From the NCBI GenBank assembly GCA_905182755.1, contig CAJJCS010000001.1:76945-140944 (forward strand): a DNA stretch of 64,000 nucleotides, given 5' to 3'. The notes under the pieces were generated by a model that was not told the origin of the DNA, ran no database searches, and saw only the letters and a list, made by a program, of their open reading frames with translations. Shown in pieces: positions 1 to 64,000 of this stretch (position 1 is the stretch's first letter; the number at the start of each line of letters is the position of its first letter). Position numbers and translations under genes: made by a program. Source of the DNA: Aequorivita sp. HC6-5. Its GTDB lineage: Bacteria; Bacteroidota; Bacteroidia; Flavobacteriales; Flavobacteriaceae.

Positions 1-270
1 AAAATTAGCATTCCAAAGGTATTAGGGCGTACCTTGCGCCAAGGGCAACCTACATTGTTGGCCGTTGGTTTTAAAATTGGAACTGTTACCACAAAACCTC
101 ATATAAGTGATCAAGTACTAGAGCTACGCCATAAAGGAATTAAATTAGCTACCGGAGATAAACTGCAGAAGACCTCTGTCATAGACATTGTTGTTGGAGA
201 TGGTTCTCTAAATAGATTTAAAACGCAAAAAAAGGATAATACTAAAGAAAATGAAGATGGAGAAAACTAG
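1..270 (+). CDS. PASTA domain protein, C-terminal part (5' end outside window)
   Basis: The reading frame is open from base 1, so the gene starts upstream of the window. The visible 89 residues show a PASTA-type repeat: IPKVLG near the start, a GFKIGTV turn, then GDKLQKTSVIDIVVGDG, followed by a charged Lys/Asn/Glu-rich tail. PASTA repeats usually lie outside the cytoplasmic membrane and bind peptidoglycan or mediate protein contacts. In Flavobacteriia a small membrane-anchored PASTA protein commonly precedes the RluD-type synthase, as here. Its last 20 bases overlap the start of that gene, so the two are probably translationally coupled. The N-terminal membrane anchor is not visible. Confidence 0.8.
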   Translation, partial: KISIPKVLGRTLRQGQPTLLAVGFKIGTVTTKPHISDQVLELRHKGIKLATGDKLQKTSVIDIVVGDGSLNRFKTQKKDNTKENEDGEN

Positions 271-1303
271 TGGACCGCAAAATATAGGTTCAGAGCGTGA
301 TGATTTATACGAGCATTTTAGATTTGTAGCAGATAAAGGACAATCTCCTTTAAGGGTTGATAAATACCTGATGAATAAGGTAGAAAATGCCACTAGAAGT
401 AGAATTCAAAAATCTGCAAAAGATGGTAATATTTTTGTGAATGACATTATAGTTAAATCAAACTATAAAGTGAAGGCCAATGATGTTGTTACCGTACTCT
501 TTGAGCATCCACCTTATGAGATGCTCCTAACCCCTGAAGATTTACCTATTGATATTGTATATGAAGACGATGCGCTGCTAGTTATCAACAAAGCAGCTGG
601 TATGGTAGTGCACCCAGGGCATGGAAATTATAGTGGTACGCTAATTAACGCACTAGCCTTTCATTTTGATAACCTGCCAAATAATAGCAGTGATAGACCA
701 GGGCTGGTTCATAGAATAGATAAAGACACCACGGGTTTACTTGTAGTGGCAAAAACAGAAGAGGCGATGGCGCATCTGTCTAAGCAGTTTTTCAATAAAA
801 CCACAGAACGAGAATACGTTGCTATTGCTTGGGGTGCCATGAAAGAGGAGCATGGAACCATTGAGGGGCATATAGGGCGTCATCCAAAAAATAGATTACA
901 AAACACTGTATATCTTCACCAGGATGATCTAGATAAAGGAAAACCAGCTGTAACCCATTACAAAGTGTTAGAGCACCTTGGGTATGTAACCTTGGTTTCT
1001 TGTAAATTAGAAACAGGACGCACCCATCAAATACGGGTACACATGAAGCACATTGGTCATACCTTATTTAATGACGAGCGTTACGGTGGAAGTGCAATTT
1101 TGAAAGGAACTACCTTTAGTAAGTATAAACAATTTGTAGATAATTGTTTTAAGGTATTACCTCGCCAGGCACTTCATGCCAAAACCCTGGGCTTTATACA
1201 TCCAACAACCAATGAGTTTATGCGTTTTGAAGCTCCAATCCCAGAGGATATGGAAGCTTGTTTATACAAATGGCGTAACTATTCCAAAAATAGTATCTCG
1301 TAA
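251..1303 (+). CDS. rluD: RluA/RluD-family 23S rRNA pseudouridine synthase
   Basis: This protein converts specific uridines of large-subunit rRNA to pseudouridine; RluD acts on helix 69. An S4 RNA-binding domain covers roughly residues 33-85 (LRVDKYL start). The catalytic domain carries HRIDKDTTGL with the catalytic Asp at about residue 157, and GRTHQIRVHMKHIGH near residue 255. Its 350 aa are normal for flavobacterial members, which have a short N-terminal extension. The start overlaps the PASTA gene by 20 bp. The family is clear; assignment to RluD rather than RluC/RluA is by overall similarity and context. Confidence 0.9.
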   Translation: MKMEKTSGPQNIGSERDDLYEHFRFVADKGQSPLRVDKYLMNKVENATRSRIQKSAKDGNIFVNDIIVKSNYKVKANDVVTVLFEHPPYEMLLTPEDLPIDIVYEDDALLVINKAAGMVVHPGHGNYSGTLINALAFHFDNLPNNSSDRPGLVHRIDKDTTGLLVVAKTEEAMAHLSKQFFNKTTEREYVAIAWGAMKEEHGTIEGHIGRHPKNRLQNTVYLHQDDLDKGKPAVTHYKVLEHLGYVTLVSCKLETGRTHQIRVHMKHIGHTLFNDERYGGSAILKGTTFSKYKQFVDNCFKVLPRQALHAKTLGFIHPTTNEFMRFEAPIPEDMEACLYKWRNYSKNSIS

Positions 1304-1411
1304 TACCTTCAAGCTTTTTATTTATAAATAGTCGTGATTTTTTATTAATACCATAAATCAAAGCGGTACAGTTTCTTTTTTCTTGTTATTTTTACAGAAA
1401 TTATCACTTGT

Positions 1412-2173
1412 ATGAAAATTGTTGTATCTCCAGCCAAATCTCTAGATTTTGAATCTAAGCTCCCAACCAAAAGAGTAACTCAGCCACTTTTTTTGGACCA
1501 AGCTGCACAGTTAAATAAAAAGCTTGAAAGCAAATCAAAAAAGGCTATCAGCGATTTAATGCATATTAGTGACAAGCTAGCTGATTTAAACTACCTGCGT
1601 TATAAAGACTTTAGTACCCCTTTTACCCCTCAAAATGCAAGACCAGCAGTATTTGCCTTTGCAGGAGATGTCTATACAGGCCTAGACGCTTATAGCCTTG
1701 AGGAGCCTAAAATTGATCTTCTTAATGACACATTACGTATTTTATCTGGCATGTATGGTGTTTTGCGCCCTCTAGATCTTATGCAACCCTATAGACTAGA
1801 AATGGGAACTACCATGAGTGTTAACAAGGCTAAAAATTTATACGAGTTTTGGGGAACAACCGTTACTGATGCTATTAATGCAGAACTAAAAGAAGGAGAA
1901 TTATTTTTAAATCTTGCAAGCGCAGAGTACTTTAAAGTGCTCCAGCCCAAAAACATAAAGGGTACAGTGATTTCCCCAGTATTTAAAGATTTAAAAAACG
2001 GTAAACTTAAAATCATCTCCTTTTTTGCTAAAAAAGCAAGAGGTAGTATGACCCGCTATGTTATAAATACCAACGCTCAAACACTGGATGATATAAAAGG
2101 GTTTGATTATGACGGCTATAGATTTAGCCAGCAAGAAACTACTAAGGAACATGCCCCTGTTTTTATTCGGTAG
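1412..2173 (+). CDS. yaaA: YaaA family peroxide stress protein (DUF328)
   Basis: A 253-aa cytoplasmic protein of the YaaA/UPF0246 family. It starts with [15 protein letters not shown] and contains the family signatures ALSGMYG-like [20 protein letters not shown] and FAKKARG. In E. coli YaaA limits intracellular iron during peroxide stress and so reduces DNA damage; the biochemical activity is not settled. Length and both ends match the family. The ATG start is preceded by an AT-rich stretch with a near-consensus -7 element (TATTTTTA). Probably monocistronic; it converges on the amidotransferase gene 35 bp downstream. Confidence 0.92.
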
Positions 2174-2208
2174 TTGGGTATAATTTATTTTTTGTAAATA
2201 ACCACCAC

Positions 2209-2775
2209 TTACATTGCTACCCAATTTTGGATCATCTGTTTTCCCTGGGGTGTAAGTACACTCTCTGGATGAAACTGCACGGCTCTTATATCAAGTTCTC
2301 TATGTCTTAGAGACATTATTTGTCCTGTCTGGTCCATAGAGGTAATTTCAAGGCTTTCAGGAAAATCATTTTGGTTTACAACCCAGCTATGGTATCTGCC
2401 AATTTCTATTTCAGGGCCTAGGTTTTTAAATAAAGGGGCATCTTTTACAATAACACGCGCTTTTGTGGCTACGCCATGAAATACCTCAGGAAGGTTGCTT
2501 AATGTGCCTCCAAACACCTCTGCAATGGCCTGTAGTCCTAGACACACACCAAAAATAGGTTTTTTCCCTGCATAGGTTGTGATAACTTGTTTTAAAAGAC
2601 CTGCCTGTGATGGAATACCTGGACCTGGAGATAGTAGTATTTTATCATAAAATGATAAACTTTCAATATCAAACCGATCGTTTCTAACAACCGTTACCTT
2701 GCAATCTAAGTCTTCTAGGTAATGAACTAGATTGTAAACAAAACTATCATAGTTATCTATTACTACTATATTCAT
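2209..2775 (-). CDS. pabA: Anthranilate/aminodeoxychorismate synthase glutamine amidotransferase component II
   Basis: A class I glutamine amidotransferase of 188 aa. It releases ammonia from glutamine for a chorismate-using partner, making p-aminobenzoate (folate) or anthranilate (tryptophan). The triad is visible: Cys78 in GVCLGLQ, and His169 and Glu171 in QFHPES; the oxyanion-loop motif LSPGPG is at residues 49-54. No synthase component I gene or other trp gene lies beside it, which favours a stand-alone PabA or amphibolic subunit, but TrpG cannot be excluded from sequence alone. An exact TAnnTTTG promoter box lies upstream. Confidence 0.85.
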   Translation of the reverse strand: MNIVVIDNYDSFVYNLVHYLEDLDCKVTVVRNDRFDIESLSFYDKILLSPGPGIPSQAGLLKQVITTYAGKKPIFGVCLGLQAIAEVFGGTLSNLPEVFHGVATKARVIVKDAPLFKNLGPEIEIGRYHSWVVNQNDFPESLEITSMDQTGQIMSLRHRELDIRAVQFHPESVLTPQGKQMIQNWVAM

Positions 2776-2836
2776 CTTTTACATTTTTGTTTCCTGAAAA
2801 AGGCACAAACTACACCACTTTTACTCTTTGTTACTT

Positions 2837-2844
2837 CAAAGATA
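2837..2844 (-). promoter_or_regulatory. Bacteroidota -7 box for the amidotransferase gene
   Basis: On the minus strand this reads TATCTTTG, an exact match to the TAnnTTTG -7 consensus of Bacteroidota. It lies about 60 bases upstream of the start codon at 2775. No convincing -33 TTG is seen at the usual spacing. Confidence 0.5.
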
Positions 2845-3001
2845 GCAAAGAAATATTGATTGAAATGGCTATTAAAATTTCAATATACTGTATATTCTAA
2901 TATCTTTTTTTGTGCCATTTTTTTATCTGTGTAACCTTTTGGTTTTTTTGGCGTTTATGTACTAGGTAATTATTATTTTTAAAAAAAAAATTACTATCGA
3001 A

Positions 3002-3313
3002 ATGAATGATTTAACTCAAAGAGCATGGACACAGCAACTATCCTCAGATCCTGATGCTATACTTCTTGATGTAAGAACCCTAGAAGAGGTGCAACAGGGG
3101 CACATTCCAGGCGCCAAACACCTTGATATAATGAACGCCGGAGCCTTTATGGAAGGAGCCAAAGATCTTGATAAAACAAAAAGTTATTATGTGTATTGCA
3201 GATCTGGTGGCAGAAGCGGTCAAGCTTGTATGATCATGAATTCTATTGGTTTTGAAAAGGCGTACAATCTTATGGGCGGCTTTATGGAGTGGCAAGGAGA
3301 AAAAACGATTTAA
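3002..3313 (+). CDS. Cytoplasmic single-domain rhodanese
   Basis: A 103-aa single rhodanese domain with the CRSGGR active-site loop (Cys66) and the LLDVRTLEEVQQGHIPGA signature. Such proteins carry persulfide sulfur between donors and acceptors; the substrate is not predictable. There is no signal peptide, so it should be cytoplasmic. A second, lipoprotein rhodanese follows 3 bp downstream, making a tandem cytoplasm/envelope pair that is probably one transcript ending at the 3763 hairpin. Confidence 0.9.
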   Translation: MNDLTQRAWTQQLSSDPDAILLDVRTLEEVQQGHIPGAKHLDIMNAGAFMEGAKDLDKTKSYYVYCRSGGRSGQACMIMNSIGFEKAYNLMGGFMEWQGEKTI

Positions 3314-3316
3314 AAA

Positions 3317-3736
3317 ATGAAAAAATACATCACTTTAATTTTTGCTACAGTGATAACTCTAGCAAGTGTGTCTTGTAAAAATGCACAAAAAAATGATACT
3401 AAAGTAGCATCTCAAGCTATAGAGGTTATAGCCCCTAAAGCTATGTATGAAGTGCTTTTAAAAGACCCTAGTACCCAACTAGTAGATGTAAGGACCAAAG
3501 ATGAGTTTGCAGTAAGCCATCTTAAAGATGCACAAAACATTTGTGTTACAGATACAGATTTTAAACAAAAAGTAGCACATCTTGATAAAGACAAACCAGT
3601 ATATGTGTATTGTAAAAAAGGAGGCAGGAGTGCACAAGCATCTAAGATATTAAAAGAGCTTGGTTTTACTAAAATATTTGATCTTCAAGGTGGTATTACT
3701 AATTGGCAACAGCAGCAACTCTCTACCCAGAAATAA
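3317..3736 (+). CDS. Rhodanese-like lipoprotein
   Basis: A 139-aa protein with a type II signal peptide (MKKYITLIFA start, lipobox ASVSC, lipidated Cys20), so it is anchored to an envelope membrane. A full rhodanese domain follows, with LVDVRTKDEF near residue 55 and the catalytic Cys99 in YCKKGGRS. Expected role: sulfurtransfer or persulfide handling on the periplasmic side. It is the second gene of the pair with the cytoplasmic rhodanese (3-bp gap). Confidence 0.88.
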   Translation: MKKYITLIFATVITLASVSCKNAQKNDTKVASQAIEVIAPKAMYEVLLKDPSTQLVDVRTKDEFAVSHLKDAQNICVTDTDFKQKVAHLDKDKPVYVYCKKGGRSAQASKILKELGFTKIFDLQGGITNWQQQQLSTQK

Positions 3737-3762
3737 CCCAATTATTAAATAAAATTCAATTA

Positions 3763-3796
3763 AAAAAAGGTGCCTATTTAAGGGCACCTTTTTTAT
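3763..3796. terminator. Bidirectional intrinsic terminator
   Basis: The arms AAGGTGCC and GGCACCTT enclose an 8-base loop, with A-runs on the left and T-runs on the right. It lies between the convergent rhodanese pair and the DUF1028 gene and can serve both. Confidence 0.85.
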
Positions 3797-3814
3797 TGAG
3801 ATGTTCTACAAGGT

Positions 3815-4825
3815 TTATTGTTTAATAAACTTTATTGTTTGGGTTCCCTTAACAGTAGCTACCTGCAAAAAGTAAATACCTTTTATCAGCGATGATGTAG
3901 AAATAGTAATCGCTCCTTGATTTAAAGCTTCTATTTTTGGCTGGAGTATTATTTTTCCTTGCACGTCACTAATGCTAAGATTTTTGATGAGTACTCCCGG
4001 TTCATATTTTAGGGTGAACTGTTCAGCTACAGGGTTAGGGTAAAGCTGTAGTTTGTCTTGTAAAGCAAGGTCATTGGCTCCTAGAAATTGATTGTATAAT
4101 ATTTGCAAAGAATCTATAGGTTCTTCACCAAATGGCATTTCTTCTATGTTTAAACGTAAAAAAGGGTTGTCTATATCATCATCTGCTTTATACACCAATA
4201 AATATGCAGAGGTAGAGGAGGTGCCTCTTGCCAAACAACGAGAATCTGCTCCTGCAAAATTAGCGCCTTGCATGGCTGCCATTAACTTATCTGCGAGTGT
4301 TCCGCTGGCAGTGTTAAAGTTGGTTTGCATATTATTTAATACTGTCTGGTTTAATAAAATGTTTCCTTGTACACTATAGGTGGGCCCTTGGATGTCTTCT
4401 TTGTAATCATCGGTAGAGTCTCCCGTGAAACCTGCAGTTCTTGCCTCACCCGAGGTGTTAAAATCTGCAATACCATATTGTCTAAAAGCGGGATTAAAAT
4501 TTTGAGAGTTACAAGAATCATTATCTAATAAATAGGCTATAATCTCATCTGGGCTTGCTCCATTTTCCATTTGGGTAATGGCATTATTTAAGTTGGAGTT
4601 TGGTATACAAACATAGGCTTGGCTATTTACACCACCACGGCCAGGTATAATCTTGGTGATAATGTCTATAATGCCTCCAAAATTTGCAGCGCCATCAACG
4701 CAGGATGCTCCTGCAGATCCAATATCACCTGTGGCAGGATCAACGGCTATAATAGAAAAAGTGTCTTGAGCCTGAGCTGTTACACATAGCAATGCAGCTA
4801 TAAGTAGGGTATATAAATTTTTCAT
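3815..4825 (-). CDS. DUF1028 family protein with T9SS type A sorting domain
   Basis: It is read from ATG 4825 as a separate 336-aa protein. It begins with a Sec signal peptide (MKNLYTLLIAALLCVTAQAQ) followed at once by the DUF1028 opening DTFSIIAVDPATGDIGSAG and the CVDGA and GRGGV motifs. The last ~75 residues are a type IX sorting domain (LYPNPVAEQF, later GKIILQP, ending KFIKQ), so the product is probably exported to the cell surface or outside. DUF1028 proteins are Ntn-hydrolase-like; activity is unknown. In this sequence its frame is joined to the upstream fumarylacetoacetase, probably through one inserted base. Confidence 0.85.
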   Translation of the reverse strand: MKNLYTLLIAALLCVTAQAQDTFSIIAVDPATGDIGSAGASCVDGAANFGGIIDIITKIIPGRGGVNSQAYVCIPNSNLNNAITQMENGASPDEIIAYLLDNDSCNSQNFNPAFRQYGIADFNTSGEARTAGFTGDSTDDYKEDIQGPTYSVQGNILLNQTVLNNMQTNFNTASGTLADKLMAAMQGANFAGADSRCLARGTSSTSAYLLVYKADDDIDNPFLRLNIEEMPFGEEPIDSLQILYNQFLGANDLALQDKLQLYPNPVAEQFTLKYEPGVLIKNLSISDVQGKIILQPKIEALNQGAITISTSSLIKGIYFLQVATVKGTQTIKFIKQ

Positions 4826-4839
4826 ATGTATATATATTT

Positions 4840-6118
4840 TTATTCTAGAGGCAGGTAAAACCTCACCGTCACAAGTTCCAAAACCAATTCTAAGACCATC
4901 TTTTTGGCAATAGGCTGTCATTTTAACGGTATCTCCGTCATTAATAAATTTACGTTGGCTACCATCATTGAGTGTAAGTGGGTTTTGACCCTTCCAGGTT
5001 AGCTCCAGCATAGATCCATAACTGTCTTTGGTAGGTCCAGAGATGGTTCCGCTACCCATCATATCACCACTACGAAGGTTACAGCCGTTTACAGTGTGAT
5101 GCGTTAATTGCTGCGCCATAGACCAGTACATGTACTTAAAGTTTGATTTACAGACAAGCGTTGGAGATCCATCTTTTGGCGCTATGGACGCTTCAAGATT
5201 GATGTCAAAATTCATAGGTCCGCTTTGATGCAAATAGGGTAGTGGCATCGGTTCTTGTTTAGGACCATGGGTTCTAAATGGTTCTAATGCGTCAAGAGTT
5301 ACAATCCATGGAGAAATCGTAGAGGCAAAACTTTTACCTAAAAAAGGTCCAAGAGGTACATACTCCCATGCTTGAATATCTCTGGCACTCCAGTCATTAA
5401 ATTGTACCAAACCAAAGATGTAATCTTCTGCTTCTTTAATTGGCACTCTTTTGCCTAAATCATTTGCATCTGTGGTTATAAATGCCATTTCTAGTTCAAA
5501 GTCTAGTAATTTACTTGGCCCAAATCCTGGAACACCGTCTTCTCCAGGTCTGGTTTGCCCATAAGGTCTTCTTACAGGTGTGCCAGAAGGAATTATAGAT
5601 GAACTTCTACCGTGGTATCCAATAGGAATATGAAGCCAATTTGGTAGTAATGCATTCTCTGGGTCTCTAAACAAACTTCCAACATTGGTTGCGTGTTCTT
5701 TACTTGCGTAAAAATCTGTATAATCTCCAACATCTACAGGTAGCTGCATTTCAATTTGATCAAGTGCAAATAATATTTTGTCACAATGGGCTCTATTTGT
5801 TTGTAATTCTTGGTTGCTTTTCAAGAAAATATCACTGATACGATTTCTTACTAGTCGCCATGTTTTGCGTCCATCTGCAATAAAATCATTTAAACTATCT
5901 TGAAGGAAAATATCTTCTGTAAGGTCAATTCCTTTAAAGTATCCAAGTTGGTGTAAAGCACCTAAATCTATGGCGGTGTCACCAATACGGGTACCAATTG
6001 TGATGATGTCATCACGTGTTAAAAACACACCAAATGGGATGTTTTGAATAGGAAAATCACTGTTTTGTGGAACATCAATCCATGAAACTCTTGAGGGGTC
6101 GTTTGCAGTTAAAGGCAT
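4840..6118 (-). CDS. fahA: Fumarylacetoacetase (3' end apparently frameshifted into the next gene)
   Basis: It hydrolyses 4-fumarylacetoacetate to fumarate and acetoacetate, the last step of tyrosine and phenylalanine breakdown. An N-terminal SH3-like domain is followed by the FAH barrel; DYTDFYASKEHATN gives metal ligand Asp135 and catalytic base His142, and later come SARDIQAWEY and GSGTISG. The protein consensus ends at GEVLPA. Removing one base near 4846-4853 gives LPALE followed by TAA at 4840-4842, a normal 425-aa enzyme. As written, the frame runs on into DUF1028 for 767 aa. I regard that fusion as artefactual. Confidence 0.9.
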
Positions 6119-6149
6119 AGTTGTTAATTTCTGTTAGTAAAATCTACAT

Positions 6150-6157
6150 CAAATATA
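6150..6157 (-). promoter_or_regulatory. -7 box for fumarylacetoacetase gene
   Basis: On the minus strand this is TATATTTG, an exact TAnnTTTG, 31 bases before the start codon at 6118. That predicts a leader of about 25 nt. The -33 region is not a good match. Confidence 0.55.
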
Positions 6158-6328
6158 TAATTTTAAGAATAGGTAACGATTGCTTTTACTATTTTTGATA
6201 TTTAATTAACACAAAGATAGTTTTACCGTTTTTTTTCTTCGGAAATAGTTTCAATTAATAATGCTATTTTAGTTTTAGATAGTACTATTTCTGATGATTT
6301 AAAAACACATAGCATTACACTTATTATT

Positions 6329-7605
6329 ATGAAAAGAGACGAACAAATATTTGAATTAATCCAAGCAGAGCACCAGCGCCAGTTAGACGGTTTGGAGCTT
6401 ATTGCATCAGAGAATTTTGCCAGCCAACAAGTTATGGATGCCGCAGGATCTGTACTTACTAATAAATATGCAGAGGGTTATCCCGGAAAACGCTATTATG
6501 GTGGTTGTGAGATTGTTGATGAGGTAGAACAAATAGCCATTGACAGAGCCAAGGCTTTATTTGGCGCAGCCTATGCAAATGTGCAGCCTCATAGTGGGTC
6601 TCAGGCTAATACAGCTGTTTTTCATGCTTGTTTAAAACCTGGAGATACTTTTTTAGGTTTTGATTTATCTCATGGTGGTCATTTAACACATGGTAGCCCC
6701 GTAAATTTTAGTGGAAGGTTATACAATCCAGTATTTTATGGTGTAGAGAAAGAAACCGGAATGCTTGATTATGATAAAATTGAAGCCATTGCAATAAAAG
6801 AACAACCTAAAATGATTATTGCTGGTGCTTCTGCCTATTCTCGTGAGATAGATTACAAGCGATTTAGAGCCATTGCAGATAAAGTAGGCGCTATATTACT
6901 TGCAGATATCGCTCACCCAGCAGGTTTAATTGCCAAAGGAATCATTGCAGATCCAGTACCACATTGTCATGTTATTACCACCACCACTCACAAAACACTT
7001 CGAGGACCAGCGTGGAGGCTTGATATTAATGGGTAAAGATTTTGAAAACCCATTTGGGATTACTCTTAAAAACGGTAACAAACGTATGATGTCTTCTTTG
7101 CTTGATAGCGGTATTTTTCCAGGAAATCAAGGAGGACCTCTAGAGCACATAATTGCTGCCAAAGCAATTGCTTTTGGAGAGGCTCTTACCGATGAAGTTT
7201 TTACATTACATGGTTCAGGTAAAAAATAATGCAGCTGTCATGGCAGCAGCTTTTATGGAAAAAGGATATGAAATTATCAGTGGAGGTACAGATAACCACA
7301 TGATGCTTATTGATTTGCGTAACAAAAACATAACGGGTAAAGATGCAGAGGCTGCCCTTGGAAAAGCAGACATAACCGTAAATAAAAACATGGTGCCTTT
7401 TGATGACAAATCACCATTTGTAACTAGCGGAATACGTGTTGGTACAGCGGCTATAACTACTCGTGGTCTTAAAGAAAAAGACATGCAACAAATTGTAGAT
7501 TTTATTGACGCTGCTATTACAAATCACGACTCAGACAGTAAACTAGATGAAATTGCTATTATGGTAAATAGCATGATGAGTGATAGACCCTTATTTGTTT
7601 GGTAA
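6329..7605 (+). CDS. glyA: Serine hydroxymethyltransferase (two single-base frameshifts)
   Basis: This PLP enzyme interconverts serine and glycine and feeds one-carbon units to tetrahydrofolate. The PLP lysine is at about residue 222 in [11 protein letters not shown]. The reading frame changes twice. Near 7010 an extra base turns the invariant GPRGG into GPAWR. Near 7197 an extra base follows LTDE; without it the frame continues as [16 protein letters not shown]. Removing both gives an uninterrupted 424-aa protein of normal length with [14 protein letters not shown] and [12 protein letters not shown] intact. The gene is essential or nearly so in most bacteria, so sequence errors are far likelier than decay. 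Confidence 0.93.
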
Positions 7606-7629
7606 GCTATAGCTACTAATTTACACTCA

Positions 7630-7669
7630 TAAAAAAACAGACACGGATTTTCCCATGTCTGTTTTTTTA
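7630..7669. terminator. Bidirectional terminator after glyA
   Basis: A7 then CAGACA pairs with TGTCTG then T7, with the inner GG/CC also able to pair. It sits between convergent glyA and the large lipoprotein gene. Confidence 0.85.
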
Positions 7670-7681
7670 TGTGATATGTTT

Positions 7682-9215
7682 TTATCCCTCTGGAGGAAAC
7701 TCTGTGCTTTGATAAGCGCCAGCATCTGCAGGATCATTCCTTGGAGTACCGTTAAGATCTAGAGGCACTAGATTAGAAATGCTAGGATCTGCGATACCTT
7801 CTGCTCCTGAGACGTTTTTTTCTATATTGAAATTATTTTCTCTCGTATTTTCAAAGGCAGGGTCAATGTTTAACACCACGCTACTATTAAACTCATATAA
7901 TGGGTTTCCTTCAAAATTGTTATTAATGTCATTAAAACGAAGTAGGGTACTATTGAGTGAGAAGTTAAAGGCGGTACTTTCATTAATAGGAAATAAGCCT
8001 AACTCAATATTTTCACTTCCATAAATAATACAATTATTAAAATTTGCTTGTGTTAAATCAAAAGCAATAACCCCATTTTCTGTCTCCAGGCCATTATCTA
8101 TTTGCAGGGCAGGAAATGATCTAAAACCATTAGACCAATAATTTACAAAAGAGCAGTGGTTAAAAGTGTAGGTTCCCTCCTAACGATAGCGCTAAACTTG
8201 ATTGCCCGCTGTTGTTAATTACTAGGTTTTCTCCGTAGATATCTGCAGTTCGGGCAAGCAGCCCAATATTGGCAGAGTTGTATATTTGAGTATTTTTTAG
8301 GGTGAGGGTTCTATCTCCATCATTGCTATCCATGAGTATTCCAACAGAAGCATTTTTAATGGTAGTAAAACTAAACTCATTATTAGTGCTTCCTGCAGTA
8401 CACCAAATAGTACCCCATTGTCCAGGTACATCTTCAAATGCAGGTTCAAGTCTATCACTTTCAAAAATAATCTCTCCCTCCATAGCCTCAAGATCTTGAC
8501 TTTGAATTCCGTTTGCTTTTATGGAAGCCGTGTTGGCAACTAGTAACCCACTATTTTTATGGAAATGTATGCGCGCCCCTGGGTCTATAATAAGTTCATC
8601 ACCCGGTCCAACTGCTGCATAGCCGTAAATTACATATGGTTTTTCATTGGTGAAATTCAACTCTGTATTGTCTAAGAAAAATCCTTCTATGTCAACGGCC
8701 TGCTCACCACTTCCTAGAGTTAATGTTTCGTAAATACCATTTCCTAGGTCTTCTGGGAACAAGAAAACAGCATCTTTCACTAGGGTTATTAATGTAACAT
8801 CTTGTTGATTTCCGGCAGTGTCAAACTGTATTTTATCTTCATACAAGAACTCCAAGCCACCTCCAGGTAAGTTGTCTATATCAAGGGTGGTTTCTACAAA
8901 AACAAAAATACTATCCTTGGCCAGTATGTTTATGTCATTAAAAATCTTCCCTGGCAGGCCATCAACATTTAATCTGTACTGAGAATTTTCTCCCTCACCC
9001 AAACGTATGGTAGGAATGGTGATATCATCATCACTTGTGTTGTATACTTTAAGGTTGTAGGTACTAGAACCAATATTAGTGAAAACAGTATCCAAGAAAA
9101 CAGTATCTCTTGAAAACTCAAGATTTCCTGTGCTTGGAACAGTTTCAAAATCATTACGGCAAGAACTCCATAGTACTATAGAGCAAAATAATACAAGGCC
9201 ATAGACATACTTCAT
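7682..9215 (-). CDS. Large lipoprotein with beta-helix-like repeats (frameshifted)
   Basis: I start it at ATG 9215 because MKYVYGLVLFCSIVLWSSC is a clear type II signal peptide with lipobox Cys; the 20-residue upstream extension is not signal-like. The frame breaks near 8175, where one extra G/C creates a stop after LSLGG. Removing it continues as GGTYTFNHCSFVNYW and runs to 7682, giving 510 aa. The second half has short repeats rich in Asn, Thr and hydrophobic residues typical of right-handed beta-helices. The end contains DLNGTPRNDPADAGAYQ, a pattern common at the end of secreted beta-helix proteins. Function unknown; surface or outer-membrane location inferred. Confidence 0.78.
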
Positions 9216-9348
9216 AAATGAAAATTTTTGATAAAAATATAACTTTTTATTGGGTGTAATATTGTAAAAAAGCAAAGATTTGACCTAAGGTTCAACCTCA
9301 CAAAATTTGCTGCTAATTAATGCTGCTTTTTCAAGGCAGGGTAACACC

Positions 9349-10400
9349 TTACTTTTTTTCGAAAAATTCAATCTTAAAAAGCTTGTCCCAATTCTTACCC
9401 GTTACATAAATAATGTTTGGTTCTCCTCTGGAGGCAATACCATTTAAGACATTTAATTTATTGTGTTGCGTGACTTTCTTTTTTAGTCCTTTTAGGTTGA
9501 TAACACCCTTTACAGCTCCGTTTGTAGGGTCTATTATAGCTATGGCAGGTTTTGTATAGATATTTGCGTAAATAGCACCATTGATCCACTCAAGTTCGTT
9601 TACATTATCTATTTTACTTTTGTTGGTGTACATTTCTATGTAGCCTTCTTCTGCAAGAGTCTCCGGGTTGAGTTTCCAAATTTTACTTGTACCATCACTC
9701 TTGTAAACCACTCGGCATTGCAAAGCCCCCAGCCTTGCTTACTTTTATTATAGGCAAATGTTCCTGTTTTTTCAAGGGTTTCTAGATTGTATATAAAACC
9801 CATAGATTCTCTCCAAGTGAGTTGATATAACTTATCTTTTACAATAGTAAGTCCTTCTGCAAAATACTGCCCATCAAGGGCTATGTTTTTTTCTACACGC
9901 CCAGTTTTATAATCTGTTTTACGAAGCGTAGATTCACCATATTGTCCCGTACTCTCATATAAAACATCTCCCACAAATTCTAAGCCTTGGGTGTATGCAT
10001 TTATATCATGAGGATAGGTTTCTAAAATTTTATAATCATACACTATTGGCGCTTTAGATGACAGTACAGTAATTGATTTTGAAACACGATAACTCTCGCC
10101 ACCGCTTTTAATTTCTGCACTTATTACTTTATCACCAAGAGTGGTGTTAGAGAAGTCAAAGCTTCCTTGAAAGGCTTCATTTGCTATTGTCTTTTCTCCG
10201 TTCACAGAATAGGTTACTGAATCAATAGAATTTCCTTTTTTACTTTTCACACTAAATTTTACAGTATCTATATTTGAAACAGCTTTCTTATTGCCTTGAA
10301 TTTCTATAGAAAATAGCGTGTTTTGGTTTTGGTTTTTTGTACCACAACTGCTGCAATAAATTACTAGAAGTAGGCTTGCAAAGTAGGTCGTATATTTCAT
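9349..10400 (-). CDS. Glutaminyl-peptide cyclotransferase-like lipoprotein (frameshifted)
   Basis: The N-terminus MKYTTYFASLLLVIYCSSC is a lipoprotein signal. After an Ig-like ~100-residue region comes the beta-propeller of plant/bacterial glutamine cyclotransferases: YPHDINAYTQGLEF, YESTGQYGESTLR, FAEGLTIVKDKLYQLTWRE. This family converts N-terminal Gln to pyroglutamate. The frame breaks near 9705, where one T (minus strand) is missing; the restored sequence reads YKSDGTSKIWKLNPETL and continues to IIYVTGKNWDKLFKIEF. Repaired length is 350 aa. Flavobacterial family members are also lipoproteins, so the location is expected. Confidence 0.85.
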
Positions 10401-10503
10401 GAGTGTTGTTTGATATTTTATATTTTTTGAACTATACTATTTTTAGTATAACTGCTTAAAAAGCTATGGCAATATATTTATTATAAATGATTCTTAAAAA
10501 TTG

Positions 10504-10533
10504 TTTGCAAAATTACAAAATGGAGTATATTTG
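10504..10533 (+). promoter_or_regulatory. Promoter of the SRP RNA gene
   Basis: TTTG at 10504-10507, an 18-base spacer, then TATATTTG at 10526-10533 match the Bacteroidota -33/-7 consensus. The RNA begins a few bases downstream, as expected. Confidence 0.75.
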
Positions 10534-10536
10534 CAC

Positions 10537-10634
10537 CTGGCAAGTCCTACACAACTAGCTCCTGTAGAATCCCCCAGGGCGGGAACGCAGCAAGGGTAAA
10601 TGGTCGTAGCAGTGTGATGTAGGTAGCTTGCCTT
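10537..10634 (+). ncRNA. ffs: Signal recognition particle RNA (4.5S type)
   Basis: A stem-loop RNA of about 98 nt. The ends GGCAAG (from 10539) and CTTGCC (to 10632) pair. The apical region has the nearly invariant bacterial SRP RNA sequence around 10575-10597, including GGCGGGAACGCAGCAAGGGT. It binds Ffh and targets nascent membrane proteins to FtsY. It is followed by a T-run and has its own exact promoter. Boundaries are good to about three bases. Confidence 0.93.
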
Positions 10635-10662
10635 TTTTTATGCCTTTTATTTAAAATTATAT

Positions 10663-10700
10663 ATAAAAAAACGCTTTACAGATATGTAAAGCGTTTTTTG
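10663..10700. terminator. Bidirectional terminator between SRP RNA and sodC
   Basis: A7 CGCTTTACA, loop GATA, TGTAAAGCG T6: an 8-9 bp stem symmetric with A/T runs. It serves the minus-strand sodC gene and can also stop read-through from the SRP RNA gene. Confidence 0.85.
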
Positions 10701-10715
10701 CTTTTCTATAGGTTT

Positions 10716-11309
10716 TTATTCTATAATTCCACCACAACTTACTCTTGCTCCTGCAGCTCCAGAGGGTTGAGATGTAAGGTCATCTTCACCTTGGTGTACA
10801 ATAACTGCCTTGCCAAAAATATTTTTTGCTGGATCATCACAGCCAATACACCACTGATCTGTAGACATGCTGATGGCTCCAACACCATTGTTATCTACGG
10901 AAAAATTTCCGATATCTCCTTTGTGGTATCCTTTTTCAGAACCCCATTGGCCATGATTTTCAAAGGTTGGATTCCAGTGCCCTCCTGCAGATTTCCCATC
11001 TGGTGACGTGCAATCTGCTTTTTCATGAATGTGTATTGCGTGCAAGCCAGGAGTGAGGCCTTTCGCTTTAAAATCTAAAGTTACAATTTCACCTTTTTGT
11101 ATAAAGTACGCTACTGCCTTAGATTTTTTTTCTCCCTTAGAGGCTAAGTTTATTTTTAGTTTTATTGTTTCTGTGTCTTGTTTTAAAGTTGATTCAATCA
11201 TAGCAGCATGAGCCTCACCATCTTTTATTTTTGAGGTTTCTTTGGTATCGTTTTTACAGCTTGTGGCGCTTAAGAGTATAAGTACAACTAATAGAATATA
11301 ATTTTTCAT
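10716..11309 (-). CDS. sodC: Cu/Zn superoxide dismutase lipoprotein
   Basis: This enzyme dismutates superoxide to peroxide and oxygen outside the cytoplasm. MKNYILLVVL...LSATSC is a lipoprotein signal with lipidated Cys18. The SOD domain shows HAIHIHEKADC (Cu ligands and disulfide Cys), GGHWNP, NHGQWGSEKGYHKGDIGN (bridging and Zn ligands), VIVHQGEDD (Cu ligand) and the final GARVSCGGI (second disulfide Cys). All ligands expected for an active enzyme are present. 197 aa. It is followed by a strong hairpin terminator. Confidence 0.93.
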   Translation of the reverse strand: MKNYILLVVLILLSATSCKNDTKETSKIKDGEAHAAMIESTLKQDTETIKLKINLASKGEKKSKAVAYFIQKGEIVTLDFKAKGLTPGLHAIHIHEKADCTSPDGKSAGGHWNPTFENHGQWGSEKGYHKGDIGNFSVDNNGVGAISMSTDQWCIGCDDPAKNIFGKAVIVHQGEDDLTSQPSGAAGARVSCGGIIE

Positions 11310-11444
11310 GGTGATAATTTTTAATTGTTAATCTATTGGCAAGTTACAATTTAACCTTTCGGCAAAAAAAAGATGCAGCGTTTTTTTAAAACAAAACACA
11401 AAGTAATACAACGCATTAAAGGTAATTTGATTTTGTAGACTTGT

Positions 11445-12131
11445 TTACTTCTTTTTATCTCTAAGATCGAGCTTATACCAAATACCTATTTGAAAACGAT
11501 CATAGTTTTTGCCCGTAAAATGATTTTTTAAATACCCTACCTGCGCAGTAATATCAGTATTTAAATGATATCCTACTGCCGCATATAATCTGTTTTGACT
11601 AAAAACAGGTTCTTTTAAATTGATGAAAATTTCATCATAGGCAGATATAAACCAATTTTTGTAGATAGGGTAGGAGACTCTCAGTAAATAACGCACTCTA
11701 TATTGCGTGTCATTGCCAGATATTGGGCTGTCTATAAAACGCTGTTCAAACCTGTACCTGTGTGTTGCCTTAAATTTGCCCAAAGTATTTTTACTAGTAA
11801 ACTGCCCATATAGTCTATGCTCTAGGGTGTTTTGCTCACCGGTTGGTTCATTGAAGGTTCCATCTGTGGAAATATATCCATACCCTACACTAGCGGTTGT
11901 ACTTTTGTTTATATGCCAATTTACTCCCGTTCTTAGCAGTAACTGATTAAAATTTGAACCAAACTCATAGGTTCTATACTGCACCTCTGGAGAGATACTA
12001 ATTTTCTCTGACAGGCGTGCATTTCCAAAAAACATCATCCAAGATCCAAATTTATCTTGACCATTTTCTTGTGCCTTTGTGGTTTGAATTGTTACAAGTG
12101 TAATAAGCAGTAGTGCAATCGTTTTTTTCAT
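11445..12131 (-). CDS. DUF2490 family beta-barrel-like protein
   Basis: A 228-aa exported protein with signal peptide MKKTIALLLITLVTIQTTKAQ. The body is made of alternating amphipathic strands with many aromatic residues (VQYRTYEFG, HRYRFEQRF, RYLLRVSYPIY), and it ends with an aromatic strand and a charged tail. This matches DUF2490, a Bacteroidota family thought to form outer-membrane barrels; function unknown. It starts 38 bp after the large BNR gene on the same strand and is probably cotranscribed with it. Confidence 0.8.
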   Translation of the reverse strand: MKKTIALLLITLVTIQTTKAQENGQDKFGSWMMFFGNARLSEKISISPEVQYRTYEFGSNFNQLLLRTGVNWHINKSTTASVGYGYISTDGTFNEPTGEQNTLEHRLYGQFTSKNTLGKFKATHRYRFEQRFIDSPISGNDTQYRVRYLLRVSYPIYKNWFISAYDEIFINLKEPVFSQNRLYAAVGYHLNTDITAQVGYLKNHFTGKNYDRFQIGIWYKLDLRDKKK

Positions 12132-12169
12132 TTCTTTAAAATATAATTTAAGGGTTAGGTGTTACTTTT

Positions 12170-15100
12170 TTAATTCTTACTAAATATTTTGGTGTCTTTA
12201 AATGGTTTTGTTTTCACCTTAGTCATGGCATCTTTATAGGCCAACCAATCTTTTTCAAAAAAAGCGTTGGTTTTATCAAGGGCATCATTGAGCTGGTCTT
12301 GGGCATGTTTTAGCAGCGTAATTTCTGTTTGGGTGATGCCATCTGGGCGGCTACCGCCATACCAACTTGCTGTTCTAATTCTATTTAATACCGTAACCTC
12401 AGGATTTCTAGTAATACCCTGGCGCTTATCTTCTTTACCTATATAAAGCGAGATAAGGTTTTCTATAGTTTCTGAAATTTCAGTACTTAAATCAATAGCA
12501 TCTTTATGAAGCTTTTTGTCTTCTTTTTTTAGTGTTTTACTAAAATTAGTTGCGGTGTTTTTACTTTCTACCAATTGTTTTACAGCATCTGCAGCAATTT
12601 GGGTCATCTGCTGTACTGTTTTTGAAGTTGCATACCTTTGGTCAATTGCCTTTTGAGAAATAGCCAATCTTGGATCGCTAGCCACGGTAATGGTAGTTTG
12701 AGTAATCACACCATCGTTGGATAAAACAACGTTATAGTTTCCTGGTTTTACACTGCTACCACTTGGTTCATTTTTCCTTTTTCTTATTTTTCTTGAAGGT
12801 CTGTCTCCACCGGCTTCATTTAAATACCATGTCCATCTGTAAATACCAGAACTATCTGGAACTTTTCTTTTAAGAGTGCGAATCAAACGGTCCTGGTCAT
12901 AAATTTTCATGTATATAGAATCACTAGAAGGCTTTTGCTCCTCAGAGCTGTCTACAGTTTCTGTAGTTGTTTGTTTTGCATTATACCAATAGCTAATGTG
13001 CGCCCCAAAAGCTTTGTTTTCTCCTTGGTACATTGCATCTGCACCAAACCTGCTGCCTGTTGGCTGCTGATAGGCTGCTTGATACGCTGTGGGTGGAGTA
13101 AATACTTTTAGCCTTTGTTCTAAAATGGCAGTTTCTTTGGCAATAGCTCTTAGTGGGCTAATGTCATCCAATACCCAAGCAGCACGTCCAAAGGTACCTA
13201 TCACCAAGTCATTTTCTCTTTCTTGAATCACCAAATCTTTTACAGGTACCGTTGGGAATCCATGTGTCCATTTGGTCCAAGTTTTTGCTGCATTGGTAGA
13301 GTAATACAGCCCATCATCTGTTCCTAAAAACAGCAGGTTTTTTTCTTGAGGATCTTCTATAATACAAAGGGCATAACTCTGGGTGTCTTCTGGACCTAAA
13401 ATTCTTGTCCAAGAACGTCCATAATTTGTGGTGCGGTATGCATATGGTGTATAATCAAAACGTCTATAATTGTTTGCAACTAGAAGCGCTTCGGCTTTAT
13501 TTTTATTACTTGCTTTAATTTGGGTAATCCAACTTCCTTTTGGAAGGCCAGGGAGTTTTGAGATTTCCTCCCAAGTGGTTCCTGCATTTTTACTCACATG
13601 CACCCGGCCGTCATCTGTGCCGACATACAATACCTCTTTATCTAATGTTGAAGGCTCAATCACTAAAATGGTGGTGTGATTCTCGGCGCCTGTTGCATCC
13701 ATAGTTAACCCACCACTTTGACTTTGTTTTTGTTTTTCTGGATCATTGGTGGTTAAATCTGGAGATATCACACTCCAAGTAAGCCCCTTGTCCATAGATT
13801 TATGTACAAATTGGCTCCCAAAATATATGGTACTTGCATCAAAAGGATCAATATTAATGGCGCTATTCCAGTTAAATCTGAGTGTAACATTTGGATCTTG
13901 GTGGGTTGGTTTTACCGTGTAGTTGTTTCCGGTTTGATGATCATACCTGCTAACAGAGCCTTGCTGGCTCATACTCCAGCCGTAGCGGCTATCATCCCTG
14001 TCTGGGACAACATCAAACCCATCACCAAAACTTATTTCTTGCCAATAGCTGTTTCTTATGCCTTGGTCTTTCCAAACATAGGCAGGACCTCTCCAGCTAC
14101 CATTATCTTGCATACCACCGTATACATTGTACGGAAACTCATTATCTACATTGATATGATAAAATTGCGCTACTGGTATATTGCCAATAAAGCGCCAGGT
14201 TTTTCCTCCATCTCTGGTAATATTCATGCCACCATCATTACCATCTATCATAAAATTTCCGTTGGTTGGATGTATCCACCAGGCGTGATGATCTGGATGT
14301 ACTCCGTTATCCACACCATAGGCAGGCATAAGTTGTTTAAAGTTTTTACCTCCATCTTCACTTACATTTACATAGGTAAACACAGAATACACTCTATTTT
14401 CATTTTGAGGGTCTACAAATATATCACTGTAATAAAAAGGTCTGTTTCCAATATCGCTTTTATCATTGGTCTTTGTCCAGGTAAATCCTGCGTCTGTACT
14501 TTTATACAGCGCATTTTTTTTGGCCTCTACCAAGGCGTATATTATATTTGGTTTGTTTGGGGCTATGGCAAGGCCAATGCGCCCTAGGTCTCCCTCTGGC
14601 AGCCCGTCTTTGTGAGTGCGCTCTTCCCAGGTTGTACCACCATTGTGAGTTATGAAAATTCCAGACCCTTCTCCTCCAGATGTAAAAAACCAAGGATCTC
14701 TTTTATGCTCCCACATGGCAACAATAATCTTGTTTGGGTTTGTGGGGTCCATGACCATATCAGCAACACCCGTTTTGTTGTTCTGAAATAAAATTTGTTT
14801 CCATGATTTCTCCTCCATCTGTAGTTTTATAAACACCGCGCTGCTCATGTTCACCCCAAGGAGAACCAATGGCGCCAACATACACTGTATCTGGATTGCT
14901 TGGGTCTATGAGTATTTTATGAATATGCCTTGTTTTCTCCAAACCCATAGTATTCCAGGAGTGGCCACCGTCTATGGATTTATAAACACCATAGCCGCCG
15001 TTTAGACTATTTCTTGGGTTTCCCTCTCCAGTACCTACCCAAATCACTGCGGGGTTAGATTGTTGAATTGCTAGGGCTCCAACAGAGGCTGTTTTTTCGT

Positions 15101-15341
15101 TATCAAAAATAGGTTTCCAAGTAATGCCACCACTGTTAGATTTCCATAAACCACCAGAGGCCGTACCTACATACATTACCTCTGGGTTATTGAGAACAAC
15201 ATCTATAGCCGTAACACGACCAGACATGCCTCCAGGGCCTATATTTCTTGGCTCCAGATCTTGTAAGTAATTAATAGGTAATTCTTGTGATATAACGGAG
15301 GCTGAGATGCAAATAAGCAACAATAATAGACTTTTTTTCAT
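12170..15341 (-). CDS. BNR/sortilin-like beta-propeller glycosyl-hydrolase-type secreted protein (frameshifted)
   Basis: An exported 1056-aa protein (signal MKKSLLLLLICISASVISQ) with many BNR/Asp-box repeats of the form S.DGG..W, e.g. SNSGGITWKP, KSIDGGHSWN, STDAGFTWTK, VSEDGGKNFK. These build the double 10-bladed propeller of VPS10/sortilin-like and xyloglucanase-type proteins. The C-terminal ~300 residues are mainly helical with an Ig-like insert. The frame breaks near 14808: one extra A separates YKTTDGGE from SWKQILFQNNKTG. Enzymatic activity is unproven for this family in Bacteroidota; the annotation name glycosyl hydrolase reflects fold similarity. Confidence 0.85.
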
Positions 15342-15514
15342 GGCTAGGTTTTCCTTTAAAAATAAGAATTAAATATAAACAAGCAAAACGTGATACTTGC
15401 GTTTGATTTCTTAAAAAACACTTAAATTTTTGGACGTTATTTCTATGGATTTTTTAATAGCAGTTTAACGTTTGTGTTTTTTAAATATACAGAATAAGCC
15501 GTAATTTTATAAGC

Positions 15515-16678
15515 ATGAATAAACCCTCAAAGCATACACCATTACAGCACCAAAAATCTGGATTTATATTCACCAAACACAGTGCAAAACAGGAATCTAT
15601 CTTTGATCGTTTGTTTGGTGTTTTTCAAGAACTCATAACCCATACCTCTGGTGATTTTGATGAAGCTATAGATTGGTTGCGCCAGCTAGATCAAGAGTAT
15701 GAGATTACCACAGATGACTACACCATTGATGATTTTATTCAAGAATTAAAAGATCGCGGCTTTATAAGAGAAGAGTTTGAGCAGGATGGAACCAATGGAC
15801 CTGGACAAGGTGATGGAAAACTATCTATTACAGAAAAATTAGAAAGATCTTTAAGAAAACGTGCCCTAGAGCAAATCTTCGGAAACATCAAACGTTCTGG
15901 GCAAGGAAATCATAAAACCAAACAACTTGGCACTGGTGATGAACAATCTGGTGATTTTAGGCAGTATCAATTTGGTGATGCCATGGATCAAATCTCCATG
16001 ACCGAAAGTATTAAAAATGCCCAAATAAATAACGGTATTGGAGATTTCCGCCTAACAGAAAATGATCTTGTAGTAGAGGAGTCTATGCATAAATCTCAAA
16101 TGAGTACCGTACTTATGATAGATATTAGCCATTCTATGATTTTGTACGGAGAGGATAGAATTACTCCTGCAAAAAAAGTAGCCATGGCCCTCAGTGAACT
16201 CATTACTACAAGATACCCCAAGGATACCCTTGATATTTTAGTCTTTGGTAATGATGCTTGGCCCATCAAAATAAAAGATTTACCCTATCTAACTGTGGGG
16301 CCTTACCATACCAATACTGTGGCAGGATTACAATTGGCTATGGATATGCTCAGAAGAAAAAGAAATACCAACAAACAAATTTTCATGATCACAGATGGTA
16401 AACCAAGTTGTTTGCGTTTGCCTGATGGAACGTATTATAAAAACAGTAATGGTCTAGATGAGCATATTGTAAATAAATGTTATATGATGGCCGCCCAGGC
16501 AAGAAAATTACATATTCCTATCACTACATTTATGATTGCTAGTGACCCATATTTGCAACAATTTGTAGATCAATTCACTCAGGCCAATCAAGGAAAATCT
16601 TTTTATACTGGTTTGCAAGGGCTGGGAGAAATGATTTTTACAGATTACGAAACCAATAGAAAACGAAACCTTAGATAA
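15515..16678 (+). CDS. von Willebrand factor type A domain protein
   Basis: A 387-aa cytoplasmic protein. The N-terminal half is a Gly/Gln-rich charged linker region; the C-terminal VWA domain begins near residue 190 with a complete MIDAS motif DISHS and a downstream ITDGKPS. VWA proteins paired with MoxR-type ATPases form chaperone-like complexes that insert metals or remodel protein complexes. The AAA partner is the next gene, 61 bp downstream on the same strand. No metal enzyme is encoded beside the pair, so the client is unknown. Confidence 0.85.
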   Translation: MNKPSKHTPLQHQKSGFIFTKHSAKQESIFDRLFGVFQELITHTSGDFDEAIDWLRQLDQEYEITTDDYTIDDFIQELKDRGFIREEFEQDGTNGPGQGDGKLSITEKLERSLRKRALEQIFGNIKRSGQGNHKTKQLGTGDEQSGDFRQYQFGDAMDQISMTESIKNAQINNGIGDFRLTENDLVVEESMHKSQMSTVLMIDISHSMILYGEDRITPAKKVAMALSELITTRYPKDTLDILVFGNDAWPIKIKDLPYLTVGPYHTNTVAGLQLAMDMLRRKRNTNKQIFMITDGKPSCLRLPDGTYYKNSNGLDEHIVNKCYMMAAQARKLHIPITTFMIASDPYLQQFVDQFTQANQGKSFYTGLQGLGEMIFTDYETNRKRNLR

Positions 16679-16739
16679 TAGCATACAACTAGCTTATTCA
16701 AGCTTATAAATTATAAATAGTACACCACACATAACATAT

Positions 16740-18203
16740 ATGGACATACAAAAAAGTACAACTTTCGGAGCCCTTAAAAAATCTGGATACCAATACAAAT
16801 CAATCAAAGATGAATTGCGTAGCAACCTATTGCAAAAGTTAACAAAAAAGCAAACCGTGTTTGAGGGCATACACGGCTATGAGTATACGGTTATCCCAGA
16901 GCTGGAACGCGCCATTTTATCAAAGCACAACATTAACTTATTGGGGCTTCGTGGGCAAGCAAAAACTCGTTTGGCAAGACAAATGGTTACCCTTTTGGAT
17001 GAATATATACCCGTAGTTGCAGGTAGTGAAATAAATGACGACCCTTTTAAACCTATTTCTAGATTTGCACAAAATTTAATTTCAGAGAAAGGAGATGATA
17101 CTCCTATTACTTGGCTACATAGAGATATGCGCTTTTCTGAAAAATTAGCGACTCCAGATGTTACCGTTGCAGATATTATTGGTGATGTAGATCCTATAAA
17201 GGCTGCAAATTTAAAATTGAGTTATGCTGATGACAGAGTGATACATTTTGGGATGATACCAAGGGCCAACAGGTGTATTTTTGTTATTAATGAATTACCA
17301 GATTTACAAGCCCGTATCCAAGTTGCCCTTTTTAATATATTACAAGAAGGAGATGTTCAAATTAGAGGATTTGCCTTAAGGTTGCCATTAGATATTCAAT
17401 TTGTGTTTACGGCAAACCCAGAAGATTACACCAACAGAGGTAGTATCGTAACACCGCTTAAAGACAGAATAGGGTCTCAGATACTAACCCATTATCCGCA
17501 AACCCTAGAGACTGCCAGAATTATCACGGCCCAAGAAACTGCTGCTGCTGCTGCAGAGAAAGAAAATGTATATGTCCCAGAGTTGGCAAAAGACATATTA
17601 GAACAAATTAGTTTTGAGGCTCGTGAGAGTGAATTTATAGACTCAAAAAGTGGTGTTAGTGCTAGATTGAGTATTACTGCATTTCAAAACTTACTTAGTA
17701 CCGCAGAGCGCAGGGGTTTAAATAACGGAAATCCAGAAACAGCTGTTCGGTTGAGTGACTTTTTAGGAGTCATACCCTCTATAACAGGTAAAGTAGAATT
17801 GGTGTATGAAGGTGAGCAGGAAGGGGCCAATGAAGTTGCCAAGCAATTAATTGCAGATGCTGTGAAAACTCAATTTTTACTTTATTTTCCTAAGATAGAA
17901 AAGCTGCAAAAACAAGATGACAAAGACCCTTATCATGAACTTGTAAATTGGTTCTTTGAGCAATCTAGCTTTGAGCTTCTTGATACTTTAGATGATCAAG
18001 AGTATCAATTACAGCTTGATAGAATAGAGCCTCTCGATGATTTAATACATACCTACGCTCCTCAAATCTCCAATGATGATATTCCATTTATGAAAGAATT
18101 TATTTTATGGGCACTGGTAGAACTAAAAAAGTTGAGTAAATACAATCTAACAGATGGTGTTAGGTTTAAAGATATGTACGGCGGGTATATAAGTGGTTTG
18201 TAA
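16740..18203 (+). CDS. MoxR/magnesium-chelatase-type AAA+ ATPase
   Basis: A 487-aa AAA+ protein of the Mg-chelatase subunit I / MoxR type. The P-loop region at residues 69-76 is GLRGQAKT, with Ala where most Walker A motifs have Gly before Lys. The Walker B-like strand CIFVINELPDL has Asn-Glu in place of Asp-Glu. Sensor 1 is FVFTANPEDYTNRG, and the arginine-finger region PLKDRIGSQI follows. The C-terminal part is helical. It lies directly downstream of the VWA protein, the usual MoxR-VWA pairing. Likely a remodelling ATPase; the client is unknown. Confidence 0.85.
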   Translation: MDIQKSTTFGALKKSGYQYKSIKDELRSNLLQKLTKKQTVFEGIHGYEYTVIPELERAILSKHNINLLGLRGQAKTRLARQMVTLLDEYIPVVAGSEINDDPFKPISRFAQNLISEKGDDTPITWLHRDMRFSEKLATPDVTVADIIGDVDPIKAANLKLSYADDRVIHFGMIPRANRCIFVINELPDLQARIQVALFNILQEGDVQIRGFALRLPLDIQFVFTANPEDYTNRGSIVTPLKDRIGSQILTHYPQTLETARIITAQETAAAAAEKENVYVPELAKDILEQISFEARESEFIDSKSGVSARLSITAFQNLLSTAERRGLNNGNPETAVRLSDFLGVIPSITGKVELVYEGEQEGANEVAKQLIADAVKTQFLLYFPKIEKLQKQDDKDPYHELVNWFFEQSSFELLDTLDDQEYQLQLDRIEPLDDLIHTYAPQISNDDIPFMKEFILWALVELKKLSKYNLTDGVRFKDMYGGYISGL

Positions 18204-18221
18204 AATAATCTAGTTATAAAA

Positions 18222-18257
18222 TAAAAATCTCGATAGGCTACTATCGAGATTTTTTTA
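18222..18257. terminator. Terminator after the VWA/AAA pair
   Basis: AAAAATCTCGATA, short loop, TATCGAGATTTTTTT: a 9-12 bp stem with flanking A/T runs between convergent genes. Confidence 0.88.
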
Positions 18258-18285
18258 TGGTGATATATTCCCTACAATAAAAGCC

Positions 18286-19527
18286 TTACCTAGATAAATT
18301 TATTACCTCTAGGGCTGCGCGCTCTCCTGCAATCATTGCGGCGTTTAAAGAACCGTTTAACTGTGTGTCTCCTGCAAGAAATATAGTTTCTGTAAGTCTT
18401 GTCTCAGAAGGTAGCATTTCATACTGTATGTCTTGTAAATTTGGCAAAGCCATTGGTATGTTATACTGTTTTATAAAGGTGCAAGAATCTATATTACATA
18501 GTTCTTTCAGCTCTTTTTGAACCTCTGTAACTAGCTGCTTGTTTGTTAGGTTTTGCTTGTCTATAACTGTAACAGATAGGAGCTCTTTTGTTGCTGTAGC
18601 GCTCGTTTGTAGACTTGTATGATAAAAGATATTGTTTATAAGTGTATTGGGAGCCGCGATAAGACCAATTAATGGTTTTTTAATCTCTCTTTTTGCTATC
18701 TCAAAATAAAGGGTGTCACAAGATTTCCATAGCGTAGCTTGGTTTTTTAAATTAGAAACCAGCCCACTAGCCTGGGTTGCAATAATTGTAAAGTTACTTT
18801 TTATAGCCTCTCCAGATTCAAGTTTGATACTACCGTTTTCTACACTTTTCACCTTTGTATTGAAGATAAAGGTTGTGCTTTTTAATTTCTCAAACAATTG
18901 TTTGGGTATGGCCTGAATGCCATCCTTTGGCAAGGCGGCATTCCCTTCTCCAAACATCTTGTAAACAAACTCAAACATTCTGCTAGAGGTTTCTAATTTG
19001 TTTTCAAGAAAAATTCCGCTAAAAAAAGGGGTAAAGAAATCTGTAATTATAGCCTCAGAAAATCCAACTTCTTTAAGGTATGCTCCGGTTGTTTGTTCTT
19101 TTTCAGCAAATATGTTTTGAATTGATTTTTTCTTTAACCTTCTGTTTAATGCTAGTATTTTTACTTTGTCATTTACAGTTCCAATTCCAGAGAATAGGGT
19201 AGGCAGTAAAAGTGATAGGTTTCTTAAAGGATCTCCAATTATTTTTTGTTTTCCATTTTTAAATATAGCAGATCCAGGTAAAAACTTTTGTAATTCCAAG
19301 GCATCAAAGTCTAGGTATTTTTTTGCAGCAGGGTAGGCAGTTAATAGGACTTGGAACCCATGATCTAGGTTATATCCATCTACCACGTCTGTTTTAACTC
19401 TTCCCCCAAGTCTATCTGTGGCTTCAATTATTGTAGCCGATAGCCCATGTTCTTCTAAAACCCTAGCAGCAATTAATCCACTAATTCCTCCTCCTATGAT
19501 ATGTATGGATGGTGATTTTTGTTTCAT
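18286..19527 (-). CDS. FAD-dependent amine oxidase / protoporphyrinogen-oxidase-like oxidoreductase
   Basis: A 413-aa flavoprotein. The Rossmann dinucleotide motif IIGGGISGLIAARVLE is at residues 10-25, followed by the ligand motif EATDRLGGRV, as in amine oxidases, phytoene desaturases and HemY-like enzymes. The C-terminal FAD motif FLAGDTQLNGSLNAAMIAGERAA is intact. No signal peptide. The substrate cannot be assigned, and there are no carotenoid or haem genes beside it. It is divergent from queD; the shared 139-bp intergenic region holds a -7 box and a GTTTAACGTTT motif. Confidence 0.82.
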   Translation of the reverse strand: MKQKSPSIHIIGGGISGLIAARVLEEHGLSATIIEATDRLGGRVKTDVVDGYNLDHGFQVLLTAYPAAKKYLDFDALELQKFLPGSAIFKNGKQKIIGDPLRNLSLLLPTLFSGIGTVNDKVKILALNRRLKKKSIQNIFAEKEQTTGAYLKEVGFSEAIITDFFTPFFSGIFLENKLETSSRMFEFVYKMFGEGNAALPKDGIQAIPKQLFEKLKSTTFIFNTKVKSVENGSIKLESGEAIKSNFTIIATQASGLVSNLKNQATLWKSCDTLYFEIAKREIKKPLIGLIAAPNTLINNIFYHTSLQTSATATKELLSVTVIDKQNLTNKQLVTEVQKELKELCNIDSCTFIKQYNIPMALPNLQDIQYEMLPSETRLTETIFLAGDTQLNGSLNAAMIAGERAALEVINLSR

Positions 19528-19563
19528 GGTTTGCTGTTAAGTGATTTTTGAGATTTTAAAAAG

Positions 19564-19571
19564 CAAAAATA
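19564..19571 (-). promoter_or_regulatory. -7 box for the amine oxidase gene
   Basis: On the minus strand this is TATTTTTG, an exact TAnnTTTG, 36 bases before the start at 19527. A TTG lies 22 bases upstream, slightly wider than usual. Confidence 0.4.
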
Positions 19572-19666
19572 TTGTTTTATTGATAGTTAAAAACAATGTT
19601 TAACGTTTTGTAAGGTATATTAGAGAAATATTACAGATACATTTACCATATAAAATTTGTACCAAT

Positions 19667-20077
19667 ATGAATAAAATAGCTATTGTACGTTGCGAGCACT
19701 TTAATGCCGCACATCGTTTACATAATAAGAATTGGAGCGATCAAAAAAACAAAGATGTTTTTGGAAAATGTAACAACCCAAATTATCATGGGCATAACTA
19801 TGATCTTGAGGTTAAGGTGATTGGAGATTGTGATCCAGAAACTGGGTATGTGATAGACACAAAAATATTGTCTGACCTAATAAAGAAATATGTACTAGAT
19901 AGGTATGACCATAAAAACTTAAATCTAGACACCCAAGAGTTTAAGGATGTAAATCCAACGGCAGAAAATATTGCTATCTCCATTTACAACTTGCTTAAAC
20001 CCAAATTGGCTTCTGATTTGGAACTTAAAATCAAGCTCTATGAAACACCAAGAAACTTTGTTGAGTATCCTTATTAA
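19667..20077 (+). CDS. queD: 6-carboxytetrahydropterin synthase / 6-pyruvoyl-tetrahydropterin synthase family
   Basis: A 136-aa enzyme of the PTPS/QueD family, acting on dihydroneopterin triphosphate in the queuosine or tetrahydropterin pathway. The zinc ligands are visible as His16 (FNAAHRL), His41 and His43 (YHGHNY). The catalytic Cys35 in FGKCNNPNYHGH fits QueD-type enzymes. The C-terminal ETPRNFVEYP supplies the conserved Glu. No other que genes are nearby; a pterin-4a-carbinolamine dehydratase lies 20 kb away, so a biopterin-related role is possible. Confidence 0.88.
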   Translation: MNKIAIVRCEHFNAAHRLHNKNWSDQKNKDVFGKCNNPNYHGHNYDLEVKVIGDCDPETGYVIDTKILSDLIKKYVLDRYDHKNLNLDTQEFKDVNPTAENIAISIYNLLKPKLASDLELKIKLYETPRNFVEYPY

Positions 20078-20112
20078 CAGAAATTAGCTTCTTTTTTTTA
20101 AAAACAACCCCC

Positions 20113-20634
20113 ATGAATTTAGATATACCAAATAAAAACCACATGTCTTCACAAGATACATCTGCACCCTCTATGTATGATATAGCGATTGATACCATAG
20201 ATGGTAAGGCTATTGATTTTTCTTCTTTTAAAGGAAAAAAGATACTCTTTGTGAATGTTGCTTCTAAGTGCGGCTTTACCAAACAGTATAAGGATTTACA
20301 GAAGTTAAGTGATACCTATAAAGATACCCTGGTTGTTGTTGGAGTGCCTTGTAATCAATTCGGGAAACAAGAACCTGGTGATGCTGCTGAGATACAAAGT
20401 TTTTGTCAAGTTAATTATGGGGTGACATTTCTAGTCACAGAAAAAGTTGATGTAAAAGGGGCAAATCAACACCCTTTATACACCTTCCTTACCTGTGAGA
20501 CCTTAAACGGAAAAAGAGATTCTACCGTAAAATGGAATTTTCAGAAGTACATTGTTAGTGACAAAGGAACACTGATAGACCACTATTATTCTATAACAAG
20601 CCCACTAAGTAAAAAAATAACCAAGCACTTGTAA
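20113..20634 (+). CDS. Glutathione peroxidase family thiol peroxidase
   Basis: A 173-aa thioredoxin-fold peroxidase. The peroxidatic Cys53 is in NVASKCGFT, with the catalytic Gln in CNQFGKQEPG and Trp/Asn in VKWNFQKYIV, the classic Gpx triad/tetrad. It has Cys, not selenocysteine, and bacterial members are usually thioredoxin-dependent. There is no export signal. The start could be 20113 or the in-frame ATG 20143. It lies 36 bp after queD and converges on the photolyase operon with only 4 bp between stops. Confidence 0.9.
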   Translation: MNLDIPNKNHMSSQDTSAPSMYDIAIDTIDGKAIDFSSFKGKKILFVNVASKCGFTKQYKDLQKLSDTYKDTLVVVGVPCNQFGKQEPGDAAEIQSFCQVNYGVTFLVTEKVDVKGANQHPLYTFLTCETLNGKRDSTVKWNFQKYIVSDKGTLIDHYYSITSPLSKKITKHL

Positions 20635-20638
20635 TATA

Positions 20639-22123
20639 TTACCCTAAAGCATCCAGATATAGCATCGCATTTTCTTGATGGGTTTGTTGTTTTTCTTGGG
20701 GCATTTTATCATACATGCGCACGAGCATCCCAAGGCGTGGGTTTGACAAGAAAAACGCTCTGTGTGTATTCATAAACCTCCAAAATAGGCCATCCCAGGT
20801 GGCTTGCCAATCACCTTTTTTATAGTTACTCATTTTTATGATGTAGTTACTGCCACTAATATAGGGTTTGGTAGCCATTAGTCCTCCATCTGCGTATTGA
20901 CTCATACCATACACATTGGTAACCATTACCCAGTCATAGGAGTCTATAAATAGTTCCATAAACCAGCGGTATACTTCATCTGGATCAAACTCACATAACA
21001 TCATGAAGTTTCCTAAAATCATTAGCCGTTCTATGTGGTTGCAATATCCAGTCTCTAGTATTTTTTTAATTGTTTGATCAATGGGAGCAATGCCCGTTGT
21101 GCCGTCATAGAAAGATGCGGGTATTTTCTTTTTAAAATTCCAATAATTGGTGGTGCGCTCTTGGCTACCTCTAGATTCATAAATACCTCGTATAAATTCT
21201 CTCCACCCAATAATTTGACGCACAAAGCCCTCTGTAGAGTTTATAGGTACGTTATTTTTTTCAGCAAAATCCAAACAGGCATCAATAATTTCTGTGGGAG
21301 TAATTAAACCCACATTAAGCATTGGGGTCAATACGCTATGATTTAAAATAGAGTTTTCTGCAACTATTGCATCTTCATATACCCCAAATTCCATAAAACG
21401 TTGCTCGAAAAATTGCTGTAACCATGATTTTGTAGCTTCAAAACTAGTTGGGTATAAGGCATATGGAGTAAGACTTCCTAAATGGTTAGAGAAATGAGTG
21501 TTTACATACTGTGTTGCCTCTATAGTGTAAGAGTCAAGATCTGGAAATGAAATGGCTGGCGGCACTTTTTTTGCTGGATATTTCTTTCTGTTTTCTGTAT
21601 CATAGGTCCATTTGCCTCCCATTGGCTTAGCCTCTGGATCCATTAGTATGTTTCGCTTTTTTCGTTGCTCTTTGTAAAAAGTTGTTTGGTGGTATTTCTT
21701 TTTATGTTTTCCAAAAAAGGGAAGCAAGTCTTCTTTTGTGTTTAAAAACAGTGGGTTTTCCATTGTTTTAAAAGAGATACCTAAAGCTTTACAACCTTCT
21801 TGTATTCTTTTGTTAAGCCAGTTATCTGTAGGGTCTATATAATTTATGTGGCTAATGCCTTGTTTTTTTAACGCTGGTAGTAGCTCCCTTATATCTGAAA
21901 TTTTTTGGATAGATTCTACGTAGGTAACCTCCCTGTTTTTCTCTTTTGTGAGAAAATCTGCATAGCGCTTCATGGTTGCTCTATGGAAGGCTATTTTTTG
22001 TTTATGGAAAGGATATTGTTTAAAAAACAAATATTCTTCAACTAGGTACATAGGCGCATCTGTATCAAAAAGAGGTGACTCCTTAAATAGTTGGTGCGGA
22101 AATATGAGATGGATCTGTTTCAT
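20639..22123 (-). CDS. Bacterial (6-4)-photolyase/cryptochrome (PhrB-like, DPRP family) lacking Fe-S cysteines
   Basis: A 494-aa member of the deoxyribodipyrimidine photolyase-related family (FeS-BCP/PhrB group), which repairs (6-4) UV photoproducts or senses light with FAD. The family signatures are FPHQLF at the start, [40 protein letters not shown] and [10 protein letters not shown]. In PhrB the segment after this last motif holds three of the four cluster cysteines. Here that segment ([18 protein letters not shown]) has none, and the whole protein has only four Cys, none C-terminal of [11 protein letters not shown] [4Fe-4S] cluster is therefore unlikely. Its ATG overlaps the stop of the DUF2256 gene. 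Last gene of the operon. Confidence 0.88.
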
Positions 22124-22248
22124 TTGTTTGAGCTGCAGCGTTTACTGCAATATTTTACGTGTTCCCAGTTTTTCTCCCATTTTTTACGCCAAGAAAAGGG
22201 AAGCTTGCACACTGTGCATATTTTTTGAGGGAGATGTTGTTTTTTCAT
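22120..22248 (-). CDS. DUF2256 zinc-ribbon microprotein
   Basis: A 42-aa gene starting at ATG 22248 and ending in TGA 22120-22122. The protein starts [20 protein letters not shown] and ends with [11 protein letters not shown] plus a short polar tail. Two Cys pairs (CTVC, CSKRC) make a zinc ribbon. DUF2256 is a known family of about 40-60 aa that is strongly linked to cryptochrome/photolyase genes. The stop overlaps the photolyase start in the ATGA arrangement, which indicates translational coupling and supports a real gene. Function unknown. Confidence 0.9.
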
Positions 22249-22250
22249 TC

Positions 22251-22877
22251 TTAAAACTTAGGTAATTCTTCTACTCTGGCGTATGGGAATTGTGCTATTT
22301 TTTTTAAAGCATAATAACTGTTCAGCCCAGAGATGCCAACGCTATTGCTAGCCTGCAAGTCTATATCATCATCAACCATTGCACTATCATCGATAATTAG
22401 TTTTTGTATTTCACCTATGACCATCAACGTGCCATTGTGTTTGATTTCTAATGCTTCAATAAACTGCATCCCCATTTTAAAAGTGCTTTGTTTTACAAAA
22501 GGGGCCAAGATGTCTTTGTGGTACTCTTGGGTGAGCCCGCAGTGTTCAAATTCTGACTCTTCTTGGCTAAATTTAGCCGAGGTATAGTGCGCATTTTCTA
22601 CAAAACTAGGATGTATATGATTTATGGTATAAGACCCATTTTCTTGAATGTTTCTTAGCGTGTGTCCTACCTCAGGGGTTTGAGGCCTTGAAATAAACCC
22701 TAGTAAAGCTGGATTGCTACCCAGATGTACCACTGAGCTGAAGATGGCTAGATTTGATATTTTAGAATCACTAATGCTCCCTATAAGGTTTGCAGGTTTT
22801 ATACCAGTAACAGCATTAATTATTTTTAGCCTACTAATGCGGTCTAGGTGCTCAATATCTTTTTTAGTGTAAATCAT
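22251..22877 (-). CDS. Flavin reductase family protein
   Basis: A 208-aa FMN-binding split-barrel protein of the flavin reductase family: PANLIGSIS near residue 30, [24 protein letters not shown] (the FMN phosphate/isoalloxazine region), and SYTINHIH. It would supply reduced flavin or act on an unknown substrate. In this operon it lies between the class I-like photolyase and DUF2256, so a role in keeping photolyase flavin reduced is an attractive inference but unproven. It overlaps the upstream photolyase by 14 bp. Confidence 0.82.
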
Positions 22878-24336
22878 TGTGTTTTTTATTTACATGTGTT
22901 TGCAATATTTTCTTTTTCTCTTTTTGTACCGCAGGGTGCTTTTTATGTCCCCATATTTTATCTCTAGCCAAGGCAGCGCTTTGTTGCAAATCTACAATAG
23001 GAAAAGGATACTGCTCACCAATATACACATTACAAAAGGTTTGCTCCATAGAAGACATTTTCCAAGGTTCATGTATAAAGGCAAGAGGTACATTGGCTAG
23101 CTCTGGAACCCATTTTTTTATAAAGACGCCCTCTGGATCATGCTCTTGAGAGTTTTTAACAGGATTATACAGCCGAACGGTATTAATACCTGTGGTGCCC
23201 GCTTGCATCTGGAATTGTGGATAATGAATACCTGGCTCATAATCTAAAAACTGTCTTGCCAGGTGGTAGGTGCCCTCTCTCCAATCTTGATCTAGGTTCA
23301 TGGTTAAGAAAGAAACTACCATGGCGCGCATTCTAAAATTTATCCACCCAGTTTGTTCTACCGCTCGCATACATGCATCTATTAAAGGGATTCCAGTATT
23401 TCCTGTTTTCCAGGCTTTAATGAAAGCTTCATTTTTTGTATGCTCTAAAAGCTCATACCCACTATTTATACAATGGGTTTCATAGCTGCAGTCTACTTCA
23501 AATTTTTGTATGAAATGGCAATGCCAATGCAACCTGGTAAGCATGGCAGAAAATGCTTTGCTGTTTTTTGTGCCAGATGGGTGAGTGCCTATGTATTGAA
23601 ATGCCTGTTTTACACTCATGTTTCCCCAAGCCAAATAAGGAGATAGCCTACTGCAGCTTAGCCTACTTTGAGCTGGTTTTGAAATGTGCTTTTGGTAATT
23701 AAATCCTCTTTTTTCTGCAAATGATTTTATATAACGCCATGCATTACCCTCTCCAGCTGGTTGGTAGTATTTTGAGTAGTCTTTGAGTTTTAGCTCCAAT
23801 TTTTCAGGAAGTAGGAAAGGATGCGATAACGGTTTGTGACTTGTTATAGAGAAATTATTTTGCAGCACCGGTGTGTGCATTTTTGCTTGCCATTGTTTGC
23901 TCCAATCAATTCTGTTTTTAATACCTCTTAAAATGCCATCGCGTTGAAATTCTTCCCAACAAATATCATTTGTTTTTGCAAAAGAGGCTACCTTTTTATC
24001 ACGCTGCCAGGTTGTTTTTGTGCCACTTTCTCTGTAGCTATATATGTGTTGGATATCAAAACTGCTACTTAGGTGTTCAAAAATAGCTTCTGCAGATCCG
24101 TAGAAAACATCTACAGATCTATTAAAAGGGGCTAGGGTTTTATTTATGGCCTCAATAGAGTGGTATATAAACTGCAGGTGGCGATCACTGGTATCTGGGT
24201 AGGTAATTATACTAGGCTCAAAAAAATAAACAATACGGTAGTCTATATTGGCATTTTCTGCACGAGAAAGCCCTTGGTGATCTTGAGTGCGAAGATCACG
24301 CTTAAGCCAGACAATATTGATTGGCTTTGTGCTCAA
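22864..24336 (-). CDS. Deoxyribodipyrimidine photolyase / cryptochrome family protein
   Basis: A 490-aa photolyase with both domains. The N-terminal antenna domain opens [15 protein letters not shown]. The C-terminal FAD domain has [51 protein letters not shown] and a full FAD pocket ending near [19 protein letters not shown]. It is likely a light-driven cyclobutane-dimer repair enzyme or a cryptochrome; the exact class cannot be settled by eye. Start and stop overlap the neighbouring genes (ATGA at 24333-24336 upstream; 14 bp downstream). Confidence 0.88.
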
Positions 24337-25451
24337 TAGGTAATTTGTTTTTTACATTTTTTCCAATACCCAAAAAATGAAGGGAAGTAACCCTTGACAT
24401 CAAACATCCAATCTCTAGGGTCTTGCGTTCCTTTGTAATGCTTGTTTAAAGGATGTTCTTTAAAAAATAAGTTTGTTAGGCCATACTGCTGTTGCAAACT
24501 AGAAAATTCACCTACATAAATTTGAATGTTTGGTATGTTTTGATGTGCAAGGTCTAAAATAAAATCAAGAGTTTTTTGTGACACAGGATATTTGTCAAAA
24601 CAAGAGGGCTCTAACAGTAAAATTCTGTTTGCAGAGATATCCTCTTTCCAGAGGGGATCAAGATTATACATCGTATAAATACAACTTGGCAGGTTCTGCG
24701 CTATTTTAATTGGGCCTTTATTTGGCAGGGGTGTTTTTAATACAAAAGGGCTTGTCTGTTTTAAAACCTCTGGAACAGCCATATCACTAAAAGCCTCATA
24801 GGGTATATCTAGAAAAGTGTCTTTTTGATTGGTAAAACAATAGGTATTAATGTTTTCTTGATTGGCTACATACTTTTTATTGGCATTGGCTCCCGCTACC
24901 CATTGCCAGCTTAGTGCATTGCTTGCCCAATCTGCATCTAGTAGGTGGTAATACATCCATTTTGCAGGAGTTTTCCAATGGCTGCGGCCCATATTGCATG
25001 AAATGGCAGCTATATACATCCTGAGGTGGTTGTGCAGGTATCCCGTTTTGTAAAACTCTTGTATGGCACTATCTATAGCATTTATACCTGTGGTAGCTTC
25101 CAAGATTGCTTTTGGCACTTCTGTATTTGATACAGGTGTTTGTGTGTGCTTTATGTCTTGGTTTATGTCCTCCCCTTTGGCAATCCATACTTGTTGCCAG
25201 TAGTCTCGCCAGGCTAGTTCTTGAATAAATTTTTCTGCCTGCTGGGGATGGTGCCCTTTTTTTAAAATTTCGTCAAAAATAAATTTTGTAGAAATAACAC
25301 CTCTAGAGATGTAGGGAGACAAATAGGATACAGCGCCATTTATATAGTTTCTAGAGGCTCTGTATTTTAAAGGATCTATGGCGTCAATGCGTTTGAGAAT
25401 CTCTTTATATGATGTTGGAAAGGTGAGCGTTTTATCTTCAGGTAATTTCAT
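24333..25451 (-). CDS. Photolyase-like protein with the FAD-binding domain at the N-terminus and no antenna domain
   Basis: A 372-aa protein. Residues ~20-215 match the photolyase FAD-binding domain: [56 protein letters not shown] and [28 protein letters not shown]. The usual N-terminal alpha/beta antenna domain is missing. Instead a ~150-residue C-terminal region follows with Rossmann-like strands ([20 protein letters not shown]) and the end [13 protein letters not shown]. This rearranged layout occurs in some Bacteroidota genomes next to photolyases; its function is undescribed to my knowledge. Stop and start overlap the next gene. Confidence 0.85.
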
Positions 25452-25742
25452 TTAACGCTTGCTTATCTTATTGCCAGAGATGGCTTTTTGTCTAGAGCAT
25501 TTAAAGCGTGTGATGTCTTGGTTTCTTTTTTTAAGATGTTTTTGACTCACACCACTATTTACACGTTTTCTCCAACGCTTAAAACTTGATTCCTTAAGGT
25601 TTCCACGCATTACTTTAATGACCTCCTTTTCTGGAAGCCCAAATTGAAATAGTATGGCCTCAAAGGGTGTGCGGTCTTCCCATGCCATTTCTATGATACG
25701 GTCAAGTTCTCTTTCAGTAAAAGTATCGCTGGCTGTAGCCAT
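25452..25742 (-). CDS. TIGR03643 / DUF2805 family protein
   Basis: A 96-aa basic protein that opens FTERELDRIIEMAWEDRTPFEAI, continues FQFGLPEKEVIKVMR and then SSFKRWRKRVNSGVSQKH, the signature of TIGR03643 (DUF2805). The LPEKEVIKVMR helix pair looks like a small helix-turn-helix, but DNA binding has not been shown. The family is commonly found with cryptochrome/photolyase genes. The stop abuts the start of the next gene with no gap, and the upstream gene ends 2 bp before it. Confidence 0.88.
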   Translation of the reverse strand: MATASDTFTERELDRIIEMAWEDRTPFEAILFQFGLPEKEVIKVMRGNLKESSFKRWRKRVNSGVSQKHLKKRNQDITRFKCSRQKAISGNKISKR

Positions 25743-25744
25743 AT

Positions 25745-25921
25745 TTATGAAGGTGTTTTTGCTAACGATTCTAGTTTTTTCATTACCTGTTCAGCCTCAT
25801 AGGCTTTTTGATCACTAGCTTTTCTATTTGTTTTGGAAAGATCAAAAGATTCTTTAGTGAGTTTTTGATAGGCTTCCTCTAGGGTCTGTTTTTCTGATTT
25901 CTTTTTAAAAAGTCCAAACAT
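25745..25921 (-). CDS. Lacal_2735 family small protein
   Basis: A 58-aa gene with ATG at 25921 and TAA at 25745-25747. The protein opens MFGLFKKKSEKQTLEEAYQK and continues as a charged helix ending VMKKLESLAKTPS. This matches the Lacal_2735 family of Bacteroidota small proteins: a short FGLFKKK basic head and a single long helix. The head may bind membrane or nucleic acid; function unknown. It is the first gene of the photolyase operon, 2 bp before TIGR03643, and its 5' region carries the operon promoter. Confidence 0.85.
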   Translation of the reverse strand: MFGLFKKKSEKQTLEEAYQKLTKESFDLSKTNRKASDQKAYEAEQVMKKLESLAKTPS

Positions 25922-25984
25922 GTATCTATGGTTTTATAGTTTTTTTAGCGCTTTTGCTACATGGTAAAAATAAATAATGTTTCA

Positions 25985-26010
25985 TGGTTTAATGTTAAAG
26001 TTAAACAAAA
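25985..26010 (-). promoter_or_regulatory. GTTTAAC-type repeats upstream of the photolyase operon
   Basis: On the minus strand this stretch reads TTTTGTTTAACTTTAACATT followed by AAACCA, giving TGTTTAAC (26000-26007) and a nearby ATTAAAC in the opposite sense. It sits 65-90 bases before the operon's first start codon. TGTTTAAC recurs in the amine oxidase/queD intergenic region. An operator or alternative-sigma element is possible; no exact TAnnTTTG box is seen here. Confidence 0.3.
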
Positions 26011-26156
26011 ATAACAAGCTCTTTTTATTTTTTATAATTCTCATAATTCGATATATAAATTATAGATTATCAAAATATATCAGTTCTTTATTATTTATTG
26101 TTTAAATTACACCCTTAATTATCAAACAAATTAGTTTCAAAACAAACCGTTACATT

Positions 26157-27086
26157 ATGAAAAAAACCATACTTTTTATTACCCTTTTTGCTTGCGCAAC
26201 TATGGTAAACGCTCAGGATTATCTGGATATTCTTAAAGTCTCTCACTCGCAGGCTACCCTTGGAAATGTTATTGATTCATTGGAGACAGATGTTAGCAAC
26301 ACCAACATTGAACTGTACATGCCCATACCAATTACTCAAAAGGCTGTTATTCTTGCAGGTTTTACCTATGAAAAGACAGGCCTAGGTAATATGTTTTTTG
26401 ATTTTGGTGAAGCACAGTATGATTTTGTGGATGGAAGCAAGAATTTAATCATGACAAGACTCAATCTAGGTATGAAGATCAAACATGGTAATAAGTGGAG
26501 TGGTACCTATGTAGCACTTCCAAAACTTGCCTCAGATTTTAGCAATCTTGGAGCAGATGACTTCCAGATAGGTGGTCTTGCACTATTAGAAAAAAAATAT
26601 TCTAGTAGAAAGGTTCTTAAATTTGGAGCTTATGTATCATCAGAAAATTTTGGTACTACCGTTACACCAATTATTGGTCTTTGGTACAAATCAAAAAATA
26701 GTAAGTTTTATGTAAATGCCACTCTGCCAATACGCGCAGATGTAAACTATTCATTAACAGATGCCTTTAGTTTGGGAGCTAACTTGCTTAGCTCTGTTAA
26801 ATCTTATAACCTTTCTAATGAAAGAAATTCAGATTTTTATGTGCAAGAAGAGTCTATTCGACTCTCTGCTTTTGCAGCCTACGGATTTTTAAATGATATG
26901 CTTATTGTACGTGCAAGAGTTGGTCTAGATACTACAGATTATGCTCTTTATGATAAAAATGCCGCAAGTGTTGTACAAGTACTTACAAAACAAATAGGTA
27001 ACAGAAAAGACGCAGATAGAAGAAACTCAGAGTTTGCTGCAGCTCCTTTTGTTGGTATAGATCTAATGTTTAGAGTTGGTTTATAA
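26157..27086 (+). CDS. DUF6268 family outer-membrane-like protein
   Basis: A 309-aa exported protein with signal peptide MKKTILFITLFACATMVNAQ. The body alternates short beta strands (KAVILAGFTYEKTG, LIMTRLNLGMKIK, SGTYVALPKLASDF) and ends in FVGIDLMFRVGL with an aromatic/hydrophobic last strand, typical of a small outer-membrane barrel of the DUF6268 group. Function unknown. It is divergent from the photolyase operon and followed by a strong terminator, so probably monocistronic. Confidence 0.75.
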   Translation: MKKTILFITLFACATMVNAQDYLDILKVSHSQATLGNVIDSLETDVSNTNIELYMPIPITQKAVILAGFTYEKTGLGNMFFDFGEAQYDFVDGSKNLIMTRLNLGMKIKHGNKWSGTYVALPKLASDFSNLGADDFQIGGLALLEKKYSSRKVLKFGAYVSSENFGTTVTPIIGLWYKSKNSKFYVNATLPIRADVNYSLTDAFSLGANLLSSVKSYNLSNERNSDFYVQEESIRLSAFAAYGFLNDMLIVRARVGLDTTDYALYDKNAASVVQVLTKQIGNRKDADRRNSEFAAAPFVGIDLMFRVGL

Positions 27087-27148
27087 AACATATTTTAACC
27101 TCATCGTTTCTTGCAAACTTTGAGATTGTCATTAAAATATACCAAGCA

Positions 27149-27185
27149 TAAAAATCCCGCATCCTATTTGGATGCGGGATTTTTA
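27149..27185. terminator. Bidirectional terminator
   Basis: AAAAATCCCGCATCC, loop TATTT, GGATGCGGGATTTTT: a 15-bp perfect arm pair between the convergent DUF6268 and T9SS genes. Confidence 0.93.
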
Positions 27186-27221
27186 GTATTTATAAATGCT
27201 CTCTAGTATTAATGTGTAAGA

Positions 27222-28112
27222 TTATTGGACAAGCACTTTTAAAACCTGATGGGCAGTATCCTGAGATTTTAAAACTACTAGATACATAGATGCTTTATAA
27301 CTTGAAAGGTTTAAAGGCAGTGTGTTTTGATGGTTTAAATTAAACCGCTGCAATAGTTGTCCCTTTAGGTTATAGACATCTAATGTGATAAATGGCTCAA
27401 TATTAATTACAGAAAATTCGTTTACAATTGGGCTACTAATAACTTTACTGTTATTTATAGTTGTTTGGATTAGTGGTTTGTCTAGAATTACATCTTCACA
27501 ATCTTCAATAATATCTAGATCTGCATAAAAAGAGACTCCGTCTTTAAACATGCAAGCTACTCTTCCTGCTGAATTAACATTAGGGTCTCCACCCGGAGCG
27601 TTAATTAGCGATAGTGACCCAACACCCTCTACCCAAATTGCATCGTTTTCACTAATTGTATTGGAGGCAGCTGGAGATAAATAAAAATGGCGGTATAGGT
27701 TTGAATCAACTAGAGGAAGCAGTGTAATTGCATCCACTTTATAGTAACCTGCATCCTCGATAAAAGGAGAAGCAGGGTTTTTAATATCTATAGAGTCTCC
27801 AACCTCAAGGGAGAAATCGTAGAGAAGATAATCTCTAATGCCGCTTGGTAGAATGGTTTTTAAGTATACTTTTTTTTCAGTAACATCTTCTCTGAGTAAA
27901 AACCCTCTAGATATGAAATGATATCCATCAAGCACTTTATAATTCATTGCATCTACGATGGTATCTCCATTTGTGTAATATACATCTGTAGAGCAGCCAC
28001 TAAAACAATACCGAACACTCCATTGGTTGTAAGTATCTAGTAATGGTGTGTACTCTTGACAAACCGCAAGATTAGATAGAAACAATAAAAGTATGTACAG
28101 TGGTTTTTTCAT
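27222..28112 (-). CDS. T9SS type A sorting domain-containing secreted protein
   Basis: A 296-aa exported protein: signal peptide MKKPLYILLLFLSNLAVCQ, then a ~190-residue domain of unknown family, then a C-terminal sorting domain (VISSPIVNEFSVINIEP, LDVYNLKGQLLQRFNLN, ending HQVLKVLVQ). T9SS substrates are moved across the outer membrane and are anchored or released. The N-terminal domain has a Cys-rich start (CFSGCSTDVYY). No catalytic motif recognised. It faces a terminator shared with the DUF6268 gene. Confidence 0.78.
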   Translation of the reverse strand: MKKPLYILLLFLSNLAVCQEYTPLLDTYNQWSVRYCFSGCSTDVYYTNGDTIVDAMNYKVLDGYHFISRGFLLREDVTEKKVYLKTILPSGIRDYLLYDFSLEVGDSIDIKNPASPFIEDAGYYKVDAITLLPLVDSNLYRHFYLSPAASNTISENDAIWVEGVGSLSLINAPGGDPNVNSAGRVACMFKDGVSFYADLDIIEDCEDVILDKPLIQTTINNSKVISSPIVNEFSVINIEPFITLDVYNLKGQLLQRFNLNHQNTLPLNLSSYKASMYLVVLKSQDTAHQVLKVLVQ

Positions 28113-28170
28113 ATAAGTAGTAAATGTATAGAATGTTTATGTTGTTTGTTGTTAAAGTGAAATTAAATAA

Positions 28171-28293
28171 GTGCGGCACAGCAAAAAGAAACACCTTGTG
28201 GCAGTAGTAAGCACCAAGTTAGAAGAGCCAGATGCTGCTTCTTCTATTGTTAGAAAATATGTAGCAGAGGTAATTAAAGCCCTGGAGAAATAA
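28171..28293 (+). other. Possible short ORF or gene remnant
   Basis: A 40-codon frame starting at GTG 28171 encodes a peptide whose end (VRKYVAEVIKALEK) looks like a protein-coding C-terminus with normal codon use. It may be the tail of a lost gene or a microprotein. There is no obvious promoter, and the upstream frame is closed at once by TAA. I do not recognise it. Confidence 0.2.
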
Positions 28294-28301
28294 GCTTCAT
28301 T

Positions 28302-29129
28302 TTAAATGATGTAAATTAAGACACACGCAATAATTGAGCTAATTGCCCCTAGAATTTGATATTTGGAAAGATGTTCTTTAAATAGAATGATTGCTATACA
28401 CATGCCACCAATAGGATGGAAATTAGAAATTAAATTTACTTTATACACCTGTAAAACAGTATAGCTGTAAAAAAACAAAATAACTGCTATTGCTGATAAT
28501 AAACTCAAAAGAATTATTTTAACATCATAGTAAATCTTTAAGTCAATTTTCGTTTTTTTTGTATAAAACCCAATGCAAAAAAATAAAATTAATATGATTG
28601 CTTCTTGAATAAATATAGTTGTTTGATAACCAATTTTTTCAATGGGTATTCCCGCCAAAGGGTATGCAATACCAAAACACAATGAGGCCAATAAACCATA
28701 TTTAATTCCTTTTCTTAGATTGAAATTAAATCCATTAAAGCAAATAACAGTAAAAATGGAAAGTCCTATTTGAATGCAATAGTATTTCCAAACAATAGGC
28801 TCTTTAAAGAGTATAAAAGACACAGATTGAGAAATTAATAGTGTAAATATGTTTAGAAAAAGCACATTGGTTGTTGTTTCTGTTTTAAAGGCTTTCACTA
28901 AAAAATAAAGACCTACACCAGCAATCAATCCACTCAAAAGGGCAATACCAATCATTGGTATGTTTATCTGTTGAGTTGTAGTGCTGCTAATAAAGTAAAG
29001 ACCCAGCAATACCGTTGTTAGAAGTGTTCTGTGCAGTAAAACCTTTATATGGCCGTGGATGAGTATACAGGGCCTCCAAAGTGCATCTGTAACTCCCATA
29101 AAAAATACGCCTAGAATTGCTGTTATCAT
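28302..29129 (-). CDS. EamA/DMT-type transporter
   Basis: A 275-aa integral membrane protein with about ten hydrophobic segments arranged as two repeated halves, the layout of the drug/metabolite transporter (EamA) superfamily. Features include GVTDALWRPCIL in helix 1 and the late helix pair with FHPIGGMCIAIILFKEHLSKYQILG, which resembles the EamA end (...E.....LGA.LI). Substrate unknown. Its ATG overlaps the stop of the upstream 418-aa gene (TCATGA on the plus strand), so the two are translationally coupled. Confidence 0.78.
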   Translation of the reverse strand: MITAILGVFFMGVTDALWRPCILIHGHIKVLLHRTLLTTVLLGLYFISSTTTQQINIPMIGIALLSGLIAGVGLYFLVKAFKTETTTNVLFLNIFTLLISQSVSFILFKEPIVWKYYCIQIGLSIFTVICFNGFNFNLRKGIKYGLLASLCFGIAYPLAGIPIEKIGYQTTIFIQEAIILILFFCIGFYTKKTKIDLKIYYDVKIILLSLLSAIAVILFFYSYTVLQVYKVNLISNFHPIGGMCIAIILFKEHLSKYQILGAISSIIACVLIYII

Positions 29130-30384
29130 GATTTGAAGTAGTTGTTTAGATACACTTCATTGAAAAAAGAAGGGTAGAAGTTTTTTGCACCTTCTAGATA
29201 TTGATTTTTGTAAGAAATCTTGTTCGTTTTTGAGTTATGGTATTTAAGAATGTAAACGTATTGCAGCATTAAGGTCTCATAGTTTCTGGGGAAATTATCA
29301 AATGATATTGATTTTTGCCATAGGTGTAAACTCTCGAAATCTTTGCGGAACATAAACAACAGCATAACCATTAGGCCGTATTGTTCATAATGTTCAAATT
29401 TATAATAGTTACTGTAGTTTGTTTTGATTTTAAATTTTTCTGAAATCCAAGTCATAACTTCAAAATTTCTTGTTAATTATAGCTGTGGTTATTAATTCAA
29501 AATAATAATCAATGTCGGTTTCGCTATCGCTATTGCTAGGTATTTGGTGATGGTAGTTGTTCATTATTTTAGACAAGTCTTTGGACTCATAAAATAATTC
29601 TTGAGCAATAATTCTACCCTTTAGTATAGGATGAAAACTTGAATCTGGTACTAGTTTAAAAAAATGATCTTGGCTTTCTTTATTAAGATACATCTTCAAA
29701 TTTAAAACACCCCTACAAAATTGTTTGACATCTTTTCTTTTTGTATGGTTTTTCAATAATTATCAGCCAATTTCCATAATAGCTATTGAGATGTTTATAG
29801 TCTACATAAATGGTTAGAATTAAATCTAAAAAGTTATCATTCAATACTAATTTTTGTAGCTCCTCAGATTCTGAATCAAATGTTTTTAAAAGTGTACCAG
29901 TACAGTTGGCAAAATAGGCTATATCATCAAAATTAAAATGATCATAGGTCATTTTTTTTAAACTAAATATTTGCACTAATAAATCATAGTTTTTGACCAA
30001 CATCAACTCTCTAACTATTTGAGTTAACTTTAGGGTAAAATCTCTGTTTGTGTGTAGGTTTTCTTCAACAAATAGTAGCAGTTCTTTTTCAGAATCTTGC
30101 ATTAATGATGCCAGTTTAAACTCTTGTTCCCATCGGTTTTTTAGGTGAAAATTTCTTGTAAAATCTGTGTAGTTTAAAAATCCATTAAAAAGGGCCAAAG
30201 TATCTAGAGTATGGTTACTTGGTTTAACTGATTTAACAATTCCAAAGAATCTTCGCAGGGTATTATAACTTAAGGAAATACCTGTTTCAATACAAATAAT
30301 TTCGCTCAACCTTCTCGAGGAGTTGTAGTTGTCAATTTTAAAGCCTGCTTTTTTTTGTGTGCTTGTTTTTAAAAACGTAATCAT
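29126..30384 (-). CDS. Unrecognised helical protein, possibly DNA-binding (two frameshifts)
   Basis: Read as one gene from ATG 30384 (a TTG 15 bases upstream is less likely). The frame breaks near 29754 (extra base before KNHTKRKDVKQFCRG) and near 29466 (extra A; restored INKNFEVMTWISEKF). Repaired length is 418 aa with no signal or membrane segment. Residues ~10-70 (KAGFKIDNYNSSRRLSE, SLSYNTLRRFFGIV, HTLDTLALFNGFLNYTDF) resemble an N-terminal module I have seen in uncharacterised Bacteroidota proteins, with a helix-turn-helix look. The rest is helical, repeat-like. It is coupled to the DMT transporter gene. No function assigned. Confidence 0.6.
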
Positions 30385-30392
30385 TTTATAAA

Positions 30393-30409
30393 TGTACAAA
30401 AGCTGTACA
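30393..30409. promoter_or_regulatory. Two TGTACA palindromes one helical turn apart
   Basis: TGTACA occurs at 30393-30398 and 30404-30409, centres 11 bp apart, immediately upstream of the ATG at 30384. Identical palindromes on the same DNA face suggest a dimeric regulator site, possibly autoregulation by the adjacent regulator-like protein. Confidence 0.35.
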
Positions 30410-30475
30410 ATTATTACTGTTTTTAATTAGGATTTTTGTGGAACATTTTAATTCATAGAATAAACAGTTTAGTTT

Positions 30476-30631
30476 ATGCAATTATTTAAAAATTATCTCT
30501 ATGAATACAGTAGTCTTTATTTTCCACTGGTTAATCTAACCTTGCAAGAGATATGGGCCGCTATGAGAGGTTCTGTTCAAAAGAGTAAGAAGGCCTATAC
30601 TAGAAAATCTAAACATAAGGATACTTACTAA
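30476..30631 (+). CDS. Small hypothetical protein (51 aa)
   Basis: ATG 30476 to TAA 30629-30631. The peptide starts MQLFKNYLYEYSSLYFPLVN and ends in a very basic tail (KKAYTRKSKHKDTY). It is divergent from the regulator-like gene, 91 bp between starts, so they may share a promoter region. Coding potential is suggested by regular codon use and the basic tail, but I do not recognise a family; it could be spurious. Confidence 0.35.
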   Translation: MQLFKNYLYEYSSLYFPLVNLTLQEIWAAMRGSVQKSKKAYTRKSKHKDTY

Positions 30632-30740
30632 ATAGGGGAGTTACGTTAAACTATTTTGGTGATGGTTCAACGTATTTAGTGTTTTTTGCTATTTTTCTTA
30701 AATTTCATTTTAAAAACATTCTAATAAAAGATTCTTAAAA

Positions 30741-30771
30741 CAAAAAAAGCATCTCAAAAGAGATGCTTTTT
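30741..30771 (-). terminator. Terminator of the tRNA-Ser gene
   Basis: AAAAGCATCT, loop CAAA, AGATGCTTTT. On the minus strand it lies directly after the tRNA 3' end and ends in a T-run. Confidence 0.88.
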
Positions 30772-30772
30772 G

Positions 30773-30857
30773 CGGAGAGTAAGGGATTCGAACCCCTGGA
30801 GGTGTGACCCTCAACAGTTTTCAAGACTGCCGCATTCGACCACTCTGCCAACTCTCC
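30773..30857 (-). tRNA. tRNA-Ser (anticodon UGA)
   Basis: The 85-nt minus-strand sequence folds as a type II tRNA. The acceptor arms GGAGAGT and ACTCTCC pair, with G73. The anticodon loop CTTGAAA lies in the stem CAGT/ACTG and gives anticodon TGA, reading UCA/UCG codons. There is a long variable arm (GAGGGTCACACCTC) and a T arm with GGTTCGAATCC. CCA is not encoded. An exact TTG-N20-TATATTTG promoter precedes it and a terminator follows. Confidence 0.96.
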
Positions 30858-30894
30858 AAAGTGTCTATTGAGGCTATACGCCCCAACGCGGCTG

Positions 30895-30925
30895 CAAATA
30901 TAACAAGCTTTTTAATAGTAGGCAA
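30895..30925 (-). promoter_or_regulatory. Promoter of tRNA-Ser
   Basis: On the minus strand: TTG (30923-30925), 20-base spacer, TATATTTG (30895-30902). This exact match to the Bacteroidota consensus lies about 37 bases before the mature tRNA 5' end. Confidence 0.75.
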
Positions 30926-30979
30926 TCTTTATTTTTATAATTTCAAAAAATTGTACAGCACATTTTTTAAAAACCTCAC

Positions 30980-30987
30980 TACCTTTG
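30980..30987 (+). promoter_or_regulatory. -7 box immediately before the TauE/SafE gene
   Basis: TACCTTTG is an exact TAnnTTTG, ending only 4 bases before ATG 30992. If used, transcription would begin at about the A of the start codon, i.e. a leaderless mRNA. Confidence 0.4.
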
Positions 30988-30991
30988 TATT

Positions 30992-31744
30992 ATGGAACAT
31001 TGGTACTATTATCCTATTCTAATTGTAGTTGGTTTTGTTGTAGGTTTTATTAATACTGTTGCAGGTGGTGGCTCTTTACTTTCCTTGCCAGTACTCATAT
31101 TTATGGGCTTGCCCCCAACACTTGCCAATGGTACCAACAGGGTTGCTATTGTCATACAAACAGCTCTTGCCACTGCGGGTTTTAAAAGTAAAGGTGTAAG
31201 CACTTTTCCATTTAATATATATCTTGGTATCGCGGCTTTTTTTGGAAGCCTGCTGGGAGCTAAAATTGCTGTAGATATAGACGAGGCTATCTTCAATAAG
31301 GTGCTGGCCACTATTATGGCCGCGGTTATTTTGATTATTATTTTTAAGCCAAAAACCAATCTAACTAATTTACAAGAGCGCCTTACCGGCAAATACCTTT
31401 GGCTAGGTATTATTGTTTTTTTCTTTTTAGGTATTTACGGAGGGTTTATTAATGCCGGAATAGGTTTTTTAATCATCTTGTATCTGCATTATACCCATTA
31501 TATGAGTTTGGTAAGGGTAAATGCTACCAAAGTATTTGTAGTATTTATTTACACCCTTGGCGCATTGGCCGTATTTATTTTTAATGATAAAGTAGACTTT
31601 AAAATAGGGCTTATTTTAGCAATCGGGAATGCTGCTGGGGCTTGGGTATCTAGTAGGCTATCAGTTAAAAAAGGAGATGGGTATATACGCACATTTTTAA
31701 TAGTTATGGTGAGTATAATGGCCATCAAGCTTTGGTTTTTTTAA
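30992..31744 (+). CDS. TauE/SafE family sulfite-exporter-type permease
   Basis: A 250-aa inner-membrane protein with about eight membrane helices. The TauE/SafE repeats are visible: GFVVGFINTVAGGGSLLSLPVL near the start and YGGFINAGIGFLIILYL in the middle, two halves with the inverted GG..N..AG..G pattern. The family exports or imports sulfur-containing or small organic anions; the substrate here is unknown. The only upstream in-frame start is this ATG, which sits against a promoter box. Confidence 0.88.
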   Translation: MEHWYYYPILIVVGFVVGFINTVAGGGSLLSLPVLIFMGLPPTLANGTNRVAIVIQTALATAGFKSKGVSTFPFNIYLGIAAFFGSLLGAKIAVDIDEAIFNKVLATIMAAVILIIIFKPKTNLTNLQERLTGKYLWLGIIVFFFLGIYGGFINAGIGFLIILYLHYTHYMSLVRVNATKVFVVFIYTLGALAVFIFNDKVDFKIGLILAIGNAAGAWVSSRLSVKKGDGYIRTFLIVMVSIMAIKLWFF

Positions 31745-31846
31745 CAGCTATTTGCTGTATGGTCTATAGCCAGCTCATTTTATAATAGTATTTTTATATT
31801 CTATTTCTAATTTCCTTAATCCTTTTATTATCCAACTCATTTTACT

Positions 31847-32620
31847 ATGAATACTAGACAACAACAACTGCAAGCTTTTGATAGATTACTGACCATTATG
31901 GAGCAGTTAAGAGAGCAGTGTCCTTGGGATAAAAAGCAGACCATGGAGAGTTTGCGTCATCTCACCATTGAAGAAACCTATGAACTTGGAGATGCTATTT
32001 TAGACAATGATCTAGAGGAGGTAAAAGGAGAGTTAGGAGATTTATTATTACACATTGTGTTTTATGCTAAAATTGGTAGTGAAACAGGCACATTTGATAT
32101 TGCAGATGTTTCCAATGAAATCTGCGAAAAACTCATCTCAAGACATCCTCATATTTATGCAGACGTTACGGTAACAGATGAGAAACAAGTAAAACAAAAC
32201 TGGGAAAATTTAAAACTAAAAGAAGGAAAAACTAGCGTTTTACAGGGTGTGCCCAAATCTCTTCCTGCGCTGGTTAAAGCAAACAGAATTCAAGACAAAG
32301 TAGCGGGTGTTGGTTTTGATTGGGAGCATCCAGAACAGGTTTTTGAAAAATTGCAAGAAGAGCTTGCCGAGTTAAAAGTTGAGGTAGCTGCCAAAAATCA
32401 GCAAAAGATGGAAGCTGAGTTTGGCGATGTTTTATTTTCTATGATTAATTATGCTCGTTTTTTAAACATTGATCCAGAAAATGCCCTTGAGCGTACCAAT
32501 AAAAAGTTCATCAAACGGTTTCAGTATTTAGAGAAAAAGGCCAGCCAGCAGGGTAAAGCCCTTAAAGACATGACATTGAAAGAGATGGACGTGTATTGGG
32601 AGCAGGCCAAGACTCTTTAA
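31847..32620 (+). CDS. mazG: Nucleoside triphosphate pyrophosphohydrolase MazG
   Basis: A 257-aa house-cleaning enzyme that hydrolyses (d)NTPs to NMP and pyrophosphate. Two MazG domains: the first has CPWDKKQTMESLRHLTIEETYEL and ELGDLLLHIVFYAKI (metal-binding EExxE...ExxD pattern), the second EFGDVLFSMINYARF. Between them LKEGKTSVLQGVPKSLPALVKA is diagnostic of full-length MazG. Length and ends are normal. It lies 94 bp upstream of bshA on the same strand. Confidence 0.93.
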   Translation: MNTRQQQLQAFDRLLTIMEQLREQCPWDKKQTMESLRHLTIEETYELGDAILDNDLEEVKGELGDLLLHIVFYAKIGSETGTFDIADVSNEICEKLISRHPHIYADVTVTDEKQVKQNWENLKLKEGKTSVLQGVPKSLPALVKANRIQDKVAGVGFDWEHPEQVFEKLQEELAELKVEVAAKNQQKMEAEFGDVLFSMINYARFLNIDPENALERTNKKFIKRFQYLEKKASQQGKALKDMTLKEMDVYWEQAKTL

Positions 32621-32714
32621 AATACCTTGCAATGATATGGTCTAATAATAGTATTTTTATAATTCTATTAAAGTCTTACAATACTACATTAATTAAAAGC
32701 AGAAAGCATTTTAT

Positions 32715-33852
32715 ATGAAAATAGCAATAGTTTGTTATCCAACCTTTGGAGGAAGTGGCGTAGTAGCCACAGAATTAGGTCTAGCCCTTGCAGATCATGG
32801 CCATGAGGTTCATTTTATTACTTACAAACAACCAGTGCGTTTAGATTTACTTTCTAAGAAGATACATTTTCATGAAGTTACCATTCCGCAGTACCCTTTG
32901 TTTAAATACCAACCCTATGAGTTAGCCCTTTCAAGTAAGCTAGTAGATATGGTTAAATTATATCAAATAGATATTATGCACGTTCATTATGCCATTCCGC
33001 ACGCCTATGCAGGCTATATGGCTAAACAAATGTTGGCCCAGGCAGGTATTGAAATACCAATGGTTACCACCTTGCACGGTACAGATATTACCTTGGTAGG
33101 AAATCACCCTTTCTACAAACCAGCGGTAACTTTTAGTATAAATAATAGTGATTGTGTGACGTCTGTCTCTCAGAGTTTAAAAGATGATACCTTGCGCTTG
33201 TTTGACATAAAAAAGACTATAAACGTGGTTCCTAATTTTATAGATACAAAGCGTTTTGAAAACCAATTCACAGACTGTCAGCGCTCTATTATGGCCTTGC
33301 CCCAGGAGCGTATTATTACTCATGTTAGTAATTTAAGACCAGTAAAGAGGGTACAAGATGTAATTCAAATATTCAGCTTAGTACAAAAACAGATTCCTTC
33401 CAAATTACTAATTGTTGGAGAGGGACCAGAAAAAGAGCCTGCAGAAGCCCTAGCAGAATCCTTAGGTATTGCAGATAAAGTTGTATTTCTTGGAAATAGT
33501 AATGAGGTGGATAAAATATTATGTTTTTCAGATCTTTTTCTATTACCCTCAGAGAAAGAGAGCTTTGGTCTAGCTGCTCTTGAGGCAATGGCCAGCGGAG
33601 TACCTATTATCTCTAGTGATGCTGGAGGTCTTCCAGAGGTTAACATTGCAGGAGAAAGTGGTTATTTAAGTGCAGTAGGAAACATTAAAGAAATGGCAGC
33701 AAATGCTATTAAGATTTTAAAAGACGATGCTACTTTAGCCAGCTTTAAAGCAAATGCAAAGAAATCTTCTCTGCGCTTTGATACAAAACGAGTAGTCCCT
33801 CAATATGAGGCTTTGTATGAAGCGTGCGCTTTTAAAGCCTGCAGTGGTTTAA
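32715..33852 (+). CDS. bshA: N-acetyl-alpha-D-glucosaminyl L-malate synthase BshA (frameshift at 3' end)
   Basis: A GT4 glycosyltransferase that joins L-malate to UDP-GlcNAc, the first step of bacillithiol synthesis. It opens KIAIVCYPTFGGSGVVATELG, with HVHYAIPHAYAGY, TLHGTDITLVG, and the GT4 ExxxxxE motif in SEKESFGLAALEAMASGVP. As written, the end reads YEALYEACAFKACS and runs on to 33878. Deleting one G near 33822 gives YEALYERALLKPAVV and TAA at 33850-33852, a 378-aa protein of the usual length. The other bsh genes are not in this window. Confidence 0.92.
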
Positions 33853-33936
33853 TTTTTTACAAGCACCTATTTTTTTGATGTAGAATAGTGTGATGTTACC
33901 TGTAATAGTTCTATTTTTAGACATCAATACCTTATT

Positions 33937-36830
33937 TTGAAACAGCTTCTGCAACAATTACAAAACCAGTTAAAAGGGACGCTCTTTTTTGACGATTTAC
34001 ACAAAACCATCTACGCCACAGATGCATCTGTGTATCGTAAAATACCATTGGCAGTTGCCTACCCTTCAGGCAACCAAGACATACAGCAATTAGTTAATTT
34101 TGCACAAAAAAATGCGATTTCCTTAATCCCAAGAACAGCAGGAACATCACTAGCTGGGCAATGTGTGGGTGAGGGTATTGTTGTGGATGTCTCAAAACAT
34201 TTTACTGAAATTATAGCCTTAGATATAGCTGCAAAAACAGTGAGGGTTCAGCCCGGTGTTATTAGAGATGATCTCAATAATTATCTAAAACCTCATGGTT
34301 TATTTTTTGGACCTAATACATCAACATCAAACCGGTGTATGATTGGCGGAATGGTAGGTAATAACTCTAGCGGAACCACCTCAATTCAGTATGGAGTTAC
34401 CAGAGATAAGGTTTTGGATTTAGACTGTATTTTGTCTGACGGGTCCCAGGTTTGTTTTTCTAGTATTTCTAAAGAAACATTTATAGAAAAAACCAAACTA
34501 GACTCTCTTGAGGGATCTATTTATAAAGAGCTTCATAGTGTATTGCATAACAAAGAGGTGCAGCAAGAAATTCGCAACCAATTTCCTAAACCAGAAATTC
34601 ATAGGCGCAATACTGGATATGCTCTAGATGACCTTATAGATACAGCTGTTTTTGGAGGTAACAACGCTTTTAATATGTGTAAGCTATTATCTGGTAGCGA
34701 GGGCACTTTGGCATTTACAACTGCCATTACCTTGCAGCTCGATAACTTGCCTCCAGAGAAAACTGCCATGTTGGTCACTCATTATGATAGTCTTGAAAAA
34801 GGGCTGCTGGATGTAGTACATGCCATGAAACATGAGCTGTATTGTTGTGAGCTGATGGATGATATTATTTTAGAGCGTACCAAAGAAAATACAATGTATC
34901 GTCCGTATCGTTTTTTTGTAAAAGGTGCGCCAAAAGCCATGTTGTTTCTAGAAGTGAAGGCAACTACAGCCCTAGCACTGGAGGATAAACTCACCGCTTT
35001 GCAAACAACATTAGCCAAAGAAAAATTAAGCTACCATAATGTTGTATTGTATGATCAGGATGTTTCCAAGGCGCTACATCTAAGAAAGGCAGGTCTTGGC
35101 CTTTTGGGTAATATGGTGGGAGATAAAAAGGCAGTTGCTTGTATAGAAGATACTGCTGTTGCCCTTGAGGATTTACCTAGTTACATAAAAGAGTTTACCG
35201 CCATCATGAAATCCTACAAACAAGAGGTGGTGTATTATGCACACGCTGGAGCAGGGGAGCTGCATTTGCGCCCTATTTTAAATTTAAAAACCAAGCAAGG
35301 CGTTTCCTATTTCAGAAGTATCACCACAGATGTAGCGCATTTAGTGAAAAAATATAAAGGTTCTTTCTCTGGAGAGCATGGAGATGGTATTGTACGCTCA
35401 GAATTTATACCCATTGTTATTGGAGAAAAAAATTATGCGCTGCTTAGTGTTGTAAAAAAAGCTTTTGATCCTAATTATATATTCAATCCAGGAAAGATAA
35501 CAGCACCATTTAAAATGGATGTTTCTCTGCGTAACGATTATAAACAGGATCCTCCAACAATAGATACAGCCTTTAACTTTGATGATTCTCAAGGAATTCT
35601 CAGGTTAGCAGAAAAATGTAACGGTAGTGGTGATTGCCGTAAAACAGCTGCTGCAAGTGGCATGATGTGCCCTAGCTACCATGCAACAAAAAACGAAAAA
35701 GATACCACAAGGGCCAGAGCAAACGTACTTAGAGAGGTATTAACTACCAATGATGCCAAAAATAAATTTGATTCAAAACAACTCAAAGATGTGTTTGATT
35801 TATGCATTAGCTGTAAAGCATGTGGGAGTGAGTGCCCAAGTAATGTTGATATGGCAACTAGCAAGGCAGAATTTTTATATCAATATCAAAAAACACACGG
35901 TGTCTCTAGAAGCACAAAGCTATTTGCACAAAGTAGCAAATACACATCCCTTGCTGCCAAAATGCCAATCCTTACAAATGCTTTATATACCAATAAAAGT
36001 ACCGCTAGAATTATCAAAAAAATAGCAGGGATTGCTCCACAGCGTAGCCTGCCAAAACTCAACCTTTGGAAAAGACAGGAAAAAGAGGTTTCTGTAAGCC
36101 CTAACGGTAAAAAAGTACTTTTATACATTGATGAATTTTCAAAATATTTGGATGGTGGTATCGCCCAAGATGCGATAGATTTACTCCTTGGGTTAGGGTA
36201 TGAGGTGTCTGTTGTAGATCATTTAGATAGCGCTAGGGCTTTAATCAGTAAAGGTTTTCTTCAGCAGGCTAAAGTGTGTGCTACACAAAACATAGCCTAT
36301 TTTAAATCTAAAGTTTCTAAAACAATACCGCTACTAGGCATAGAACCCTCGGCAATATTGGGTTTTAGAGATGAGTTTTTACGTTTGGTAGATGATAGAG
36401 CTGCTGCAAGTCATATTTCAAAACATGTATATCTTTTAGAAGAATTTTTGGCCTCAGAGTTTGAAAAAGGGGAAATCTCTAAAACGCTATTTACACAGGC
36501 TCCTGCCCAGATTAAAATACATGTGCACTGCCATCAAAAAGCCTTGGATCTCAAAAAAACACATTTGACGTCTTAAATTTCCCAACCCACTATAGCCCAA
36601 CATTAATAACCTCTGGATGTTGTGGTATGGCAGGTAGCTTTGGGTATGAAAAAGAGCATTATGATGTGAGTATGAAAATAGGCGCGTTGCGACTATTCCC
36701 TGCTGTTCTCAAAGCAAAAAAAAATACGATTATTGCTGCCAACGGGACAAGTTGTAGGCACCAAATAAAAGATGGGACCCAGCGCGAGGCGCTACATCCC
36801 ATTACTATTTTAAAAAATGCATTGCTTTAG
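33937..36830 (+). CDS. FAD-linked oxidase / Fe-S oxidoreductase fusion (GlcD-GlpC type; frameshifted)
   Basis: The start is TTG 33937; no in-frame ATG precedes it. The N-terminal half is an FAD (PCMH) domain (LIPRTAGTSLAGQCVGEG, GNNSSGTTSIQYG) and FAD-oxidase C domain (HAGAGELHLRPIL, GEHGDGIVRSEF). It is followed by a ferredoxin-like domain with CNGSGDCRK...CPSY and CISCKACGSECPSN and a cysteine-rich CCG domain (SGCCGMAGSFGYEKEHYD). Such fusions oxidise D-2-hydroxy acids such as D-lactate. The frame is lost between 36545 and 36560 (one base missing), just after VHCHQKAL; the repaired 964-aa protein regains the CCG domain. Its end overlaps the convergent lipoprotein gene by 4 bp. Confidence 0.88.
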
Positions 36831-37632
36831 TTTCCTATTTCAAAGCTAGTTAAGGTAGCAGTGCTTACAGAAGTATTTTGCTCTGGGAGCGGAATTTCTA
36901 ATCCAGGGATGCCACTTAAATCCTCAAGGGCATAATCTACCGTTTCTTTAGAAAATACCAGCCCTATATTTGCAGCATAATAATTTTCTACCACTAAGAC
37001 GTCTTGAGAGCTTAAAATAGGAAGAGATAGTGTTGTGCCACCTACTTGAACTTCTGTGCTAATTTCTAGGTTCAATACAATTTTAGACTGTATTACATCT
37101 GTGTATGTTTGGGTATCGGTGGTGTAAGAGGGTAATAGCTGCTCTTGGGTAGTTATCGATGTATATTCAATAATAATAGGGAAATCCATAATAGTTTGCT
37201 CAAATGATCCCGCAATAATGTTTAGTTGTGTTCCGTTAAGAGCATTTGGGTCAAACAACACGGCATTATTTAATGGGATGCTAATATCTGGAAATCCTTC
37301 TATAGGGACGCCGCCAAAGCCCCATTAACGATAAGTTTGCCATTGTCATTTCTAACAAGGTTTTGAGTGAGTAAGCCAACCATAAAGCCGCCAGAATTTA
37401 ACTCTTGGGTATCTAGGTTTGTGTACTGTACACCATTTTCTTGTTGTGTTCCAACAACAAACATGTTGTCTTGACTGATTTGATCTTCACTCTCATTGGT
37501 ATAACTCCATGATGAGTTTAAGTTTAGTGGGAAATACGCTGCGGTGTTATTGGTATTTGGTGTGGTATCATCATCACCACAAGAAATTAGACCTAACGTT
37601 AACATAGTAAGGCTCAGTAAAGAATATTTCAT
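36827..37632 (-). CDS. Hypothetical lipoprotein (frameshifted)
   Basis: The signal MKYSLLSLTMLTLGLISC has lipid Cys18 followed by an acidic GDDDTTPNTNN linker, typical of Bacteroidota surface-side lipoproteins. Two frames join near 37320: one base is missing in a G-run; the repaired text reads VNGGFGGVPIEGFPDISIPLNNAVLFDP. Repaired length is 268 aa, with strand-rich repeats. A YFPLNLNSSWSYTNES motif near the N-terminus is common in uncharacterised Bacteroidota lipoproteins. Function unknown. Confidence 0.72.
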
Positions 37633-37735
37633 AATTGCATGTTTTGAGCAAATATATCAAAAAGATTGAGACTATAAATTATTCAATAGGGCAGATTACT
37701 GCGTTTATATAATTGTTCATACGCTCAACTACTAG

Positions 37736-37779
37736 ACAAAAAAAAAGAGCAACTACCAACTGGTAATTGCTCTTTTTAA
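37736..37779 (-). terminator. Terminator downstream of rpoD
   Basis: AAAAAGAGCAA-TACC, loop, GGTA-TTGCTCTTTTT: a long stem with an A-run on the left. On the minus strand it falls about 20 bases after the rpoD stop. Confidence 0.85.
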
Positions 37780-37798
37780 GTATTGTAAACGAATCCTA

Positions 37799-38666
37799 CT
37801 ATCCTAAATATTTTTTTAGGATGTGACTCTTGCTTTCTTGACGTAAGCGACGAATTGCTTTTTCACGAATTTGACGCACACGTTCACGACTCAGCTCAAA
37901 GGTGTCTCCAATTTCTTGAAGTGTCATAGCTGGTTGCCCGCTTAGCCCAAAATTTAATTTTACTACATCTGCCTCACGAGGAGCAAGGGTGTCTAGTGCT
38001 CTATCAATTTCAATTTTTAAAGACTCATGTATGAGCGCCTTGTCTGGATTTGGTGTTTCACCAGAGCTAATTACATCATACAGGTTGTTGTCATTTTCAC
38101 CTTCTTGGAAAGGCGCATCCATTGATAAACTTCTAGATGAATTTTTTAAAGACTGTTTTACACTACTAACAGTCATGTCTAGTTCTTTTGCTATCTCTGA
38201 TGCAGAAGGAACACGCTGGTGTACTTGTTCTAGATGTATAGATGCCTTACGTATTTTGTTAATATCACCAATCTTGTTTAGAGGGTAAACGTACCACACG
38301 AGATTGTTCTGCAATGGCTTGAAGTATAGATTGTCTAATCCACCAAACAGCATATGATATAAATTTAAACCCTCTAGTTTCATCAAAACGCTGCGCAGCT
38401 TTTACAAGACCTACATTACCTTCATTAATAAGGTCACTAAGTGTTAACCCTTGATTTTGGTATTGCTTTGCTACCGAGATAACAAAACGAAGGTTTGCTT
38501 TTGTTAATTTATCTAAGGCACTTTGATCTCCTTCACGAATACGTTGTGCTAACTCAACCTCTTCCTCTGCGGTTATCATGTCAATCTTACTTACATCTTG
38601 CAAGTAACTGTTCAAAGATTTGGTTTCTCTATTGGTAACCTGCTTGGTAATTTTGAGTTGTCTCAT
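37799..38666 (-). CDS. rpoD: Primary RNA polymerase sigma factor RpoD (frameshifted)
   Basis: The flavobacterial housekeeping sigma factor, short and lacking most of region 1.1. Seen: region 1.2 ([18 protein letters not shown]), region 2 ([32 protein letters not shown]), region 3 and region 4 ([26 protein letters not shown]). The frame breaks near 38284: one extra base changes the invariant [15 protein letters not shown] into [10 protein letters not shown]-stop. Repaired length is 288 aa, the normal size. The gene is indispensable, so this is almost certainly a sequence error. It recognises the TAnnTTTG boxes noted elsewhere. Confidence 0.95.
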
Positions 38667-38683
38667 TGTATCAAATGTGTTTT

Positions 38684-38706
38684 AGGTTAATAACCTTTTA
38701 AGGTTA
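38684..38706 (-). promoter_or_regulatory. Overlapping inverted repeats in the rpoD leader
   Basis: Plus-strand AGGTTA-A-TAACCT (38684-38696) overlaps TAACCTT-TT-AAGGTTA (38691-38706). The middle arm can pair with either side, giving two mutually exclusive small hairpins 18-40 nt before the rpoD start codon. It may be a leader switch or a protein-binding site. The remaining sequence up to 39047 holds no gene. Confidence 0.4.
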
Positions 38707-38956
38707 TATATTTTTTATTTGTTGTCTACTTGCTACAGAAATAGAACTATATCTGAGGTCTGTTTTAACAACAATCTAAGTTCACTACTTACTTATACGT
38801 AAGAGGTTCTGTGTTTGTTACAAAATAATTTATATTTTTTGTGAAACCTTTGTTTGTTAGCTGCGTCTTTATATTATGAGGCATAATGGAGGTTTTTCAC
38901 AAAGTTGCTTGGTCTCTATTTTTAAAAGTTTTACTACTTTATAGCCCATTGGTGCA

Positions 38957-38964
38957 TATATTTG
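38957..38964 (+). promoter_or_regulatory. -7 box upstream of the 39048 gene
   Basis: TATATTTG is an exact TAnnTTTG, 83 bases before ATG 39048. It is followed by an inverted repeat AAACcACTAT/ATAGTaGTTT at about 38966-38991 in the presumed 5' leader. No good -33 TTG is seen. The 381-bp gap between rpoD and this gene otherwise shows only AT-rich sequence. Confidence 0.4.
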
Positions 38965-39047
38965 TAAACCACTATTAGTTATAGTAGTTTATTATATGTT
39001 ATTTTTTTATTAGCTATTATCTTTAGCTTAGAAATAAAAAAGTGTTT

Positions 39048-39705
39048 ATGAAATTACATGTCTGTCTATTACTACTTTTATTGAGCTTTTCGCTAAGTGC
39101 GCAGTTTGATAATACCACAAAGAAAGTTGGTTTTGAGCCAATTGATAGGGTAGTGAGTGATCCTGCGGGTTTAGAAATACCCAAATCTCCAATACCTGGA
39201 TTAACCAACCAACAAAACCGTTTTGAGATAAAAAATGATAATGTAAGTACGCTTGGTACAGATGATCCAGAGCCTATTGATATATCAACAGATGATGGTT
39301 TTCTAACCACCAAAACCGATATGACTCCCAATGCTTTTGTTAAAGATAAACCTGCCACAGCTGCCTTTGATAGAGACCAGGTGCTGGGTGAGATTAAAAC
39401 CAAGGGTGGTTTTGTAAATGTTGTGTACAGAGATCATCAAAGTGTAGATGGAGATAGAATACGGGTGTATGTTAATGATGATATTGTACAAAGTGATATC
39501 TCTTTAGATGCAAGCTTTAGAGGCTTTGACCTTACCCTTACACCAGGAGAAAATATTATAGAATTTCAAGCTTTAAATCAAGGCGAAAGTGGTCCAAACA
39601 CTGCAGAGTTGCATGTGTATGATGAAAATGGAACCTTAATTTCTAAAAACGAGTGGAATTTGCTAACGGGAAGAAAAGCTACAATTATAGTCTATCCAAG
39701 ATTAA
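39048..39705 (+). CDS. Hypothetical secreted protein (3' frameshift)
   Basis: Signal peptide MKLHVCLLLLLLSFSLSAQ; I prefer ATG 39048 to the GTG two codons upstream. The rest is a linker region followed by a beta-sandwich-like domain (GGFVNVVYRDHQSVDGDRIRVYVND, GFDLTLTPGENIIEFQALNQGESGPNTAEL), reminiscent of small extracellular Ig-like proteins. As written, the frame runs to 39824 into the opposing synthase gene. Removing one base near 39690 gives a stop at 39703-39705 and a 218-aa protein that does not overlap it. No function assigned. Confidence 0.7.
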
Positions 39706-39716
39706 TATATTTAAGC

Positions 39717-40298
39717 CTAAAACTCCACTTTTATTTGGGCTACTTCTGCAGGCTCCATAGCATCTATAGTATACTTCCCAATTCTAACTCTTACCAGGCG
39801 CAGTGTCGGAAACCCAACTGCTGAGGTCATCTTACGAACTTGCCTAAACTTTCCTTGGGTAATGGTAATAGAAATCCAGGAGGTTGGCCCGTGGCGATCA
39901 TCTCTTATTTTTTTCGCACGTTTTGGCAGGGTAGGAGTGCTTGTAAGTAATTTAACCTTGCATGGCCTAGTTAGGTATGGTTTGTCATCTACTGTTATAT
40001 GAACACCTTCTTGTAGTTTTAAAATTTCAGAAGTATGTATAATACCGTCTACTTGGGCATAATATTCTTTTTCTACGCCACTGTTATTTACATGATAGCT
40101 ATAAGCGCCATTGGTGGTCAGTAGCAGTAGGCCTTCACTAGGCTCATCTAGTCTTCCAATAGCCATTGTACCCTGAGGGAAATCAGCTAAAGAACCTAAA
40201 AAAGTTTTGTTTTTAGCATGCCTGTCATTGGTAGTGAATTGACTCACCACTCCATAGGGCTTAAATACTTTGTAATAGCTGTGTAATGTGTTTTGCAT
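39717..40298 (-). CDS. RsuA/RluE-family pseudouridine synthase
   Basis: A 193-aa enzyme lacking an S4 domain, like RluE, which modifies 23S rRNA U2457 in E. coli. It starts at the catalytic core: YYKVFKPYGVVSQFT, then GRLDEPSEGLLLLTTNG with the catalytic Asp in GRLD, and the late motif ITQGKFRQVRKMTSAVGFPTLRLVRVRIG. Size and motifs fit RluE best. It is the last gene of a minus-strand set with the pterin dehydratase (2 bp upstream). Confidence 0.88.
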   Translation of the reverse strand: MQNTLHSYYKVFKPYGVVSQFTTNDRHAKNKTFLGSLADFPQGTMAIGRLDEPSEGLLLLTTNGAYSYHVNNSGVEKEYYAQVDGIIHTSEILKLQEGVHITVDDKPYLTRPCKVKLLTSTPTLPKRAKKIRDDRHGPTSWISITITQGKFRQVRKMTSAVGFPTLRLVRVRIGKYTIDAMEPAEVAQIKVEF

Positions 40299-40300
40299 TA

Positions 40301-40582
40301 TTAGCCAATGAGCAAATCTATAATAGCGGCTAGTTCAAAGTCTTTTTCTGTAACCCCATCTGCATCATGTGTAGATAAGAAAATCTCTAAGGTATTGTAA
40401 ACATTGGTCCACTCTGGGTGATGATTAAGGCGTTCTGCTTCAAAAGAGATTCGTGTCATGGCAGAGAAGGCTTCTTTGAAGTTTTCAAATTCAAAACTTG
40501 CAAACAGGCCTCCTTCAACATACTCCCAGCCTTCAAACTGAGCTAGTTTTTCTGTAATCTGTGCTTGGGTATATTTTATCAT
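40301..40582 (-). CDS. phhB: 4a-hydroxytetrahydrobiopterin (pterin-4a-carbinolamine) dehydratase
   Basis: A 93-aa enzyme of the PCD family that recycles the pterin cofactor of aromatic amino-acid hydroxylases. The active-site signature is AERLNHHPEWTNVYNTLEIFLSTHDADGVTEKD, with the catalytic His pair in NHHPEW. With fumarylacetoacetase encoded elsewhere in the window, phenylalanine/tyrosine catabolism is plausible. Tightly packed between the epimerase-like gene (5 bp) and the pseudouridine synthase gene (2 bp). Confidence 0.92.
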   Translation of the reverse strand: MIKYTQAQITEKLAQFEGWEYVEGGLFASFEFENFKEAFSAMTRISFEAERLNHHPEWTNVYNTLEIFLSTHDADGVTEKDFELAAIIDLLIG

Positions 40583-40587
40583 ACTAT

Positions 40588-41444
40588 TTATTGGTTTTTA
40601 AGAGTAATAAGATCCTCTAGGGTAGAATTTTCAACAACATCTGCCACGGTGGTTTGATAGTTTGTAGGCAGGATATTGTGCTTTGGTAAAATAGCTAAGT
40701 ATTGATCATCATTACTGTTGTAAATACTTTTAAAGATAGGTGTCTTGTTGCTTATTTTCTCACAAATCTCTGTAAATAAGTCTTGATGATGCACTAAATC
40801 ATTGCTTGTCAAATGAAAAATACCTGTTAGCTCTTTATTAATAATGTAATGGATTTGTTGTGCTATGGTGTTTGCGGTGGTAATACTTATAATAAGATTT
40901 GGGTACACATCAAAAACCGCTTGGTGTTTAATGGCTTGTCTTACTTGAAGAATTCTTGGGCTATACGCACCAAGCACCATAGGTAGTCTTAAAATACTAA
41001 CCTGATTTTTAATTTTCTCAAAGAGTAGTTTTTCTACAGAAACTTTAAATTTTCCGAATTCGCTTACTGCCGTGGGGCGAGTATCTTCATAGCTTGGTAA
41101 ACTAGAGAGACCATCAAACACACTTACAGAAGATAAAAATAGAAGTCCTTACACCCTGGGGCGTCATTTATATATTTACAGACCTGTTTATGAGCATGGT
41201 ACTGCGCTTTAAAATTTCCACGAAGGGCAGATATAATAAGGGTTGGCTTAATTTGCTGCAGTGTTTTGGTAATATCATCATTGGCTATATCATACCCAAA
41301 AAATGCCTTATTGTTATCATACAATTCATGGGCAGAACAGTAGGTACCATAGGTCTCAAAATAAGTGCACAGTTCTCTATAGATGGCATTGCCAACGTAA
41401 CCGCTTGCCCCTAAAATTAATATCCTGTGTTTTTGTTTTTGCAT
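40588..41444 (-). CDS. NAD(P)-dependent nucleotide-sugar reductase/epimerase family protein (frameshifted)
   Basis: An extended SDR resembling dTDP-4-dehydrorhamnose reductase (RmlD/RfbD). The Rossmann start is RILILGASGYVGNAIY and YDIAND marks the cofactor region. The frame is lost near 41145 (one base missing): the repaired sequence reads LLFLSSVSVFDG. SEFGKFKVSVEKLLFE follows, with the SDR Lys; the usual YxxxK is seen as FGKFK. Repaired length is 285 aa. Substrate not predictable; no sugar-nucleotide operon is nearby. Confidence 0.75.
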
Positions 41445-41508
41445 CTAGTTTTAATTTGCCTACATCCTTGCTTTGTTGCCAATGAGCAAAAAAGGTACTT
41501 GTACTAAT

Positions 41509-42591
41509 TTATTTTTTGTAGAATGGTAGTTTTACAACCATTGCAGGCACTATTTTATTACGTATTTGAATATGTATTTGAGATCCAACTTCTTTTAATG
41601 CCATAGGTACATATCCCAAACCAATACCCTTGCCCATAGATGGAGACATGGTACCGCTTGTTACCCTACCAATACTGTTGCCTTGAGCATCTACAATAGC
41701 ATATCCCTGTCTTGGTATACCACGCTGGGAAAGCTCAAAACCAACCAATGTGTTTGAAACCCCAAGTTCTTTTTGTTTTTTAAGAGATTCACTGTTTATA
41801 AAATCTTTATTAAATTTTGTAATCCAGCCAAGACCAGCCTCTAAAGGTGAGGTCGTGTCATCTATATCATTTCCGTAAAGGCAATAGCCCATTTCAAGTC
41901 TTAGGGTGTCTCTGGCTGCAAGACCTATGGGTTGGATGCCCCAATCTGCTCCAGCTTCAAAAACTTTCGTCCATATTTTTGCCACTTGGGTGTTTTTGCA
42001 ATAAATCTCAAAACCACCACTACCTGTGTAGCCCGTTGCGCTAATAATTACATTTTCAACACCTGCAAAAGTGTTTATTTTAAAGGTGTAAAATTTAATG
42101 GCGCTTAAATTTTCTTGTGTAAGGCTTTGCATTGCTTGTATTGCTTTTGGACCTTGTATGGCCAAAAGTGAATAGTGATCACTGCTATTTTCAAGCGAAG
42201 CTTCCATGGTGTTGTGCGCGTTAATCCAAGCCCAATCTTTATCTATATTTGATGCGTTTACAACCAATAGCCATTTATCTGCAGCTATTCTATACACGAT
42301 AAGATCGTCAACCACACCGCCATCTTGATTAGGAAAACAACTATACTGGGCCTCACCATCTTCTAATTTGGAGGCGTCATTGCTACACACCCTTTGTATT
42401 AAACTAAGTGCATTTGGTCCTGTCACAAAAAACTCTCCCATATGGCTTACATCAAACACACCTACTTTTTCTCTTACGGTTTGGTGTTCTAGGTTAATTC
42501 CTTGATAAGAAACGGGCATATTATACCCTGCAAAGGGTACCATTTTTGCGCCAAGGGCAGCATGTATTGCAGATAGAGCTGTGTCTTTCAT
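41509..42591 (-). CDS. gcvT: Aminomethyltransferase (glycine cleavage T protein)
   Basis: T protein of the glycine cleavage system: moves the aminomethyl carbon from lipoyl-H protein to tetrahydrofolate and releases ammonia. 360 aa. Conserved features: [35 protein letters not shown] at the start, the folate-site Asp in [41 protein letters not shown], and [12 protein letters not shown]. It works with glyA in one-carbon metabolism, though the genes are far apart. Upstream is a 279-bp gap before hutH. Confidence 0.95.
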
Positions 42592-42843
42592 TGTATAATG
42601 TATTTACATAGCGAATAAAATGATGTTTTAAACACTGTGTTGTTTGTTGGTTCAGATTTTAAAAAACAAATATAACGCTAGGGTAGTGGGCTTACCAAAT
42701 TTTTATGAGTATTGCTTAAAAATAATAAATGATAGTGTACTACACTTTTCTCTCTTTATTGTGACCCTAGCGCCAGAAAATCCACTACAAGAGCATTCTG
42801 CTCAATACCTAAATTTCTGTTAGTTATACAAAAACTTATGTTG

Positions 42844-42860
42844 TACTTTTGTTTAAACAA
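42844..42860 (+). promoter_or_regulatory. hutH -7 box overlapping a perfect 12-bp palindrome
   Basis: TACTTTTG (42844-42851) is an exact TAnnTTTG; TTAG lies 20 bases upstream. It overlaps TTGTTTAAACAA (42849-42860), a perfect palindrome covering the predicted start of transcription. A repressor bound there would block initiation, so it is a candidate operator for histidine-responsive control. Confidence 0.5.
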
Positions 42861-42870
42861 TTCTAAATTC

Positions 42871-44376
42871 ATGTCTGAAATACATCATATAAGCAGCTCT
42901 CTTCTTGAGCTATCTGTCATTAAAGATATCGTTGATAATCAAAAAAAAATAGCCCTTTCTAAAGAGGCTACAGATAAAATAAATAACTCATATGAGTTTC
43001 TTTCTAAAAAAATAAAAGACAACGAAACACCTATTTATGGCATAAACACAGGTTTTGGATCTTTGTGTAACGTTAAAATCTCTTCAGAGAATTTATCAAA
43101 ACTTCAAGAAAATCTGGTTACTTCTCATGCCTGTGGTACGGGAGAGTATGTGCCTAAGGCTATAGTGAAGTTAATGTTATTACTTAAGATACAATCTTTA
43201 AGTTATGGCTACAGTGGTGTGCAGTTAATAACAGTTGCTAGATTGGTGGCCATGTACAATGCCAATGTAATTCCTGTTGTGTATACACAAGGTAGTCTTG
43301 GCGCCTCAGGAGATTTATCTCCACTTGCGCACATGTCTTTGCCGCTTTTAGGCAAAGGAGATGTTTGGCTAGAAGATGCAATAGTGCCCACTTCAAGTAT
43401 CATGAAAGAGCACAATTGGAGCCCAATAACACTAATGGCTAAAGAAGGTTTGGCCCTTTTAAACGGGACACAGTTTATGAGCGCCTATGGGGTTTATATG
43501 CTGCTAAAGAGTTATAAATATTCTTACCTGGCAGATGTCATTAGTGCTGTTTCTATAGATGCCTTTGATTGTAATATGAGCCCATTTAATGCTCTTGTGC
43601 ATAAAGTACGGCCTCATAAAGGACAGCTTGAAACTGCAGCACGTATCAACGAGATCTTGCAAGACAGTGAGCTTGGAGCTGCCGATAAAACAAATGTACA
43701 AGATCCCTATTCTTTTAGGTGTATACCCCAGGTGCATGGCGCAACCAAAGACACCCTTGGATTTGTGCACCAAACATTTAAAACAGAGATTAACGCAGTT
43801 ACAGATAACCCTAATATTTTTATAGAAGAGGATTTAATTATCTCTGGCGGAAATTTTCATGGCCAGCCACTGGCTCTTGCCTTAGATTATATGGCCATCG
43901 CTATGAGTGAATTAGGAAGTATTTCAGAGAGAAGAACATACCAGCTAATATCTGGTTTACGTGATTTACCTGCTTTTTTGGTGAGTAATCCAGGCCTAAA
44001 CAGCGGTTTTATGATACCTCAATATACAGCAGCAAGTATTGTAAGTCAAAACAAACAACTTGCCACACCAGCCTCTATAGATTCTATAGTCTCTTCAAAC
44101 GGGCAAGAAGACCATGTGAGTATGGGGGCTAATGCCGCCACTAAATGTTTGCGTATTATTGATAATATAGAAACCATACTGGCAATTGAGCTGATGAACG
44201 CCTCTCAAGGCCTAGCCTTTAGGGATAAAAAATCATCACCCTTTGTAATGTCATTTATAGAGAATTATAGACAGGTGGTTCCGTTTTTAGAGCAGGATAG
44301 AATAATGGCAGATGATATCCATGCAAGTATTGCTTTTCTTCAAAGCTTTAGTGTAGATAGTGAACTGCTTTTTTAA
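42871..44376 (+). CDS. hutH: Histidine ammonia-lyase
   Basis: Converts L-histidine to urocanate and ammonia. The MIO prosthetic group forms from Ala145-Ser146-Gly147 in GSLGASGDLSPLAH. Catalytic Tyr56 is in YGINTGFG, and other family features are NGTQFMSAYG and EDHVSMGANAA. I start at ATG 42871, not the in-frame ATG 42838: a promoter box at 42844-42851 would place the earlier codon upstream of the transcript start. The resulting 501 aa is the usual length. No other hut genes are nearby. Followed by a bidirectional terminator. Confidence 0.95.
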   Translation: MSEIHHISSSLLELSVIKDIVDNQKKIALSKEATDKINNSYEFLSKKIKDNETPIYGINTGFGSLCNVKISSENLSKLQENLVTSHACGTGEYVPKAIVKLMLLLKIQSLSYGYSGVQLITVARLVAMYNANVIPVVYTQGSLGASGDLSPLAHMSLPLLGKGDVWLEDAIVPTSSIMKEHNWSPITLMAKEGLALLNGTQFMSAYGVYMLLKSYKYSYLADVISAVSIDAFDCNMSPFNALVHKVRPHKGQLETAARINEILQDSELGAADKTNVQDPYSFRCIPQVHGATKDTLGFVHQTFKTEINAVTDNPNIFIEEDLIISGGNFHGQPLALALDYMAIAMSELGSISERRTYQLISGLRDLPAFLVSNPGLNSGFMIPQYTAASIVSQNKQLATPASIDSIVSSNGQEDHVSMGANAATKCLRIIDNIETILAIELMNASQGLAFRDKKSSPFVMSFIENYRQVVPFLEQDRIMADDIHASIAFLQSFSVDSELLF

Positions 44377-44443
44377 CAACTATTGAAATAGTCTTCCTTA
44401 GTTTCTTGTATTAAAGTAGAAGAAGTCAAGTATTAAAAAAAAA

Positions 44444-44480
44444 CAAACGCCCCTTATTTAAAATAAGGGGCGTTTTTGCT
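44444..44480. terminator. Bidirectional terminator between hutH and clpC
   Basis: AAACGCCCCTTATTT, short loop, ATAAGGGGCGTTTTT: a 13-14 bp stem flanked by A- and T-runs, between convergent genes. Confidence 0.93.
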
Positions 44481-44500
44481 ATAGATTTTACAAATCTTAA

Positions 44501-47059
44501 CTAAGATTCTGTAGTCTTCTTTTTTTGTTTTTTAATTTTAATACTAAGTTCATTTTTCTTGTCGTCCAAATCCATGGTAATGGCATCTCCCTCTTTAAGG
44601 TTGCTATTAATTATTTCTTCAGCCAAGGCATCTTCAATATATTTTTGAATCGCACGCTTTAAAGGCCTAGCTCCATAGTCTGAATCAAAACCTTTGTCTG
44701 CAATATAATCTTTTGCTTTTTTGGTTAGCGTTAGGTCATACCCAAGTGCTTTAATACGTGAAAATAATATTTCCAGCTCTATGTCAATGATTTTATGAAT
44801 ATCATCACGATCTAGATTATTGAATATCATCACATCATCTACACGATTTAAAAATTCTGGCGCGAATGTTTTTTTCAAGGCATTTTCAATAACTCCCTTA
44901 GCATTAGCATCTGCCTGGCTTGTTTGTGCTGCAGTACCAAAACCAACTCCTTGACCAAAATCTTTTAATTTACGTGCTCCAATGTTGGAGGTCATGATTA
45001 TAATTGTGTTTCTGAAATCTATTTTACGTCCTAGACTGTCTGTTAGATGACCATCATCCAGTACTTGTAACAACATGTTAAAGACATCTGGATGGGCTTT
45101 TTCTATCTCATCTAATAACACCACAGAATAAGGCTTGCGTCTTATCTTTTCTGTAAGCTGTCCACCTTCTTCATACCCAACATATCCAGGAGGTGCTCCC
45201 ACAAGTCTTGAGATGGCAAATTTTTCCATGTACTCACTCATGTCTATACGAATCAATGAGTTTTCATTGTCAAACAACTCTTTAGCCAAAACTTTGGCTA
45301 ATTGTGTTTTACCAACCCCTGTTTGTCCAAGGAAAATAAATGACCCAATAGGCTTGTTTGGATCTTTAAGTCCTGCACGGTTACGCTGTATAGCCTTCAC
45401 CACTTTGTTAACAGCATCGTTTTGACCAATTACCTTTCCTTTGATAAGTTCTGGTAATTCTGCTAGTTTGTTGATTTCTGTTTGAGCAATCCTGTTAACG
45501 GGTACTCCAGACATCATAGATACAACTTCTGCTACATTATCCTGGTCTACAGTTTCACGATGCAGTTTAGAATCATTTTCCCAAATTTCTTGTTGGCTAA
45601 TTAATTCTTTTTCAAGGTTTTTTTCATCATCTCTTAGCTTGGCTGCCTCTTCGTATTTTTGTTTTTTAACAACCGTATTTTTAAGCTCTCTTACCTCTTC
45701 AAGTTTTTGCTCAAGCTCTAATATTTTCTTTGGTACGTTAATGTTTATGATATGAACACGAGATCCTGCCTCATCCAAAGCATCAATTGCCTTGTCTGGT
45801 AAAAACCTGTCTGTCATGTACCTGTTTGTTAACTTCACACAAGCCTCTAATGCTTCTTTGGTGTAGGTGACATTATGGTGCTCTTCGTACTTTTCTTTAA
45901 TGTTTTCTAGAATTTCAATAGTTTCTTCTACAGAGGTAGGCTCTACTAAAACTTTCTGAAATCTTCTTTCTAGGGCTCCATCTTTTTCTATGTACTGTCT
46001 GTACTCATCAAGGGTTGTGGCTCCCACACATTGTATTTCTCCTCTTGCAAGTGCTGGTTTAAACATATTACTAGCATCAAGAGATCCTGTAGCACCACCG
46101 GCGCCAACAATAGTATGTATCTCATCAATAAAGAGAATGATGTCTTTGTTTTTTTCAAGTTCATTCATTAGAGCTTTCATTCGCTCTTCAAACTGTCCTC
46201 GATATTTGGTTCCAGCAACTAGACTTGCTAAGTCTAAAGTTACTACACGTTTGTCATATAAAATTCGAGATACTTTACGCTGTATAATGCGCAGTGCTAG
46301 ACCTTCTGCAATGGCAGATTTACCTACACCAGGTTCTCCAATTAGTAAGGGATTATTTTTTTTACGTCTACTTAGAATTTGTGATACTCGTTGTATTTCA
46401 GCATCACGACCCACTACTGGATCTAGTTTTCCTAAATCTGCCATTTCTGTAAGATCTCTACCAAAATTATCTAACACAGGTGTTTTAGATTTCTTATTTG
46501 TTTTTACCCCTGCATTACCAAATAAGTTTTCTTTACTAGGCTCTTCCTTGTCTGGCTTGTCATCACCAGTAAAGGCGTCTTCTGCTGAAGGCATGTCAAG
46601 ATATTCATCGTCATTGGAGAGCAATAGTTTGAACTGCTCTTTCACGCTATCATAATCTACTTTCATTTTTTCAAGTAGTTTGGTGGTGGGGTCATTTTCA
46701 TTTCTTAGAATACATAAAAGTAAATGAGCGGTATTTATAGACGTGCTTTGAAATAGCTTTGCTTCCAAAAATGTAGTTTTTAGGGCGCGCTCGGCTTGCC
46801 GAGTTAGGTGCAAGTTTTTCTTGTCATTACCTACAATTCCAGTTTCTGGGTTTGCAGGGCTTAAAATTTCAACTTTACGTCTTAGGTAGTTCAGGTCTAT
46901 ATCTAGTGCATTTAATATGGTAACGGCTTTACCGTCTCCATCTCGCAACAGACCAAGTATTAAGTGTTCGGTGCCAATAAAGTCATGGCCTAAGCGAAGC
47001 GCTTCTTCTTTGCTAAATGCAATAACATCTTTTACTCTTGGGGAAAAATTATCATCCAT
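44501..47059 (-). CDS. clpC: ATP-dependent Clp protease ATP-binding subunit ClpC
   Basis: An 852-aa Hsp100 unfoldase that feeds substrates to ClpP. N-terminal Clp repeats cover residues 1-150 (FSPRVKDVIAFSKEEALRLGH). AAA domain 1 has GEPGVGKSAIAEGLA and LFIDEIHTIVGAGGATG. The middle coiled region carries a UVR motif (KYEEAAKLRDDEKNLEKE), typical of ClpC rather than ClpB. AAA domain 2 has GQTGVGKTQLAK and VLLDEIEKAHPDVF; GARPLKRAIQKYIED follows. A MecA-type adaptor is not seen here. It is divergent from gyrA across a 263-bp region. Confidence 0.96.
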   Translation of the reverse strand: MDDNFSPRVKDVIAFSKEEALRLGHDFIGTEHLILGLLRDGDGKAVTILNALDIDLNYLRRKVEILSPANPETGIVGNDKKNLHLTRQAERALKTTFLEAKLFQSTSINTAHLLLCILRNENDPTTKLLEKMKVDYDSVKEQFKLLLSNDDEYLDMPSAEDAFTGDDKPDKEEPSKENLFGNAGVKTNKKSKTPVLDNFGRDLTEMADLGKLDPVVGRDAEIQRVSQILSRRKKNNPLLIGEPGVGKSAIAEGLALRIIQRKVSRILYDKRVVTLDLASLVAGTKYRGQFEERMKALMNELEKNKDIILFIDEIHTIVGAGGATGSLDASNMFKPALARGEIQCVGATTLDEYRQYIEKDGALERRFQKVLVEPTSVEETIEILENIKEKYEEHHNVTYTKEALEACVKLTNRYMTDRFLPDKAIDALDEAGSRVHIININVPKKILELEQKLEEVRELKNTVVKKQKYEEAAKLRDDEKNLEKELISQQEIWENDSKLHRETVDQDNVAEVVSMMSGVPVNRIAQTEINKLAELPELIKGKVIGQNDAVNKVVKAIQRNRAGLKDPNKPIGSFIFLGQTGVGKTQLAKVLAKELFDNENSLIRIDMSEYMEKFAISRLVGAPPGYVGYEEGGQLTEKIRRKPYSVVLLDEIEKAHPDVFNMLLQVLDDGHLTDSLGRKIDFRNTIIIMTSNIGARKLKDFGQGVGFGTAAQTSQADANAKGVIENALKKTFAPEFLNRVDDVMIFNNLDRDDIHKIIDIELEILFSRIKALGYDLTLTKKAKDYIADKGFDSDYGARPLKRAIQKYIEDALAEEIINSNLKEGDAITMDLDDKKNELSIKIKKQKKKTTES

Positions 47060-47177
47060 AGGTTACATTCTCTTTCGTATAAAATTACTAAAAATTACTG
47101 TCATAAATACAAAAACCATTCCTGTTTCTGTGAAGTGTTTTTTTTTTAACAAAACACACCTTAGTTATGCGCTTGTA

Positions 47178-47218
47178 ACCCCCTATAGTTATTAACTAAT
47201 TGGGGGTGTTTTTTTGTT
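47178..47218 (+). terminator. Terminator-like hairpin between clpC and gyrA
   Basis: ACCCCC and GGGGGT flank an inner TAGTTA-T-TAACTA hairpin, and GTTTTTTTG follows on the plus strand. No plus-strand gene ends here, so if gyrA is transcribed from further upstream it would act as an attenuator; otherwise it may stop antisense transcription from clpC's upstream side. About 104 bases before the gyrA start. Confidence 0.5.
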
Positions 47219-47322
47219 AATAAAAACGTGAATAACACCCTTGTTTTTTTAGGTAAAAAATGAGGAAATACCGTATCTTGCTTCTCTAGTAGAAAAAAAC
47301 ATAAATATAATATAAAACAACT

Positions 47323-49872
47323 ATGGCTGAAGGTGAAAAATTGATTCCTATCAACATTGAAGATGAAATGAAATCGGCTTACATCGATTATTCGATGTCT
47401 GTAATTGTGTCACGTGCTCTGCCAGATGTGCGTGATGGTATGAAACCTGTTCACAGACGTGTTTTGTTTGGAATGCATGAACTTGGTATTCGAGCAACAG
47501 GTGCCCATAAAAAATCTGCAAGAATTGTTGGAGAAGTTTTAGGAAAGTATCACCCACACGGAGATACATCTGTTTATGATGCTATGGTGCGTATGGCACA
47601 AGAGTGGAGCCTGCGCTATTTACTTGTAGATGGTCAAGGTAACTTTGGCTCTGTAGATGGAGATAGTCCTGCTGCAATGCGTTACACAGAAGCAAGAATG
47701 CAGCGTATTAGTGAGGATATGCTGGCAGATATAGATAAAGACACAGTAGATCATCAATTAAACTTTGATGATACCTTAAAAGAACCTACGGTGCTTCCAA
47801 CTAGAATTCCTGGATTGTTAATAAATGGAGCTTCTGGTATTGCTGTGGGTATGGCAACGAACATGCCGCCGCATAACCTAACAGAGGTTGTTGATGGTAT
47901 ACAGGCATACATAGATAATCCAGAAATTGATATTGATGGGCTCATGGAGCATGTAAAAGCGCCAGATTTTCCAACAGGAGGTACTATATATGGTTATGAT
48001 GGAGTGAAAGATGCATTTCATACTGGTCGTGGGCGTATTGTAATGAGAGCCAAATCTAGTTTTGAAGAGGTTGGCGGAAGAGAATGTATCATTGTTAATG
48101 AAATTCCGTACCAAGTCAATAAGGCAGACATGATTAAGAAAACTGCTGATCTTATTAATGATAAGAAAATTGAGGGTATTTCAAACATACGTGATGAGTC
48201 TGACAGAAATGGGATGCGTATTGTATACATACTTAAAAGAGATGCAATTCCTAACATTGTATTAAACACTTTATTTAAATACACAGCACTTCAATCAAGT
48301 TTTAGTGTCAACAACATTGCCCTTGTAAAAGGGAGACCTCAAATGCTGAATCTTAAAGATTTGATTCATTATTTTGTTGAGCACCGTCATGAAGTTGTTG
48401 TAAGAAGAACAGAATACCTTTTAAGAAAAGCCAATGAAAGAGCGCATATATTAGAGGGATTAATTATTGCCTCTGATAATATAGATGAGGTGATACGTCT
48501 TATTCGCGCTTCTTCAAATGCAGATGCTGCTAAAGCTGCCCTAATTAAAGCCTTTGAGCTTTCAGAGATTCAGGCTAAGGCAATTGTTGAGATGCGTCTA
48601 CGCCAATTAACTGGTTTAGAGCAAGACAAACTTCGTACAGAGTATGAGGAACTCATGAAAACCATTGAAGACTACCAAGATATTCTTGCCAACAAAGAGC
48701 GTAGAATGACTATCATTAAGGATGAATTGCAAGAAATTCAAACCAAATATGGAGATGAGCGTCGTTCTGTAATTGAGTATGCTGGAGGAGATGTAAGTAT
48801 TACAGATCTAATTCCAGATGAGCAAGTGGTGTTAACTATTTCTCATGCGGGTTACATTAAGCGTACCTCATTGGCAGAGTATAAAACACAAAATAGAGGA
48901 GGAGTAGGCCAAAAAGCCTCTGCAACAAGAAATGAAGATTTCTTAGAGCATTTATTTGTGGGAACCAACCACCAATATATGTTGTTCTTCACACAAAAAG
49001 GAAAATGTTTCTGGATGCGTGTTTTTGAAATTCCTGAGGGAAGCAAAACATCGAAAGGACGTGCTATCCAAAACTTGATTAACATTGAGCCAGATGATAA
49101 GGTAATGGCATTTATTTGCACACAAGACCTTAAAGACGAAGAATACGTAAATAGTAGATACGTTATTATGGCCACCAAAAAAGGTCAAGTTAAAAAGACA
49201 CCACTAGAGCAATACTCTAGACCAAGAACCAATGGTATTAATGCCATAACAATTAAAGATGGTGATGAGCTTCTGGAGGCAAAACTTACAACGGGAGACA
49301 GTCAAGTAATGCTTGCTGTTAAGAGTGGTAAAGCCATAAGATTTGAAGAAGAGAAGACAAGACCAATGGGTAGAAATGCCTCTGGAGTTCGTGGTATTAG
49401 ACTAGCAGATGATGCAGATGAAGTTGTTGGTATGATTGCCATTAATGACACCGCTTCAGAGATTTTAGTTGTTTCAGAAAACGGATACGGTAAAAGATCT
49501 AGCATTGAGGATTACCGCATCACAAACCGTGGTGGAAAAGGAGTGAAAACAATCAGTGTTACAGATAAAACCGGAAAACTTGTTGCTATTAAAAATGTTA
49601 TTGATAGCGATGATTTAATGATTATTAATAAATCTGGTATCGCGATTAGAATGGCCGTGGATAGTCTTCGAGTGATGGGACGTGCAACCCAAGGGGTGCG
49701 TTTAATTAAAGTTCGTGAAGATGACTCTATTGCAGCTGTAGCTAAGGTGATGAAAGATGATGATGATCCAGAGCTGGATGAATCATTACAAGATGCAGAT
49801 TCGCAAAACACACCTGTTGATCTAACTGGTGCAGATGCAACTGCTGAGCAAACAAGTACTGAAGAAGAGTAA
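47323..49872 (+). CDS. gyrA: DNA gyrase subunit A
   Basis: The breakage-reunion subunit of gyrase; introduces negative supercoils. Catalytic Tyr121 is in [11 protein letters not shown]. The quinolone-determining region reads [19 protein letters not shown] with Thr82 and Asp86, where Ser83 and Asp87 lie in E. coli; Thr is usual in flavobacteria. The tower and coiled coil are followed by the C-terminal wrapping propeller with repeated RGG blades ([27 protein letters not shown]), then an acidic Thr/Glu-rich tail. 849 aa, typical. Confidence 0.97.
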
Positions 49873-49930
49873 ATAACTATTAATATTCAGAAATATAAAA
49901 AGACACATTTCTGATTCTAATTATTTTAAG

Positions 49931-51194
49931 ATGAAAAAATCATTACTATTGGCAGGCGCACTTTTAGTTGCGGTAGCGTCCTTTGGTCAAAAAAAAGAAA
50001 TTAAAAAAGCTCAAAAAGCGTTTATAAAAGGAGATGTTGATGTAGCACAAATGTGGCTGGATGCTGCAGCCACCAAATTAGTTGAAGCAGACCTTGAAAC
50101 AAAAATAGATTTTTATATAGCTAAAGGTGAAATAACCCTTTCTCAGGCTGGAAAATCTGGATTTGAGCAAATGAAAGATGCAGCTACTGCCTATAAGATG
50201 GCCCAAAAGCTAGACACAAAAAAGCAGTATCAGGGCATGATTAATGATGGTTTAGACAACACTCGTGTAGCTATATTTAACAGTGCAATTGTAGAATCAA
50301 ACGCAAAAAAATTCTCTTCAGCTGGAGAGAAATTTTACTTAAGCTATACCGTGAAAAACGACACTATTGATTTGTACTATGCAGCAGGGAGTATGATAAA
50401 TGCAAAGGATTATGAGGCAAGTCTTGATTACTATCAGCAGCTATTAGCTCTTGGGTACACAGGTATCAAAAAGAAATATACAGCACTTCGTATCGAAGAT
50501 AATAAGGAAGTAACCTTTGCCTCAGAGCCAAGACAGAAACACTGAGTTACTATCTGGAAAATACACCAAACCAGGTGAGCGAATGTCTGAATCTGTAAAG
50601 GGAGATATTTTAAAAAATGTAGTGCTTATTCTCTCAAGTAGAGGAGAGAATGATAAAGCCATTGCACTGATGAAAGAAGCTAGATTAGAAAACCCTACAG
50701 ATATAACTCTAGTTAGAGCAGAAGCAGAAATGGTTTACAAAATGGGAGATATAGCCCGTTATGATGAATTGATGCAGCAAGTCTTAGCATTTGACCCTAC
50801 AGATCCAGAGCCATATTACAACATAGGTGTTGTCGCGGCTGCTTCGGGAAACCCAGTAAAAGCCATGGAGTTTTACAAAAAAGCTATTGAATTAAAGCCA
50901 GACTACCCATCTGCTCAGGTAAATCTTGGCGCTTTGATACTCAGAGATGAGATGAAAATTGTAGATGAAATGAACTCCTTAGGAATGTCTAAGGCAGATT
51001 CTAAAAAGTATGATGCCTTAGAGGCTAAGCGAGAAGGACTTTACCGAGAAGCGCTTCCATATCTAGAAGCGGCATATGCTTCAAGGGGTAATAACCCTCA
51101 GCTAATAAGAAAGTTAAAGGAAATTTATAGCCAACTAAGTATGGATGCTAAGTTTTCTGAAATGAAATCTAAACTCTCTGAATTAGAGAACTAA
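49931..51194 (+). CDS. TPR repeat protein, exported (frameshifted)
   Basis: Signal peptide MKKSLLLAGALLVAVASFGQ, then tetratricopeptide-like helical repeats; EPYYNIGVVAAASGNPVKAMEFYKKAIELKPDYPSAQVNLG is a clear canonical TPR. The frame breaks near 50528 where one extra C separates EVTFASE from NTELLSGKYTKP; repaired length is 420 aa. TPR proteins usually act as scaffolds; this one is predicted periplasmic or envelope-facing. It follows gyrA by 58 bp and may be cotranscribed. A terminator follows. Confidence 0.82.
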
Positions 51195-51215
51195 ACTACA
51201 TTGTAATTAGTATTT

Positions 51216-51248
51216 AAAAATCCCGCTATAACATGGCGGGATTTTTTA
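51216..51248. terminator. Bidirectional terminator
   Basis: AAAAATCCCGC, loop TATAACATG, GCGGGATTTTTT between the convergent TPR and NlpC/P60 genes. Confidence 0.88.
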
Positions 51249-51277
51249 TGTAAAGATAGTAAGTCTATTAAATTAGT

Positions 51278-52027
51278 TTATATAATGCGCTTAATCACTC
51301 TTAATTTATGAGTATGAAGGCTTGTTTGAATATTAAAAATACCTGTATGGTCTAACCTGTCTATACGTACTTTTCCATGGGCATGAATAATGTAGTTGTC
51401 TTTCATTATAATTCCTACATGGGTTATTTCTCCCTCTGCGTTGTCAAAAAATGCTAAATCACCAGGTTCACTTTCTTCTATAAAACTAAGGGCTTCTCCT
51501 TGCTCAACTTGTTGGCTTGCATCACGTTTGAGACGATACCCATTAAGTTTGTACACCATTTGAGTAAATCCACTACAATCTATACCAAAAGGAGTTTTAC
51601 CACCCCATAAATAAGGCGTGTTAAGGTATAAAAGAGCTGTGTTTATTAAATTGTCTTTGGCAAATTTTTCTTGTACGCTACTGCCTTCAAAATCATGATT
51701 TAAAATAGCTAAGCCGTTTAAAGAACTACCCATCACTATAGATAACATTTGGTTATCCTTGGTGGAGACCATATCTACCAAGTCTTCACAGACAATAGGA
51801 GTCTGCCTTGAGATATCATTGTAATTTTCTTCTTCAATAAATAGAAATTGTTTGTTGTCTATCCATGCCTGATAACCATCAAAGGCTAAGCGTATTCTAC
51901 TCCATTTTTTTCTAGACTCTAATACCTTAAAGACTTCACCGTACAATACTTGGGTCACTAGTTCACTGCTGTCTGCAGCTTCTGCCCTAAGGGGCACTAT
52001 ACTAAGGTTGCAAATACCGTATTTCAT
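51278..52027 (-). CDS. NlpC/P60 family peptidoglycan endopeptidase with SH3 domain
   Basis: A 249-aa C40 peptidase. An N-terminal SH3-like domain (YGICNLSIVPLRAEAADSSELVTQV) is followed by the NlpC/P60 catalytic domain: Cys in GIDCSGFTQMVY, His in EITHVGIIMKDNY, and HAHGKVRID as the third polar position. These enzymes cut gamma-D-Glu to diamino acid bonds in wall peptides. No signal peptide is evident, so an unusual cytoplasmic or leaderless-export location should be considered. It lies 15 bp downstream of the thiolase gene, on the same strand. Confidence 0.88.
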   Translation of the reverse strand: MKYGICNLSIVPLRAEAADSSELVTQVLYGEVFKVLESRKKWSRIRLAFDGYQAWIDNKQFLFIEEENYNDISRQTPIVCEDLVDMVSTKDNQMLSIVMGSSLNGLAILNHDFEGSSVQEKFAKDNLINTALLYLNTPYLWGGKTPFGIDCSGFTQMVYKLNGYRLKRDASQQVEQGEALSFIEESEPGDLAFFDNAEGEITHVGIIMKDNYIIHAHGKVRIDRLDHTGIFNIQTSLHTHKLRVIKRII

Positions 52028-52042
52028 AGAATAAATTGTGAG

Positions 52043-53221
52043 TTAGGCTCTTTCAATTACCATGGCAGAGGCGCCACCACCACCATTACAAATTGCTGCA
52101 GCTCCTAATTTTGCGTCGTTTTGTTGCAGTACATTTAACAGCGTTATTAATATACGAACACCACTAACACCCAGTGGATGCCCTAAAGAAACAGCGCCAC
52201 CATTAACATTTACAGTACTGCTATCAAGACCTAAAATTTTCATGTTGGCAAGACCAACTACCGCAAATGCTTCGTTAAGTTCAAAATATTCTATTTGATC
52301 TTGTGTTACACCTGCTTTAGCAAGTGCTTTTGGCAGAGCCTTTGATGGAGCTGTTGTAAACCATTGCGGCTCATGAGCTGCATCTGCATACCCTTTAATG
52401 GTTGCCAATATGGTAAGTCCAAGTGAGTTGGCTTTCTCTTCGCTCATTAAAATCATTGCACCAGCTCCATCATTAATAGTAGAAGCATTAGCAGCTGTAA
52501 CAGTACCTTCTTTAGAAAAAGCAGCACGCAGTGCAGGGATTTTATCTATTTTAACGTTTTTAAACTCTTCATCCTCAGTTATAATAAGGGCATCACCTCT
52601 TCGTTGAGGTACTGCAACGGGAATTACTTCGTTAGAGAATTTCCCTTCACTCCAAGCCTTTGCAGAGCGCCTATAAGATTCTATAGCAAAAGCATCTTGA
52701 TCTTCTCTTGAAAAACTATATTTTGTTGCGCAGTTATCTGCCAAAACACCCATGGCATTTTTGTCAAAGGGATCAACCAGACCGTCTTTTTGCATACCAT
52801 CTTCCATGGCGGCTGGTCCAAATTTCACTCCTTTGCGCATGTGCATGTAATGTGGAATGTTACTCATACTCTCCATACCTCCAGCTATAACCACACTGGC
52901 ATCACCAAGGGCAATAGCCTGCGCTGCATTTATTACAGCTTTCATACCAGAGGCGCACACTTTGTTTACTGTAGTACAGGGTACCGTATCTGGTATACCT
53001 GCACCCATTGCTGCTTGTCTTGCTGGTGCTTGTCCTACGCCGGCCTGAACAACATTACCCATATATACCTCATCTACTTGGTTTGGGTCTAGGTTAATTC
53101 TATCTAAAGCTCCTTTAATAGCAAAGCTTCCTAATTGGCTAGCGGTTAATGAAGATAGCCCTCCCATAAAACTTCCTATTGGAGTACGTACCGCAGAGAC
53201 AATAACAACTTTTTTAATCAT
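52043..53221 (-). CDS. Acetyl-CoA C-acetyltransferase (thiolase)
   Basis: A 392-aa thiolase joining or splitting acetyl-CoA/acetoacetyl-CoA. The nucleophile Cys88 is in TTVNKVCASGMKA, and later motifs are NEAFAVVG, GGAVSLGHPLGVSG (catalytic His) and AAICNGGGGASAMV (second Cys). Features and length fit biosynthetic/degradative acetoacetyl-CoA thiolase. With fumarylacetoacetase yielding acetoacetate elsewhere, a catabolic role is plausible. No other beta-oxidation genes adjoin it. Confidence 0.94.
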   Translation of the reverse strand: MIKKVVIVSAVRTPIGSFMGGLSSLTASQLGSFAIKGALDRINLDPNQVDEVYMGNVVQAGVGQAPARQAAMGAGIPDTVPCTTVNKVCASGMKAVINAAQAIALGDASVVIAGGMESMSNIPHYMHMRKGVKFGPAAMEDGMQKDGLVDPFDKNAMGVLADNCATKYSFSREDQDAFAIESYRRSAKAWSEGKFSNEVIPVAVPQRRGDALIITEDEEFKNVKIDKIPALRAAFSKEGTVTAANASTINDGAGAMILMSEEKANSLGLTILATIKGYADAAHEPQWFTTAPSKALPKALAKAGVTQDQIEYFELNEAFAVVGLANMKILGLDSSTVNVNGGAVSLGHPLGVSGVRILITLLNVLQQNDAKLGAAAICNGGGGASAMVIERA

Positions 53222-53374
53222 AATGTTGAATTAATATTTATTTAATCTGTACCTATACTGAGGTTTAAATAATGGCTACGAAATTACATATTTCTAACTA
53301 AATTATCAATCTTTACCGCCATAGGTTTTGTCATTGCATCTACCAATAGGTATCTTTACCTTGAATATTTTACT

Positions 53375-55420
53375 ATGAAAAATACATTAAGCACTTTATC
53401 TAGAAATCAATCCCTACTATACAAAGGGTTTCTTTTTATTGCAGCTACCTTTTTAATACTCTATCTTTTTCCAAAAGCAGGACAGTTTAAGTATGATTTT
53501 CAGAAAGGAAAGCCTTGGCAGTATGAGAATTTGTATGCTCCTTTTAGTTTCACAATAAAAAAAGATGCTGTATCTCTGGCCTCAGAAAAAGAGCAGATAG
53601 TTAACAATGCAGTTCCTTATTTTAATATGGATATGGCCGTTGTAACAGGTGTTACAAAAGAGTTTTACCGCCTGTTAGATGAGGCGTATCAAAATTCATT
53701 GTTTAGGGTGCCTAAACTATCAATACAAAGTAAAGGAGCAGCTATTATAGATCAAATATATAAGCATGGTATTGTAAATGAATTGTACTCTTATGATCCA
53801 GATAAGCTTGTGTATCTTAAAAGCAGTAATGAGATTGATGAGGTTACTTTTCATCAAATTGTAAGTTTCGATAACATTGAGTCTATAGTAAAAGCAGCTA
53901 CTTCTTTAGAAACCATTTCTCCAAGTATAGATTTGTTAGAAAAAATACTTACAATAGTTATTAAACCTAATGTTTCTTTAAATACCAAACTAACTCAGGC
54001 AGCTATCGATGATGAGGTAAATGCCATGAATCCTAACAAAGGAATTATAGAAAAAAGTGGCCGTATCATTGCCAAAGGAGAACTTGTTGATACCGATGCA
54101 TACCAAATTCTAGATTCTTTAAAAGCAGAATATCAATCTCAGGTCTGGACCAAATCAAATTATCTCTGGCTTTTGGTTGGGTATGGTTTGCTTGTAATGC
54201 TGGTGCTGTTAATGTTGTTACTGTTTCTGAAAAAATACAGACCAGAGATATATAAAAACAATACCAAAGTAACCTTTATCTTTTTTAATGTACTATTGAT
54301 GGTTTTACTCACCACCATTGTGGTGAAGATGGATGCCAAATATGTGTATGTAGTGCCCCTTTGTATTTTGCCATTAATTCTAAAGGCATTTTTTGATCCT
54401 AGATTAGGATTGTTTGTTCATGTGCTTACAGTTTTATTACTTGGGTTTATAGTACCCAATAGTTTTGAATACTTGTTTTTGCAAATTATTGCAGGTATCG
54501 TTACTATTTTAACGGTGTCTGAACTATATAAAAGAGCCAATTTGTTTATCTCTGTTGCACAGATTACCTTTATTTATATCATTGGATATTTTGCATTTGT
54601 ACTTATACAAGAAGGAAATATTTATGAATTTGAATGGGTCATTTTTGGGTATTTCGTTTTATGTGGTTTGGCTACTTTATTTGCCCATCCATTAATTTAT
54701 TTCTATGAAAAGTTATTTGGTTTGGTATCAGATGTTTCACTGTTGGAGTTGAGTGATACTAATTCAAAATTATTAAAAGAACTTTCTAATAAAGCCCCTG
54801 GCACGTTTCATCACTCTTTAAATGTTGCAAATCTTGCCGAAGCTGCTGCTCAAGAAATTGGAGCCAATTCTATGCTAGTTAGAGTGGGTGCTTTGTATCA
54901 TGATATTGGTAAAATGGCGAGCCCTACATTTTTTATAGAAAACCAATTAAGCGGTATAAACGCTCATGATGAATTAGACCCAAAGGAGAGTGCCAGTATT
55001 ATTATAAATCATGTTATTGACGGTATTGAAATTGCCAGGAAATATAATCTTCCAGATAGAATTATAGATTTTATACGCACCCATCATGGCACAAGTATGG
55101 TGTATTATTTTTACAAAAAAGAGCTAGAAACACAAGGCCAGGCAAACAAAGAGGATTTTAAATATCCTGGTCCTATTCCTTTTTCTAAGGAAACTGCTAT
55201 TTTAATGATGGCAGATAGCGTGGAGGCAGCTAGTAAAAGTTTAAAAGATCCTACTTCTACTAAGATAGACGTATTTGTAGAAAAAATTATTGATGCCCAG
55301 ATGGAGCAAGGTCAGTTTTTAAATGCAGATGTAACCTTCAAAGACATTGAGCTTATAAAGAAAGTTTTAAAGAAAAAACTAAATAATATGTTTCATTTAC
55401 GAGTAGAATATCCAGAGTAG
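53375..55420 (+). CDS. 7TM-HD family phosphohydrolase (PgpH-like)
   Basis: A 681-aa membrane protein. One N-terminal helix is followed by a ~240-residue extracytoplasmic domain (7TM-HDED), then about seven membrane helices (residues ~265-460) and a cytoplasmic HD domain: HHSLNVANLAEAAA, RVGALYHDIGKM (HD pair), IRTHHGT. In other bacteria this architecture (PgpH) hydrolyses cyclic di-AMP. The domain layout is clear; c-di-AMP hydrolysis is a family inference. First of a long plus-strand run. Confidence 0.9.
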   Translation: MKNTLSTLSRNQSLLYKGFLFIAATFLILYLFPKAGQFKYDFQKGKPWQYENLYAPFSFTIKKDAVSLASEKEQIVNNAVPYFNMDMAVVTGVTKEFYRLLDEAYQNSLFRVPKLSIQSKGAAIIDQIYKHGIVNELYSYDPDKLVYLKSSNEIDEVTFHQIVSFDNIESIVKAATSLETISPSIDLLEKILTIVIKPNVSLNTKLTQAAIDDEVNAMNPNKGIIEKSGRIIAKGELVDTDAYQILDSLKAEYQSQVWTKSNYLWLLVGYGLLVMLVLLMLLLFLKKYRPEIYKNNTKVTFIFFNVLLMVLLTTIVVKMDAKYVYVVPLCILPLILKAFFDPRLGLFVHVLTVLLLGFIVPNSFEYLFLQIIAGIVTILTVSELYKRANLFISVAQITFIYIIGYFAFVLIQEGNIYEFEWVIFGYFVLCGLATLFAHPLIYFYEKLFGLVSDVSLLELSDTNSKLLKELSNKAPGTFHHSLNVANLAEAAAQEIGANSMLVRVGALYHDIGKMASPTFFIENQLSGINAHDELDPKESASIIINHVIDGIEIARKYNLPDRIIDFIRTHHGTSMVYYFYKKELETQGQANKEDFKYPGPIPFSKETAILMMADSVEAASKSLKDPTSTKIDVFVEKIIDAQMEQGQFLNADVTFKDIELIKKVLKKKLNNMFHLRVEYPE

Positions 55421-55488
55421 TATCCATAAATAAAATAGAAGATTTCTCTCAGAATTATTATTTTCTGCTTTGATTTGTTAAAAAGTAG

Positions 55489-55496
55489 TACTTTTG
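55489..55496 (+). promoter_or_regulatory. -7 box for pyrR-pyrB
   Basis: TACTTTTG is an exact TAnnTTTG, 31 bases before ATG 55527. Its position shows that the in-frame TTG at 55494 lies inside the promoter and is not the start. No attenuator hairpin is visible between it and the gene. Confidence 0.5.
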
Positions 55497-55526
55497 TATC
55501 CTGAATACGTTTCAGAACATTTCCTT

Positions 55527-56072
55527 ATGAGCCAAAAAACACTATTAAACGCAACAGAGATTCATGTCGCTTTGCATCGTTTGGCTTGTCAATTAATAGA
55601 AAACCACAACGATTTTTCTCAAACAGTACTCATTGGTATACAACCAAGGGGTGGCTTTCTTGCCAAACGCTTGGTGCGCCTTTTACAAAATGATTATAAA
55701 ATTAAAGACGTACAACTAGGTTTGTTGGATATAACCTTTTACCGTGATGACTTTAGAAGAAGTGAAAAACCTCTAGAGGCAAATAAAACTGCTATAGATT
55801 TTGTTGTGGAAGATAAAAAAGTAGTGTTTATTGATGATGTACTCTACACAGGAAGAAGCATTAGAAGCGCATTAACTGCTATACAAGACTTTGGCCGTCC
55901 TACAGAAATAGAATTACTCACCCTTATAGACAGAAGATTTAGCAGGCATCTGCCCATACAGCCAGATTACAGGGGTAGGCAAGTAGATGCTATTGGTGGT
56001 GAGAAGGTAAAGGTTTGTTGGCAAGAACATGAAGGAGAAGACGCAGTCTATTTAATAAAAGAACAATTATAA
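55527..56072 (+). CDS. pyrR: PyrR bifunctional regulator / uracil phosphoribosyltransferase
   Basis: A 181-aa type I phosphoribosyltransferase. The PRPP-binding loop is VVFIDDVLYTGRSIRSAL, with QPRGGFLA and TFYRDDFRR typical of PyrR. In Firmicutes PyrR binds pyr leader RNA; in Bacteroidota it is often only a UPRT-like enzyme, and no leader hairpins are visible here. Its stop is 2 bp before pyrB. Start chosen at ATG 55527 because the upstream in-frame TTG overlaps the promoter. Confidence 0.92.
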   Translation: MSQKTLLNATEIHVALHRLACQLIENHNDFSQTVLIGIQPRGGFLAKRLVRLLQNDYKIKDVQLGLLDITFYRDDFRRSEKPLEANKTAIDFVVEDKKVVFIDDVLYTGRSIRSALTAIQDFGRPTEIELLTLIDRRFSRHLPIQPDYRGRQVDAIGGEKVKVCWQEHEGEDAVYLIKEQL

Positions 56073-56074
56073 AA

Positions 56075-57013
56075 ATGTCTGAACTAAGCGTAAATCACTT
56101 ATTAGGAATTAAATACATCACAGAGGAGGACATACAACTCATCTTTGAAACCGCAGATCATTTTAAAGAAGTAATACATAGGCCCATTAAAAAAGTGCCT
56201 TCACTTAGAGATATTACCATTGCTAATTTATTTTTCGAGAACAGTACCCGCACTAGACTTTCTTTTGAACTTGCAGAAAAGAGACTTTCCGCAGACATTA
56301 TAAACTTTTCTGCTGGATCCTCTTCAGTAAAAAAAGGAGAATCTTTAGTAGATACGGTAAACAACATCCTATCAATGAAGGTTGATATGGTAGTGATGCG
56401 CCACCCCAATCCTGGAGCTGGTGTATTTCTGTCAAAACATATAAATGCAAGTATTATCAACGCAGGAGATGGCGCTCACGAGCACCCTACACAAGCTCTT
56501 TTGGATTGCTACTCTATTAGAGAACGTTTGGGAGATGTGGCTGGTAAAAAAGTAGTCATTGTTGGTGATATTCTACATTCAAGAGTTGCTTTGTCTAATA
56601 TTTTTGCTTTACAAAAACTAGGCGCAACGGTAAAGGTTTGTGGTCCTAAAACATTAATGCCAAGACACATAGAGTCATTAGGAGTTACCTTTGAACCTAA
56701 TTTAATAAAAGCATTAAATTGGTGTGATGTGGCAAATATGCTGCGCGTACAAAATGAACGTATGGATATTAGTTATTTTCCATCTACCAGAGAGTACACA
56801 CAACAGTTTGGGTTAAACAAAGCAATATTAGACAACCTAGATAAAGAAATTATTGTCATGCATCCTGGCCCAATTAATAGAGGTGTTGAGATTACAAGTG
56901 ATGTTGCAGACTCTAAACAAGCCATTATCCTAGATCAAGTTCAAAACGGATTGGCAGTGCGTATGGCAGTATTATATTTGTTGGCTTCCAAAATCAAAAG
57001 AAATGATAATTAA
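56075..57013 (+). CDS. pyrB: Aspartate carbamoyltransferase catalytic subunit
   Basis: Catalyses the first committed step of pyrimidine synthesis, carbamoyl phosphate plus aspartate. 312 aa. The carbamoyl-phosphate loop is FFENSTRTRLSFELAEKRL, the second site is GDGAHEHPTQALLDCYSI, and the end reads HPGPINRGVEITSDVADS. No pyrI regulatory gene is adjacent. It lies 2 bp after pyrR and overlaps the next small gene by 11 bp, so all three are coupled. Confidence 0.96.
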   Translation: MSELSVNHLLGIKYITEEDIQLIFETADHFKEVIHRPIKKVPSLRDITIANLFFENSTRTRLSFELAEKRLSADIINFSAGSSSVKKGESLVDTVNNILSMKVDMVVMRHPNPGAGVFLSKHINASIINAGDGAHEHPTQALLDCYSIRERLGDVAGKKVVIVGDILHSRVALSNIFALQKLGATVKVCGPKTLMPRHIESLGVTFEPNLIKALNWCDVANMLRVQNERMDISYFPSTREYTQQFGLNKAILDNLDKEIIVMHPGPINRGVEITSDVADSKQAIILDQVQNGLAVRMAVLYLLASKIKRNDN

Positions 57014-57338
57014 TACCTCCAAAACGTTTACTGTTTTAAAAGACCAAAAAGATGGTATTGAAGATTTTGCTAAGTTTTTAAATCACATTATACCAACACG
57101 TTTTAAAGATCAAAATCTTATCATTGATTTGCTGGCCTATACCAATCTATCTTTAGAGCAATTACTTATGTTTATCGAGCTTTCAAACCAACATAGAATT
57201 TCAAAACATTCTTTTATAATAGTAAATAATACTCTTGATCCAGATATAATACCTTATGAGATTATGGTAGTGCCAACACTTTTAGAGGCGCAAGATGTTA
57301 TTGAGATGGAAGAAATAGAAAGAGATCTTGGTTTTTAA
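57003..57338 (+). CDS. Small conserved-looking hypothetical protein
   Basis: A 111-aa soluble protein overlapping the end of pyrB by 11 bp. It starts MIINTSKTFTVLKDQKDG and continues with alternating strands and helices (LIIDLLAYTNLSLEQLLMFIELSNQHR, SFIIVNNTLDPDIIP), ending with an acidic EMEEIERDLGF tail. The layout hints at a small alpha/beta fold of STAS size, but I do not recognise the family. It lies between pyrB and rnz, 77 bp before the latter. Confidence 0.75.
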   Translation: MIINTSKTFTVLKDQKDGIEDFAKFLNHIIPTRFKDQNLIIDLLAYTNLSLEQLLMFIELSNQHRISKHSFIIVNNTLDPDIIPYEIMVVPTLLEAQDVIEMEEIERDLGF

Positions 57339-57415
57339 AACCATACTTGCTTCTTTGACCCTTTTTGATAAAAACACTAATTTAACACCTATGTCTAATC
57401 TAGTATTTAAATAGC

Positions 57416-58321
57416 ATGAAATTAACTATAGTTGGTTGTCATTCTGCCTCACCGCGCTATGATGCTAATCCTACAGCGCAAATACTGGAAGTAAAAGGAC
57501 ACTTGTTTTTAATAGATTGTGGAGAGGGTACTCAGGTTCAGCTTAGAAAATTTAAAATAAAATTTGCTAGAATAAAACACATTTTTATTTCTCACTTGCA
57601 CGGTGACCACTTTTTTGGTTTGGTGGGTTTAATATCCACATTTAAATTATTAGGTAGAGATGCTAGTTTACACATATATGGGCCAAAAGGTATTAAACAA
57701 GCCATTTTGTTGCAGCTTAAATTAGGTAAAACCTATACTAATTTTGAGCTTTACTTTCATGAGTTAGAAAGCAACCAGCCAGAGCTATTGTTTGAAGATG
57801 CTGTTTTGAGTATCACGACCATACCTTTAAAACATAGAGTGTACACAAATGGTTTTTTATTTCAACAAAAACCAGGAGAACGAATTTTAAATATTCAAAA
57901 AGCAAAAGAGTTGGATATAGACCCCTCATACTATCAAAAAATAAAACAAGGATTTGATGTGCCAGATAGTAAAGGGGATATGGTCTCTAACGCAGCTATT
58001 ACATTAGATCCAAGCCCTCCAAAATCTTATGCTTATTGCAGTGACACCGCCTATTGTGAGGAAATTGTACCTCAAATATTAAATACCACGCTACTCTACC
58101 ATGAGGCTACTTTTTTACAACAGCATGCCGCATTGGCTTTAAAAACTATGCACAGTACTGCGCGCCAGGCTGCTTTAATTGCTAAAAAGGCAGCAGTAGG
58201 GTCTTTATTGCTTGGTCATTATTCTGGGCGTTACAATGATTACAAGGAGTTTAAAAACCAGGCGCAGGAAGTTTTTTCAGCTACAAAACTAGCGCAAGAC
58301 GGTAAGGTTTTTGAAATCTAA
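57416..58321 (+). CDS. rnz: Ribonuclease Z
   Basis: A metallo-beta-lactamase-fold endonuclease that trims the 3' ends of precursor tRNAs. The zinc motif is HLHGDHFFGL, and other ligands are in SDTAYCEE and LYHEATF, followed by HSTARQAA and LLGHYSGRY. 301 aa, the short bacterial form. Because this genome's tRNA-Ser lacks an encoded CCA, such 3' processing is needed before CCA addition. Confidence 0.95.
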   Translation: MKLTIVGCHSASPRYDANPTAQILEVKGHLFLIDCGEGTQVQLRKFKIKFARIKHIFISHLHGDHFFGLVGLISTFKLLGRDASLHIYGPKGIKQAILLQLKLGKTYTNFELYFHELESNQPELLFEDAVLSITTIPLKHRVYTNGFLFQQKPGERILNIQKAKELDIDPSYYQKIKQGFDVPDSKGDMVSNAAITLDPSPPKSYAYCSDTAYCEEIVPQILNTTLLYHEATFLQQHAALALKTMHSTARQAALIAKKAAVGSLLLGHYSGRYNDYKEFKNQAQEVFSATKLAQDGKVFEI

Positions 58322-58436
58322 GCCTTAAGGTGTCTTTCTATCCTGTTATTTTTGGGTTTAATTTTTCACATAACTTTAAAGATTCTGGTATATTATAAAT
58401 TATGCAATCTTTGTACCTTGCAGTAAAGTTAATTTT

Positions 58437-59081
58437 ATGGACAAAAACCTTCACGACTACAGAAAATCCTACGAGAAAGGCTCTCTTACAGAAGATACTG
58501 TGCTGGAAAATCCATTAGAGCAGTTTGCTGCTTGGTTTGTAGATGCCGAAAAGACTCCTACTGTAGAGGAGCCAAATGCGATGACGCTGAGTACTGTAGA
58601 TACGCAAGGTGTTCCAAAGGCGCGGGTTGTGCTGCTTAAAGAATTTACCCAAGAAGGCTTTGTTTTTTATACCAACTACACCAGTGGTAAAGCCCAGGCT
58701 ATTGCACAAAATAACAAGGTCTGTATTTCTTTTTTTTGGCCCTCATTGGAGCGTCAAATTATAATAACGGGTATGGCTGTAAAAATTTCAGAAGAAAAAT
58801 CTATCGCCTATTTTAATAAAAGACCTCGTGAGAGCCAATTGGGCGCCGTGGTAAGCGACCAATCTGCCTCTATAGATAGCAGAGAAGCTTTAGAAGAAAA
58901 GCTACTGGATTTAGAAAAACAATACCAGACTAAACCTATTGTAAAACCAGCCCATTGGGGAGGCTATCTAATACAGCCAACCTCATATGAGTTTTGGCAG
59001 GGCAGAAGTAGTAGGTTGCATGATAGAATTAAATATACAAAAATTAATAATAGCTGGAATATCGGTAGGCTGCAGCCCTAG
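58437..59081 (+). CDS. pdxH: Pyridoxamine 5'-phosphate oxidase
   Basis: An FMN enzyme oxidising pyridoxine/pyridoxamine phosphate to PLP. It begins NLHDYRKSYEKGSLTEDTV, has the FMN region MTLSTVDTQGVPKARVVLLKEF and GFVFYTNYTSGKAQ, and the C-terminal signature PTSYEFWQGRSSRLHDRIKY. 214 aa. PLP feeds enzymes such as GlyA elsewhere in the window. It lies 23 bp before the SixA-type phosphatase gene. Confidence 0.95.
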   Translation: MDKNLHDYRKSYEKGSLTEDTVLENPLEQFAAWFVDAEKTPTVEEPNAMTLSTVDTQGVPKARVVLLKEFTQEGFVFYTNYTSGKAQAIAQNNKVCISFFWPSLERQIIITGMAVKISEEKSIAYFNKRPRESQLGAVVSDQSASIDSREALEEKLLDLEKQYQTKPIVKPAHWGGYLIQPTSYEFWQGRSSRLHDRIKYTKINNSWNIGRLQP

Positions 59082-59104
59082 GTTAGTATGTAATACCATC
59101 ATTA

Positions 59105-59590
59105 ATGAAAACACTGTACTTTATAAGGCACGCTAAATCTTCATGGAAACATACTGTTGGAGATAGGCAAAGACCCTTAAAAAAACAAGGGGTTAAAGAT
59201 GCTTTGCAGGTTTCAAAATTGGTGGCACAAACCATTGTAAAGCCACAAGTAATTATTACTAGTGATGCTCTAAGAACTCAAAGCACTGCAACGTATTTTA
59301 AAGATGCTTTTGAACTTAAAAATGATGCCTTTGTGGTAAATCCTGAGTTGTATGATTTTAGTGGCCAACAAGTTATGAAGCTTATTAAAGAATTAAAAAA
59401 TACCCTAGATTGTGTTATGCTATGTGGCCATAATCATGCATTCACATCTATTGTAAATATCTTGGGTAGTATTAGTATTAATAATGTACCTACTTGTGGT
59501 TTTGTAGCCATTACCTTTGATGTGGATAAGTGGAGTGAGATAACCACAGGAACAACCATAAAAACAGTTTTCCCGAGAGACCTAAAATAA
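59105..59590 (+). CDS. SixA-type histidine phosphatase family protein
   Basis: A 161-aa phosphohistidine phosphatase-like protein. The catalytic RHAKSS motif (RHG-type) follows the first strand (TLYFIRHAKSSWKH). VIITSDALRTQSTATYF and VMLCGHNHAFTSI (second His) complete the phosphatase core. E. coli SixA dephosphorylates phosphohistidine of the nitrogen phosphotransferase system; here the gene is 4 bp before ppk, so a polyphosphate-linked role is possible. Substrate unproven. Confidence 0.85.
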   Translation: MKTLYFIRHAKSSWKHTVGDRQRPLKKQGVKDALQVSKLVAQTIVKPQVIITSDALRTQSTATYFKDAFELKNDAFVVNPELYDFSGQQVMKLIKELKNTLDCVMLCGHNHAFTSIVNILGSISINNVPTCGFVAITFDVDKWSEITTGTTIKTVFPRDLK

Positions 59591-59594
59591 AATT

Positions 59595-61685
59595 ATGACA
59601 CCAAAACTAAATAAAGCCCCTCTTGAGAATAGCTATTATAACCGTGAATTAAGCTGGTTACAATTTAACGCACGCGTGTTACAAGAGGCTGAAGATAATA
59701 CAACTCCACTGCTTGAAAGGTTACGTTTTATTGGTATTTTCTCAAACAATCTAGATGAGTTTTTTAAAGTAAGGTATGCAACTATAAAACGTATTGCTGA
59801 TGCCGGCAAGGGCGGGCGTAGCTTTTTAGGAGGTATTCCAGCCTCTGAGCTTATGGAGCTAATTACCCAGACAGTAATCAAGCAGCAAAAAACTAGTTTA
59901 GGTATTTTAAGTGGCATTAAAGAGGAGCTTAAAAAAGAGCAAATTTTTATGATTAACGAGACTGAGGTATCCAAGTCTCAGTCTGAATTTATTGCAGATT
60001 ATTTCTTACAAAAGGTAAGTCCTGCAATGGTTGTTATTATGATTGGTGAACTTAAAGAGTTTCCTTCATTAAAAGATAGCGCAGCCTATCTAGCCGTGAA
60101 AATGGAGATGGCTAAAGATGACACCACTTTTGCGTCAAAAAATAATTACGCCCTTATAGAAATTCCAAAAAATGTAGAACGGTTTGTAGAGTTACCAACG
60201 CAAGATGGTAAAAAATACATCATCATTTTGGATGATTTAATACGATATATGCTACATAAAATATTTAGCATTTTCAAGTATGATCATATTTCTGCACACA
60301 TGATAAAAATTACTCGTGATGCCGCCCTTGATATTGAGAGTGATTTAAGTAAGAGTTTTATTGATAAAATTTCTAAATCTGTAAAAAATAGAAGCGATGG
60401 AGATCCTGTGCGCCTTGTATATGATAAAACCATAGACGACGAGACACTTTCTTTCTTGATGGATAAAATGGGAATAAAAAACTCTGATAGCATTAACCCT
60501 GGAGGAAGGTATCACAACAGAAGAGACTACATCAATTTTCCTAGCCTAGGACGCCAAGACCTGCAATACGAAAAAATCACACCACTGAATGTTCCTGGTT
60601 TAAGCCTTGTGGGAAGCCTTCTAGATAAAGTGGCTAAGAAAGATTATTTGCTACACGCGCCATACCAGAGCTTTTCTTATGTTGTAAAGTTTTTGCGTGA
60701 GGCAGCACTTGACCCTACAGTAAAAACAATAAAGATTACTATTTATAGACTTGCAGAGGTATCTCATATTGCCAGTAGTTTGATTAATGCGGTTAAAAAT
60801 GGTAAAGAAGTAACGGTACAAATAGAATTACAAGCACGTTTTGATGAACAGGCCAACATCCGTTATGCAGAGCAAATGCAAAGTGAAGGCGTGAAGCTTA
60901 TATTTGGAGTAGCAGGGCTTAAGGTACATTGTAAAATATGTGTTGTTGAGCGCCTAGAGGACGGTAAGTTGAAAAAATATTCATTTATAAGTACCGGAAA
61001 CTTTAATGAATCTACGGCAAGAATATACACAGATTACACCTTGTTTACCGCCAATCAAAAAATTGGAAAAGAACTCAATAGAGTGTTTGATTTTTTTGAA
61101 GTAAACTACAAAATTAAAGAGTACAAACATTTAATTGTCTCTCCACATTATACAAGAACAGCTATTTATGATTTAATAGAAACCGAAATATTTAATACCA
61201 TGCAAGGTAAAAAAAGCGGTATTAAATTAAAACTCAATAGCCTGTCAGACAATAGATTAATAGACAGGCTTTATGCCGCTAGTAGGGCAGGGGTTAAAAT
61301 TCAACTCATTGTCAGAGGTATTTGTTGCTTAATTCCAGGAGTAAAAGCAATGAGTGAAAACATTGAGGTGATTAGTGTGGTAGATAAGTTTTTAGAGCAC
61401 CCAAGACTGTATATATTTGAGAATGATGGAGCTCCAAAAATATATATTTCTTCTGCAGATTTTATGCGCAGAAATTTAGACACAAGAGTAGAGATTTCGT
61501 GTCCTATTTATGACCAGCAAATTAAAGAAGAAATTCTAGAAACCTTTGATATTTGCTGGAGTGATAATGTAAAAGCGAGATGTATTTCTCAAAAACAAGA
61601 CAATCTATACAGAAAAAATAACAACCCTAAAGTGCGATCTCAATTTGCATTGTATGCGTATTATAAAAATAAACTAGAAAATTAA
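59595..61685 (+). CDS. ppk1: Polyphosphate kinase 1
   Basis: Makes inorganic polyphosphate from ATP, and acts in reverse. 696 aa. N domain: YYNRELSWLQFNARVLQEA, ERLRFIGIFSNNLDEFFKVRYA. The catalytic C1/C2 domains carry FDEQANIRYAEQMQ, the autophosphorylated His in GLKVHCKICVVER, and SFISTGNFNESTARIYTDYTLFTA. Complete and the usual length. It is followed with a 1-bp gap by an exopolyphosphatase, so synthesis and breakdown are coupled in one transcript. Confidence 0.96.
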   Translation: MTPKLNKAPLENSYYNRELSWLQFNARVLQEAEDNTTPLLERLRFIGIFSNNLDEFFKVRYATIKRIADAGKGGRSFLGGIPASELMELITQTVIKQQKTSLGILSGIKEELKKEQIFMINETEVSKSQSEFIADYFLQKVSPAMVVIMIGELKEFPSLKDSAAYLAVKMEMAKDDTTFASKNNYALIEIPKNVERFVELPTQDGKKYIIILDDLIRYMLHKIFSIFKYDHISAHMIKITRDAALDIESDLSKSFIDKISKSVKNRSDGDPVRLVYDKTIDDETLSFLMDKMGIKNSDSINPGGRYHNRRDYINFPSLGRQDLQYEKITPLNVPGLSLVGSLLDKVAKKDYLLHAPYQSFSYVVKFLREAALDPTVKTIKITIYRLAEVSHIASSLINAVKNGKEVTVQIELQARFDEQANIRYAEQMQSEGVKLIFGVAGLKVHCKICVVERLEDGKLKKYSFISTGNFNESTARIYTDYTLFTANQKIGKELNRVFDFFEVNYKIKEYKHLIVSPHYTRTAIYDLIETEIFNTMQGKKSGIKLKLNSLSDNRLIDRLYAASRAGVKIQLIVRGICCLIPGVKAMSENIEVISVVDKFLEHPRLYIFENDGAPKIYISSADFMRRNLDTRVEISCPIYDQQIKEEILETFDICWSDNVKARCISQKQDNLYRKNNNPKVRSQFALYAYYKNKLEN

Positions 61686-61686
61686 T

Positions 61687-62586
61687 TTGTTACACATAGA
61701 GAAATATGCTGCTGTAGATATTGGTTCTAATGCTATACGTCTGCTCATTGCAACGGTAATAGAGAAAGAAGGATTTCCTACTCAATTTAAAAAAACTTCC
61801 TTGGTGCGCCTACCCATTAGACTGGGCGCTGATGTTTTTTTGAAGGGTAATGTTTCACCAGTTAATTACCAAAGGCTTCTCGATGCAATGCAGGCATTTT
61901 CATTAATTATTAAAACCCATAATGTTGTTGCCTTTAGAGCTTGTGCAACTTCTGCCATGCGAGAAGCAAAAAATGGCAAAGAAATTGTATCCAAATTAAA
62001 AGCTGCCACTGGCATTGACATTCAGATTATTGATGGTAATGATGAAGCTGCTATTATTGCATCTACAGATTTAAAGCAACTCATTAGTGATAATAAAGTA
62101 TTCTTATATGTAGATGTGGGAGGGGGCTCCACAGAATTTACAGTCTTTGCCAATGGTCAAAATATTGCGTCACACTCATTTAAATTGGGCACGGTCCGTA
62201 TTATAAACGGCATGGTTGACGACGCTATGTGGGAACAGGCACAACAGTGGGTTACCCAACATACAAAAGCATATTCTAAAATTAATGTAATAGGCTCTGG
62301 AGGAAATATAAATAGTATATATCGCTTTAGCGAAAAGAAGGTAGGGCAGCCCCTGAGTTATTTGTTTATGTCTAACTTCTATGAAAAAGTAAAACAGTAT
62401 GATTACAACCAGCGTGTATTTGAACTCAAAATGAATCCAGATAGGGCAGATGTGATTATTCCAGCTACGCGTATTTACCTGTCTGCCATGAAGTGGGCAA
62501 AAGCAAAAAACATGTATGTTCCTAAAATTGGTTTGGCAGATGGTATTGTAAAACAGCTTTACAATGAACGAAATGCAAGTACGTAG
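61687..62586 (+). CDS. ppx: Ppx/GppA phosphatase family exopolyphosphatase
   Basis: Starts at TTG 61687, 1 bp after the ppk stop. A 299-aa ASKHA-fold phosphatase: AVDIGSNAIRLLIATV near residue 9 (phosphate-1 motif), ACATSAMREAKNGKEIV, and VDVGGGSTEFTVF (phosphate-2). It lacks the large C-terminal helical extension of E. coli Ppx, as do many Bacteroidota members. It removes terminal phosphates from polyphosphate or (p)ppGpp. Context with ppk favours polyphosphate. Confidence 0.9.
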   Translation: MLHIEKYAAVDIGSNAIRLLIATVIEKEGFPTQFKKTSLVRLPIRLGADVFLKGNVSPVNYQRLLDAMQAFSLIIKTHNVVAFRACATSAMREAKNGKEIVSKLKAATGIDIQIIDGNDEAAIIASTDLKQLISDNKVFLYVDVGGGSTEFTVFANGQNIASHSFKLGTVRIINGMVDDAMWEQAQQWVTQHTKAYSKINVIGSGGNINSIYRFSEKKVGQPLSYLFMSNFYEKVKQYDYNQRVFELKMNPDRADVIIPATRIYLSAMKWAKAKNMYVPKIGLADGIVKQLYNERNAST

Positions 62587-62612
62587 AGATAGCGTTTGTT
62601 TCTAGAACAAAG

Positions 62613-63224
62613 TTATCCATGAATACTTTCATTTTTACTCAAATCTTTCATGACTTGAGCTTCAAAATTTAGTAAATCTTGCCATTTTTCATCTACTTCT
62701 TTTCGGTCTCCATATTGTCTTGCAAAGCCTAGAAACATGGTGTAATGATTTGCTTCGCTAACCATAAGTTTATGGTAAAAATCTGCTAATTCTTGATCTT
62801 CTAATTCTTCACTCAGTAGTCTGAAACGCTCACAACTTCTAGCCTCTATCAGCGCGGCATATAAAAGCCTGTGAACTAGTTGTGTTGTTCTGCTGCCACC
62901 TTTTGGGAAGAATTTTAAAATCTCTAGTACGTAGCTATCTTTACGATCACGCCCCAAAGTCCAGCCACGGGCTATGATTTTATCATGTACTAGTTTGAAG
63001 TGACTAATCTCTTCTTTTACAAGCGCCACCATTTCTTGAACCAACGCTGTATACTCAGGAAATGAAACAATTAAAGAGATGGCCGTAGAGGTTGCTTTTT
63101 GTTCACAATAGGCGTGATCTGTCAGTATTTCCTCAATATTTTTCTCAACAATATTTACCCATCTTGGATCTGTAGGCAATTTTAACCCCAGCATTTTAAT
63201 TGGGTTTTGTGATTTTGAATTCAT
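62613..63224 (-). CDS. miaE: tRNA-(ms2io6A)-hydroxylase MiaE-like protein
   Basis: A 203-aa ferritin-like di-iron protein that in Salmonella hydroxylates the isopentenyl side chain of ms2i6A37 in tRNA. Metal-binding ExxH motifs: EEISHFKLVHDKI and SEANHYTMFLG; LIEARSCERFRLLSEEL is conserved in the family. The start MNSKSQNPIKMLGLKLPTDPRWV matches Bacteroidota homologues. It lies 9 bp after the dnaX stop on the same strand and is probably cotranscribed. Confidence 0.9.
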   Translation of the reverse strand: MNSKSQNPIKMLGLKLPTDPRWVNIVEKNIEEILTDHAYCEQKATSTAISLIVSFPEYTALVQEMVALVKEEISHFKLVHDKIIARGWTLGRDRKDSYVLEILKFFPKGGSRTTQLVHRLLYAALIEARSCERFRLLSEELEDQELADFYHKLMVSEANHYTMFLGFARQYGDRKEVDEKWQDLLNFEAQVMKDLSKNESIHG

Positions 63225-63232
63225 AGCAGTAA

Positions 63233-64000
63233 TTAAATATCTAGTTCAAAGGCATTTCTGAGCGCTTCTAGATTAGGGTTTTTTTCCACTAGTTTTTCAT
63301 ACTTCTCTTTGTCTGTATATGCATACCGTTTTACTTGCAATTCATTAACATCTATTACCAGATCAACATTGTAATTTTGAAGTTCTTTGCGCATGTATGT
63401 TAACAGCTCAAATTTATCTCTTTCTACCTCTATTTTTATGGTTTGATTTGGAAATTCAAGATGAATCATCCCATCTTTTAATTTAGGCTCATTCATGGTA
63501 AGGTGAGACAAGAAATTGTATTTCCCTTGCCCTTTAACAATCTCCGTATATGCATTCCAGTGAGTAATCATTTGCTGCTGAGTGAAATCTTCAGTAGGCA
63601 GGTTTTCTTGATTAGGAATCCCTTGCATTAATTTCTTTTGTGAGCTGTTGCTTTTTTTGAATGCTTTTTAAGGATAGTGCTGAAACTCTTTTTTTCGAGG
63701 AAACTTCGTCTTTAATTGGCTGTGGTTGCTGGATAATTTCTTGTTTATCTACCTGGGTAGAGGAAGGGTTTTGATTTTCTTGCTCCTTCGTCTGGTTTGT
63801 TTGCACAATTGGTGGAGTTGCAATGGCAGGTACTTGCTGGGTAGTATCTAGCTTTTCTTGAGCCTGTCCTGCTATTTCTTTAAAATGAGAAGGAGGAAGT
63901 ACAAAACGTTTTTTTAGCTTATTGGCCTTTTTTTTTTCTCCCTGCGCAGTGAGAGATGTCAATTGCATTAAGCATAGTTCTACTAGTAGCCTTTGGTTGC
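63233..64000 (-). CDS. dnaX: DNA polymerase III gamma/tau subunit, C-terminal part (partial, frameshifted)
   Basis: The gene runs off the window; the visible frame begins RLLVELCLMQLTSL, a segment typical of dnaX domain III, followed by a Gln/Pro/Lys-rich linker. The frame breaks near 63622: one extra A separates KEINA from GIPNQENLPTEDFTQQQM. The C-terminal domain (MITHWNAYTEIVKGQGKYNFLSHLTM, DKEKYEKLVEKNPNLEALRNAFEL) is the flavobacterial tau end that contacts the polymerase. It organises the replisome clamp loader. Confidence 0.9.

What the first reader, a model, noticed from the sequence alone, without database searches (positions are those of the whole stretch)
20639..25921. Seven-gene light/DNA-repair operon with three photolyase-superfamily proteins
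Seven minus-strand genes with overlaps or gaps of at most 2 bp encode Lacal_2735, TIGR03643, a rearranged FAD-domain photolyase-like protein, a two-domain photolyase, a flavin reductase, DUF2256 and a PhrB-like photolyase. Three flavoproteins with a flavin reductase and three unexplained small proteins suggest one light-responsive complex or pathway, not separate repair enzymes. DUF2256 and TIGR03643 are repeatedly linked to such genes but have no known role.
Basis: partly seen in the sequence, partly recalled or inferred. Interest (0 to 1): 0.75.

Follow-up and report, generated by a model that had tools for sequence, protein, structure and literature searches.

The report
Light-powered DNA repair operon with helpers
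A marine bacterium keeps three different light-driven DNA-repair-type proteins in one operon with a flavin reductase and three small uncharacterised proteins that travel with such enzymes in many bacteria, which makes the small proteins testable as missing helpers of light-driven DNA repair.

Summary
In detail: seven minus-strand genes at 20639-25921, gaps at most 2 bp, overlaps up to 14 bp. The seven-gene order recurs in two other Flavobacteriaceae records. Across 247 Bacteroidota genomes DUF2256, DUF2805/TIGR03643 and the PhrB-like (DPRP) gene co-occur far beyond chance, also among photolyase-bearing genomes and by genus. 53 of 76 DUF2256 genes lie within 1 kb of a photolyase-superfamily gene, all on the same strand. 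The three flavoproteins differ: (1) a short photolyase (SPL) with the catalytic residues kept and an alpha/beta domain moved to the C-terminus; (2) a (6-4)-type protein without its four Fe-S cysteines; (3) a separate clade, called PHR1 here, whose class I active site is replaced by invariant other residues and whose Trp triad is broken. PHR1 has the flavin reductase behind it in Vibrio plasmids too, and is fused to uracil-DNA glycosylase in a Deinococcus. I read this as a photoreactivation operon with accessory factors. A shared pathway is supported; one fixed complex is not, since combinations change and SPL and PHR1 are not associated. The enzymes are variants of known kinds; the accessory link and PHR1 are the new part.

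The parts
25993..26008 (-). TTGTTTAACTTTAACA, conserved footprint upstream of the operon, possible promoter/operator
   Evidence: Also 75 and 80 bp upstream of the first gene in L159 and L162. One site with up to 1 mismatch in the own genome, but the reversed control pattern gave 2, so only the conservation speaks for it. Not enriched upstream in more distant relatives.
25745..25921 (-). DUF6435 / Lacal_2735 family small protein, 58 aa
   Evidence: PF20027 29.5 bits, NF033487 73.9 bits; family in 23 of 247 Bacteroidota genomes
25452..25742 (-). DUF2805 / TIGR03643 protein, 96 aa, five predicted helices, weak HTH resemblance of relatives
   Evidence: PF10985 117.6 bits, TIGR03643 112.1 bits; model; weak HTH-type Pfam matches in some relatives, none in the window protein itself
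24333..25451 (-). Short photolyase-like protein (SPL), 372 aa, FAD domain N-terminal, alpha/beta region C-terminal
   Evidence: PF03441 78.3 bits; alignment A2; model pLDDT 87.8; catalytic residues kept
22864..24336 (-). PHR1-clade photolyase-superfamily protein, 490 aa, replaced active site, TTG start
   Evidence: PF00875 + PF03441; separate clade; invariant R/F/H/M replacements
22251..22877 (-). Flavin reductase domain protein, 208 aa
   Evidence: PF01613 48.6 bits; operon-type family in 43 of 247 genomes at E 1e-25 or better
22120..22248 (-). DUF2256 protein, 42 aa, four invariant Cys (C11, C14, C34, C38) and invariant W20, W24, W28
   Evidence: PF10013 75.3 bits; alignment A5 of 34 sequences
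20639..22123 (-). DPRP/PhrB-like (6-4)-type photolyase, 494 aa, without the four Fe-S cysteines
   Evidence: PF04244 191.2 bits; closest solved relatives are PhrB/CryB-type; cysteine columns

Best explanation
This is a photoreactivation operon: lesion repair is divided between unlike photolyase-superfamily flavoproteins, which share a small set of accessory proteins. SPL keeps the class I CPD catalytic residues and probably reverses CPDs (inferred). The DPRP protein is a (6-4)-photolyase type that lost its Fe-S cluster ligands (loss shown, activity inferred). PHR1 is a separate clade with a replaced active site and a broken Trp triad (shown). I propose that it cannot photoreduce its FAD in the usual way and is kept reduced by the adjacent flavin reductase, and that it acts on DNA, perhaps on a related or deaminated lesion (inferred from the reductase pairing and the UDG fusion in Deinococcus). 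DUF2256 (four invariant Cys, probably a Zn-finger, basic and Trp-rich) and DUF2805 (helical, perhaps HTH-like) are proposed to be nucleic-acid-binding helpers used by several superfamily members, not by one fixed complex (inferred). DUF6435 is a third linked small protein whose action I cannot name.
For: Conserved order: full seven genes in L159 and L162; DUF2805+SPL+reductase+DUF2256+DPRP in 9 of 80 named loci; SPL is the nearest of the tested families within 250 bp downstream of DUF2805 in 31 of 80. Co-occurrence over 247 genomes: all 17 SPL genomes have DUF2256 and DPRP; of 36 PHR1 genomes 35 have DUF2256 and 36 DPRP; 37 of 43 reductase genomes have DUF2805. DUF2256 within 1 kb of a superfamily gene in 53 of 76 ORFs, same strand 53 of 53. 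PHR1 x reductase 22/14/21/190, p 7e-11; the reductase lies downstream of PHR1 in 5 of 5 Vibrio plasmid loci read, of 8 Vibrio records (L250, L251, L254, L260, L264). Active-site columns. PHR1-UDG fusion in Deinococcus gobiensis.
Against: No expression, binding or activity data. 22 of 76 DUF2256 ORFs have no superfamily gene in the fetched stretch of up to 15 kb, and 7 of 9 plasmid DUF2256/DUF2805 loci read had none within 5-6 kb. Only 23 of 62 DUF2805 ORFs lie within 3 kb of one. 21 of 43 reductase genomes lack PHR1, and 14 of 36 PHR1 genomes lack this reductase. SPL too has no residue aligned to the distal triad Trp (gap in 20 of 20), so a shortened triad is not special to PHR1. Co-occurrence may in part reflect sunlit habitats. 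The DUF2805 model has no significant PDB match.
Confidence: 0.5

Rival explanations
1. Ordinary photolyase island under shared control: the small proteins are regulators (DUF2805 an HTH autoregulator, DUF2256 a small Zn-finger co-regulator) and take no part in repair itself.
For: Some DUF2805 relatives give weak HTH-type matches (NirdL-like_HTH in 20 of 51 members, best E 0.0016; Sigma70_r4 in 3 of 51). DUF2805 is divergent from its nearest superfamily gene in 3 of 20 cases within 1 kb (L047, L085, L097). DUF2256 stands upstream of its partner only in 27 of 53 cases and on both sides in 14, a place that a regulator could also have. A footprint lies upstream of the operon.
Against: DUF2256 lies downstream of PHR1 in 12 of 12 and of SPL in 7 of 9 close pairs. 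DUF2805 is on the same strand in 17 of 20. The footprint is seen only in the three closest loci. 22 of 76 DUF2256 ORFs have no such gene nearby to regulate locally.
Confidence: 0.25
2. Light-sensing (cryptochrome-like) signalling module: PHR1 is a photoreceptor that signals through DUF2805/DUF2256; repair is done by SPL, DPRP and the fourth photolyase of the genome.
For: PHR1 lost class I catalytic residues in 36 of 36 sequences. The genome has a separate class I photolyase with the usual residues at G000:C1:164987-165442. A phr1-like Vibrio cholerae protein is called a cryptochrome in a passage seen of PMC9426592; its identity with this clade was not tested.
Against: A PHR1-clade protein is fused to uracil-DNA glycosylase in Deinococcus, which points to work on DNA. 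Two of three Trp-triad positions are lost, a chain that photoreceptor cryptochromes commonly use (recalled).
Confidence: 0.15
3. Shared ecology only: genomes of sunlit habitats accumulate UV-protection genes, and the small proteins hitch-hike without a functional link.
For: DUF2805, DUF2256 and DPRP are each enriched among genomes with PF03441. No unrelated UV-protection gene was run as a control.
Against: Association remains among the 150 PF03441 genomes (DUF2256 x DPRP 72/4/8/66) and at genus level (43/2/8/69 of 122). Tight same-strand adjacency, 51 of 76 within 300 bp, is not explained by ecology.
Confidence: 0.1

Closest known systems
Short photolyase-like (SPL) proteins, and reversed-domain photolyases Phr4/Phr5, Phr6, Phr7 of picocyanobacteria (PMC9426592 section and passages seen; PMC9649867 passages seen; Xu et al. 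2021 recalled, not held)
   Same: FAD domain first, no N-terminal alpha/beta domain, a short alpha/beta region at the C-terminus; CPD catalytic residues kept
   Different: No Fe-S cysteine set as described for Phr4/Phr6; sits in an operon with DUF2805, DUF2256, a flavin reductase and DPRP; orthology to Phr7 was not tested
Prokaryotic (6-4) photolyases (PhrB, CryB, FeS-BCP) and their Fe-S-less subgroup M with PromaPL (PMC9178010, two sections and passages seen)
   Same: DPRP plus FAD domains, best PDB matches are PhrB/CryB-type, the second His of the HH pair is kept
   Different: All four Fe-S cysteines absent, as described for subgroup M; membership in subgroup M by tree was not tested
Class I CPD photolyase (E. 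coli Phr) and CRY-DASH
   Same: PHR1 has the same two Pfam domains in the same order
   Different: PHR1 forms a separate clade and has R, F, H and M in place of the class I Glu, Asn, Asn and Trp active-site residues
Two-photolyase UV-B operon of Synechococcus sp. PCC 7335 (PMC9649867, passages seen)
   Same: More than one photolyase-family gene in one transcript
   Different: Two genes only, not this gene set; UV-B induction was measured there, not here

Membership tests
SPL / reversed-domain photolyase (372-aa protein) | No N-terminal antenna domain, FAD domain at the N-terminus | tested here: met
   Pfam finds only PF03441, at aa 75-195; model; Foldseek matches photolyases, best E 2.9e-6, query TM 0.40
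SPL / reversed-domain photolyase (372-aa protein) | C-terminal alpha/beta domain related to the antenna domain | tested here: inconclusive
   Alternating strands and helices in the model. hhalign, local mode: to the PHR1 antenna domain prob 35%, E 4e-4; class I antenna 10%, E 3e-3; DPRP N-domain E 0.11; PHR1 FAD domain (control) E 0.18. Global mode gave only 1.6% and 0.7% for the first two
SPL / reversed-domain photolyase (372-aa protein) | Class I CPD catalytic and FAD residues | tested here: met
   11 of 12 columns checked are as in E. coli Phr in 20 of 20 SPL sequences sampled; the distal triad Trp column is a gap in all 20
SPL / reversed-domain photolyase (372-aa protein) | Fe-S cysteine set described for Phr4/Phr6 | tested here: not met
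   No Cys-x2-Cys in the window protein, none conserved in alignment A2 (by eye)
Prokaryotic (6-4) photolyase | DPRP domain plus FAD domain | tested here: met
   PF04244 191.2 bits and PF03441 28.4 bits, cut-off 27; PDB matches
Prokaryotic (6-4) photolyase, FeS-BCP subtype | Four Fe-S cluster cysteines | tested here: not met
   0 of 4 in the window protein; of 54 DPRP proteins aligned 15 have all four and 39 none
Class I CPD photolyase (PHR1) | Active-site Glu, Asn, Asn, Trp and Trp triad | tested here: not met
   R, F, H, M in 36 of 36; proximal triad Trp is F/L/I in 36 of 36; distal triad Trp in 0 of 20 sampled
CRY-DASH (PHR1) | TIGR02765 curated cut-off and DASH clade | tested here: not met
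   139 bits against cut-off 317.05; separate clade from Vibrio DASH (quick tree with long branches)
Photolyase (all three flavoproteins) | Light-dependent lesion repair | not testable with these tools
   Needs protein work

The most novel reading that the evidence does not exclude
DUF2256 and DUF2805 are general accessory factors of light-driven DNA repair in bacteria, and the PHR1 clade is a new functional class of the superfamily: a flavoprotein that a dedicated flavin reductase keeps reduced and that acts on a UV lesion no known photolyase class handles, for example deaminated (uracil-bearing) dimers, as its fusion to uracil-DNA glycosylase in Deinococcus suggests.
Probability: 0.25. Interest if true: 0.8.

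Novelty: new variant of a known kind. Interest (0 to 1): 0.58.

Why it matters
Photolyases are usually pictured as working alone with their bound cofactors (general knowledge). If two widespread unknown families (DUF2256, DUF2805) and a flavin reductase are their partners, that changes the picture of photorepair and gives unknown families a testable role. The PHR1 clade keeps a different active site in the Bacteroidota, Proteobacteria and Deinococcus sequences examined and may have an undescribed substrate or function.

Tried and rejected
Anti-phage defence: PADLOC gives only one weak match, JetB3 for DUF2805 (E 0.0024, 15.4 bits); rejected. Phage origin: no DUF2805 or DUF2256 match at E 1e-3 in 50,697 phage records with the window proteins as queries. 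A regulon: the upstream motif has one site with up to 1 mismatch in the own genome while the reversed control pattern has 2; in the window with up to 2 mismatches 2 sites against 1.03 expected; 18 of 137 upstream regions of relatives with up to 2 mismatches against about 10% in shuffles; rejected as a regulon signal. Flanking genes as part of the module: of 197 loci scanned, FAD oxidoreductase in 3, pterin synthase in 6, glutathione peroxidase in 9, the window included each time; rejected as conserved members. DUF2805 fold by Foldseek: nothing significant, best E 2.0.

Rows dropped before counts: low-scoring DUF2805 matches (below 98 bits; 18 genomes, 11 of them without the high-scoring type), so 62 of the 73 genomes were used; in the 11 genomes that have both this low-scoring type and DUF2256 it is never within 20 kb of DUF2256. 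Two partial DUF2256 matches, G082 (over the family's cut-off) and G011 (below it), so 77 of the 79 genomes were used. The reductase search was cut at E 1e-25 and the PHR1 search at E 1e-40. Homology of PHR1 to Vibrio cholerae Cry2 or picocyanobacterial Phr1 is recalled or guessed and was not tested.
Full report
1. Observation. Seven minus-strand ORFs fill 20639-25921. Junctions are +2, 0, -4, -14, +2 and -4 bp, and the fourth gene starts with TTG. Pfam and NCBIfam name them DUF6435/Lacal_2735, DUF2805/TIGR03643, an FAD_binding_7-only protein, a DNA_photolyase + FAD_binding_7 protein, Flavin_Reduct, DUF2256, and DPRP + FAD_binding_7. The window lies in a 1.89 Mb assembly, 77.5% complete, which has a fourth superfamily gene outside the window at G000:C1:164987-165442.

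2. Conservation of the order. Their titles are Bacteroidota groups except three titled only 'bacterium' and two MAGs titled Comamonas and Polynucleobacter. With profiles built here, the seven-gene order appears in L159 (uncultured Flavobacteriaceae; DUF2805 96%, PHR1 82% identical) and L162 (Gillisia hiemivivida; PHR1 74%; 409 bp between the first two genes). DUF2805, SPL, reductase, DUF2256 and DPRP are together in 9 of 80, with PHR1 too in 5 of 80. The nearest of the tested families within 250 bp downstream of DUF2805 is SPL in 31 of 80, the reductase in 6, DUF2256 in 2, PHR1 in 2. Many of these loci end at contig ends, so absences are lower bounds.

3. Co-occurrence. The same 247 Bacteroidota genomes were searched with eight queries. 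Genomes with each: DUF2805 (at least 98 bits) 62, DUF2256 77, DPRP 83, SPL 17, PHR1 36, operon-type reductase 43 (E 1e-25 or better), any PF03441 150, Lacal_2735 23. SPL and PHR1 are separated from other photolyases by gaps in score (SPL 392.6 bits or more, next 113.3; PHR1 379.4 or more, next 255.9). Both/first only/second only/neither: DUF2805 x DUF2256 56/6/21/164; DUF2805 x DPRP 57/5/26/159; DUF2256 x DPRP 73/4/10/160. Among the 150 PF03441 genomes: 56/6/20/68, 57/5/23/65, 72/4/8/66. By genus, of 122: 34/4/11/73, 34/4/17/67, 43/2/8/69. All 17 SPL genomes have DUF2256 and DPRP, 14 of 17 DUF2805; of 36 PHR1 genomes 35 have DUF2256, 36 DPRP, 28 DUF2805; PHR1 x reductase 22/14/21/190. SPL x PHR1 is 5/12/31/199, p 0.08, and p 0.39 among PF03441 genomes. 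Fisher p-values treat genomes as independent, which they are not; the genus count is the only correction made, and no unrelated UV-protection gene was run as a control.

4. Adjacency. In the fetched stretches, 53 of 76 DUF2256 ORFs lie within 1 kb of a photolyase-superfamily gene, 51 within 300 bp, 53 of 53 on the same strand; the nearest one is of the class I/DASH type in 29, DPRP in 10, PHR1 in 7, SPL in 7; 22 have none in the stretch. The side depends on the partner: DUF2256 lies upstream of class I/DASH-type genes in 24 of 30 close pairs and of DPRP in 15 of 16, but downstream of PHR1 in 12 of 12 and of SPL in 7 of 9. DUF2805 lies within 3 kb of a superfamily gene in 23 of 62; within 1 kb it is on the same strand in 17 and divergent in 3. 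Lacal_2735 lies within 2 kb of DUF2805, DUF2256, a photolyase-superfamily gene or the reductase in 13 of 23 genomes (with coordinates typed).

5. Other phyla (plasmids). DUF2256 is in 132 and DUF2805 in 43 plasmid records. I read 9 of these loci. Acinetobacter schindleri has DPRP, DUF2256 and, converging on them, TIGR03643 in a row; Vibrio parahaemolyticus has DUF2256 near DPRP and DASH; the other 7 had no photolyase within 5-6 kb. PHR1 relatives are in 49 records at E 1e-40. I read 16 of 49: 10 have another operon family near (L249, L253, L263 DUF2256; L250, L251, L254, L260, L264 reductase, the first three of these also with TIGR03643 1.4-4 kb away on the other strand; L252 SPL, itself Bacteroidota; L259 DPRP and DUF2256), one is fused to UDG (L256), 5 have none (L255, L257, L258, L261, L262). 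Several are near-duplicates (Salinivibrio, Vibrio), so these are not independent.

6. The 372-aa protein (SPL). The model is good (pLDDT 87.8, pTM 0.88) and Foldseek finds photolyases (1qnf, E 2.9e-6, query TM 0.40). Its C-terminal 128 residues match the antenna domain of PHR1 weakly (hhalign local prob 35%, E 4e-4, one comparison) and that of class I less (10%, 3e-3); the DPRP N-domain gave E 0.11 and the PHR1 FAD domain, as control, 0.18; in global mode the first two fell to 1.6% and 0.7%. A reversed order would fit Phr4/Phr5, Phr6 and Phr7 of PMC9426592 (section 5 and passages seen). Residues equivalent to E. coli E274, W277, R278, N341, M345, W359, D372, D374, N378, W382, W384 are kept in 20 of 20 SPL sequences sampled; the column of W306 is a gap in all 20. 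The E. coli numbers are the literature's (recalled), one less than the positions printed; the labels printed were shifted by one.

7. The DPRP protein. Best PDB matches are of the PhrB/CryB kind. The four Fe-S cysteine columns hold no Cys here; of 54 aligned, 15 have all four and 39 none. DPRPs in loci with SPL are Fe-S-less in 24 of 25, in loci without SPL in 15 of 29. PMC9178010 (introduction and section 13 read, other passages seen) describes an Fe-S-less subgroup M with PromaPL.

8. PHR1. In a tree of 89 proteins it forms its own clade (36 rows, support 100) apart from class I (with E. coli Phr and the fourth own photolyase, support 92) and CRY-DASH (with a Vibrio DASH) (quick method, midpoint root, long branches flagged by the program). 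In 36 of 36 sequences the residues at E274, H340, N341, N378, W384 are R, N, F, H, M; the proximal triad Trp is F (20), L (14) or I (2); W359 is kept in all. The distal Trp is absent in 20 of 20 sampled. All 16 plasmid relatives read keep R, W and F; 14 of 16 have His and Met; Nostoc has D and M, Halobaculum N and Y, and these two keep the proximal Trp. In Deinococcus gobiensis the protein is one 770-aa ORF with PF00875, PF03441 and PF03167 (UDG); the other 6 Deinococcus records have uracil-DNA glycosylase annotated under the match but were not read.

9. Small proteins. DUF2256 has four invariant Cys and invariant W20, W24, W28 in 34 of 34 aligned: a likely Zn-finger, by pattern. DUF2805 is predicted as five helices (pLDDT 74.5, C-terminal tail unsure) with no PDB match; some relatives, not the window protein itself, give weak HTH-type Pfam matches.

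10. Literature. Searches in the held library: 'DUF2256' with 'photolyase' 0 papers, 'TIGR03643' 0, 'DUF2805' with 'photolyase' 0, 'DUF2256' alone 2 (listing seen only: a small-ORF database and a plant zinc finger). Further searches brought the papers cited here; passages of PMC9498864 and PMC9040609 were seen and add nothing on these families. So I found no printed link in that library, which lacks most subscription journals. The SPL paper itself (Xu et al. 2021) is not held and is known here through citing papers and recall.

11. Verdict. A real, recurrent photorepair operon. The enzymes are variants of known kinds; the accessory families and the PHR1 clade with its reductase are the open and testable part.

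Noticed in passing
L256:4959-7271 (Deinococcus gobiensis plasmid P2): One 770-aa ORF joins a PHR1-clade photolyase-like protein to a uracil-DNA glycosylase; the record's table shows only a UDG gene there. Six more Deinococcus plasmid records show UDG annotated under the same match.
   Followed up: partly
54 DPRP proteins from L043-L238 and the window: DPRP proteins fall into two sharp types, all four Fe-S cysteines or none, and the type without them goes with SPL loci (24 of 25 against 15 of 29).
   Followed up: partly
18 genomes, 14 of them in genus g2: A second, lower-scoring DUF2805 subfamily (69-90 bits), not near DUF2256; 7 of the 18 genomes lack DUF2256 altogether.
   Followed up: no
window 25993-26008: TTGTTTAACTTTAACA upstream of the operon, conserved in two relatives; too few sites for a count above chance.
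   Followed up: partly
window 3815-6118: A 767-aa ORF carrying fumarylacetoacetase domains, DUF1028 and a Por secretion tail in one frame, a combination that looked odd to me.
   Followed up: no
L209, L230: Loci titled Comamonas and Polynucleobacter (both MAGs) resemble the Bacteroidota ones; possibly mis-binned contigs.
   Followed up: no
window 20113-20634: A glutathione peroxidase gene converges on the operon end with a 4-bp gap; a similar gene is found in 8 further of 197 loci scanned, its position there was not checked.
   Followed up: partly
DUF2256 genes in L043-L158: DUF2256 stands upstream of class I/DASH-type and DPRP genes but downstream of PHR1 and SPL.
   Followed up: partly
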